A stretch of 37,727 bases of DNA from a virus: the IMG/VR virus record IMGVR_UViG_3300030104_001838, positions 1 through 37,727 of that record. The stretch is one strand, 5' to 3'. Made by a program: the position numbers and the translations under genes. Shown here piece by piece: positions 1 to 37,727 of the stretch; within the stretch, counting starts at the first letter, position 1; the number at the start of each line of letters is the position of its first letter. The notes under the pieces are model-generated. The model ran no database searches and was not told the origin of the DNA. It worked only from the letters and a program-made list of their open reading frames with translations.

Positions 1-99
1 CAGACAACTCGTTCTTAAACATAGCTGTTGACTTTTTATTTATAACAGCTTCACCACCTTCTAACTCTGTAACTTGACCACCTACAGCAAACTTAACCC
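1..99. repeat. Terminal overlap, left copy (circular closure)
   Basis: These 99 bases are identical to 37629-37727. They lie inside the tape-measure coding sequence, and joining the two copies restores one continuous frame. The simplest reading is an assembly overlap on a circular or circularly permuted genome of 37,628 bp. A real direct terminal repeat inside a structural gene would be unusual. Confidence 0.95.
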
Positions 100-3079
100 C
101 GCCTTGAGCGTGACTCGGGCCTTCAACAACCCCACCTTTAGCCATTGTTTGACTTGTTATTAACGCAAGGTTAGATGCGTATGCTACAGCAGCTATAGCC
201 GATAATGTTTGCGCTTGAGTTAAACCCCAAAGTCCACCTGTAGCTACGTTTTGAACATTTGGAGACATCGCGTTCAATCTAATAGCAGCTAATTCTCTAG
301 CGAATGATATTGTTAGTAAAGCTATATCTCTTTTCTTAGTCTTTTCAAAAGCTTCTTTTTCTAAAGCCTCTCTCTCTCTTTCATACCTAACTTCAGATAT
401 AACACCACTATCAAACTTTAATTGCAAAGCATCCATCTCTTCTTGATTTGACTTCATATAGTTTTCGTGTGCACGATTAACCCAAGAAGAAGACATTTGA
501 GCTAGGGTGTCAAACATTTTTTGATGTAGCTTTATTTTTTGTTTAACCTCATCCCTAGTACTGTCAATACTTAACTTACTTAACCTTAAGTTTAATGCAG
601 ATTGCTTCTCTTTAAGTTTGTTTATATTATCAATACCTAGTTCGTGTGTTGCTTCTACTGTTTCCATCTCAGCAAGCTCTGCATCAAATGCAGCTTGAGT
701 TATCTCACCCTTACCAAGTTTATCTAACAACTCTGAGAAAGCGTTTATATCTACAGGTATTTCAACTACGCCATCAAGCATCTTTTGTATCATATCAAGG
801 TCAGCTCCAATCATCTTGATTTCAATCTCAGTGATTACCTCTTGAGTTAAGTTTTTCTCTTCACCATCTATAGTGACCATAGCTTGGTCAGGTTTCTTAA
901 AAAAGTTAGTCCATATATTATCTTCGCTTGGAACTAACAGCTTACTTAAATCTGCTTTAGTTTCTGCAGCAGTAACCTTAGCCTCTTGAGCCATCTTTCT
1001 ATAAGCCATAGATGTAGCAGCAATTCTTTTTATTCTTTCTTCATCTCCCTCTGTTAATCTCTTTAATCTTTCTTCATCACTCTGAGCAAGCCTAATTAAG
1101 TTATCATCTAAGGTTTGAACATTTCTTATCATCGTCATTACGTGAGAGCTTTCTATTTTTGCTCTATCCTCTCCGTCAAAACCTAGACTAAGTTCTTCTT
1201 GCCAATGTTTATTATAATCATTTCTTATTTTGATTAGTTGGTCAAATAAATCTATTAACTCTTTAGCTCTTTTCTTTTGTTCTTTAGTTCCTTCTTTTGC
1301 CTCAAGTTGAAGTCTTCTGTATTCAGAAGCACCCCCATCTTCTTGCATAATCATACCTGAAACTTGACTAGCATCCTCGCTTCTTAATAATCTTTCAGCT
1401 TCTTTCTTTATTCTTTGGCCTTCTAATAAGCTTTTATTTTGTTCAACAATAGTCTCAGCAGCACTTGTCCCAATCGAATCAGTAAACAATGAAAGTGTAA
1501 CTATGTCGTTAAATATAGCAAGGAAAGCTTCCCAATTTGATAACACATCATCCTCTTGATTAAATAAGTTAAGCATTCTAGTAACGTTGCTTATAACATT
1601 TACAGCAGCATCACTATCACCTACGTTAACTTTGAAGTTAGTCCAAGCAGCGGTCATTTTATCTATAGCCATCTGACCTGAATCCATTTGCTCATTAAGT
1701 CCTTCTTGTAAAGATGATGCAGTGCCTGTGTCTGTATTATATACTTGTAACTGCTCATTATACATATCCATATTCTCCCCTGCGATAGCAAGTATAGATG
1801 TAAGACCACGAACATTACCAAACATTTGTTCTACGAATGCAGGGTTTTCTTTATAAGCTATATTCAACCTTCTCATTGTTTCAGTAAAACCTATAAGCTT
1901 CATCTCAGCAGCACCAACAGGTATACCAAACTTTGTAAACAAGTGCATTGATTCAGTAGCAGGTTTCTGCATTTGAGATATAGCAGCACGAAGAGCAGTT
2001 ACAGTCTTAGCAGCATCAAGACCTGTACGAGTAGTAACAGATATAGCAGCACCTAATTCTTCAAAAGATATTCCTGATGCAGCAGCGAAGGGTAATACAA
2101 CCCCTATAGATTTAGCTAACTCCTCTACTGTTGTTACACCAAACTTCTGAGTAGTAAATAATGTTTCAGCAATTCTTGTAGCTTCATCAGAAGACTTACC
2201 ATAAGCGTTCATTACAGAAACAATACCTGTAACAGCAGAGGTTAAATCAGTAACACCTGCGACAGCTAATGTAGACGCAGCATCTAAAAATTCAATAGCT
2301 TCACCACCCTTAACACCTGCAGATACAGTATTAAATAATGCTTTGTTTACATCACTAGCAGCAAGACCATACTTATTCATTATATCAAGTGATCCTCCCC
2401 ATAAGCTTTCCCTAAGTAAACCTTTATCTTCAGTAGATAATAATGTTAAAACATTCTTAATACCTTTTTCAAACTCAGCAAATTGTTGTACACTTTCAGA
2501 GGTGAATTGCGCTATTTGTCTTAAGGCTCTTGAAACAGCAACCATCTTTATTCCTTGAAGAGCTAACGCTGCTGCACTTTTGTTTGTAGCTTTAGCGTTC
2601 CTCTCTCTTAGCCTTGCTTCTTTCTTTAAAGCTTGGTGACGCATTCTAGCGTCTTTCTTTTCTTTTGCTTCCTTAGCTTTTCTTGCCTTCTCTCTTTTCT
2701 TTTCTAAGTCACTAAGTCTTTTCTTTTCTTTCTTCTCGTCAGCTAATTGTTTTTTCCTAGCAGCAGCAGCTTTCTTCTCCTCTTCTTTCTTTTTCCTAAT
2801 AGCCTCTTTAGCAGCAGTAACGCCTGTAGCCTCATCTCTTAAAGCTTTCTCATGCTTCTTAAGTTCATCATTTAGAATTTTGTAATCTTGTTTTCTTTTC
2901 TGAAGAGCATTTGTTTCAGCAATACTCATCTTCACATGCTCACCTGCTTCCTTTAGTTGCTCTTTTCTTGTTGCATTAAACTCGTCTAAGGATGCTTTAG
3001 CTTCATCTGTTTTCTTAGTAAGCTCGTGTAGTTCATTAAGACCTTTAATGTCTAGACTAAATATTATATCTTTTTGCAT
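1..3079 (-). CDS. Tail tape-measure protein (N-terminal part, continues at 37628)
   Basis: This protein sets tail length and occupies the tail tube lumen until DNA ejection. The visible part starts MQKDIIFSLDIKGLNE at 3079 and stays open to base 1. Across the circular junction it continues to a stop at 37330, for 1125 residues in total. Residues of about 60-150 form a Lys/Glu/Ala-rich coiled coil. Next comes a region resembling the PhageMin_Tail domain, with the pattern SAGVKGGEAIEFLDAAS followed by TSAVTGIVSVMNAYGKS. A hydrophobic Ala-rich stretch lies near the C terminus. Its upstream neighbour in the transcript is the tail-tip gene, 16 bases away. In most siphophages the tape measure precedes the tail-tip genes, so the order here is reversed. 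The identification is confident from length, domain and composition. Confidence 0.93.
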   Translation of the reverse strand, partial: MQKDIIFSLDIKGLNELHELTKKTDEAKASLDEFNATRKEQLKEAGEHVKMSIAETNALQKRKQDYKILNDELKKHEKALRDEATGVTAAKEAIRKKKEEEKKAAAARKKQLADEKKEKKRLSDLEKKREKARKAKEAKEKKDARMRHQALKKEARLRERNAKATNKSAAALALQGIKMVAVSRALRQIAQFTSESVQQFAEFEKGIKNVLTLLSTEDKGLLRESLWGGSLDIMNKYGLAASDVNKALFNTVSAGVKGGEAIEFLDAASTLAVAGVTDLTSAVTGIVSVMNAYGKSSDEATRIAETLFTTQKFGVTTVEELAKSIGVVLPFAAASGISFEELGAAISVTTRTGLDAAKTVTALRAAISQMQKPATESMHLFTKFGIPVGAAEMKLIGFTETMRRLNIAYKENPAFVEQMFGNVRGLTSILAIAGENMDMYNEQLQVYNTDTGTASSLQEGLNEQMDSGQMAIDKMTAAWTNFKVNVGDSDAAVNVISNVTRMLNLFNQEDDVLSNWEAFLAIFNDIVTLSLFTDSIGTSAAETIVEQNKSLLEGQRIKKEAERLLRSEDASQVSGMIMQEDGGASEYRRLQLEAKEGTKEQKKRAKELIDLFDQLIKIRNDYNKHWQEELSLGFDGEDRAKIESSHVMTMIRNVQTLDDNLIRLAQSDEERLKRLTEGDEERIKRIAATSMAYRKMAQEAKVTAAETKADLSKLLVPSEDNIWTNFFKKPDQAMVTIDGEEKNLTQEVITEIEIKMIGADLDMIQKMLDGVVEIPVDINAFSELLDKLGKGEITQAAFDAELAEMETVEATHELGIDNINKLKEKQSALNLRLSKLSIDSTRDEVKQKIKLHQKMFDTLAQMSSSWVNRAHENYMKSNQEEMDALQLKFDSGVISEVRYEREREALEKEAFEKTKKRDIALLTISFARELAAIRLNAMSPNVQNVATGGLWGLTQAQTLSAIAAVAYASNLALITSQTMAKGGVVEGPSHAQGGVKFAVGGQVTELEGGEAVINKKSTAMFKNELS

Positions 3080-3095
3080 TGTAATTGTTTTACTA

Positions 3096-6000
3096 CTAGT
3101 GAGTTAATCTTTCTTTATCTCCTCTACTGCTAACCAATACTAATTCTACTTCAGTAGGTTCTGCGTTAGCAGGATTATAATCTTTTATTCTACTTATAAT
3201 ATATCTTTCGTTTCCTATAACAACAAGCCTTCTGTAGTTAATCTGAGCTACATCACTAGGTGATAGATGAACTAAAGCAGTAACTAATTCATCTCTATCT
3301 TTAAACATCTCGATTTGTGATTGATGAAATCTGTTAAAGAATCCACCTTTAGCGTGAGAGTTTTGAGAATTAGCTTTACTAAATGTTGCAGGGAAAACAT
3401 CTTCACCTGGCATATATGAAACTGCGTGACCATGCCAAATTGATGGTTGGCTTATATAATATTCATTACTATCGTCGCCTTCGGTTAAACTTTTTTCTAA
3501 GTTGTATGTTATTCTGAAGTCATCGTGATGTCTACAACCTAAGTAAATCAATAACTTATGTTCATGACTCCCGTTAACATCAGGCTTTCTATGGTTTCTC
3601 ATAAACCCATAAGTATCTTCACTGTACACTTGAGGAATCCATAAAGCTAACCTAGATATTTCTCCACCAACAGATTTAACTGCTAAGTTCGATTCCCAAT
3701 TCATTTTACAGGTAGCTAAAAACTTTAAAGAAACATCTTTAACTTCTTTATCTTTATTTCTATTTGTTTCAAAAAGCACGTCGCCAAACAGAACAGAGTT
3801 CTCAGTCATACCTTTCTGAAGAGTTCTATCAGAGCCGTCGTTAACAAAATTGTAAGAAACATTAGTAGAAAGCAAAGAGTCTTTCTTTGTATTTATTATT
3901 ACAGCCTTATCATCCCAAAGATAGTAATCATATATCTTAGCATCCCAATCATAAAAGTAACGGAATGGCTCGCACTCAGCAACTTTAGTGTGAGGGTTTG
4001 ATTGCCAAACTAAATTATACAGCTTACTTATTTCAGAAACAAATTCAATAGGTGTAACATTAGGGAGTATGTGTTCCATCTTAACTTTAGGTATCGCTTC
4101 AAAAGTACTTCCGTTACCTGGATATATTAATGCCCAATTAAACAAAGGCGCTACCTGATGAGATAATTTTATTTCAAGCTCACACCCAACTACTTCTGAA
4201 AAACCTCTACTATAAACACCTTGCATAAAATCAATTGCTATAACGCCATCAAAGTACATTATACAATATTGATGACCTGCCCTTAAAAAACAATCGTAAC
4301 CTAAGTTAACATTTCTATTCATAGCGACTTGAAGGTTACCACCTAGCTCTTGGTTATATATGGTGTCATCAGGTTGTATCTCTTGTTTGTTGTTTTGATT
4401 TTCATCACTTAGAGTTTGCATATTAGAACCAAACAATAGACCCATTCCCCTCTCGGTAAACGTAGAGTCAATGTTACCCCAAACAGGACATAATCCTAAT
4501 GACACAAATCTTGTAGGCTGCCAAGTATAATCATAATTAAAACCTCCACCACCAGGCGCTACAGGCATGTACATATTAACAACCATGTTTGCAGTTATCC
4601 TATAGTAACCACTTGTGTTTACTGTGATAAAAGATTTCTGACCAATGCTACCAGCACCTTGAGTAATATCATTAAAGAAGTTAACCTCGTAACCTGCAGA
4701 GTATCCAGATAAAGCACCACTACCAAATGTCCCACCATTTGAACCCCAATTTTGAACTTCACTAGGAGCAACGTCCCTAACGACATGTTGAGTGTTGCTA
4801 TCTTGGTGCTCTGTTTCAAAACGTAAAGCTCTTTGAGTAACCCAAACAGCATTCGTTGGGCTAGAAGGAAACTTCATCATCCTCATGTGCGCATTATTCC
4901 CATACATAGGATTAGACCTAGTCTTCTGAATATTAGATGTTTCTAATAATATTATACTATTATTTATAGCGTCTTGGTGAACCCTAGCTTCAGCAGGAGT
5001 ACCTATAAGTTGGTTATAATGATTTTCAAAATCACTACCAAAAGAAGCAAACTCATTATTTTGTTTTAGCACTTCAGATTTAAAAGACCAACCTATACTA
5101 TCAAAAATCTTATCCATTACCCTTGCAATTCTATAGCTAGGTCTTAAGTGGTCTACTGTTATAGCTAATATTTCTTCGTTATCATCCCACTCACCTTGAT
5201 TAGTGTCACGCCACTTACCAACATCCAATAACGGGAATCTCATGTTACTAGCCGTAAAAAGATTAGCCGTTAATATGTTGTTTGCTGTCAATCTCCAAGA
5301 AGACATTGTTGAGTCGGAAACAAAAAGATTTCTTAAATGAGAGGTGGTTGTGTCTAAAAGTTGTGCCCAACTATTGTTACCACCTTTAAATAATAAATCT
5401 AAAGACTCTTCTCCGTACTCATTATATTGAACGCTATCTAAAAACACGCTCCCTTTAAATACTTGAGTACCATCTACGTAAGCCTCAGCTCCAATACCTT
5501 GAAAGAATTGCTCACTATATACTGCAGTTATTTCATCTTGACTATCAAAAGCTTTTAAGTTATTTTTAGTAGCAGGAACTTTAACAGTCTTAGTGTAGTC
5601 CCCGTTAAGGGAATCTAACACTTCGTAATTCTTTGAGTTTAAGTTTAAAGCAAAAGGCTCTGTGTCTTTAAATAAATCTATATCATGTTGAACAGATTCG
5701 TAACCAAAATAAGTAGTTGGATTTTTTGCTTCCAACCAAACCTTTCTTACTTGGCACTCAAGTGTTGTGTTAGCGTTGTCGTGAGAAAATTCCAAAATTA
5801 TACTACCTAATCCGTAAAGATTACTAGGTATAGTTCTATCTATTTCTATAATACCTTCTGATGTTATGTCGTGAGTTGACGCTACACCTGTAAGGTAATC
5901 AGTAACAGTTAGCGTTGTGTCTGCATGAATGTCTTGAACATCAACATAAATCGTAACAACTTGCGCAGCCATTATTATAGGAATCATGTTTGCAGCAGGG

Positions 6001-9000
6001 TCAGAATCGAATAGCAAAAGGTCTAAGTTTGCACTAATAGATGGTAAGCCTGCAGAAGAGGTTGTCCCATCGGCTGTTGTTACAGTCCAAGAGGAATCTA
6101 TTACTCCATCATTATTAGCGTAAACTAGGCAGTCATTATTAGAGCCTGTAGCCACTTGCATTACTTGTAAAATTGGCTCGTTTGTAGCAAAGCCACAAGT
6201 GTCAATTAAAGCGTCAAGACCATAACCTGTAGTGTCTGACGGAGTTATCTCTAATAGTTTAGTTTGACCTAAGTTAACGTATTCAGTGTATGTTTGACCT
6301 GTTGTGGTGTTAGCTGTTATATTCCAAATAATTTCTCCATTATCATCTAACCCACGTATTCTTAATGTATCTTTTTGCCCAGCTGATTGAGCTGCAGGAG
6401 AAGCATAAACTATTGATGAAATACTTATAGTAAAATTACACCAACCACTTTCACCCTCTTCTACTGCAGGAACTTTTCTTATTAAACGAGGCTTCGGAGT
6501 TTTAGTTCTTGTAGGATCGTAATACAGTCTAGCCTTATTAGTACCTAGAGGGTCTTTGGTTATATGTGAAAATTCATTAGTGTGAAATTTAATATAACCT
6601 AATTTAAAAAAACTCATGTTATCGAAACCAGTCTCCTCTATACACGCTGTTAATAAGTTACCAACTGCGTTACCTGCTTGGTCATAGCTATTCATTTCAT
6701 GAGCTCCAGACTGAGCGCAAGCAACATGCTTATACATTTTTGTAGACCAAGTATTAATTCCTGAGTTTTGCGCAAACATATTTAAGCTACGAGAACCTAC
6801 AGCTATAGTGAAATCAAAGTCCTTATGTTTATTTATATAAAACCCCTTATTATCTTTAGGTTGAAACTCAGCAGGATATAATGTTACTGTCCACGGATCA
6901 TTGTTAGAGCCTGACCCCCAATTATAAGTGTTATCATATCCGTTTGGGGTTATTAATTGAGCCCACTCACTACTCTCTGCATAGTAATAAGTGTTTGCTT
7001 GATAAAACGACATCCCATAACCTGCTGATTGACCAAAGTCATCGTGAGTACCCTCTAACACCAAACCACCAAAAAAAGAATTTGAATCAACCTCCCAATA
7101 GAAATCATTAATAGTATCTTTCCTTATTCTCCTAGTTGTTAATACTAGCGGATGTAAACCTAACCTACCTATTGTAGAGTCTACTGTTGTATGATGATTA
7201 AAAGCAGCGTTCCCTGCGCCGTCAGCTAATTGTTTATAGTGATAAGATTGAGTTCCCATTCTCCAACCTAAGCCTTGCTCTTGTATCTGCATCTCCCATA
7301 TCTGACTTAAAGTAGCCCCCTCGTCCCAAACAATTATAATATACCCATCATCATTAGTTACTAAGTGATTTTCAGCTATAAAATCAAACTGAACATGCTC
7401 GTCATTATATTGGTTTCCACCAAATTTCATCCACTGAGTACCTCTATCTGCTATTGCAACTTCCCAATCTTCACTTCTATTTTGTGTAAAGTAAATGTAA
7501 CCACCCTTATTAGCCATGTTCGTTTTAAACCTAATGTACATGTGATAATGAACTTGGAATAAAATATTAATCCTCATTCTAATAACCATTCTACTTGTTT
7601 GGGCTTGCACACCTGGACCTGGTTGAACTTGCATGTATTGAACTCCACCATCAGAAAAACTTGAATTCATATTTGCAAGAGTTTGAGTTACAGTAGCTTC
7701 ACCATTAAAATACGAGCGCTCTAAAGGTTCAAACTGTCCAAAAGCTCCTGTGTTAGAGGGGTGGCTTGGAGGATAGTTAGTGTGACCATTTTGCGTCCAA
7801 CCATTTAAAAGAGTGTAAGGAGATAAATCTACAGGAGTCCACTGCTCACCATCTTCTTGAACCTTGTAGAAATTTAAAGATAAAGTTACTGTAGCCATTT
7901 CACCAGCGTGACCTAATATAACATCATCCATTTCGTTACCATTATCAGGTTGTGTTATCTTATTAAACGCAGTGACTTGAGCTATAACAGGGTTGTATTT
8001 ATTTAATTTGGGAGTGTAGCCTTGCTCTATATAATTATACATACCTGCCGTAGACTCAGTAAATCTACCATTTTCATTTACAACATTCTCATAAAAATAA
8101 AAATTACTATCACTACCATTTTGTATATTATCTGTGTTAAGGAATAAGTCTAATACACTATCTACATTCAAGTAGTGCCAAGACTTACCTGTATTTGTAA
8201 CCCAACTATTACCTACGGAAGTAGATTCGTCAACCTTCATAAACCATTTTCTCTTGCACGCTGAATACCCTAGAGCCATTTGCTTGTTATAAAAATTAAA
8301 AGCTTTCCAAGAAGATATCATATGCCAATATGGGTGTATAGCAAACTTACCACCACCGGCAGAAACATTCCATACCTGAGTGATAAAGTTTGGGTAAGCA
8401 AGGTTGTTGTTGTTATATTGAGAGTATGTATTATTGGCGTTGTCTGTTGCTGAGAAGTTATCTTCATATCTCATAGAGAATACGGGCGTATCATAATTAG
8501 TCAGTGAAGAAGGTCTAGCATACAGTAATCCTTTAAAAGGATAATCATCTGTAGTCATACCAGTAAAGTTGTTCGATGTAACGAACGGATATGTTTCAGC
8601 ATCAGCCCAAACATTATCAATAATATCACCTAAGTTACTATTAATCCACGGATCATTCAAACTACCCGCCTCATGAATAAGCCCTGAATTGTCTACGCTA
8701 TACATTAATGGAATCCAATCTTCAGGCATTAAAAATAAACCCCAAGCATTTGAGCCATTTAAGTCTAACTGAGTTGAAGAAAGTATTGGACTAGGAGCAG
8801 GTGAGTCCATTAATCTTTTTTCCCAAGTAGAGAAATCACCATTTGAATTAGCTCCCGTAAAATTTTGAACAAATAAAGGAGAGAAGTTAGTGTTTTCCCA
8901 TCCGTAAGCACCGACTGCGTATTGATAATAATCATCGTATTGCCAATCTTTCCAAGAATTGTTTAACCAATTAATCTCTTGACTTTCGTAAGTAACAGTA

Positions 9001-9053
9001 ACATCAGTTACCTGAGCCCTATCTACTAGTATCTTAAATATATTAGCTTGCAT
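3096..9053 (-). CDS. Giant tail-tip / baseplate protein (1985 aa)
   Basis: This is the largest gene of the genome. It is rich in Asn, Ser, Thr, Tyr and Trp with little Lys-rich coil, as expected for a beta-structured extracellular virion protein. Around residues 1130-1180 it carries NYEVLDSLNGDYTKTVKVPA followed by KNNLKAF. This resembles a segment recurring in tail proteins of Bacteroidota phages, where a short 'G.Y.KT..+P.TK.N' motif opens a beta domain. The C terminus (NYRRLVVIGNERYIISRIKD) has a similar tail-protein flavour. It begins one base after the stop of the 461-residue tail gene and is followed by the tape measure, so it is in the tail block. A role in host recognition or as a central tail-tip hub is inferred from size and context. 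I see no obvious enzymatic domain. Confidence 0.8.
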   Translation of the reverse strand: MQANIFKILVDRAQVTDVTVTYESQEINWLNNSWKDWQYDDYYQYAVGAYGWENTNFSPLFVQNFTGANSNGDFSTWEKRLMDSPAPSPILSSTQLDLNGSNAWGLFLMPEDWIPLMYSVDNSGLIHEAGSLNDPWINSNLGDIIDNVWADAETYPFVTSNNFTGMTTDDYPFKGLLYARPSSLTNYDTPVFSMRYEDNFSATDNANNTYSQYNNNNLAYPNFITQVWNVSAGGGKFAIHPYWHMISSWKAFNFYNKQMALGYSACKRKWFMKVDESTSVGNSWVTNTGKSWHYLNVDSVLDLFLNTDNIQNGSDSNFYFYENVVNENGRFTESTAGMYNYIEQGYTPKLNKYNPVIAQVTAFNKITQPDNGNEMDDVILGHAGEMATVTLSLNFYKVQEDGEQWTPVDLSPYTLLNGWTQNGHTNYPPSHPSNTGAFGQFEPLERSYFNGEATVTQTLANMNSSFSDGGVQYMQVQPGPGVQAQTSRMVIRMRINILFQVHYHMYIRFKTNMANKGGYIYFTQNRSEDWEVAIADRGTQWMKFGGNQYNDEHVQFDFIAENHLVTNDDGYIIIVWDEGATLSQIWEMQIQEQGLGWRMGTQSYHYKQLADGAGNAAFNHHTTVDSTIGRLGLHPLVLTTRRIRKDTINDFYWEVDSNSFFGGLVLEGTHDDFGQSAGYGMSFYQANTYYYAESSEWAQLITPNGYDNTYNWGSGSNNDPWTVTLYPAEFQPKDNKGFYINKHKDFDFTIAVGSRSLNMFAQNSGINTWSTKMYKHVACAQSGAHEMNSYDQAGNAVGNLLTACIEETGFDNMSFFKLGYIKFHTNEFSHITKDPLGTNKARLYYDPTRTKTPKPRLIRKVPAVEEGESGWCNFTISISSIVYASPAAQSAGQKDTLRIRGLDDNGEIIWNITANTTTGQTYTEYVNLGQTKLLEITPSDTTGYGLDALIDTCGFATNEPILQVMQVATGSNNDCLVYANNDGVIDSSWTVTTADGTTSSAGLPSISANLDLLLFDSDPAANMIPIIMAAQVVTIYVDVQDIHADTTLTVTDYLTGVASTHDITSEGIIEIDRTIPSNLYGLGSIILEFSHDNANTTLECQVRKVWLEAKNPTTYFGYESVQHDIDLFKDTEPFALNLNSKNYEVLDSLNGDYTKTVKVPATKNNLKAFDSQDEITAVYSEQFFQGIGAEAYVDGTQVFKGSVFLDSVQYNEYGEESLDLLFKGGNNSWAQLLDTTTSHLRNLFVSDSTMSSWRLTANNILTANLFTASNMRFPLLDVGKWRDTNQGEWDDNEEILAITVDHLRPSYRIARVMDKIFDSIGWSFKSEVLKQNNEFASFGSDFENHYNQLIGTPAEARVHQDAINNSIILLETSNIQKTRSNPMYGNNAHMRMMKFPSSPTNAVWVTQRALRFETEHQDSNTQHVVRDVAPSEVQNWGSNGGTFGSGALSGYSAGYEVNFFNDITQGAGSIGQKSFITVNTSGYYRITANMVVNMYMPVAPGGGGFNYDYTWQPTRFVSLGLCPVWGNIDSTFTERGMGLLFGSNMQTLSDENQNNKQEIQPDDTIYNQELGGNLQVAMNRNVNLGYDCFLRAGHQYCIMYFDGVIAIDFMQGVYSRGFSEVVGCELEIKLSHQVAPLFNWALIYPGNGSTFEAIPKVKMEHILPNVTPIEFVSEISKLYNLVWQSNPHTKVAECEPFRYFYDWDAKIYDYYLWDDKAVIINTKKDSLLSTNVSYNFVNDGSDRTLQKGMTENSVLFGDVLFETNRNKDKEVKDVSLKFLATCKMNWESNLAVKSVGGEISRLALWIPQVYSEDTYGFMRNHRKPDVNGSHEHKLLIYLGCRHHDDFRITYNLEKSLTEGDDSNEYYISQPSIWHGHAVSYMPGEDVFPATFSKANSQNSHAKGGFFNRFHQSQIEMFKDRDELVTALVHLSPSDVAQINYRRLVVIGNERYIISRIKDYNPANAEPTEVELVLVSSRGDKERLTH

Positions 9054-9054
9054 A

Positions 9055-10440
9055 TTAATCTTTTTGTATCTCGATATTATCTATGTAGGTAACACTAAAT
9101 TGAGCTTGACCTTCGTGGCCTGTAAAACCATAAGGGTTCGCTAATCCATCAACAACTTGTACTGAGCGAAGCTTTCTATATGAAGAATCATAAACAAAAA
9201 CCTCAGTACTTCTAAGTATTTCTGATAACCACGTTATTACTTCACTGCTTATTGCTTCAGTATAACAAGTCTTTTTAGTTATTGTTTTACCTGAAGCTAC
9301 ACCAAATCTTTGTTTATCTAAGACTGAAAAGTCTTTGTTACCTCTAACGTAGTTAACTCTTTCTGACTCTATTTCTATTTCAAACCCACCATTAAAATAA
9401 TAAAAATCTAAAAACCCTAAATCATTTATCCAATAAATCATTTCCGTGTTTTGTTTTATAGGGGTTATATTTGAGTTACTAGCAGAGTATCCTATAAGTT
9501 CAAAGTCGTATTGTTGCGCCCTAGTACTAAAATTCTCAATTAAGTAAAGAGAGAACTCGCTTCTCATTTGAGCCCAAGTGTGTGTTACATTCTCAAATAA
9601 ACTAGTTCCACCAACTATAGCGTCTGCTTTAAAATTCCATATACGCGCATTAGCCGAGTTAGTAATTCCTTGAATAGGCCCAGTAGTAAACACTCCTGAT
9701 ACCCCACCCGAATGTTCATATTGAAGCATCCATTGTAAGTCAGCTGGTAAGTCAACTTCATTCCAAATTAAACCCATTATTAAAGGGTAACCTAAAGGAA
9801 TTTTTCTTCTTAAATTAACAGGGCAATTTGTCGCAGCAGTCTTATTATTTATTGATGGCGCTGTGTCGCTATTCCAAAGCCAACCACTTTTATTTTCTTC
9901 TGGTAAATTATATATAGGAAAGTTATAAGAAGGTATGTTATCTGAAATATTTATGTCTGCAGCGTATATATACTTTGGTGATGCAGGATATTCAACAGGT
10001 GTAGCATTCTCTGTCGAAGACTCTATCACTCCACTAACTTCGTAATAACATTTAGCTTTTACTCTACAGGCTATCATCCCTGAGTAGTTAGGATTACTGC
10101 CCTCGTTCTTCATACTGATAGGGCTTGCCATAGCTGCTTCTAAAATATCATGATGAAAATTTTTAGTAACGTTAGCTTTTAGTATTCCTGATATATCGAA
10201 AGTAAAGGTTGGTGCTGCTGGTGTTGAATCGTAATCTTTATTCTTATACAAAGAAGCTCCAAGAGGTAACCAATCACCATTAGAGTTACCCCATACAGTA
10301 ATTTCTACTGCTTTAGGAATTTCAGTTCCTGCTGTAGAGTAGTATTTATAAGAAACCCACACAGGTCTGTTTACTGTGTAAAGAATATTTGCTGTTATAG
10401 CGCCTGTGTTTGGGGTTATATTATTAGTATTGATTGCCAT
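9055..10440 (-). CDS. Tail protein, distal-tail/baseplate-like (461 aa)
   Basis: This is a 461-residue beta-rich protein between a small tail-completion-like gene and the giant tail-tip gene. Near residues 335-360 it has MIYWINDLGFLDFYYFNGG. An aromatic 'W.N.LG..D.F.F.G' pattern of this kind is frequent in tail proteins of Bacteroidota phages, although I cannot name the family with certainty. The N terminus MAINTNNITPNTGAI and the C terminus QFSVTYIDNIEIQKD look like interface strands. The start lies 8 bases from the upstream gene, and the next gene starts one base after the stop. A distal-tail or baseplate role comes mainly from position; a fibre or carbohydrate-binding role is also possible. 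Confidence 0.65.
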   Translation of the reverse strand: MAINTNNITPNTGAITANILYTVNRPVWVSYKYYSTAGTEIPKAVEITVWGNSNGDWLPLGASLYKNKDYDSTPAAPTFTFDISGILKANVTKNFHHDILEAAMASPISMKNEGSNPNYSGMIACRVKAKCYYEVSGVIESSTENATPVEYPASPKYIYAADINISDNIPSYNFPIYNLPEENKSGWLWNSDTAPSINNKTAATNCPVNLRRKIPLGYPLIMGLIWNEVDLPADLQWMLQYEHSGGVSGVFTTGPIQGITNSANARIWNFKADAIVGGTSLFENVTHTWAQMRSEFSLYLIENFSTRAQQYDFELIGYSASNSNITPIKQNTEMIYWINDLGFLDFYYFNGGFEIEIESERVNYVRGNKDFSVLDKQRFGVASGKTITKKTCYTEAISSEVITWLSEILRSTEVFVYDSSYRKLRSVQVVDGLANPYGFTGHEGQAQFSVTYIDNIEIQKD

Positions 10441-10448
10441 CTTTATTG

Positions 10449-10988
10449 TTATTTAAATTTATCAAAAGCTCTAAACTTCTTCTCAGCAAACGTTTCTATC
10501 TGAGAAGTAAAATCTATAGCAAACTCTTGTAAGAATTTTTTATTTTCTACTTGTAGTGTTTCGTTTAACCAACCCACTTTTCTTTTTTGTCTATCCTTAA
10601 ACATAAATCCTTCAGTCTTCATGTTTCTTACTATAGCACTAATCATTGACTCAAAGGGATTTTTTAATTTCTTTCCACTTTTATAGTGAGTCTTATTTGG
10701 CTTCAACCCTTTAGCTCTCGCCCATTCTCTAATCGCTTGTCTAGGAGGATGCCAGTTAGGTCTTAAATCGTTTCTAGCGTTTATGTAGTCACCATACCTA
10801 AGCATTGAAACTTGAAGCCTAAGCTTTCCGTCAGACGTAACTTTAGTTCTAGTTCTTATTGAGTCGTGAAGTTTTCCCGTAACAATATGGTCACGAGTCA
10901 CAAGCTTTCTTTTTAAAGCCTGTGTCATAAGCCTTGCTCGGTACATCATCTTACCTTTAAGGCGCTTCTTTAACTCATCAATAGTCAT
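10449..10988 (-). CDS. Tail-completion / HK97-gp10-like protein (179 aa)
   Basis: This is a strongly basic 179-residue protein. Its N-terminal half reads KRLKGKMMYRARLMTQALKR, then DHIVTGKLHDSIRTR. The 'tG.L..Si..+' pattern followed by a beta hairpin is typical of head-tail or tail-completion proteins of the HK97 gp10 type. The ATG overlaps the stop of the preceding gene in a TAATG junction at 10988, so translation is probably coupled. It sits between the tail-terminator-like/LamG fusion and the 461-residue tail protein, which fits a neck or tail-completion role. No enzymatic motif is visible. The family assignment rests on a short motif plus context. Confidence 0.55.
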   Translation of the reverse strand: MTIDELKKRLKGKMMYRARLMTQALKRKLVTRDHIVTGKLHDSIRTRTKVTSDGKLRLQVSMLRYGDYINARNDLRPNWHPPRQAIREWARAKGLKPNKTHYKSGKKLKNPFESMISAIVRNMKTEGFMFKDRQKRKVGWLNETLQVENKKFLQEFAIDFTSQIETFAEKKFRAFDKFK

Positions 10989-12250
10989 TAATCTAAAACT
11001 CTTCTCATTAAATATTCATTAACTCGTTTAGCGTTCTTATCATTAAGAGCGTCTTGGTATATAATAACATCTTTCATCTCACCATTCATGCTAGAAAAAG
11101 AGGCTGAGTAAGCAAAACTCGCTATAGCAAAAGCTCCTATAAATAAATCTTTTTGGTCAATATCATTTTGATAATCATCGTAATAGTTATTTATTTTAAA
11201 AGAAGGATTGTTATTTACAATAATCCTTCCCTCTTGATTTGTTTTATCGCTGATAAACCCAATAGCCATCCACTTATCAAACTCTATATCAGGACTAATT
11301 TCTTCTTTAAACATATTAACGTGATTACTTCCATCAACACCATCAAGAGAATCAACTTGTACACCAAGCTGACTTTTTCTTCCACCAGTAGTATAACCTG
11401 AGTTAGTGTAAATTAATCTAAACCAATCATCTGATTCGTTATTTGCTGTGGTAGCTCTTGAACTAAACAAGCATCTACTTAAGGTGTCGGCGTCATCCTT
11501 AAGTTTTACTAATACAAAAATACTAAAGTTGTCAGTAGAAGGAAATCCTGAAGCAAAGTTTGGATACATCATTGATTGATGTGGAGAGTGACCTTCAAAT
11601 ATCCAAGAGTTACTAACATTACTAAATGCAGGTATTGAATAAGCAGCAGTATCACCTGATAAGTTGCTTTCTTCTACAAATTCACTAGAGTTATTTATAG
11701 CTTCCCAACTGAGGTTAGAGTTACCTACAGTAACACCTGATGTGGTTTTAAAATGAGCGTGAAGATTTGTTGTTGGAAGAGAGGATGTACTACCACTACC
11801 TTCACTTAAAACAGAAGGCATGTCAACTTCAAACTGAACCTTGACACCCATAAGTTTATCATTACCTAAATTCTTAACCCTTTCTATTCTTACTCCTTTT
11901 TTGTTTACAGAGACTCCACCAAACGCACCCGTTCTAGTTTTCATTAAGTAGTCAAGAAACTTAGAGAACAATTTTTGAGTAGAGTCATAATGCTCAACAT
12001 CTACTCTGTTGTCTTTGAATCCGTCAGGCTCTAATAGATAAGCAGTGAAAGTGTGCCGCTCCCAACCTCTATTTAGATTTTCTACTGTAGATGTTGATGG
12101 TTCAATAATAAGTAAAGGGTAATTAGTATTGTGAGTTTTATTAACATCACTAATATCTTCCATTCTGTAAGAACCTAAGCCTGTAGTTGAGTCAGCAGCT
12201 TGCTGAAACTTTACGCTTATGTTTCCTAATGTTGAATAAGTTGTAGGCAT
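10988..12250 (-). CDS. Tail-terminator-like protein fused to a LamG/ConA-like domain (420 aa)
   Basis: The protein has two parts. Residues 1 to about 150 look like a compact tail or head-tail protein, with segments such as SRFLDYL-type helices around KLFSKFLDYLMKTRTG and a final strand KLMGVKVQFEVDMPSV. Residues of about 160-420 look like a concanavalin/LamG jelly roll, with FSIFVLVKLKDDADTLSRCL and an ending GEMKDVIIYQDALNDKNAKR then VNEYLMRRV. That closing 'E.i.Y..aL.d....+v..YL' pattern is characteristic of LamG-like domains. It starts at a TAATG junction shared with the -1-frame end of the tail-assembly chaperone gene. The likely role is a tail-tube terminator carrying a surface-exposed glycan-binding decoration. 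The domain split is seen in the sequence; the function is inferred. Confidence 0.62.
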   Translation of the reverse strand: MPTTYSTLGNISVKFQQAADSTTGLGSYRMEDISDVNKTHNTNYPLLIIEPSTSTVENLNRGWERHTFTAYLLEPDGFKDNRVDVEHYDSTQKLFSKFLDYLMKTRTGAFGGVSVNKKGVRIERVKNLGNDKLMGVKVQFEVDMPSVLSEGSGSTSSLPTTNLHAHFKTTSGVTVGNSNLSWEAINNSSEFVEESNLSGDTAAYSIPAFSNVSNSWIFEGHSPHQSMMYPNFASGFPSTDNFSIFVLVKLKDDADTLSRCLFSSRATTANNESDDWFRLIYTNSGYTTGGRKSQLGVQVDSLDGVDGSNHVNMFKEEISPDIEFDKWMAIGFISDKTNQEGRIIVNNNPSFKINNYYDDYQNDIDQKDLFIGAFAIASFAYSASFSSMNGEMKDVIIYQDALNDKNAKRVNEYLMRRVLD

Positions 12251-12462
12251 TACATTCTAGTTTTATTTTCTAATTTATCTGTATGGTATTCGTTAATTAA
12301 ATAATCATAATTACCACACTCTACTTTATAGTTGAGGTAGAGTAGAACATCTGATGTGCACGTATCTTTAACACATTCAATCCCACTTTTACCTTGTCCA
12401 TCAAAGACACCCGACTCCGCGACTTCATATAAGGACTTAAGCCAACCGAACCTTCCAAGAGT
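12250..12462 (-). CDS. -1-frame extension of the tail-assembly chaperone (gpT-like part)
   Basis: In the frame -1 to the 259-residue chaperone gene, the reading is open from the A-run at 12462 to a TAA at 12250-12252. It encodes 70 residues beginning TLGRFGWLKSLYEVAESGVF. This peptide looks like the downstream half of tail-assembly chaperones (a 'GW.K.LY..A..GVF' helix followed by a nine-residue 'VLLYLNYKV' helix). The stop forms a TAATG junction with the next gene, the same junction used at 14555, 10988, 31188 and 30442. The zero frame over the same bases uses codons rare for this genome (TCG, CGG, CGG, GTG) and leaves a 70-base gap before the next gene. A fused product would be 283 residues. 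Confidence 0.8.
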   Translation of the reverse strand, partial: TLGRFGWLKSLYEVAESGVFDGQGKSGIECVKDTCTSDVLLYLNYKVECGNYDYLINEYHTDKLENKTRM

Positions 12463-13100
12463 TTTTTCATAGATTCGTTTTTCTTTTCCAGTGGAACTCC
12501 CGTGTTGGTGAGAGCTGCGAGACTGAATATCTCTAACTGCTTGTCCAAAAAAAAAGCGAAGTCCATAGCTATTGTACTTGGAAGTTCTAAGAACTCTTCT
12601 GCTAATTTATCCCTCTCCTCTTCACTCATATTCCCTTTAACTGTATGGGCTATCTGATGAGATAGGAACTCCATGTTCGATGGGTTTTGAGCTTGAGAAA
12701 CCATTTCAGCTTGTAAAGAATTTATGTACTGACCAAACTTTGTTTCTAGAGCTAGGTTCTCAGGTATGAAATATTCAACACCTTTAAACGTAAAGCTCTT
12801 AAGTATTTTATCTTCTCTATCTTCGTGTATAAATAAAAGAAGATTTATGTAATCTCTTATTACATGAAGGCTTTCAGTTTCTAAATCCTTTGTACTTACA
12901 CCTGAAAACGCAGACATTATACCTGCTTTTAATTTTGACTCAGCAATCATTTTCTCTAAGTCGGTAACTTCTTCTTCTCTCTCTTTAAATTCTTCGTAAT
13001 CTTTTTTGTATACCTGTAAAGCTATATTGTAATCAGAAAATTGTTTTAATGTAACATCTTCCCATGACTCAGGTAAATCGTATCCTAAATGTTTTAACAT
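12321..13100 (-). CDS. Tail-assembly chaperone, zero-frame product (259 aa)
   Basis: This is a predicted chaperone that coats the tape measure during tail assembly. The N terminus MLKHLGYDLPESWEDVTLKQ resembles a start common among Bacteroidota-phage chaperone-like proteins ('P.sWed.Tl.qf'). The protein is Glu/Lys-rich and helical, with an acidic coiled segment at residues 30-60. About residue 213 the message reads ATG AAA AAA C, and a -1 slip there switches to the 70-residue extension ending at 12250. The last 46 zero-frame residues (LLEGSVGLSPYMKSRSRVS and onward) look like out-of-frame reading of that extension. It follows the large terminase gene by 6 bases. Lambda G/GT and many siphophages use the same two-product arrangement. 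Here it is four genes away from the tape measure instead of adjacent. Confidence 0.72.
   Translation of the reverse strand: MLKHLGYDLPESWEDVTLKQFSDYNIALQVYKKDYEEFKEREEEVTDLEKMIAESKLKAGIMSAFSGVSTKDLETESLHVIRDYINLLLFIHEDREDKILKSFTFKGVEYFIPENLALETKFGQYINSLQAEMVSQAQNPSNMEFLSHQIAHTVKGNMSEEERDKLAEEFLELPSTIAMDFAFFLDKQLEIFSLAALTNTGVPLEKKNESMKKLLEGSVGLSPYMKSRSRVSLMDKVKVGLNVLKIRAHQMFYSTSTIK
12461..12470 (-). promoter_or_regulatory. Candidate -1 ribosomal frameshift site
   Basis: On the minus strand this reads ATG AAA AAA C in the zero frame. A tRNA-Lys on the second AAA can re-pair perfectly one base upstream and continue as ACT CTT GGA in the -1 frame. A second candidate is the nine-T run at 12547-12555 (GCT TTT TTT TTG), a canonical X XXY YYZ site. 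The -1 frame is open from both sites. Codon use and peptide quality between the two sites favour the zero frame, so the A-run is preferred. Confidence 0.6.
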
Positions 13101-13106
13101 ATCTGT

Positions 13107-14555
13107 TTATCTAAATGCTGTTATCCTTGAACTTCTATTGTTTAAATCTAAAGCTATCTGTAAGCAGTCAACCATATCATCGTGACGAGCATTTGGAAAC
13201 TGAGTGCATTGAGATAGAAAGTTATCTATCCATTGTCCCTCAATTAAATTTACTCTTCGTGATTCTATTATGTTAACCACATCCATTACTCTAGCTACCT
13301 TATCTTTAGCAGGTGGTTTAGCCTCTAATACATTAAGGGAAGTATTTCTCCTTAAGGTTTGCACTATTGATTTACCACTAGCTTTAGGTTCTACATATAT
13401 CCTTGAGCTTCTATTGTAACCATTACGATTACTAAATAGAGTAATGTATTTAAGGAGTTCAGGGAACTCCAAATATTTTTCCTCAACACTTCTTATGTAG
13501 AACTCATTATCTTTTACTGCGAAAGCTAATAGAGCAGAAGGGTCGTTATTTTCTTTTGATGTGTAAGCAGGGTCAACAACAAACTTCCAGGCTTTAATAT
13601 CGTCAGGAGCTTTTCTTATTATGTTGAACCATTCCTTTTTAATTATACCTCCATCTGCAGGAGCAGGTGATTGTTGTAATTGACCTGCGTATTCATAACT
13701 ACCTAGTTGGTATTTATAATCTTGTAATATATCTCTAGAGAATCTAGTATCCCAAAACAATTCTTTCTTATAAAACTTCTTTAACCCTTCAGGTTGCAGA
13801 CCATCAGTTATCTCTGCAGGGATGCAGATATGTTTATAGTTGTCAGGATTGTTTCTTAAAAGGAATCCACTTAAATCATCTTCATGTAATCTTTGCATTA
13901 TAATAATACGAACACCAGTCTTTGGATTATCTAAACGAGAGTACAGAGTTCCTGTATACCATTCGTTAGCTCGAGTTCTTTCTGTTTGACTCATAGCTTC
14001 CTTAGGACTTGTAGGGTCATCGACTATTATTATAGATGCACCCGCACCTGTAACTGTACCTCCAACAGATGTAGCTCTTCGTGATCCTGTGTAATCGTTT
14101 ACGTAATTTTGTTTTGTATTTTGGTCTTGTTTAATTGTGAATAGTTCTCCCCAATTATTTTGAAACCAATCACTATTGATTACATCTCTCGACTTTGCTG
14201 AATGCTCAATAGACAGAGAAGAGCTGTAAGAAGCTGTAATAAACCGAAGCTTTGGGTCACGAATCCAACACCATACAGGAAAGAGAACAGTGCACATAAG
14301 AGATTTTGAAGCACGAAAAGGAATATTAATAATAATATCTTTCGTCTTCTTTTCTCCATTGATTATTCTTTCAGCTTCTGTTTGTAATACTTTGCAAATA
14401 TATTTATGATGCCAATTAATATCTAACTCCACAGCAGGCTCTACTACTTTGAATGATTCTTTAAAGAACTCAAAGTATGAAAGCTCACACATCTTTTTCT
14501 TGATAGCTTGCTTTACCTCAACACTTACTTCAGGAGTTTCAGAATTAATTTCCAT
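13107..14555 (-). CDS. terL: Terminase large subunit (482 aa)
   Basis: This is the DNA-packaging motor ATPase and nuclease. Residues 79-86 (PFRASKSL) are the Walker A-like adenine/phosphate loop typical of phage TerL. ASIIIVDDPTSP, around residue 170, is Walker B. The C-terminal RNase H-like nuclease begins at about residue 320 with FVVDPAYTSKENNDPSALLA, where the first Asp should bind metal, and ends with ARHDDMVDCLQIALD supplying the further acidic residues. The length is normal for TerL. The ATG forms a TAATG junction with the small gene upstream, and the tail-assembly chaperone follows 6 bases after the stop. No portal gene follows, which is unusual; the portal is about 19 kb further along the transcript. 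Confidence 0.95.
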   Translation of the reverse strand: MEINSETPEVSVEVKQAIKKKMCELSYFEFFKESFKVVEPAVELDINWHHKYICKVLQTEAERIINGEKKTKDIIINIPFRASKSLMCTVLFPVWCWIRDPKLRFITASYSSSLSIEHSAKSRDVINSDWFQNNWGELFTIKQDQNTKQNYVNDYTGSRRATSVGGTVTGAGASIIIVDDPTSPKEAMSQTERTRANEWYTGTLYSRLDNPKTGVRIIIMQRLHEDDLSGFLLRNNPDNYKHICIPAEITDGLQPEGLKKFYKKELFWDTRFSRDILQDYKYQLGSYEYAGQLQQSPAPADGGIIKKEWFNIIRKAPDDIKAWKFVVDPAYTSKENNDPSALLAFAVKDNEFYIRSVEEKYLEFPELLKYITLFSNRNGYNRSSRIYVEPKASGKSIVQTLRRNTSLNVLEAKPPAKDKVARVMDVVNIIESRRVNLIEGQWIDNFLSQCTQFPNARHDDMVDCLQIALDLNNRSSRITAFR

Positions 14556-14863
14556 TACGCATCTATAGTGAAGTTTGTTCTAGTGGATAGATGTTGTATT
14601 GTTAATCTAGCAGGAGTTCTTCCTGAAGCTGCAGTAAAAGTAAATGAATAATCTCTAATCATCGCTACTACAGCTTGAGATGTAGTATCGAAACTAACCT
14701 TAGCTTCGTTTGAAGCAGATAGGTCGCACATAGAATTCATGTCATCTCTTAAGTCTTCAATTACATCTAGTAAGTCAGGTTCTTTGTTTGACTCTACAGG
14801 TCTACTACCTATAGCACTTACATAATTACTATCTGAATTTTTTTCTCTTCTTGATACAGCCAT
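14555..14863 (-). CDS. Small protein of unknown function between TerS and TerL
   Basis: This is a 102-residue protein, unrecognised. The N-terminal half is charged (MAVSRREKNSDSNYVSAIGS, then an acidic helix around LLDVIEDLRDDMNSM). The C-terminal half looks like a small beta domain (AVVAMIRDYSFTFTAASG, then ARLTIQHL). It starts 2 bases after the stop of the TerS candidate and its stop overlaps the TerL ATG as TAATG, so all three are probably translated together. The arrangement suggests a packaging accessory or a minor virion protein. Neither is demonstrated by the sequence. Confidence 0.75.
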   Translation of the reverse strand: MAVSRREKNSDSNYVSAIGSRPVESNKEPDLLDVIEDLRDDMNSMCDLSASNEAKVSFDTTSQAVVAMIRDYSFTFTAASGRTPARLTIQHLSTRTNFTIDA

Positions 14864-14865
14864 TG

Positions 14866-15303
14866 TTATAAGTTTTCAAATTCAACATCCTCAACACTAT
14901 CATCATCTTCTCCTAATAAATTTTTAAGAGTATCTATTGAAGTGTCCTTCGTTAAATTTATTTCTATTTTAGTTTGTTTGTCTTCTGAAATCTGTGCAGC
15001 TAGAAGTTTAGGTGTGACGTAAGGTAATAACTTTACAACGCATTCGATATAAGACTTCGGGTCTTTGTATCTAACTTCTTTTAACGCAGACTTTATTTCG
15101 TCTGTACAACCTTCTAATGCTAAAGCTAAACTTTCTCTAGCAATTTTTGTTGGCTTACTAACCCTACCTTTTGTTTTAGGCGTTACGTTTGGTAAACCAT
15201 CCTTATTGTATCCTCTCTTACCTACGTTTGGATTCTCTTCCCGTTTAAGACTAGCCTTTATTTTTTCAGGGTCTATCTTGCGTGCTGCTCCTTTTTTTGT
15301 CAT
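14866..15303 (-). CDS. Probable terminase small subunit (145 aa)
   Basis: This is a small basic protein at the head of the late operon. Residues of about 38-60 (NVTPKTKGRVSKPTKIARES) resemble the Gly/Arg/Lys-rich DNA-binding entry of many TerS-type proteins. They are followed by helices with DPKSYIECVVKLLPYVTPKL, a pattern common in TerS-like proteins that precede TerL. The acidic C terminus (GEDDDSVEDVEFENL) could bind TerL. The ATG lies 7 bases after a perfect TAnnTTTG box, so the message from that promoter has almost no leader. The assignment comes from position plus the weak pattern; a transcription factor is the alternative. Confidence 0.65.
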   Translation of the reverse strand: MTKKGAARKIDPEKIKASLKREENPNVGKRGYNKDGLPNVTPKTKGRVSKPTKIARESLALALEGCTDEIKSALKEVRYKDPKSYIECVVKLLPYVTPKLLAAQISEDKQTKIEINLTKDTSIDTLKNLLGEDDDSVEDVEFENL

Positions 15304-15310
15304 ATCTCTG

Positions 15311-15318
15311 CAAAGATA
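15311..15318 (-). promoter_or_regulatory. Late promoter -7 box (TATCTTTG) ahead of TerS
   Basis: The minus strand reads TATCTTTG, an exact match to the Bacteroidota -7 consensus TAnnTTTG. Seven bases separate it from the ATG at 15303, so the transcript would be leaderless or nearly so. A clear -33 TTTG at 19-21 bases is missing; a T-rich stretch lies there instead. This may mean activator dependence of the late unit. Confidence 0.65.
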
Positions 15319-15341
15319 TAAAAAAAATTCAATATTTTGTC

Positions 15342-15372
15342 TTGACTATTAATATTTTTTTCATTAACTTCG
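15342..15372 (+). promoter_or_regulatory. Candidate rightward early promoter
   Basis: TTG at 15342-15344 is followed after 20 bases by TAACTTCG at 15365-15372, one mismatch from the Bacteroidota -7 consensus TAnnTTTG with correct spacing. It points into the early unit, back-to-back with the late promoter at 15311-15318. The first convincing plus-strand gene starts only at 16099, so the transcript would have a leader of about 700 bases. Confidence 0.5.
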
Positions 15373-15943
15373 CAAAGTGAAAGAAGCGAACATCGAGAGC
15401 TCAGTAACAGAACGCAGCGATACCTATATTCTTTTTACAAATCATCTCTGAGTATACCCCCCTTACATTACTACTACCTACCTAAACACTTTTATGAGAT
15501 TAGATGTATTCATAGAGGTCTACCCCCACGCCAGGTTTCAGGCTGACGGACAAAAAAAATGCCCAAAAAAAGCAAATTTTTTGCACTTGGTCGGCTTCAA
15601 ATCGGGTTTACTCGACATAAATACTTCACATTGCATTGCAAATTTAATAAAAAAAAGGTGTTTAGTATCGGATGTTTTTCGAGGTGTTAACAAAAAGAAA
15701 TGCGCCCCATTTAACCCCCTTTTTAAGCCCTCTAATGAACGAGCCATGCGGATCCTGTATATTTGCCAACCCCTTAAAATTATCGTTCGTTTAAGAGCCT
15801 TATTTTGAGTCAAGCCAATAATCCAATGCACGCATTGAAAATCCCAAAAATAAAAAGCGTTTAGACAGGCCTTCCTTGCATTATCTCCGATGCTCCTATA
15901 TGTAACCATCAGAAATCGCAGAAACGCGCTTAAATTTAATTTC

Positions 15944-15962
15944 GCCTGTAGCTCAGTGATAG
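15944..15962 (+). other. tRNA-like 5' fragment (degenerate)
   Basis: GCCTGTAGCTCAGTGATAG looks like the acceptor 5' strand and D-arm of a bacterial tRNA (the TAGCTCAGT core). No matching anticodon arm, GTTCGAATC T-loop or 3' acceptor strand follows. It may be a tRNA remnant, an attachment-site core acquired from a host tRNA gene, or chance. Confidence 0.35.
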
Positions 15963-15980
15963 CAAGGCTTCACAGCGTTA

Positions 15981-15995
15981 GTATGCAGTGCATAC
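15981..15995. repeat. Perfect palindrome GTATGCA-G-TGCATAC
   Basis: The two seven-base arms are perfectly complementary around a central G. It lies about 100 bases before the first early gene. A symmetric site of this size suits a dimeric DNA-binding protein; the phage encodes several small HTH proteins that could bind it. Confidence 0.6.
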
Positions 15996-16098
15996 AAAGT
16001 TTTTTAAAAAAGGCTTGCATAGTGTTTAGAAAATGCCGAGATTGTCGTCAGATAATTCAAATATATATAACAGCCGAGAGGCACAAAACAAAAACGAG

Positions 16099-16620
16099 AT
16101 GACAAATTTTAAAAATCAAATTGCAGAGCTAGAAAACAAAAAAGTAAAAGCTAAAAATTTGACTGACTTTTTAACGCTTACTAAAGATGAGGGTAAGTTT
16201 TTAGACAAACAAATTAAAGCCGAGAAAAAAGGGGGACTTAAAATGTCAGACCTTACACAAATTGAAAGAGGTTTATACTACATTGTAAAAGGTAAATTAG
16301 AGGTGGCAAGGGGTAAAACAAAAGAATACAATAACACCCTAGACAATAAGAACATAAAAATTGAGGGACAAATTCAAGCCTTAAAAATTGAACGCAAGGC
16401 AAATAAAATTCTTGAGGAAGCCTATAAGAAATTAAAAGAATTAGTCCCTGCCGATAAAGTCGCTACATTTGGTATGGTTGTCGATGGTGGGGGGTATAAA
16501 CTGAAGCAGATAAAAGCAGTAAAAATATCATGTAAAAAGGAAGCCATGAAAAAAATATCTCTCAAGGCTGAAGCGCAAGCTCAAAAGCATGGTAGCAAAG
16601 GTAAGACTAACCAAAAATAA
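16099..16620 (+). CDS. Unknown Lys-rich coiled-coil protein (173 aa)
   Basis: This is the first early gene and is not recognised. The protein is very Lys/Glu-rich and mostly helical (QIAELENKKVKAKNLTDFLT, later AKNILEEAYKKLKELVP-like heptads). A short Gly-rich turn near the C terminus (FGMVVDGGGYKLKQIK) suggests a small beta element. The ATG at 16099 is chosen over an in-frame ATG at 16033. It is preceded by AAAACGA one base away, the motif found before the next early genes, and the upstream 22 codons look unlike protein. A hairpin with G5/C5 arms follows the stop. Possible roles include DNA binding or host takeover, but nothing shows which. Confidence 0.75.
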   Translation: MTNFKNQIAELENKKVKAKNLTDFLTLTKDEGKFLDKQIKAEKKGGLKMSDLTQIERGLYYIVKGKLEVARGKTKEYNNTLDNKNIKIEGQIQALKIERKANKILEEAYKKLKELVPADKVATFGMVVDGGGYKLKQIKAVKISCKKEAMKKISLKAEAQAQKHGSKGKTNQK

Positions 16621-16653
16621 TAATAAGGTTAGCCCTAAATTAATAGTAATAAC

Positions 16654-16674
16654 GAGGGGGTTAAATTCCCCCTC
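16654..16674 (+). terminator. Intergenic hairpin, G-run/C-run type (copy 1)
   Basis: GAGGGGG at 16654-16660 pairs perfectly with CCCCCTC at 16668-16674 across a 7-base loop TTAAATT. No U-tract follows, so termination is uncertain; an mRNA-end stabiliser or processing site is as likely. It is related to the hairpins at 17018, 23634 and 26388. Confidence 0.65.
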
Positions 16675-16692
16675 ACATTAAAAAACGAGAAA

Positions 16693-17013
16693 TTGAAAAA
16701 CTTACAGAATTTAATGGCAGTATCTGAGGAAGATGCAAGAGCAATAAAAATATTAGCAGACAACACAAAAAAATTGTTAGAGTTAAAAAAGCCCGATGCA
16801 ATTTGTATGGTGTGGAGGTTATTCAAGCAAGTACTCAACGAGGGGGTTACCTTGAATTATGAAACTATCAACATGACAACTGATACATTCAACAAGATAT
16901 TCAAAACCGATTACCCAAAAATCAATCGGGATATTGAATCGCAAAGGGACTATATTATTAATATGATTATGACAGGTGATTGTCTGAGGGGGTATGACAG
17001 GATCCATTCATGA
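16693..17013 (+). CDS. Unknown small protein (106 aa, TTG start)
   Basis: An unrecognised soluble protein. The N-terminal third is helical and charged (AVSEEDARAIKILADNTKKL), and the remainder has scattered aromatics and ends GDCLRGYDRIHS. The start is taken as TTG at 16693 because AAAACGA lies four bases before it, as at the neighbouring starts. ATG at 16714 would give 99 residues. It is bracketed by two related hairpins (16654 and 17018), which suggests separate transcript ends or processing around this gene. Confidence 0.65.
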   Translation: MKNLQNLMAVSEEDARAIKILADNTKKLLELKKPDAICMVWRLFKQVLNEGVTLNYETINMTTDTFNKIFKTDYPKINRDIESQRDYIINMIMTGDCLRGYDRIHS

Positions 17014-17017
17014 GATA

Positions 17018-17042
17018 GTGAGGGGGTGTAAAATCCCCCCAC
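17018..17042 (+). terminator. Intergenic hairpin with U-tract (copy 2), probable terminator
   Basis: GTGAGGGGG and CCCCCCAC can pair around the loop TGTAAAAT with one bulged A. TTTT follows directly, and a strongly T-rich stretch lies just beyond. It begins 4 bases after the stop of the 106-residue gene. It has the same design as the hairpin at 16654. Confidence 0.65.
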
Positions 17043-17185
17043 TTTTCAAAAAGTATTTTTTTAAAAATTGTTTTATTTCGTTTTTTCAATTTTTTTAAAA
17101 GTCCCTCAGACCTTGCACTGGATTTGTGCAAAGGGGAAATGATGAGGGGATATACAAGAGGGAAGTAGGGGGATTTATTTTATAT
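17043..17185. other. AT-rich tract and structured non-coding segment
   Basis: 17043-17100 is almost entirely A and T. It is followed by a foldable segment in which CCCTCA (17103-17108) pairs with TGAGGG (17143-17148) and the inner arms TTGCAC and GTGCAA pair around a 7-base loop. The tRNA gene comes next. An easily melted tract next to hairpins could be an origin or part of a small RNA. No protein frame is seen. Confidence 0.45.
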
Positions 17186-17258
17186 GGTGCATTCGTCTAA
17201 TTGGTTAGGACGCTTGGGTTTCATCCAAGAAATAGAAGTTCGAATCTTCTATGCACTA
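17186..17258 (+). tRNA. tRNA-Glu (anticodon UUC)
   Basis: A complete cloverleaf can be drawn. The acceptor arms GGTGCAT and ATGCACT pair with one G-U pair, the D-arm is GTCT/GGAC, and the anticodon stem CTTGG/CCAAG is perfect. The 7-base loop GTTTCAT gives anticodon TTC at 17220-17222. The T-arm is AGAAG/CTTCT with loop TTCGAAT. CCA is not encoded. It decodes GAA/GAG, frequent codons in this AT-rich, Glu-rich gene set. It is the only complete tRNA found. Confidence 0.93.
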
Positions 17259-17280
17259 CTAAACCTTAAAACGATTAATT

Positions 17281-17421
17281 ATGAAGTATTTATTTATGAC
17301 TTTATGGGAGATGCCCACAATCCCTTTAGCAATAATATTGGGTAGTATTGGAACAATGGCTTCTATCTTGATACACATGATAGTTCAGATTGTTAAGTTT
17401 AACTTAAATAAAAACGATTAA
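17281..17421 (+). CDS. Very small membrane protein (46 aa)
   Basis: The short frame MKYLFMTLWEMPTIPLAIIL continues as a hydrophobic stretch through residue 38 and ends KFNLNKND. One long or two short membrane segments are likely. AAAACGA lies six bases before the ATG, and the same motif lies before the next gene, which starts 2 bases after this stop. The pair may act together at the host membrane, for example in superinfection exclusion, but no family is recognised. Confidence 0.6.
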   Translation: MKYLFMTLWEMPTIPLAIILGSIGTMASILIHMIVQIVKFNLNKND

Positions 17422-17423
17422 AA

Positions 17424-17606
17424 ATGAAGAAGTTTTTTAAATTATTCAAAGGCTTAATTACTCTTGGCTTTTGTATTACAGCAGGGTACTATGGTTTAGA
17501 TATGTTTATAATGTATCTTAATCCGATGCACTTAATTATGTTAGGGTTATCTTTTATATTCTCATTGATAACTATTGAAGGAATAATAAAAATATTTAAG
17601 CTATGA
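17424..17606 (+). CDS. Small two-helix membrane protein (60 aa)
   Basis: The protein begins with a basic N terminus MKKFFKLFKG and has two hydrophobic segments, at about residues 10-28 and 33-56, separated by MYLNPMHL. The ATG lies six bases after an AAAACGA motif that sits in the end of the previous frame. Its stop overlaps the start of the 624-residue gene as ATGA. With the preceding 46-residue protein it makes an early membrane pair. A holin seems unlikely, because the unit is early and a lysis cassette lies elsewhere. Confidence 0.7.
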   Translation: MKKFFKLFKGLITLGFCITAGYYGLDMFIMYLNPMHLIMLGLSFIFSLITIEGIIKIFKL

Positions 17607-19477
17607 GATTAGTACGACAGGATTTCAAAGATGCTCTTGACCTTATGGATAAAAAAGGTTATAGCACAAACACAAAAGTGTTATTACGGGAATACATATC
17701 TTTTGAGAATGTTCAGAACATAGAACAAGATAAACCAAAAGGTATTATAATCAGCAACAATTTACCAACACATATTGGTAAGTCAGTTGATATGAAAGGT
17801 AGAATATCATTCGCCAGTCGTCATCACTGCGAGAGATTCGGTTGGGATTGTGATGATGCAGATACAAACCACACAAGAAGAACGATGACAAAAGTCGGAA
17901 GATTTCTTCGGAAGATATGGTCGGAGGATCATTTAAATGATAGGTGTATAACCAATAACGATATAGAAAAGTTTGTTGAGCATCTTAATTTAGTTTGGTC
18001 TGATGATGATGATGATGATGATAATAAGTTCAGCGACTTAGAATTGACAAGAGATATTGTATGGACTTATGACGGGGATAATTATTGTCAAGATGCGAGG
18101 GGTTATTATGATGAAGATAATGATGAGGATGTTGAGGGTAGTGGCTCATTAGGTGGTAGCTGTATGAGGAAAGATGAGTGTAGTAATTACTTTGACTTAT
18201 ACGATGAGGAGTCTTTAGAGATACTCAGAAAGCTAGATAATTGTAGCGATGTTAGAGCAAGGGCATTGACTTGGAAAGGTGTGCAGTTTATAGAGCTGAC
18301 TGATGATAAAGAGTTCTTTGAACATGAGGACTTTAAGACTAGCGTTCATAATTTTATGGATAGGGTTTATACTGTGGACTACTTAGATGAGGGGTACTTT
18401 AAAGAGTGGGCTACTCACAACAATTACATAAGTAAACATAGGCAAAGTTACAGCGATAAACTTTCATTCAAGGGGTTGCCTAATAGTATGCACGCAGTAG
18501 CCATGTATGAGTTGAATGATTCAAGCAAAGCATTATTCTTGGAGAGTATAGAAGATGATAATCAACACGCTAATTATTTCCCTTACATAGATACATTCAC
18601 CTATGCCTTTAGACTGAGGCCTGTGGGTAATGCTATCAATGATGATAATGAATGTGTTGTTGAGGATGCTGATAAGATTGTCATGTTCAATACTTGCAAC
18701 ATGAAATACATTGAGCCAATAGTAAAAGCTATGGGGTATGTTGCTATGAATAGGTTTACCTTTGAGTGTACTGAGGGAGGGCATTATCAAATCAGAGCAA
18801 AGAGTATTATCAATATTAATCGCGAGGGGGATAATGTTTCCAAAGGTTATAAGTTCAGCGATAATTGGGATATGATAGACCAAACCTGTCTTAACTTAAA
18901 GAGTCCTTCGATGAGGTTACTCAAGGATTACATAGATAATATAAGTGGAGGTGAATTGTTAAGGGTAAAGATTGACTGCGACAACATCGCCAAAGTCCTA
19001 TCTCATGTTGATAAGTTTGGGGAATACATATACAAATATGTTCATCGTACTGAAACTATGACTTGTAATTCATCAGGTTACAGCATAGCTAAATTCAAAG
19101 ATGGTAGGAGAAATAAACACCTTGTTCATTGGGGTGGTGGGTTTATTCATAGGGATATGGCAGTCAAGGTTACTAATGGTACAACAAAAGAAGGTCATGT
19201 GTGGATTCCTATTGATAGAGTTTGGGTTAGCTACGACCTAGATGATAACAGGGTCATTGAAAATGTAGATGATATATATCGTTCAGACTATACGACTGAT
19301 GTTGCAGGTGTGATGCGTAAGAAGTCAGACCTTGTGTGTGTACCCTCATCGAGTGGTGATGACTTATGGTATTGTCTTGGGGGTAAAATATATACTGAGC
19401 AATATCAAAGAATAGCAAGCAAGCTAATTCATAACAAGAGTGAGATTAAGAAATTAATTCTAACCAAAAAAATATAA
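17603..19477 (+). CDS. Large early protein of unknown function (624 aa)
   Basis: This is the largest early gene. The N-terminal region has RISFASRHHCERFGWDCDD. Residues of about 133-139 are a run of seven Asp, inside a broadly acidic segment up to about 180. Residues of about 185-260 read GSCMRKDECSNYFDLYDEES, then DVRARALTW, then FMDRVYTVDYLDEGYFKEWA. The block SCMR...YFdlY...RAL.W...DRVYT.....lFkewA resembles one I have met in unnamed proteins of many large phages, from memory and without an assigned function. The second half holds further Cys and His pairs that could bind metal. It is coupled to the upstream membrane gene by an ATGA overlap and followed 6 bases later by the metallopeptidase. 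The function is open. Confidence 0.72.
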   Translation: MRLVRQDFKDALDLMDKKGYSTNTKVLLREYISFENVQNIEQDKPKGIIISNNLPTHIGKSVDMKGRISFASRHHCERFGWDCDDADTNHTRRTMTKVGRFLRKIWSEDHLNDRCITNNDIEKFVEHLNLVWSDDDDDDDNKFSDLELTRDIVWTYDGDNYCQDARGYYDEDNDEDVEGSGSLGGSCMRKDECSNYFDLYDEESLEILRKLDNCSDVRARALTWKGVQFIELTDDKEFFEHEDFKTSVHNFMDRVYTVDYLDEGYFKEWATHNNYISKHRQSYSDKLSFKGLPNSMHAVAMYELNDSSKALFLESIEDDNQHANYFPYIDTFTYAFRLRPVGNAINDDNECVVEDADKIVMFNTCNMKYIEPIVKAMGYVAMNRFTFECTEGGHYQIRAKSIININREGDNVSKGYKFSDNWDMIDQTCLNLKSPSMRLLKDYIDNISGGELLRVKIDCDNIAKVLSHVDKFGEYIYKYVHRTETMTCNSSGYSIAKFKDGRRNKHLVHWGGGFIHRDMAVKVTNGTTKEGHVWIPIDRVWVSYDLDDNRVIENVDDIYRSDYTTDVAGVMRKKSDLVCVPSSSGDDLWYCLGGKIYTEQYQRIASKLIHNKSEIKKLILTKKI

Positions 19478-19483
19478 AACGAA

Positions 19484-20563
19484 ATGGAGGAAAAAAGATT
19501 AAAGGCTGTGCTAGAAACACAGGCAACATCATATGACTATGGTGCGACAATGGAATTTATTACAGACCAATGCGAAAAGCTAGGGGGTGTTGTTGAGTGG
19601 GATAAACACGACAACATATATGTAACCAAAGGTGATGCAAGTATATTTCCTTGTGTAGTATCACACACCGATACAGTACACGAGATATATAAAAGCTACA
19701 AGGTTATGAAAGCAAATGGGAATTACTTTGGCTTCGATGGGTACACTATGAAACAAGTGGGTTGTGGTGGCGATGATAAGGTAGGAATATGGATATGCTT
19801 AGAGGCTCTAAGGAAGTTTGACAACATCAAAGTGTGTTTCTTTGCACAAGAGGAGATAGGTTGTATAGGAAGCTCTAAAGCAGACCACGAGTTCTTTGAT
19901 GATGTAGGTTATGTATTCGAGTGTGATAGGAAGGGTAATAAAGATTTTGTACAGGAAAGTAGTGGTGTTAAAATGTTTGGTAAGAAATTCAAGAAAGCTA
20001 TACGACCTATATTAGATAACTACAATTACGAGATTACTACAGGGGGGTTAACAGATGTTCACGAGATTAGTCAGATAGCAGATGTGGCCTGTGCTAACAT
20101 GAGTTGTGGGTATTATAACCCACACTCAGACAAAGAGTATGTTAATATAATAGATGCTATAAGAACTAAAGACTTAGTGTTAGATTTAATCGAGCATCTA
20201 GGTGAGGTTAGGTACAAGCACAAAGCTACTCATACATATCAGGGATATAGTTACTATGGGGGTTACACAAGCTATGGTAGTGGTTGGTCTGCTAATGGTT
20301 GGTCTAAACCTAAGCCTACCCCACCGAAAAGATTTACACAAAAGTATTGTCCAGACTGCATGAGTTTCTACGATGCTGATGAGGGGGTATGTGATTGGTG
20401 TACCCCCGTTGTAGACACTGCACCTGAGATTCCTTATGTACCAAAGGATGATCCATGTACTTGTGGTGGTACTTACTCAACATACGAAGATGAAACAGGT
20501 AAGTTTAAAAGTTGCAGAGATTGTGGAGATTATGTAGATTTGGGTAATGAAGTACCCTTTTAA
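19484..20563 (+). CDS. M20-like zinc metallopeptidase with C-terminal zinc ribbons (359 aa)
   Basis: Residues 1-245 carry the dizinc site of the M20 (peptidase T / carboxypeptidase) clan: H61-T-D63, GGDDKVG with the bridging Asp at 97/98, QEEIG with E123/E124, D148 in ECDRKG, and H214 in NPHSDKEY. All expected ligands are present, so the enzyme should be active on short peptides or related amides. The usual dimerisation insert is small or missing, making the core shorter than cellular enzymes. After a Tyr/Gly/Ser-rich linker (about 250-275) there are two CxxC pairs at C289/C292 and C303/C306, and a second set at C325/C327 and C344/C347, both zinc-ribbon-like. The ATG follows AAAACGA by one base. 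A soluble peptidase among early genes is unusual for a phage; its substrate is unknown. Confidence 0.85.
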   Translation: MEEKRLKAVLETQATSYDYGATMEFITDQCEKLGGVVEWDKHDNIYVTKGDASIFPCVVSHTDTVHEIYKSYKVMKANGNYFGFDGYTMKQVGCGGDDKVGIWICLEALRKFDNIKVCFFAQEEIGCIGSSKADHEFFDDVGYVFECDRKGNKDFVQESSGVKMFGKKFKKAIRPILDNYNYEITTGGLTDVHEISQIADVACANMSCGYYNPHSDKEYVNIIDAIRTKDLVLDLIEHLGEVRYKHKATHTYQGYSYYGGYTSYGSGWSANGWSKPKPTPPKRFTQKYCPDCMSFYDADEGVCDWCTPVVDTAPEIPYVPKDDPCTCGGTYSTYEDETGKFKSCRDCGDYVDLGNEVPF

Positions 20564-20569
20564 TAGAGG

Positions 20570-20601
20570 GGTATACCTAAGTCTGCGTATAGGGTATACG
20601 C
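20570..20601. repeat. Palindrome pair around GGTATAC
   Basis: GGTATACC at 20570-20577 is an 8-base palindrome. GCGTATA-GGG-TATACGC at 20585-20601 has perfect 7-base arms. Both share a GTATAC core and sit just before a new run of small genes. An operator pair or a small hairpin is possible. Confidence 0.5.
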
Positions 20602-20638
20602 AAAAGTAATTAAGATATAACAAAGTAATATATATTAT

Positions 20639-20944
20639 ATGTCAGATAAGAAAAGTACTAAGGAAATATTCCTACACGATAGAAAAGTATATAATGAAAC
20701 ATCAGGCTACGACTTTAAAGATAAGGATCAGTTGTCTGAGTATAACAAAAAAAGGAGGGCAGAAAAGAAACAAAGGGAAAAAGAATTAGAAGGTAATGGC
20801 TTCGTAAACAAAACCTTATTTGAATTACAGTTCGGGTTTAAAGACTCTGGGGATTGGTATGTAGATACAAAGAAAGGTTATAAAAAATACATGGATAAGT
20901 ATGAGTATTACAGAGGTATTCATGCACAAAGAGAGAGGAGATAA
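20639..20944 (+). CDS. Small charged protein of unknown function (101 aa)
   Basis: An unrecognised, highly charged protein. The first half is Lys/Glu/Asp-rich (KKSTKEIFLHDRKVYNETSG, then a KKRRAEKKQREKE helix), and the second half is aromatic (FGFKDSGDWYVDTKKGYKKY). The ATG follows an A/T-only leader. The next gene starts 2 bases after the stop. It lies after the palindromes at 20570-20601 and leads a set of four short genes that are probably co-translated. Confidence 0.68.
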   Translation: MSDKKSTKEIFLHDRKVYNETSGYDFKDKDQLSEYNKKRRAEKKQREKELEGNGFVNKTLFELQFGFKDSGDWYVDTKKGYKKYMDKYEYYRGIHAQRERR

Positions 20945-20946
20945 TA

Positions 20947-21168
20947 ATGAAAGCAGAAGATTTTAAAGATAGAAAACAACACAGTAATACTCCTGATATG
21001 GAGAATGCTCCTAGAGTAGATAGGGATAAAATAGATTTAAATGACCCTAAATATAATTGGATACAAGTAGGACATACGAAGTATGGAAGGTATATGTATT
21101 GCACTAATACACATGTTCGTAGAGCTCAAACTATGGGGGAGTTCTATGGAAGTGGAGTCGTAGATTAA
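20947..21168 (+). CDS. Small protein of unknown function (73 aa)
   Basis: An unrecognised 73-residue protein. The N-terminal half is polar and probably disordered (MKAEDFKDRKQHSNTPDMEN). The C-terminal half, with KYNWIQVGHTKYGRYMYCTN followed by THVRRAQTMGEF, looks like a small folded beta unit. A leader AGGAGATAATA precedes the ATG and contains one of the few purine-rich Shine-Dalgarno-like stretches of the genome. It is likely co-transcribed with its neighbours. Confidence 0.62.
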   Translation: MKAEDFKDRKQHSNTPDMENAPRVDRDKIDLNDPKYNWIQVGHTKYGRYMYCTNTHVRRAQTMGEFYGSGVVD

Positions 21169-21186
21169 TTAAAAAAGTTATAAATT

Positions 21187-21354
21187 ATGAGAGATAAAAA
21201 GCACATTGAGTTTCTTATTAAAAAGTTTAGTAAGGAATTTCCTGACAAGGAAATCAATAATATGGCTGACTTAAACAGGGTATTATTAGATGAAGAAATC
21301 AAGGAGTTAAAAGAAAAATATGTTCAACAAAAAAAAGGAAAAGACAATGATTAA
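21187..21354 (+). CDS. Small helical protein (55 aa)
   Basis: A short frame starting MRDKKHIEFLIKKFSKEFPD and ending KEKYVQQKKGKDND. It is all-helical and highly charged. It overlaps the ATG of the next gene by 8 bases (ATGATTAA), like other coupled junctions in this unit, which supports it being real. No family is recognised. Confidence 0.55.
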   Translation: MRDKKHIEFLIKKFSKEFPDKEINNMADLNRVLLDEEIKELKEKYVQQKKGKDND

Positions 21355-21595
21355 GATTCATAAAGCAACACATAAGACAAGGTTGTTATCATACCTAAAT
21401 AAGTATGGTGATATAACAACTATACAAGCAATCCAAGACTTAGGTAACACAAGGTTGGCTCATTCAATATGGGAACTTAAGAATGATGGATATGAAATAG
21501 AAACAGAGAACGTAAAGGTTAATACAAGGTGGGGAACTACCACTACAGTTGCTAAGTATAAACTCCTTGATACTGCTAAAAAAAGAGGGGTGTAA
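21347..21595 (+). CDS. Winged-helix DNA-binding protein (HTH_39-like, 82 aa)
   Basis: The sequence KTRLLSYLNKYGDITTIQAI then LGNTRLAHSIWELKNDGYEI and a hairpin ending in AKYKL is the compact winged-helix plan found in many phage and prophage proteins: helix, 'G.iTs.eA...lg.tRL...I..Lr..Gy.I', wing. The ATG at 21347 is preferred to one nine codons upstream because the domain starts directly after it and it overlaps the 55-residue gene. It probably acts as a small regulator. The promoter-bearing gap before the annealing-protein gene follows, so that promoter is a plausible target. Confidence 0.72.
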   Translation: MIKIHKATHKTRLLSYLNKYGDITTIQAIQDLGNTRLAHSIWELKNDGYEIETENVKVNTRWGTTTTVAKYKLLDTAKKRGV

Positions 21596-21598
21596 GTG

Positions 21599-21628
21599 TT
21601 GATATTAATTATTTAATTTGTATATTTG
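21599..21628 (+). promoter_or_regulatory. Bacteroidota-type promoter ahead of the recombination genes
   Basis: TTG at 21599-21601, a 19-base spacer and TATATTTG at 21621-21628 match the primary sigma factor consensus of Bacteroidota (TTTG, 19-21 bases, TAnnTTTG). The predicted leader to the ATG at 21651 is about 18 bases, A-rich and without Shine-Dalgarno sequence. Confidence 0.75.
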
Positions 21629-21650
21629 CGTAACTAAAAACATATAAGAT

Positions 21651-22262
21651 ATGGCAAAGATGACTAAGAAGAAAGACAATAGATTGTCGTTCTGGGAATC
21701 GGTACAAACTACCGACCCGAAGTACACTAAAGAGGTGGGCTTTGGTAGAAAGTTTACAAGTATAAATGCTCAGTATCAACTGAGAGAAATGACTCGTGCA
21801 TTCGGCAGGATCGGTGAGGGTTGGGGTATTAGAAATGAACAATACTACACTATAAATATAGAGGGATTGTTATGCTATCAAGCACAGCTATGGTATGATG
21901 CTGATGGTCTTGAGTGTGTGTTCGATATAAGTTCTTCTATTGCTACACATAATAGTAAAGGTAAGCTAGATGATGAATGCTTTAAGAAGGTGGCTACCGA
22001 CGCTTTAACAAAGGGGTTATCTAAGTTAGGTTTTAATGCTGATGTATTCTTAGGTTTATGGGATGATAACAGATATGTTCAAGCCTTGAGAGATGCAGAG
22101 ATAAAACAGAAGCCCAAGTTAGATGCAGTAAGATTAAATGCTATGTTTAAAGCTATTGATGATGGTATGGGTGCTAAGGTTAAGTCTAAGCTATCAGCCT
22201 ACGAGATAGATGATAAACAAATGAAGCAGATTAATTCTAAGCTAGAAGAAGCAGGGGTATGA
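21651..22262 (+). CDS. Single-strand DNA annealing protein, Rad52/Sak-like (203 aa)
   Basis: This protein probably anneals complementary strands in phage recombination. Residues 40-60 (QYQLREMTRAFGRIGEGWGI) and 111-136 (FKKVATDALTKGLSKLGFNA followed by DVFLG) match the pattern of Rad52-superfamily phage annealing proteins, in which a 'aTDAltKALs+LGf.aDVflG' helix-turn lies in the middle of the domain. The C-terminal 60 residues are a charged helical tail. It has its own promoter at 21599-21628 and its stop overlaps the exonuclease start as ATGA. A recombinase with a neighbouring 5'-3' exonuclease is the classic phage recombination pair. Sak or DUF1071 are alternative labels within the same functional class. 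Confidence 0.72.
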   Translation: MAKMTKKKDNRLSFWESVQTTDPKYTKEVGFGRKFTSINAQYQLREMTRAFGRIGEGWGIRNEQYYTINIEGLLCYQAQLWYDADGLECVFDISSSIATHNSKGKLDDECFKKVATDALTKGLSKLGFNADVFLGLWDDNRYVQALRDAEIKQKPKLDAVRLNAMFKAIDDGMGAKVKSKLSAYEIDDKQMKQINSKLEEAGV

Positions 22263-23005
22263 TAGCTTTAATAGATGCAGACATAATCATGTATCGTGCT
22301 GCGTTCAAACATGAGGGGGATGAAACTTTCTTTGAGTGTTCTGAAACTATAGATGCGATGATGGATTATATCATACACAGAACAGAATGTTTTGAGTACA
22401 TAGGATTCTTAACAGGCAAGGGTAACTTCAGGTATGCCCTTGCTAAAACAAAAGAATATAAGGGTAATCGCAAAGATAGAGAGCGACCTAAGTTTTTAGA
22501 TGAGGCACGTGAGTACCTTATAGAACAGTGGGAATGTATCTCTGTCGATGGGATGGAGGCTGATGATGCTTTAGGTATATGTCAAACTGAGATTGATGAC
22601 GAAACAATTATATGTTCTATAGATAAAGACTTGCTACAAATATCAGGTAATCACTTTAATTGGAACTCAGATGTTATTGTTAATCAATCATTGGAAGATG
22701 CTGATAAAGTTTTTTGGAAGCAGATTCTGATGGGAGATTCTACAGATAACATTGTAGGTATACCTCGCGTTGGTAAGGTTAAAGCTGAACGGATCATTGA
22801 TACAGCTCTATTAGATAACGATGACGCAGGTTTTATAGAACTGTATGATGTTTGTTTAAATGCTTATAAAAATCACTTTGATGATGAGCATGTTGCTTTA
22901 GATAAGTTTAAAGAAACAATAGGTCTTATACAGATAGCATCAGTTAAGAATGATGATAGGCTTAAAGGGGAATTTATAATTCCTAAAGCAGTATCAATAA
23001 TTTAA
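22259..23005 (+). CDS. 5'-3' exonuclease, FEN/PIN family (248 aa)
   Basis: A structure-specific nuclease that removes RNA primers or resects ends. D6 and D8 (LIDADI) open the metal site, and DGMEADDALGICQ supplies the central Glu/Asp cluster. SIDKDLLQI gives the next Asp pair. GDSTDNIVGIPRVGKVKAER is the helix-3-turn-helix DNA-binding motif. The order and spacing agree with T5/T3-type 5' exonucleases. The length is near the family's short end, and no polymerase is attached. The start overlaps the annealing protein stop (ATGA), consistent with joint action in recombination. Confidence 0.92.
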   Translation: MIALIDADIIMYRAAFKHEGDETFFECSETIDAMMDYIIHRTECFEYIGFLTGKGNFRYALAKTKEYKGNRKDRERPKFLDEAREYLIEQWECISVDGMEADDALGICQTEIDDETIICSIDKDLLQISGNHFNWNSDVIVNQSLEDADKVFWKQILMGDSTDNIVGIPRVGKVKAERIIDTALLDNDDAGFIELYDVCLNAYKNHFDDEHVALDKFKETIGLIQIASVKNDDRLKGEFIIPKAVSII

Positions 23006-23016
23006 TTAGTATCTTT

Positions 23017-23286
23017 ATGGTTATGAATGATAGAGTTAAAAAGATAATCAAAAGATTAGCTACGGAAACAGATTGTATGTTCACATTAACAGGTCGATAT
23101 GTTGGTGACAATGATGTCGATATGTGCATAGAGTTTGGAGTTGAATGCGATGAATCGGAGTTAATGACGATGATGTTGCAAGTGTTTAATCAAGATAAGG
23201 CTGTTAAAGAAATTTGCAGGAGGGCTTTGTTAGAGTCTGACTACGGAAATCCTGATGCAGATGACTTATCTAATTTATTAAATTAA
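23017..23286 (+). CDS. Small acidic protein of unknown function (89 aa)
   Basis: An unrecognised protein with a basic N-terminal helix (MVMNDRVKKIIKRLATETDC), a strand-like region, and an acidic C terminus (LESDYGNPDADDLSNLLN). ATG at 23017 or 23023 could start it. It lies between the exonuclease and the SSB-like gene, with gaps of 11 and 6 bases, so an accessory role in DNA metabolism is plausible but not shown. Confidence 0.62.
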   Translation: MVMNDRVKKIIKRLATETDCMFTLTGRYVGDNDVDMCIEFGVECDESELMTMMLQVFNQDKAVKEICRRALLESDYGNPDADDLSNLLN

Positions 23287-23292
23287 TTTATT

Positions 23293-23622
23293 ATGAGTAC
23301 GATTACAGGAGTAGTCAAGAAAATTCTACCTGTTGAACAGGGGGAATCAACGTCAGGTAAGACCTGGCAGAAACAGTCGTTTGTTATAACGACAACGGAC
23401 AAGTTTCCTAAAGATGTTTGTTTCTCTACCTTTGGTGAGAAGTTATCTCTTATAGGTAAGCTAACTGTTGGTGAGTCTGTTAATGTTAGTTACAACATTT
23501 CATCAAGAGAGTACAACGGAAAGTATTATCACAACATTGATGCTTGGAAAGTAGATATGTTAAGTTCTGATAATTCTAATCAAGGCTTTACCTCTGCCAA
23601 AGAGGAAAATTTACCATTTTAA
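23293..23622 (+). CDS. SSB-like OB-fold protein, DUF3127 type (109 aa)
   Basis: The N-terminal 90 residues fit the DUF3127 pattern of Bacteroidota: GKTWQKQSFVITTTDKFPKD then VCFSTFG, a 'G..V.V.y.i.SREYNGKYYH' strand and an AWK finish, the layout of an OB fold. The protein ends KEENLPF, like the acidic DLPF tail by which SSBs recruit replication partners. It should coat single-stranded DNA and hand it to the neighbouring annealing protein and nuclease. This family is largely restricted to Bacteroidota and their phages, so it is good host evidence. A terminator-like hairpin follows 11 bases after the stop. Confidence 0.8.
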   Translation: MSTITGVVKKILPVEQGESTSGKTWQKQSFVITTTDKFPKDVCFSTFGEKLSLIGKLTVGESVNVSYNISSREYNGKYYHNIDAWKVDMLSSDNSNQGFTSAKEENLPF

Positions 23623-23633
23623 TTAATGTTGTG

Positions 23634-23656
23634 AAGGGGGTTTAACTACCCCTTTT
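23634..23656 (+). terminator. Terminator-like hairpin (copy 3)
   Basis: AAGGGG at 23634-23639 pairs with CCCCTT at 23649-23654 across a 9-base loop GTTTAACTA. The run TTTT then begins at 23653. It belongs to the same G-run/C-run family as 16654 and 17018 and closes the recombination block. Confidence 0.65.
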
Positions 23657-23679
23657 ATAACCTAAAAAACTGTTTAGCT

Positions 23680-23886
23680 ATGACAAAGAAAGCTACATCA
23701 CCTAAGGTGAAAACAAAAGAGATGAACGATATGATTAAGAGGGCTTTACAAGAAGCCGACTTAAGATTTAAATGTTTGGATTTAGTTCAAGGTATCTCTA
23801 AGAATGTTGATGAGATGAAATCTAATGCTGATAAGATATACAGCTATGTATTTCACTTAGACAAGAAAGAAACTTCTGATGATTAA
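23680..23886 (+). CDS. Small charged helical protein (68 aa)
   Basis: Unrecognised. It is Lys-rich at the start (MTKKATSPKVKTKEMNDMIK), then an amphipathic helix ending FHLDKKETSDD. Its stop overlaps the following membrane-protein start by 8 bases. It is the first gene after the terminator at 23634-23656, so it may begin a new transcript, although no convincing TAnnTTTG box precedes it. Confidence 0.6.
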   Translation: MTKKATSPKVKTKEMNDMIKRALQEADLRFKCLDLVQGISKNVDEMKSNADKIYSYVFHLDKKETSDD

Positions 23887-24052
23887 CTATGTACCTATAG
23901 TAATTTTAGGTATAATAATAATTCTTAGAATAACTAATGTAATAACTTGGAGTTGGTGGATAGTTTTATTTCCATTAATACTTATAGGTTCTTTACTATT
24001 GTGTTCTTTAATAATTATTAATTTATTTAAAGTAAAGAAAAGGAATGACTAA
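23879..24052 (+). CDS. Small two-helix membrane protein (57 aa)
   Basis: MINYVPIVILGIIIILRITN is followed by a Trp-rich turn (WSWWIVLFP) and a second hydrophobic helix, ending KVKKRND. It overlaps the genes on both sides by 8 bases each (ATG at 23879 inside the previous frame, and the next ATG at 24045 inside this one). Such tight coupling argues for a real gene. It is the third small membrane protein of the early unit. No family is recognised. Confidence 0.6.
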   Translation: MINYVPIVILGIIIILRITNVITWSWWIVLFPLILIGSLLLCSLIIINLFKVKKRND

Positions 24053-24491
24053 TCAAGATATGCTTATAGAGGCTACTGATTTCGTTCAAGATATGTTAGG
24101 GATGGGTGTAAAAAATCCATTCCTAATTAACGAAAAGACAGGGAAACAATCTAGGGATAGACATTTAATGGAAGCTAGGCACTTAATTAGATACTACTTA
24201 AAGAGTACGTATAGGTTGAGTTGGTCTAGGATAGGTGAGATTTGTAATTGTAATCACGCCACAGTTATATGGTCTTATAAGTTTGTAGAGGATATGTCTA
24301 CTTACGATAAGAGATTTAAACTTTACGTTGACTCTATTAGAAAAAGAAGAACTAGATACAGCTTATCTATGACTGATAAGGTGAGGGATATATTTAGAAA
24401 TAATACTGGTGATGGCCTGAGGGTCTCAGCTTTAGTTAGATTATTTAATAATGAATTAGAAAAACAAAAAAGATATGAACTTGAAACATGA
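24045..24491 (+). CDS. DnaA domain IV-like DNA-binding protein (148 aa)
   Basis: Residues 36-80 (RDRHLMEARHLIRYYLKST then LSWSRIGEICNCNHATVIWS) match the C-terminal DNA-binding domain of DnaA, where 'R..AR..A.yl.....S...IG...g.rDHtTVi.a' recognises DnaA boxes. The key HATV segment corresponds to the DHTTV signature, with Asn for Asp. The AAA+ domain is absent, so it cannot assemble an ATP-dependent initiator by itself. It may bind DnaA-box-like sites at the phage origin, or block host initiation. It stands three genes upstream of the helicase. Confidence 0.75.
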   Translation: MTNQDMLIEATDFVQDMLGMGVKNPFLINEKTGKQSRDRHLMEARHLIRYYLKSTYRLSWSRIGEICNCNHATVIWSYKFVEDMSTYDKRFKLYVDSIRKRRTRYSLSMTDKVRDIFRNNTGDGLRVSALVRLFNNELEKQKRYELET

Positions 24492-24738
24492 AGAAGGTAG
24501 AGTCCAAGAAAATAGAGGGCGATGCAGAGGTGTTGTTGCAGTAAATAACTATGGAACGTCTACATTTTTTAGGAGTGTAAGGCAGTGTGCAAAATTCTTA
24601 AGAAGGAATCCTGCTGCAGTAACAAAGGTTTGTCAAGGTGCTTGGAATACTTGTGCCGGTCATAAAGTTTATTACGAAGAAGACTTTAAGGGAAACATAA
24701 CTAGGTTTGTTAAAAATGTAGACGATATGTGGGACTAA
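24475..24738 (+). CDS. NUMOD1-like DNA-binding module (87 aa)
   Basis: Residues 20-68 (VVAVNNYGTSTFFRSVRQCA then KFLRRNPAAVTKVCQGAWNT and AGHKVYY) match the NUMOD1-type helix-turn-helix repeat usually fused to homing endonucleases ('v..y...g....f.S...aA..lg....ai.k...g....agG..f'). No GIY-YIG or HNH nuclease part is present. It overlaps the DnaA-like gene by 17 bases, so it belongs to the operon. It may be a domesticated remnant serving as a small DNA-binding protein. Confidence 0.65.
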   Translation: MNLKHEEGRVQENRGRCRGVVAVNNYGTSTFFRSVRQCAKFLRRNPAAVTKVCQGAWNTCAGHKVYYEEDFKGNITRFVKNVDDMWD

Positions 24739-24751
24739 TAAAAATAAAGAT

Positions 24752-25432
24752 ATGGATATAAGTAGAGGGTTTAAAGGTATATGGATACCTAGAGATTTAT
24801 GGATTAGTAAAGACTTAAGTATACAAGATAAAGTTTTTCTAGCAGAAATACATTCATTAGATAATGATGAGGGTTGTATCGCATCCAATAAATACTTCGC
24901 TAACTTCTTTGGTTTATCTAAGAGTTCTGTAAGTAGAATAGTATCTACCTTAAAAAAGAAAGGGTATGTATCTGTTAAGCTTATAAAGAATAAAGATACT
25001 AAAGAGGTTGAGAAGAGGATCATTAAAGTTATTAAGTATGGTGATAGTAAACAGGATGTAAAAGATGTTGCGCCTGTAGGCTTTGATAATGTAGAAGAGT
25101 TGCAGACTCAAGCATTAAATCAACAATGCTCTATTATTATAGATGAACTAAATAGAATTACAGATAGAAGCTTTAGAAAGACTGCGTCTAATAAAAGATT
25201 TATTATAGGTAGGATTAATGAGGGGTATGCTTATATTGATTTGATTAATGTTATTAAGGTTAAGACATCGCAGTGGGCTAACAATCCTAAGATGGCTATG
25301 TACTTACGACCTGAAACATTATTTAATGCAACAAAGTTTCCTTCATACTTAGAGGAATATAAGATGAGTTTAAAAGTTAAATCTACTACAGATGATTTCC
25401 TTAATACTCAAGCTAACTTCTATAAGATATGA
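24752..25432 (+). CDS. Replisome organiser / replication initiator (226 aa)
   Basis: The protein has two domains. Residues 1-80 form a DnaD-like winged helix (FKGIWIPRDLWISKDLSIQD, then SNKYFANFFGLSKSSVSRIV and a wing), as in phage replisome organisers. Residues 127-204 fit the conserved phage C-terminal domain Phg_2220_C: ILDELN-like 'IIIDELNRITDRSF', an 'I..RINEGYAYIDLINVIKV' helix, 'W...P.M..YLRPETLF' and 'KFPSYLEEY'. It should bind the origin and load the helicase encoded next. The helicase ATG overlaps its stop (ATGA). Confidence 0.85.
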   Translation: MDISRGFKGIWIPRDLWISKDLSIQDKVFLAEIHSLDNDEGCIASNKYFANFFGLSKSSVSRIVSTLKKKGYVSVKLIKNKDTKEVEKRIIKVIKYGDSKQDVKDVAPVGFDNVEELQTQALNQQCSIIIDELNRITDRSFRKTASNKRFIIGRINEGYAYIDLINVIKVKTSQWANNPKMAMYLRPETLFNATKFPSYLEEYKMSLKVKSTTDDFLNTQANFYKI

Positions 25433-26376
25433 GATACAAGGTATCAAGTAAGGATGAGATTGTAAAATACACTAGGGATATATATAAGAATGGGTACGCC
25501 AAAGGATTCACCACAGGTATACCTACTCTTGACCCTCACTACAATCTAAGGAAAGGTGAATTAGATATTATAATGGGGTTAGCAAATATAGGTAAGACTA
25601 CTACCATGTTTTATCTAATGATGACTGCATCTATGAGGTATAATTGGAGATGGGTTTGTTACTGTCCTGAGAACGAGCCTATAGGTGATATGATAACTGA
25701 TATTGCTGAGATGTTTATAGGGCAGACTGCTGATAGGGATAGGTCTGATAGGATGAGTGCGTCAGTATTTAATAGAGCTATTGATTGGGTGTTAGACCAC
25801 TTCACTATAGTTACTTTTGATGTAAGCCCAACAGCTACAGATGTACTTAATGCGTTTGAAGAGGTGATGTCAGAGGATCATTATGATGGTTGTCTGCTTG
25901 ACCCTGTAAATGATTTGAAGGTAGAGAATGGTATGAGTAAGTACGACTATTATTACTCTATGCTTTCAGACGTTAGAAGATTCAAGCAGAAACATAATGT
26001 TAAATTCATTATGACTACACATGCAGGAACAGGTGCTGCCAGGAATAAGAATGAAGATGGTAGTGTGCCTGCACCAAGTATGTATGATGTAGAATACGGA
26101 GGGATGTTTGCAAATAGAACTGATAACTTTATAGTTATTCATAGACATACAGGAGATTCACAGAGATGGGATATAACTGAGTTACATATAAGAAAGGTTA
26201 AGTTTCAAAAGTTGGTAGGTATTCCTACACAAAATGACAGACCTGTGTACTTGAAATTTGTCCCGAAAATTTGTAGATTTGCATATATGAATATGACTAA
26301 CGGAGGTAAATGGGATGACCCTTTACTTGGAGTTAAGATTATTAAACCAAAAGAACAGGAAGATTTAGGATTTTAA
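25429..26376 (+). CDS. DnaB-like replicative helicase (RecA-fold ATPase, 315 aa)
   Basis: Walker A is GLANIGKTTT at residues 50-59, preceded by the 'GipTLD....L+kGEL' entrance of the RecA fold. PENEP around 80-84 probably holds the catalytic Glu. YDGCLLDPVNDL at about 152-163 is Walker B, MTTHAG the sensor strand, and IRKVKFQKLVG the late DnaB-type motif. The N-terminal helical domain of cellular DnaB is missing, so the protein is the compact phage type. It sits directly after the replisome organiser. No primase is fused or nearby, so primers probably come from the host. Confidence 0.85.
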   Translation: MRYKVSSKDEIVKYTRDIYKNGYAKGFTTGIPTLDPHYNLRKGELDIIMGLANIGKTTTMFYLMMTASMRYNWRWVCYCPENEPIGDMITDIAEMFIGQTADRDRSDRMSASVFNRAIDWVLDHFTIVTFDVSPTATDVLNAFEEVMSEDHYDGCLLDPVNDLKVENGMSKYDYYYSMLSDVRRFKQKHNVKFIMTTHAGTGAARNKNEDGSVPAPSMYDVEYGGMFANRTDNFIVIHRHTGDSQRWDITELHIRKVKFQKLVGIPTQNDRPVYLKFVPKICRFAYMNMTNGGKWDDPLLGVKIIKPKEQEDLGF

Positions 26377-26387
26377 ATACAAGATAG

Positions 26388-26420
26388 GGAGGGTTAAAAA
26401 GATTTGGTCGTCTGCCCTCC
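26388..26420 (+). terminator. G-run/C-run hairpin (copy 4)
   Basis: GGAGGG at 26388-26393 pairs with CCCTCC at 26415-26420 across a 21-base loop. The sequence GGGTTAAA next to the left arm is shared with the other copies. It lies 11 bases after the helicase stop. A true U-tract is lacking. Confidence 0.45.
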
Positions 26421-26442
26421 TGATTCTTTAAACACGATAACT

Positions 26443-26640
26443 ATGGGAAGATATAAAGAGTTTTTAATTAACGAGCAAATGAGAATTACAGGTAACTGGA
26501 GGGAGAAAGACCACCACGAATACCTAGCTTGGAGAAAAGGTTTAGAGAATGAACATCAAGAAAGAGAACAAAGAAAAGAAATCTCAAGAGGAAATAAACA
26601 AAGAGATAGCAAGGATACAGTGGGACTCTTGGATAACTGA
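26443..26640 (+). CDS. Small hydrophilic protein (65 aa)
   Basis: MGRYKEFLINEQMRITGNWR then DHHEYLAWRKGLENEHQERE. It is aromatic and charged, with a Lys/Arg/Glu-rich tail. The ATG at 26443 follows an ACACGA sequence similar to the AAAACGA leader motif; an in-frame start at 26404 lies inside the hairpin and is disfavoured. Its last 92 bases overlap the next small frame. No family is recognised. Confidence 0.55.
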   Translation: MGRYKEFLINEQMRITGNWREKDHHEYLAWRKGLENEHQEREQRKEISRGNKQRDSKDTVGLLDN

Positions 26641-26704
26641 TTCCAAGAACGAAGAAGATGAATCAACACTAGATGAACAAGAAGAACAATCAGATAATTA
26701 TTAA
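26549..26704 (+). CDS. Small acidic protein overlapping the previous gene (51 aa)
   Basis: MNIKKENKEKKSQEEINKEI then a middle segment ARIQWDSWI and a strongly acidic tail of Glu, Asp, Gln and Ser. It is in a different frame from the 65-residue gene and overlaps it by 92 bases. It ends 3 bases before the next ATG, which supports it. One of the two overlapping frames could still be spurious. Confidence 0.45.
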   Translation: MNIKKENKEKKSQEEINKEIARIQWDSWITDSKNEEDESTLDEQEEQSDNY

Positions 26705-26707
26705 GAC

Positions 26708-27037
26708 ATGGATGTAACACAACAAGCATTACAATTAATGAGGGATATGTCAGCTTCAAGCGAAGAGAATAAATACATGAGCGCCTACTCAGACTTAGTA
26801 GTAGAGGTAGGCAGAATGAGGGAAGAGTTAAACAACAACGCAGGTAGATTATCGCAAGAAGTTTTCGATAAGAAAGAAGGTAGGGTTGATAAATTAGAAG
26901 AAGCTTTAATATTATTCAATCAATCTTACTTCACATTACTATACTACAAACAGGAGATGGTAACTTGGAAGAAGAAATGTTTGGATAAAGAGATAGAGTT
27001 TAATAACTTTGTAATCAAATCACTAGGTAATGAGTAA
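26708..27037 (+). CDS. Coiled-coil protein of unknown function (109 aa)
   Basis: Unrecognised. It is helical throughout, with heptad-like spacing in YSDLVVEVGRMREELNNNAG and KKEGRVDKLEEALILFNQSY. The C terminus carries CLDKEIEFNNFVIKSLGNE. Its stop overlaps the start of the MazG-like gene (ATGAGTAA). The location between helicase and resolvase suggests a replication accessory role, without direct proof. Confidence 0.62.
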   Translation: MDVTQQALQLMRDMSASSEENKYMSAYSDLVVEVGRMREELNNNAGRLSQEVFDKKEGRVDKLEEALILFNQSYFTLLYYKQEMVTWKKKCLDKEIEFNNFVIKSLGNE

Positions 27038-27335
27038 GATAGAAAACGAAGTTGTATTAAAGATATTAGAGCGTTCTAATACAGGTAAAAACAAATACGG
27101 AGTTACGATGGAGAGGAAAGATTTAAGTCGCTTAGAGTGGCTTAAACACGCTCAAGAAGAGGCGATGGACTTAGCTGTGTATTTAGAAAAACTTATAGAT
27201 GAGGAGAAAAAGAAAGAGTCCTGTGAGGACTGCTGCTGTGAAAGCAGGATTCCGAAGTGGGTTAGAACATCGAGTATGGAAGAACTTGATGCAGAGGAAG
27301 GTAAGGGATGCTGCATACGAGCCAATAAAGATTAG
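27030..27335 (+). CDS. MazG-like / all-alpha NTP-pyrophosphatase-like protein (101 aa)
   Basis: Residues 14-56 (RSNTGKNKYGVTMERKDLSR then LEWLKHAQEEAMDLAVYLEK) follow a pattern common in phage MazG-like proteins, where 'KYG....r.dls...wl.ha.eEa.Dl..Yl..l' supplies the metal-binding Glu/Glu/Asp face. Such enzymes hydrolyse nucleoside triphosphates and shape nucleotide pools. The last 45 residues, including an odd Cys cluster CEDCCCES, overlap the endonuclease gene in another frame and look non-native. The functional domain probably ends near residue 56. Confidence 0.6.
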   Translation: MSKIENEVVLKILERSNTGKNKYGVTMERKDLSRLEWLKHAQEEAMDLAVYLEKLIDEEKKKESCEDCCCESRIPKWVRTSSMEELDAEEGKGCCIRANKD

Positions 27336-27615
27336 TTATATAATACCCTCTAGTTCCCACTCTTATACCCCTGATATAATACTACCTAATGGTATTATAT
27401 TGGAGGTTAAGGGTCGGTTAGTTAAAGCTGATAGGGATAAACACTTGCTTATTAAAGAGCAGCACCCTAAACTAGACATAAGATTTGTCTTTCAAAACGC
27501 CAACAATAAGATAAGGAAAGGTAGTCAAACCACGTATGCTCAATGGTGCAAAAAAAATGACATACAATGGTGTGAGAAAACAGTACCTGACTCTTGGATA
27601 AAAGAAAGTAAATAG
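27199..27615 (+). CDS. T7 endonuclease I-like Holliday-junction resolvase (138 aa)
   Basis: This enzyme cuts branched DNA before packaging. The match to T7 gp3 is clear: FRSGLE with E23, YTPDIILPNG with D59, LEVKGR with E69 and K71, then KHLLIKEQHPKLDIRFVF, KGSQTTYAQWCKK and a WIKE end. All PDDEXK residues are present and the length equals the family norm. The start at 27199 leaves 22 residues before the Glu, as in T7; a GTG at 27238 is possible. The first 137 bases overlap the MazG-like gene in another frame, an unusually long overlap. A Bacteroidota promoter lies at its very end. Confidence 0.93.
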   Translation: MRRKRKSPVRTAAVKAGFRSGLEHRVWKNLMQRKVRDAAYEPIKISYIIPSSSHSYTPDIILPNGIILEVKGRLVKADRDKHLLIKEQHPKLDIRFVFQNANNKIRKGSQTTYAQWCKKNDIQWCEKTVPDSWIKESK

Positions 27616-27623
27616 TATCTTTG
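27594..27623 (+). promoter_or_regulatory. Bacteroidota-type promoter P1 upstream of the methyltransferase
   Basis: TTG at 27594-27596, a 19-base spacer and TATCTTTG at 27616-27623 fit TTTG/TAnnTTTG. The box spans the stop of the resolvase gene. A transcript from here would have a leader of about 95 bases before the methyltransferase ATG at 27726. Confidence 0.7.
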
Positions 27624-27686
27624 CCTTATCCTGTTGTGCTTCTCTGCATATCGTGTTTTTGGTTAAACATTAAGTTAGCTCTGTTA

Positions 27687-27718
27687 TTTGCAGGGCTTTC
27701 TTTTTTATTGTACCTTTG
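27687..27718 (+). promoter_or_regulatory. Bacteroidota-type promoter P2, leaderless methyltransferase start
   Basis: TTTG at 27687-27690, a 20-base spacer and TACCTTTG at 27711-27718 match the full host consensus in both boxes. The ATG is only 7 bases after the -7 box, so transcription would begin at or next to the start codon. Confidence 0.82.
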
Positions 27719-27725
27719 CGTTGAG

Positions 27726-28868
27726 ATGAAACTTAATGTAGCCACAGATTTCTCAGGGGTAGGAGCTCCTGAGCTAGCACTTAACAGGTTAGGAATAGAT
27801 TATAATTTAATATTTGCTTGTGAAAAAGATAAGTTCGCTAGAAAGTCTTACCTCTCTCTCCATAACCCTATTCATTTTTATGATGACATTACTACTCGTA
27901 CTCTTGATGGGTCTACCCCTCCTATTGATTTATACTTTGGTGGATTTCCTTGCCAGCCCTTTTCAGTCGCAGGAAAAAGAGGAGGATTCAACGACACTAG
28001 GGGTACTCTCTTTCATTACCTTGCTTCTTTTATAGATAAAGCTAAACCTAAAGTATTCGTATTAGAAAACGTTAAAGGTTTATTGAATCATGACAAGGGT
28101 AATACATTTAAAACTGTACTACGAACACTAGATGATATAGGTTACAATATACATTACAAAGTTTTAAACACAAAGGACTTTGGTTTACCACAAAATAGAG
28201 AGAGAGTATTTATTGTAGGCTTTAGAGACTTTAGATTGTTTAACTTTCCAACAGGATCACCACTAACATCTACTATTAAAGATGTTCTTGAAGATGAGGT
28301 TGATGACAAGTATTACTTAAGCGAGAAGATGATTAAAGGTTTCTCAAAACACAACGACAATCACAACAAAAAGAATACTGGATTCCTTTGGAGTCCTAAA
28401 GAAATGGATGATATAGCTAATTGCTTAAGGGCTAATGGTGCTTTATGTCCTACAGATAACACTATAATTACACACTCTTTATTTCCTCGCTCAAGTAAGA
28501 CAGGTAAAGGAGGTTCAGGTCATTTAAGTAAAGAAGATGGATTATCTTATTGCTTAGATACAAAGAACACTCAAGCTATAGAGTTTAAGGGAGCTGCGCT
28601 AAGGAATAGAGGACAGGGGAAACAGCTAGAAATAAGAAGTGATAACGTTTGCAACTCATTAACTACAGCTAAAGAAGATTCTCTAGTTGTAAACAACAAT
28701 ATAAGAAGGTTAACTCCTTTAGAGTGCTTTAGGTTGCAGGGTTTTACTGATGAGGAGTTCAATAAAATGAGACCTACTAACAGTAACACGCAATTATACA
28801 AACAAGCAGGGAATACAATATCAATACCTGTACTAACTGCTATCATAAAAAATATTTACAATGGATAA
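27726..28868 (+). CDS. DNA cytosine-C5 methyltransferase (380 aa)
   Basis: All C5-MTase motifs are in order: FSGVGAPELAL (SAM binding, I), GGFPCQPFSVAGKRGG with catalytic C76 (IV), FVLENVKGL with E114 (VI), LPQNRERVFIVG (VIII), RRLTPLECFRLQGF (IX) and QAGNTISIPVL (X). The variable target-recognition region lies at about residues 200-320. The start at 27726 is chosen over an upstream in-frame start because motif I begins right after it and the upstream codons spell an unlikely hydrophobic leader across P2. No restriction partner is present, so it probably protects phage DNA from host nucleases or alters host DNA. Its last 8 bases overlap the next gene. Confidence 0.95.
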   Translation: MKLNVATDFSGVGAPELALNRLGIDYNLIFACEKDKFARKSYLSLHNPIHFYDDITTRTLDGSTPPIDLYFGGFPCQPFSVAGKRGGFNDTRGTLFHYLASFIDKAKPKVFVLENVKGLLNHDKGNTFKTVLRTLDDIGYNIHYKVLNTKDFGLPQNRERVFIVGFRDFRLFNFPTGSPLTSTIKDVLEDEVDDKYYLSEKMIKGFSKHNDNHNKKNTGFLWSPKEMDDIANCLRANGALCPTDNTIITHSLFPRSSKTGKGGSGHLSKEDGLSYCLDTKNTQAIEFKGAALRNRGQGKQLEIRSDNVCNSLTTAKEDSLVVNNNIRRLTPLECFRLQGFTDEEFNKMRPTNSNTQLYKQAGNTISIPVLTAIIKNIYNG

Positions 28869-29592
28869 GCAATACAGACCACGACTCTCAGAGTTTGAGT
28901 GGGCGTTAATTCAACAACAAAGAAAATATAGTAAATCAGAGACAGGTAATGTCCTTGTAATAGGGGATATTCACGAGCCTTTCTGCCTTGATGGGTACTT
29001 AGAACACTGCTTAGAACAGAAAGAGAAATACAACTGCTCTGAGGTGGTGTTTATAGGGGATGTGATAGACTCTCACTATAGTTCGTTTCATAACTCAGAC
29101 CCTGATGGCTTCGGTGCAGGTGAAGAATTAGATAGAGCGATAGAAAAAATACAACAATGGTATAATGTTTTCCCTGTAGCTAAGGTGTGTATAGGTAATC
29201 ATGATGCCATAGTTAGAAGGAAAGGTTTTGATGCAGGAATATCAGCTCGTTGGATAAGGGATTATGATGAGGTGTTAGGTGTAGATGGTTGGGACTTTAA
29301 AGAGCACCACAAAATAGACGGAGTTCTTTATGTTCACGGAACAGGTACAAGTGGTAGAAATGCAGCAGCTAATAAGTCGCTACAGTTTGAGTGCCCTGTA
29401 GTTCAAGGACATATACATACTGAGGCATCAGTAATATATAATGGACAGCACTGGGGAATGCAAGTAGGTTGTGGCGTAGACAGAAGGAGTTATGCTATGG
29501 CTTACTCAAAGCACTTTGCTAAGTCTTATAAACTATCTTGTGGTGTTGTATTAAATGAAGGAAATTTACCTATAGTAATTCCATTTACTTAG
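28861..29592 (+). CDS. Calcineurin-like metallophosphoesterase (243 aa)
   Basis: The metal-binding motifs are complete: GDIHEP (D36, H38), GDVIDSH (D67), GNHD (112-115), VHG (H159) and GHIHT (H184, H186). This is the usual dimetal phosphoesterase fold, in phages often acting on nucleic acid ends, phosphoproteins or cyclic nucleotides. Its ATG overlaps the methyltransferase stop, so the two are co-translated. It is the last early gene and runs tail-to-tail into the late unit, sharing 8 bases with the convergent membrane-protein gene, and no terminator is seen between them. The substrate is unknown; degradation of a host signalling nucleotide is possible. Confidence 0.9.
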   Translation: MDKQYRPRLSEFEWALIQQQRKYSKSETGNVLVIGDIHEPFCLDGYLEHCLEQKEKYNCSEVVFIGDVIDSHYSSFHNSDPDGFGAGEELDRAIEKIQQWYNVFPVAKVCIGNHDAIVRRKGFDAGISARWIRDYDEVLGVDGWDFKEHHKIDGVLYVHGTGTSGRNAAANKSLQFECPVVQGHIHTEASVIYNGQHWGMQVGCGVDRRSYAMAYSKHFAKSYKLSCGVVLNEGNLPIVIPFT

Positions 29593-29869
29593 CAGCGTAT
29601 AAGGTAGCAACTGATAAACCTAACATAACTAAATGTTGCCAAGTAATCTCAGGTGATATTTCTATTTGATGTACAGCAGCTACTGCTATAACACCACCTA
29701 TAGTTCTTCTGCTAGACCACTTACCATTCTTATCCCTAAACATTTTAGGTACAATGAATGAAAGTATCTTAGCTCCAAGTGTAACTTTAGGATTAATCAC
29801 AGGATCAGTTTTTCTTTTAACCTCTTCTGAGGCTTTATAATCTTTTCTATTCTTCCTTCTTAGACCCAT
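29585..29869 (-). CDS. Small membrane protein at the end of the late unit (94 aa)
   Basis: A basic N terminus (MGLRRKNRKDYKASEEVKRK), an amphipathic middle and a hydrophobic C-terminal segment (HLVMLGLSVATLYAAK), plus a weaker one at GGVIAVAAVHQI. It overlaps the 59-residue gene by 23 bases and is the last late gene. With DUF5675 and the small holin-like protein it makes a lysis cassette. A spanin- or antiholin-like function is an inference from position and topology. Confidence 0.62.
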   Translation of the reverse strand: MGLRRKNRKDYKASEEVKRKTDPVINPKVTLGAKILSFIVPKMFRDKNGKWSSRRTIGGVIAVAAVHQIEISPEITWQHLVMLGLSVATLYAAK

Positions 29870-30026
29870 AGTTAGGAATGATAAATTCTAAAACTTTATC
29901 TATCTTACCAAACACTTCATCATCTTTAACTGAAGGTGTTAGTCTTACAATAACTTTTACTGCAGCCATTATAGCTACAACAATAGCGATTATATCTGTT
30001 CCGTTGTTTGAAATGTACTCAATCAT
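29847..30026 (-). CDS. Holin-like small membrane protein (59 aa)
   Basis: MIEYISNNGTDIIAIVVAIM continues AAVKVIVRL, a single membrane helix with a short outside N terminus, and then a charged tail (TPSVKDDEVFGKIDKVLEFI ending SKKEE). The ATG overlaps the stop of the DUF5675 gene (ATGA), typical for holins next to a lysin. Size and topology fit a class III or pinholin-type protein. The call is by context, not by sequence family. Confidence 0.62.
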   Translation of the reverse strand: MIEYISNNGTDIIAIVVAIMAAVKVIVRLTPSVKDDEVFGKIDKVLEFIIPNYGSKKEE

Positions 30027-30442
30027 AAGTTTATTATTTCTAAGTTAAATTCTTCTACCTCTGCGTTTGTTAACAAGCAAAGAACTTTATCCATAGTATC
30101 TCTACTGTTTGAGACATCTAAGTTACTATCTTTATTTAAGTCTACAAAATATTTTCCTAAAGAAATGCACCCTCTTAACTGTGAAACATAATTAGCAGGG
30201 TGTATAAGGATGTTTGTTCTACCTTGAACATCATATATTTTTAAATGCTGTGAGTGTTTCTCAGAAAACCTGCGACCAACAACATAATTACCTATGGGTA
30301 TTGAGCTTACATTCCTCATGTTAGCTTTAAAAGGTAGCTCTAAAGTATTACACTCTAAGACTAAGTCATTTCCATCAAACATTAACAGCTTACCTATAGT
30401 TTGACTTCCATCATCCTTTAATCTAACCAACAACCCTTTCAT
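30023..30442 (-). CDS. DUF5675 protein, candidate lysin (139 aa)
   Basis: The pattern 'T.GKL....L.CNTLELPFKAN..N.SSIP.G.Y.V..R.S.K......Y.V.gR.NILIHPANYVSQLRGCISLG' matches DUF5675. The IHPAN...GC core resembles the His and Cys of L,D-transpeptidase-type (YkuD-like) peptidoglycan enzymes. It lies immediately before two membrane proteins, where phages keep their endolysin, and no lysozyme, amidase or peptidase lysin is seen elsewhere in the complete genome. This makes it the best lysis-enzyme candidate. The family name is from pattern memory; enzymatic activity is inferred. Confidence 0.7.
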   Translation of the reverse strand: MKGLLVRLKDDGSQTIGKLLMFDGNDLVLECNTLELPFKANMRNVSSIPIGNYVVGRRFSEKHSQHLKIYDVQGRTNILIHPANYVSQLRGCISLGKYFVDLNKDSNLDVSNSRDTMDKVLCLLTNAEVEEFNLEIINL

Positions 30443-31188
30443 TATGATTGAGAGTAGTTCGAGTTATGACTTGAGAACATTAAAGTATTACTAACGTACA
30501 ATGTTTCTGTCCCACTAGTCCAACCTGCGTTCCTAACAAACATTATTATCTTTTTACCTACGGGTATTTTACCTGTGTGTTGTATAGCGTAAGGGTAATC
30601 TGTATCTGTTATAGCGCAATCAACTGTAGTCTCACCTATGAAAACAAGGTTTTGCATATTAGTGTTTGTTGCGTCATCAGGATCAGCGTAACCCATCCAA
30701 ATATGAACTTCGCCTGTGCTCGTAGAGTTTTGTACAAACCCTGAAGATTTTAAATCCCAACAATCCATTGGCGTTAGAGGAAAGGCATTTCCGTTTGACG
30801 CTCCAACATTAGGTAGTGTAGTACTGCTAAATGTTCCTACAAAAAATGTAGACCAATAGCTGTGCATAAAACCATAGTAAGGTGAGGGAATATAATTTCT
30901 ATTTGTAGCAGAGCTTGCTACTCTGAACGCTCTATTAGTTAAAATTTGTCTTGAGTAATCATCTTTCTGAACATTAACTGACTTTATTAAAGTGTGTATT
31001 AAAGCTCTAAACCTTTCTATACTAACCCCCTCTCCATTGGATTGAAAGTTTTCTTCTAAGAAATGTAGTAAATTATCTCTATCAAATTGTTCGTTATTGT
31101 TTACGTCTGCAGAGGAGTTGTTCCTACCTTGTGCAGTTAGTAAAGCTTTATAACCTGCTGCTGCTGAAGTATAATCTGGTGTTGGCAT
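30442..31188 (-). CDS. Fibre-like or minor virion protein (248 aa)
   Basis: Residues 1-90 are helical and polar (ENFQSNGEGVSIERFRALIH then TLIKSVNVQKDDY). Residues of about 100-245 are beta-rich with many Gly, Asn and Thr (STFFVGTFSSTTLPNVGASN), like the knob of a fibre. It starts at a TAATG junction (31188) and its stop makes another with the lysis gene (30442). Being between the connector/membrane genes and lysis genes, it may be a tail fibre or a host-recognition spike. No known family is recognised. Confidence 0.6.
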   Translation of the reverse strand: MPTPDYTSAAAGYKALLTAQGRNNSSADVNNNEQFDRDNLLHFLEENFQSNGEGVSIERFRALIHTLIKSVNVQKDDYSRQILTNRAFRVASSATNRNYIPSPYYGFMHSYWSTFFVGTFSSTTLPNVGASNGNAFPLTPMDCWDLKSSGFVQNSTSTGEVHIWMGYADPDDATNTNMQNLVFIGETTVDCAITDTDYPYAIQHTGKIPVGKKIIMFVRNAGWTSGTETLYVSNTLMFSSHNSNYSQS

Positions 31189-31373
31189 TATTCTTGGTTT
31201 TTATTATTACTCTTCCATAGGGAAAATAGTCTGCATCCCGTATAGATTATAGCTATTAATAATGATAATATTCTTAAGCCTTGTTCTAAATCACTCATAG
31301 AAATAAATAAAGCTCCACCATTAACAGCAGAAATTTCTATACTATCTTTTATTCTATTCAACGAATCCATCAT
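31188..31373 (-). CDS. Small single-span membrane protein (61 aa)
   Basis: One hydrophobic segment (LRILSLLIAIIYTGCRLFSL) preceded by a polar N terminus and followed by WKSNNKNQE. It overlaps the connector gene by 20 bases and the fibre-like gene by a TAATG junction. It may be a second holin or an infection-related membrane protein. Too little sequence is present for a family call. Confidence 0.6.
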   Translation of the reverse strand: MMDSLNRIKDSIEISAVNGGALFISMSDLEQGLRILSLLIAIIYTGCRLFSLWKSNNKNQE

Positions 31374-31971
31374 CGTTACTTTCTTTATGCTTTTTATACT
31401 CAGTAAGGTAATTCAAATCATTCCCGTATGCTAGTATACCTGCTATTCTAGTTACATTATTACCTGAGCTATGCTTTATGTTATCATTGTGTTCGTACTC
31501 TGTAAATACACCCTCATTATCTTTATGGTCTAGCCATTCAATCATATCTTTTCTCAGGATCTCAGCCTTTCTAAATGTATCTTCTTTCAATACAGATAAA
31601 TCTGAATCATCAACTGCTTCTGACCACTCATCTACATTAAGTGTTACACCTGAAGATGATGTATTGTATTGCATGTCGTTTAAAACCTCATACTTAACAT
31701 ACAAAGCTAAACAAGGTTGTATGTAGTTATTAACTAAAGTTCTTTTGTCAGCATATAATGATGAGTTACCCCAGTTAGATTCGTTCTTGTCCTTCCTTAA
31801 GTTACCCCAAAAATAATTACCTAAGTGTTCTTTTATGTGGGTAATCTCAGCTATCAATATTATGTTATCATCTATTATAGATGCGTCCATATTAGAGTTA
31901 GTCATAGCTTTATCTACAACTTCTGCTGCAGATATTAAGTTAGGGTATTGTCTATAGTCTACTGCTGCCAT
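31354..31971 (-). CDS. Head-tail connector, DUF6712-like (205 aa)
   Basis: The N-terminal half has 'IILIAEITHIKEHLGNYFWG' followed by 'LVNNYIQPCLALYVKYEVL', a pattern seen in DUF6712 proteins of Bacteroidota phages, which lie next to the portal and resemble head-completion adaptors. A polar tail with EWSEAVDDSD and charged helices follows. It overlaps the portal stop by 20 bases. The role as a neck adaptor follows from family pattern and position. Confidence 0.65.
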   Translation of the reverse strand: MAAVDYRQYPNLISAAEVVDKAMTNSNMDASIIDDNIILIAEITHIKEHLGNYFWGNLRKDKNESNWGNSSLYADKRTLVNNYIQPCLALYVKYEVLNDMQYNTSSSGVTLNVDEWSEAVDDSDLSVLKEDTFRKAEILRKDMIEWLDHKDNEGVFTEYEHNDNIKHSSGNNVTRIAGILAYGNDLNYLTEYKKHKESNDDGFVE

Positions 31972-33250
31972 TGTCGTTCATTGTTTTGTGTAAGTAAACA
32001 TCATCAAGCTCAGGTCTTTCTTCTAAGCCTATTAGTTTTCTTAACTCATTAACATCAGCTATATCTTTAATACTAATGTCGGATGCAAATGATATAGGGG
32101 ATTCAAATTGAATCTCTAAATCAGAGGCGTCTATCTTTAATATAGAACCAATAGCATCTCGTATAGGCTCAAAGACTTGCTCTGTAGTATCTTTAATTAC
32201 AGTTCGCATAACTAAGTCGTAAGATATTCTAATCTCACTACCTGTGTTATTCATCTTACCACTAGATACAATACCCGATAATGCAGGTTGCCATCTGTGA
32301 GCTGTAACTATATTATTTCTTGTAAGTTCTTGGTACTCCATGAAGCTACCATCTTTGTTATCATCTAATATAGTAACGTTTGTTTGAGAGCTTTGATTAC
32401 CTTCCTTTACTAAGAATAATATTTTACTATTATTGTTTTCACCTGTTAATTTATCTTGAGCTAAAGCAATTAATTCTTCTGCTTCATCATCACTCATTGA
32501 ACCATCTATCTCTATAATAGCTGAAGGCATAAATCCATTTTGGAATTTAGAGTGATTATATCTTTGTATTAAGTAGTCAATCTCTATCGCACCATTAGTA
32601 GCTGCTGCTATGTAGTCAGGAATACCATATCTTTGGAATTCACTTTCGTAATCCTTAAGCATCATAATGGAACGACCACCTTTAAAGTTAGGGTACATAG
32701 GAACTTCCCTTAACAACTCCATCTCACCATTTACATTCTTCCAGTTAGGATGTATGTATACTGAGGATAAATCTTTATGCACTCTACATTGAGTAGCATC
32801 TATATGATACACGTTACAACCACCATCATATTCTACAAACTCAATATAACAATTACCAAATGTGTAATAGTCATCTTCAGCTAGTCTTATAATTTTTTTA
32901 AGGGATTGTCCTTGTGGGTTTACAGACTTAATGTACTCAGATAACTGAGCGTTGCCTGTAATCATTCCTGTACCTGAAGAGTAGGTAGCTTTTTGAGATA
33001 GTATTGCTCTGTGTGTACTTGATTTCCTTTTTAGGTCAGCTAAATACTGAGGGAATAAGTTATCCTTACCGAATGGATACCAATCAGTGTGTGGTTCTGT
33101 CTTATCTTCAGTAAAGCTTATATTAGATGCTAGGTTTACTACTTCAAATCTAAGTTTGCCTTTAGCTTTTTGTTCTATTAGCTTCTTAGTTGTAGTTTTA
33201 ACTCCACCACCATTAGGTTTCCTAGTAGGACTCTTTCTTTTTCCTTTCAA
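31952..33250 (-). CDS. Portal protein (432 aa, TTG start)
   Basis: The dodecameric head vertex through which DNA passes. After a basic N terminus, residues of about 55-95 read TDWYPFGKDNLFPQYLADLK and THRAILSQKATYSSGTG, the signature opening of HK97/SPP1-like portals in Bacteroidota phages. The core has NGFMPSAIIEIDGSMSDDEA, and NIVTAHRWQPALSGIVSSGK, the clip/stem helix region. The length is usual. No ATG is available: an in-frame TAA lies just upstream, so translation must start at TTG 33250 or at another non-ATG codon. It is 19 kb from TerL along the transcript and separated from the capsid gene by two tube-like genes. Confidence 0.87.
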   Translation of the reverse strand: MKGKRKSPTRKPNGGGVKTTTKKLIEQKAKGKLRFEVVNLASNISFTEDKTEPHTDWYPFGKDNLFPQYLADLKRKSSTHRAILSQKATYSSGTGMITGNAQLSEYIKSVNPQGQSLKKIIRLAEDDYYTFGNCYIEFVEYDGGCNVYHIDATQCRVHKDLSSVYIHPNWKNVNGEMELLREVPMYPNFKGGRSIMMLKDYESEFQRYGIPDYIAAATNGAIEIDYLIQRYNHSKFQNGFMPSAIIEIDGSMSDDEAEELIALAQDKLTGENNNSKILFLVKEGNQSSQTNVTILDDNKDGSFMEYQELTRNNIVTAHRWQPALSGIVSSGKMNNTGSEIRISYDLVMRTVIKDTTEQVFEPIRDAIGSILKIDASDLEIQFESPISFASDISIKDIADVNELRKLIGLEERPELDDVYLHKTMNDNGSSRL

Positions 33251-33276
33251 AACTTAGGTGCTATTAGTTATTAATA

Positions 33277-33284
33277 CAAAAATA
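33277..33284 (-). promoter_or_regulatory. Weak promoter candidate ahead of the portal gene
   Basis: The minus strand reads TATTTTTG, a match to TAnnTTTG, 26 bases before the TTG start and just after the terminator at 33290-33322. No -33 TTG lies at the right distance. It could restart transcription after the terminator. Confidence 0.35.
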
Positions 33285-33289
33285 AGAAA

Positions 33290-33322
33290 TTAAAGGGTTA
33301 CTTCCTTAGTTTCACCCTTTAA
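33290..33322 (-). terminator. Intrinsic terminator between tube-like gene and portal
   Basis: The 9-base arms TTAAAGGGT and ACCCTTTAA are perfectly complementary with a 15-base loop. On the minus strand a T-rich tail (TTTCTTATTTTTG) follows. It lies 12 bases after the stop of the second tube-like gene. Confidence 0.75.
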
Positions 33323-33334
33323 TCTTATGTTATG

Positions 33335-33928
33335 TTATATGAATAAAGCTGGAGGAGTAGCTTGAACAGCAGTAAATTTAGCTGTACACATCGTACCATC
33401 TGCCAACTTAGCTCCTGTATCAGCTTCTATACTATCTAAGAATAGAGCGTAATCAGTAAACCAATATGTGCCATCAGTAAAACCTGTGATAGCATCTAAC
33501 CCAACAAGGTAAGAGTTTGCTGTTGCAGTATCAGCCTCGTCAGAATTATTTGCACCTTTATTATTAACAGTAACTTTAGCTCCTAAAGCTTTACCTCTAT
33601 AACTATTTAATTCAGTTAAAAGGTCACCATCATAATCAAAAGATAATTCTAATGTAATTGTATACAACATCAACCCTTTCTCTTGAGTTGCGTTTGTAGT
33701 CATCTTACTTTTTTCAGCGTGAGTTTTTACAGACACAGAAGATGTAGGTTCTGTAACAGCTGTAACAGTTACAGCAGAGTCTGATGCAACTAATGTAGCA
33801 GTTAAACCATTATCAGCACCTACAGGCGCATGTCTATTTCCACTAGGCCAAATCTTACATTCATATATACCACCTGGTTTATATGTGTATCTGTTTTGGT
33901 CTTGTCTATTTAAAGCTTGTATTGCCAT
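33335..33928 (-). CDS. Tail-tube-like protein, paralogue B (197 aa)
   Basis: A beta-rich, low-charge protein starting MAIQALNRQDQNRYTYKPGG. Its C-terminal segment NSYLVGLDAITGF...ALFLDSIEADTGAKLADGT matches paralogue A segment by segment (AWLIGWDNVTA...LRLSSVEFDSGAGLSDQNG). The central SKMTTNATQEKGLMLYTITL likewise parallels TAKMTINSSHNETTFRGFEV. The repeated 'SVE.D.GA.L.d.....kF' ending suits tail-tube or head-decoration proteins. The two genes are arranged in tandem, so one probably arose by duplication. Placement between capsid and portal is unusual. A head-fibre role is possible. Confidence 0.65.
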   Translation of the reverse strand: MAIQALNRQDQNRYTYKPGGIYECKIWPSGNRHAPVGADNGLTATLVASDSAVTVTAVTEPTSSVSVKTHAEKSKMTTNATQEKGLMLYTITLELSFDYDGDLLTELNSYRGKALGAKVTVNNKGANNSDEADTATANSYLVGLDAITGFTDGTYWFTDYALFLDSIEADTGAKLADGTMCTAKFTAVQATPPALFI

Positions 33929-33950
33929 GAGTTTTTTCTTTTATAAGTTA

Positions 33951-34484
33951 TTAAGCTAGTCTACCTGGAAACATACCCATAACGCAAGAGAACTTTAAAG
34001 TAGCTCCGTTTTGGTCTGATAACCCTGCACCTGAATCAAATTCAACGCTTGATAATCGAAGTCCATGAAGAGTGTTGTCTGCAGCGTTTGCTGTTACATT
34101 ATCCCAACCAATCAACCAAGCGTCTGTCGCTGAGTCTGTTGAATTACTTCCGTCCCACATAAAGACTTTAGCAACTACAGATTGGTTTTCATCTAAGAAG
34201 TTTTCTAGTGCTTGTAAGTTTGACACTTTTAAACCAGGAAAGTATCCTTCTATCACAACTTCAAAACCTCTAAAGGTTGTTTCGTTATGTGAAGAATTTA
34301 TAGTCATCTTAGCAGTTTCTTTTTCAAACTCTAATCTAACAGGCGTAGTCCAAGTACTTGTAGTAGCCACACCTGTATCTGATACAGCACAATTATATCC
34401 ACCACCTGCAACTAACTCAATGTACTTGACACCACCATACGTGAAGTGTTCTTCGTTTGTTACTAATATATTCGTTAAAGCCAT
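33951..34484 (-). CDS. Tail-tube-like protein, paralogue A (177 aa)
   Basis: This is the first gene after the terminator behind the capsid gene. It starts MALTNILVTNEEHFTYGGVK and ends GATLKFSCVMGMFPGRLA. FEVVIEGYFPGLKVSNLQAL holds the long strand-helix expected in tube folds. The paralogue downstream has the same segment order. Abundant beta structure, high Asp/Asn/Ser/Thr and the lack of Cys-rich or coiled-coil motifs fit a tail-tube monomer or capsid decoration. A role in the tail tube is the preferred inference, as no other major tail protein is identified in the genome. Confidence 0.66.
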   Translation of the reverse strand: MALTNILVTNEEHFTYGGVKYIELVAGGGYNCAVSDTGVATTSTWTTPVRLEFEKETAKMTINSSHNETTFRGFEVVIEGYFPGLKVSNLQALENFLDENQSVVAKVFMWDGSNSTDSATDAWLIGWDNVTANAADNTLHGLRLSSVEFDSGAGLSDQNGATLKFSCVMGMFPGRLA

Positions 34485-34499
34485 TTCTTTTTATATTTT

Positions 34500-34533
34500 A
34501 AAAAAAAGGGGAAGGGCAGAACCCGACCCCTTT
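34500..34533 (-). terminator. Strong intrinsic terminator behind the major capsid gene
   Basis: The minus strand reads AAAGGGG, an inner GGG/CCC pair, then CCCCTTT followed by a run of Ts. The outer 7-base arms are perfect (34505-34511 with 34527-34533), and the T-run corresponds to the A-run at 34500-34507. It lies 24 bases after the capsid stop, which should raise capsid mRNA over the downstream genes. Confidence 0.88.
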
Positions 34534-34556
34534 CTATATTAATTAATTATACTATC

Positions 34557-35621
34557 CTATGAGTCAGCAGAAATGTAAGTAACAGCTAGTTTTTTATCTA
34601 GTAATACTGAATCACAAAGGTATCCTAATCTGAATCGAAGTTCTTTCTCATCTTGATTATACCAAGTTTCAACACTAGCACCACTAAAGTCAGTACCTAC
34701 AACAACAGCGTTGTCAGCAATTAATGCAGCACGATATTGGTCTTTAACACCTGTACATCCTACAATACCTGCAGCAACTGTTGGAGTTGAAGCACCATCA
34801 ATAGCATTACCTTCAGCGATTAATAATGCGTCCCAATCTCTACGGATAACAAGAGGGATACCTCTAAATTTCAAAACAGGCATTCCGTTTTGACCATCCA
34901 TATAAGCAACGTGATTACCTTTATCAACTAAGTACTCAACGTAGTCATCAGCAATAGCTCCTGAAACGTAAAACTTAGAAGGTAATTCTCGTAACTCAGG
35001 AGTTGCAGCAGCGTACATCGCAGCTAAAACATCATTTGCTTTACCTATAGCTGAACCATAAGTAGTTGTAATCTCTTGAGCAGCATCTAAAACTTGTAAA
35101 GATTTAAAGATACCATTGTAAAGAGCGTAACCTGCACGATTGCTTGTTACAGCAGCTCCACTATCAGCAGCTATACTTGAGTCAGCAAACCAAATCTGAC
35201 GATTAAAGTCAGCTTGAATACCTTGCATTAAAATTTCAGAACCAATCTTCTTAAGAAGAGTTCCATCTACATTGTCTTTAGAAGTACCTGAACGAAGAAC
35301 TTGACCTTTTACTTTATTGAAAAAGTTGTTTCCATTCATAGCAATTTCTACCTCAACTCGCTTAGGAGATATTTGAGGGTTTGTGTAATTAACACCAGCT
35401 TGTCCTGCAAAAGTAGAACCATTGTCTGCTGTAGTGATGAATGATGCTGCACTGAAGTGGTCAAGGTAAGTATTACCTTTAATGTCAGTCATCACATCCA
35501 TTGAGCTTAGTACATCAGAACCTAAAAATAAAGGTGATATAAAGTACTGTTGTGCGTCAGCTCCAATAAAAGCCGAGCCACCACTAGCTCCATCGTTTAA
35601 AAAATGAGTTGTTTGTGCCAT
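34557..35621 (-). CDS. Major capsid protein (354 aa)
   Basis: The main shell subunit. Context and composition agree: it directly follows the ClpP-like protease, it has 354 residues, and it ends with the Asp/Gly-rich ELRFRLGYLCDSVLLDKKLA. Internal strands include LPVLKFRGIPLVIRRDWDAL-like segments (MPVLKFRGIPLVIRRDWDAL) and an N-terminal arm. The protein could have an HK97-like fold, but the N terminus lacks an obvious scaffold or delta domain, so cleavage by the protease is uncertain. A terminator follows the gene. It is likely the most highly expressed late gene. Confidence 0.82.
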   Translation of the reverse strand: MAQTTHFLNDGASGGSAFIGADAQQYFISPLFLGSDVLSSMDVMTDIKGNTYLDHFSAASFITTADNGSTFAGQAGVNYTNPQISPKRVEVEIAMNGNNFFNKVKGQVLRSGTSKDNVDGTLLKKIGSEILMQGIQADFNRQIWFADSSIAADSGAAVTSNRAGYALYNGIFKSLQVLDAAQEITTTYGSAIGKANDVLAAMYAAATPELRELPSKFYVSGAIADDYVEYLVDKGNHVAYMDGQNGMPVLKFRGIPLVIRRDWDALLIAEGNAIDGASTPTVAAGIVGCTGVKDQYRAALIADNAVVVGTDFSGASVETWYNQDEKELRFRLGYLCDSVLLDKKLAVTYISADS

Positions 35622-35648
35622 AATTTTTTTTAATTATTAACTATTAAT

Positions 35649-37016
35649 TTATGATTTAAAAATATTGTCAGCTAAACTATCCCAACTATTCTTTTCTTTA
35701 GGAGCGTCAGGCATAACCTTTGGCTCTTGAGCAGATAAAGTTGTTGATGGAGTAGCCTCTAATTGACTAATGCGTTGTCGCATAGCTTCAATTTCTTTTC
35801 CGTAATCCAACTGCTCTTCTTCAGATACAGTTGCTTGTTGAAGTAAAGCATCTCTCTCCTCTGTTACCTTCTTAAGTTCTTCAGATAAGTCAGGGGTAGT
35901 TTCAGCTTCTACTACAGGTTCTGTTGTTTCTTGCACTACCTCTTCGCTTACTACAGGCTCTGCTGTAGGTTCTTGAGGTATCTCTGTGCTACCGATTAGA
36001 TTTGCTAGCTTATCAAATTGAGCAGCAAACCAAGTTTTGTTTTCGTCATTCATTTCTGTTGTATTTAGTTTATCGTTATTCTCTCCGTTTAAAACATTTA
36101 ATATTTCTTCTTCTGTTTTAGATTTGAAATTGCTGAGGTCGTAGTTAGCAGCAACTCGTACTTCATTTACTACCTTATCAACAAACCCTGCTTTAACAGC
36201 TTCTTTAGCTGTAAACCAAGTTTCGTTATTCATCATCTCGGCAATCTCTTTCTTTGAAAGTTTTGTTTTGGTAGAGTATGCGTTAAGCATATTAGTCTCA
36301 ACCTTTTCTAGTAAGCTTATAGCTTTCTTTAATTCATTCTTATCTCCGTAGCTATCAAGCATTGGATTGTGAATCATAAACAAACTGTTCTCAGTCATGT
36401 AAACTGAATCTGCAGCTAAAGCAATTATAGTTGCCATAGAAGCAGCGACTCCTTCAATAGTTGTTGTTACGTGACCTCCGTGATTTCTAATTGCAGTAGC
36501 CATTGATTGACCTTCAAAGACAGAACCACCCCCACTGTTAATGTGGATGTTTAATGGTTTACCTTTATATTCGTTTAGTTCTGCTATAAAATCTTTAGCA
36601 CTAACTCCGTGAGAACCAATCTCATCGTAGATGTAAACATCTGCGTAATCAGCATTAGCCTCTAATTGATACCAACTATTTTTCACCTCTTGTCTTTTTA
36701 TTTCTTTAACCTTTTTTCTTGACCAACTATATCCTGCATCACCACCCCATAAAGCCCAAGCTATTCTACCTGCACTTGGAAATCCTTTCTCGCCAGGACT
36801 AAAGCCTTTACCCTTTTTATCTACCTCATGTCTACTAAAGTAGCTGTACATTCTTTTAATTGTAGATACGGAAAGGTTTCCGTTTATAATATCTCTAGCT
36901 CTAGCTACACCTACTTCTGTCCCACCTCTATTAAACTCTTTACGCCAAGCTAAACCTTTCTTAGCTTCTGCTTTCATCCCACTTGTAGGGGTAGTATTAA
37001 TATCACTTAAAGCCAT
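35649..37016 (-). CDS. ClpP-type prohead protease with N-terminal extension (455 aa)
   Basis: The protein has three parts. Residues 10-100 read GMKAEAKKGLAWRKEFNRGG then PSAGRIAWALWGGDAGYSWS, a conserved module ('a.+gl.w...f.RGGT.VG..RAR.I..G..ls..t...m.sfFsRHE') found on many phage proteases and head proteins. Residues of about 115-275 are the ClpP-like serine protease with GVAASMAT (S193) and MIHNP (H216). The C terminus (290-455) is acidic, rich in Glu, Thr and Pro, and may act as scaffold. Its ATG follows a TATATTTG box by 4 bases. It is immediately upstream of the major capsid gene, as expected. Confidence 0.9.
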   Translation of the reverse strand: MALSDINTTPTSGMKAEAKKGLAWRKEFNRGGTEVGVARARDIINGNLSVSTIKRMYSYFSRHEVDKKGKGFSPGEKGFPSAGRIAWALWGGDAGYSWSRKKVKEIKRQEVKNSWYQLEANADYADVYIYDEIGSHGVSAKDFIAELNEYKGKPLNIHINSGGGSVFEGQSMATAIRNHGGHVTTTIEGVAASMATIIALAADSVYMTENSLFMIHNPMLDSYGDKNELKKAISLLEKVETNMLNAYSTKTKLSKKEIAEMMNNETWFTAKEAVKAGFVDKVVNEVRVAANYDLSNFKSKTEEEILNVLNGENNDKLNTTEMNDENKTWFAAQFDKLANLIGSTEIPQEPTAEPVVSEEVVQETTEPVVEAETTPDLSEELKKVTEERDALLQQATVSEEEQLDYGKEIEAMRQRISQLEATPSTTLSAQEPKVMPDAPKEKNSWDSLADNIFKS

Positions 37017-37020
37017 GTTG

Positions 37021-37028
37021 CAAATATA
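37021..37028 (-). promoter_or_regulatory. Promoter -7 box (TATATTTG) before the prohead protease
   Basis: The minus strand reads TATATTTG, an exact TAnnTTTG match, 4 bases before the protease ATG. The -33 element is poor: the nearest TTG lies 11 or 25 bases upstream. As with the TerS and methyltransferase boxes, it would give a leaderless message that starts the head-gene block. Confidence 0.55.
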
Positions 37029-37062
37029 AATTAATTAAACAATGTTTAGACGACAATCAGTG

Positions 37063-37329
37063 TCACTTCTTCATGTGGTCGTAAACTACTCTTTGTACTG
37101 TTCTAATAGATACGTCGTACTCTATTGAAAGGTCTATAAATATATGTTTAATTAATTCGTAATCATTTCCTTTAATAGCTTCATCAAAGGACTCTCTAAT
37201 CAAAGCATTCCTTACAGATGTTTCGTTTACAGCTCCCATTGACTTTAACTTATTAATAACTAAACATACTGAGTAGTTGTCTAGCCCTGTGTCGCCTTCT
37301 AACAATCCTATTATCTTATCGTAACTCAT
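37063..37329 (-). CDS. Small HTH-like protein between tape measure and protease (88 aa)
   Basis: A fully helical protein starting MSYDKIIGLLEGDTGLDNYS. A helix-turn-helix candidate lies at the C terminus (IDLSIEYDVSIRTVQRVVYD). The ATG is directly adjacent to the stop of the tape measure. It may be a late regulator acting on the nearby -7 box at 37021, or a small virion protein. The HTH is a pattern guess. Confidence 0.6.
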   Translation of the reverse strand: MSYDKIIGLLEGDTGLDNYSVCLVINKLKSMGAVNETSVRNALIRESFDEAIKGNDYELIKHIFIDLSIEYDVSIRTVQRVVYDHMKK

Positions 37330-37727
37330 TTAATATCTATTAGCGTTTTGTATTGTTTCAACTTTCTTTTGTGTTTTATTCAGGCTCTCTACAGGTAGTA
37401 CTATATTTAAGTTTTGACTTATAGCTTGACCCATAGCTTTGTAATCTATTACGTTATTAGTAATTGGACTCGGAGGAGAAAAAGATTTGTTGCTAATCTT
37501 TGTGCTCATAGAGTTTAATGTTTCAGCAAATGTAGATTCTTTTTTATTATTCACTACATTATTATAAGTAAAACTTTTTGTTATTCCACCATCAGCAAAC
37601 TTAACTCCACCACCAGCTACGTTCATAGCAGACAACTCGTTCTTAAACATAGCTGTTGACTTTTTATTTATAACAGCTTCACCACCTTCTAACTCTGTAA
37701 CTTGACCACCTACAGCAAACTTAACCC
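37330..37727 (-). CDS. Tail tape-measure protein (C-terminal part)
   Basis: This is the 3' end of the gene that begins at 3079 and crosses the circular junction. The stop is TAA at 37330-37332. The visible residues repeat a short Gly-rich unit (GGVKFAVGG in the part shared with the left end, GGVKFADGG here) and end KKVETIQNANRY. Gly-rich tape-measure tails with a 'GGEAVINK' motif are common in Bacteroidota phages. At 37629-37727 the sequence duplicates 1-99, so those bases are present only once in the true genome. Confidence 0.92.
   Translation of the reverse strand, partial: VKFAVGGQVTELEGGEAVINKKSTAMFKNELSAMNVAGGGVKFADGGITKSFTYNNVVNNKKESTFAETLNSMSTKISNKSFSPPSPITNNVIDYKAMGQAISQNLNIVLPVESLNKTQKKVETIQNANRY
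37629..37727. repeat. Terminal overlap, right copy
   Basis: An exact copy of bases 1-99. Removing it gives the 37,628-bp circle. It is coding (tape measure) on the minus strand. Confidence 0.95.

Follow-up and report, generated by a model that had tools for sequence, protein, structure and literature searches.

Sequence comparison strongly supports a conserved -1 recoding event, in the gene next to the terminase large subunit gene (terL), that would join an upstream domain to a T-like domain encoded in the -1 frame. The DNA, from a marine bacterial virus, is a 37.7-kb IMG/VR viral record with a G+C content of 35%, analysed over its whole length (the window). A -1 slip that gives two proteins is a known trick of phage tail building; here it is widespread and unannotated. 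The gene is likely to specify two tail-assembly chaperones comparable to lambda G and GT, made by this recoding. A tail-chaperone frameshift had been proposed in a sequence-only reading of the window, and the recoding is borne out by 11 related contigs and about 142 distant loci; the chaperone identity we infer from the architecture, the gene module and weak fold matches, rather than from a direct family match.

The recoded gene (13100-12321, minus strand) starts six bases after terL (Table 1). As anticipated, the -1 frame is open to a TAA at 12250; it extends from 12606 to the stop at 12252-12250, 118 codons from stop to stop, and translation of the trans-frame product yields the predicted length of 283 amino acids. 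The frame holds FGWLKSLYEVAESGVF, the window's form of the GW.K.LY-type motif noticed earlier, and its stop forms with the next gene a TAATG junction that, as had been claimed, recurs identically at four other late genes (10988, 14555, 30442 and 31188). The zero frame after the slip does use disfavoured codons, with a relative adaptiveness of 0.38 compared with 0.66-0.73 in late genes. The -1 frame scores 0.48 within the overlap, so that both frames are low there, as expected if both code, and 0.93 downstream of the zero-frame stop. In the proposed scheme, most readings would presumably stay in the zero frame and give a G-like protein of 259 amino acids, and some would slip back one base at the run of nine Ts (T9) and give a protein with the same front and a different end. 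On the lambda model, the G part would be expected to cover the tape measure, with the T part bringing in tail-tube subunits.

Table 1. Features of the recoded gene and its neighbours in the window
Feature	Position	Strand	Remarks
terL (terminase large subunit)	13107..14555	-	phrog_38, E 1.1e-100; upstream neighbour of recoded gene
Zero-frame gene, G-like product (259 aa)	12321..13100	-	Stop TAG at 12323-12321; conserved in 11 related contigs
N-terminal domain, common to both products	12546..13100	-	185 codons
T9 slip site	12547..12555	-	T_TTT_TTT in zero-frame phase at 12555-12549
T-like domain in -1 frame	12250..12546	-	98 aa + TAA; homologous to P12024S gp39 region
Stretch read in both frames	12324..12545	-	74 codons; shuffle and synonymous-site tests
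A-run of the earlier reading, not the slip site	12461..12470	-	Not conserved in relatives
TAATG junction of -1 stop with next gene	12248..12252	-	Overlap not kept in relatives, where the start is a few bases further on
Downstream neighbour of recoded gene	10988..12250	-	In the place of P12024S gp41; first ~150 residues kept in relatives
Third gene of the module	10449..10988	-	At the position of P12024S gp42, which the copies in relatives match (E 7e-4 to 3e-4)
Tape measure protein, cut by window end	2..3079	-	PF10145, E 1.7e-29

A search with the terminase found eight contigs, of which one is identical over 7.3 kb and seven are non-identical relatives, and a profile search added three relatives, one nearly identical to another, for a total of 11 contigs. 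In all 11, both frames are open in the gene after the terminase, and the run is exactly T9, in the context GAY TTC KCT TTT TTT TTG. Starting from the T-run, the -1 product can be aligned over about 85 codons without a gap, and GW.K.LYE.A....F is invariant. In the upstream coding part of these genes Phe is encoded by TTT in 68% of cases and Leu by TTG in 13%; the run is thus not a by-product of codon usage. The sequence-only reading had preferred the A-run as the slip site, with the T-run as its alternative, and it is the alternative that stands. The A-run is rejected, because it is not conserved in relatives and conservation of the -1 product is already present between the T-run and the A-run; the slip is therefore placed at 12547-12555.

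Profile comparison (hhalign) relates this family to the cultured Nonlabens/Persicivirga phage P12024S. Both halves of the gene are homologous, to gp38 (95.0%) and gp39 (93.6%) respectively (phrog_32199 and phrog_38404, of unknown function), and the slip sites are aligned. In P12024S (NC_018271, 23136-23830), T9 lies at 23578-23586 and the -1 frame is open from 23570 to 23830, for 86 codons. As in the window, the gene directly follows terL and precedes gp41- and gp42-type genes. However, the run is placed one base differently in the codons (CTT TTT TTT TAT), the zero frame stops 25 codons past the slip compared with 74 in the window, and the annotation makes the -1 part a gene of its own, gp39, which corresponds to its end and begins at an internal ATG. 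Phage P12024L has the same sequence at gp38/gp39. Thus, gp38 and gp39 look like one recoded gene. Using tblastn against cultured phages, distant G queries matched P12024S and P12024L only, plus one chance match (E 0.8); window-family proteins and distant T domains gave no match.

Scanning with the P12024S gene found 63 loci, and scanning with its -1 domain found 80. Among these rows, which include close duplicates so that the T9 loci are not all independent, T9 is present in 62 of the 63 from the gene scan (P12024S and 62 other loci, one of them with T10) and in 71 of the 80 from the domain scan (seven T10, one T8 and one without a run). T_TTT_TTT is in zero-frame phase in all but one of the 142 further loci, with run lengths of 8-10, and the extra Ts of longer runs come from flanking codons; some scan patterns spanned slip-site residues (FFYHLGND, FFLSFR), their wobble positions not being forced. 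At one locus (L204, 240-260) the T-run is broken (AAT TTT ATA TAC) and both frames are open, which is either an error or another slip site. In P12024S-like loci (L095, which is P12024S, to L125), the 30 bases after the T-run, TATCATTTAGG.AACGACTT, are nearly invariant, which fits double coding (YHLGNDL / LSFRERL); the bases at these positions differ in loci retrieved with the T domain. A genome scan with the P12024S family gave five contigs in metagenome-assembled genomes (MAGs), two of them assigned to Bacteroidetes, with T9 in 5/5, and the same kind of scan with the window family gave no match. Family contigs occur in MAGs labelled Epsilonproteobacteria, Euryarchaeota and Pseudooceanicola (L163, L164 and L165), probably through binning errors.

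These comparisons bear on two other explanations. A homopolymer sequencing error, a phase-variable gene or a chance open frame might be suspected, since errors are common in homopolymers and no database entry matches the gene, but the presence of T9 in 11 contigs and nearly all distant loci, and the openness of both frames relative to shuffles, make any such artefact extremely improbable. Relatives with continuous frames had been named in advance as the finding that would speak against recoding; none was found among the relatives checked. Conservation of the run and of the frames in relatives, including the contig identical over 7.3 kb, which carries the same bases, leads us to reject assembly error and phase variation. 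A -1 domain encoded independently and initiated at its own start codon, the arrangement annotated for gp39, is also very improbable, even though codon 25 after the run is an in-frame ATG in P12024S. Conservation of the -1 frame starts at the run itself, and internal initiation is unlikely because the window's -1 frame has a start-type codon only at position 97 of its 98, and in several relatives none occurs ahead of the conserved motif.

Unusually, 55-90 codons of DNA are common to the two ends, the zero frame being open over that length inside the -1 domain in most members. It continues for 70-93 codons past the slip in all ten window-family members tested; the median in the wider family is 60 codons, and the overall series spans 16-93 codons. 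Synonymous redrawing under the window's zero-frame protein left the -1 frame open over the 74 codons in 0 of 5000 trials. With the -1 protein fixed, a long zero frame had a probability of 0 to 0.006 per genome when codons were redrawn from window late-gene usage, and of 0 to 0.04 by within-gene shuffles in the window family. The corresponding values for long-tailed members of the wider family were 0 to 0.0095 by usage and, by the within-gene shuffle, which is the weaker test, 0.002 to 0.33; the P12024S clade gave no significant result. Conservation of synonymous codons in the -1 frame is 0.667 over the first 60 codons and 0.484 over codons 60-88; 60-codon stretches taken anywhere in the terminase plus the upstream gene have a mean of 0.545 and a maximum of 0.614 (bootstrap P for the first 60 codons, 0.0002 against the upstream gene and 0.004 against the terminase).

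The shuffle and synonymous-site tests together indicate that both frames are under selection over about the first 60 codons of the overlap. In pair tests most changes past the first 20 codons are silent in the -1 frame, which therefore dominates there. We conclude that the zero frame is selected over roughly the first 20-60 codons. Selection on the whole zero-frame tail was considered and rejected, since past about 60 codons it is weak, and the AlphaFold2 model leaves the tail unfolded. What is selected may be the protein end, or merely an open frame that brings non-shifted ribosomes near the next start.

In lambda, the G/GT gene has a slip site of the G_GGA_AAG type and adjoins the tape measure gene, and its zero frame ends soon after the slip. 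The window shares with lambda the combination of an upstream product and a -1 frame extension (PMC5009743), with no detectable sequence homology. There are three departures from lambda: a bare poly-T site, a place on the terL side far from the tape measure, and a long, selected overlap; P12024S, with its 25-codon zero-frame tail, fits the lambda-type short end. In SPP1, a putative -1 shift on a U-run (UUUUUUC) yields the tail-chaperone products gp17.5 and gp17.5* (PMC6316719), a likeness in which the gene occupies a different place and homology is not shown.

The order terL, recoded gene, gp41-like gene, gp42-like gene is kept across relatives. The recoded gene is not directly upstream of the tape measure: four genes lie between, as the sequence-only reading had counted (PF10145 open reading frame at 2-3079). 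Adjacency is a usual, not an obligatory, trait of lambda-type G/GT genes. The product of 10988-12250 has, beyond its conserved part, about 270 residues that vary among relatives and resemble an added domain. Directly before the tape measure is a late gene for 1985 amino acids (3096-9053) with no family match, and no further gene separates the two. The terminase is nearest to those of phages of Croceibacter, Chryseobacterium and Cellulophaga among cultured relatives, which points to a host among the Flavobacteriia.

AlphaFold2 modelled the zero-frame protein confidently for residues 1-190 and not past 200, and the -1 domain alone with low confidence (mean pLDDT 61). With Foldseek, 23 predicted structures from viruses matched at E of 1e-3 or below, P12024S gp38 among them, and a protein named tail assembly chaperone matched weakly (E 0.076, prob 0.97). 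Pfam, PHROG and PDB fold and sequence searches with either half gave no family of known function. This result, and the position of the gene, adjacent to terL and four genes away from the tape measure, would suit a pair that is truly recoded and serves another step, such as packaging or head-tail joining. We regard that as improbable, since a conserved -1 site that gives two products with one N-terminus, in a phage with a tape measure, is the hallmark of tail chaperones, the weak fold match is to a named chaperone, and the downstream module is conserved in P12024S. A chaperone role for the two proteins is, on these grounds, highly probable.

Which machine slips is less firmly indicated. T_TTT_TTT has the in-phase X_XXY_YYZ form of a -1 ribosomal frameshift cassette, and T9 is also an A or T run of 8 or more, the form called for in transcriptional slippage. 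We lean towards the ribosome, because of the tail-chaperone analogy, the constant in-phase heptamer and the SPP1 UUUUUUC precedent. A downstream stem or pseudoknot had been expected for a programmed shift, but no such structure was found (0 consensus pairs; mean z +0.27 over 37 sequences, pseudoknots being outside the model), and U_UUU_UUU is a weak slip site in Escherichia coli (PMC5009743); both points count against ribosomal slippage. If RNA polymerase slipped on the nine Ts instead, a share of mRNAs would gain one U and then be translated normally. Such slippage accounts for most of these observations: A or T runs of at least 8 are typical of the mechanism (PMC3711429), no RNA structure was found downstream, and length 9 is strongly preferred. 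In Citrobacter tssM1 a homopolymer likewise gives two products without RNA structure (PMC4256274), although that run is of 11 As and slippage there was demonstrated by experiment, whereas here it is one possible reading of the sequence. Nevertheless, the tail-chaperone cases known so far are ribosomal (PMC5009743). Furthermore, where the pre-slip codon has an ending other than TT (AAT, GGT, AGT or, in the window family, kCT), the run starts exactly at the heptamer and its length of 8-10 varies with the next codon, as expected if only the in-phase heptamer matters. Polymerase slippage is thus a serious but rather unlikely alternative to the ribosomal slippage that we favour.

The fullest reading of these data is tentative, and we hold it at less than even confidence: a tail chaperone would have two alternative C-terminal ends, both functional, encoded in two frames of a single stretch of about 60-90 codons and chosen by slippage (possibly of RNA polymerase) on a bare poly-T run without RNA structure, across a large and as yet unannotated group of marine phages of flavobacteria.

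Searches of the open literature, which covered few subscription papers, found no description of this recoded family, which probably belongs to flavobacterial phages. The family adds a large, apparently undescribed phage branch (of unknown function in PHROG) to the tail-chaperone recoding class, and both products gain a testable definition. For the cultured phages P12024S and P12024L, the two-gene annotation is suggested to represent one recoded gene. The family also offers a natural series (poly-T without structure, runs of 8-10, zero-frame tails of 16-93 codons) for the question of ribosome versus RNA polymerase, and the same series is suited to asking why a long second frame is kept.
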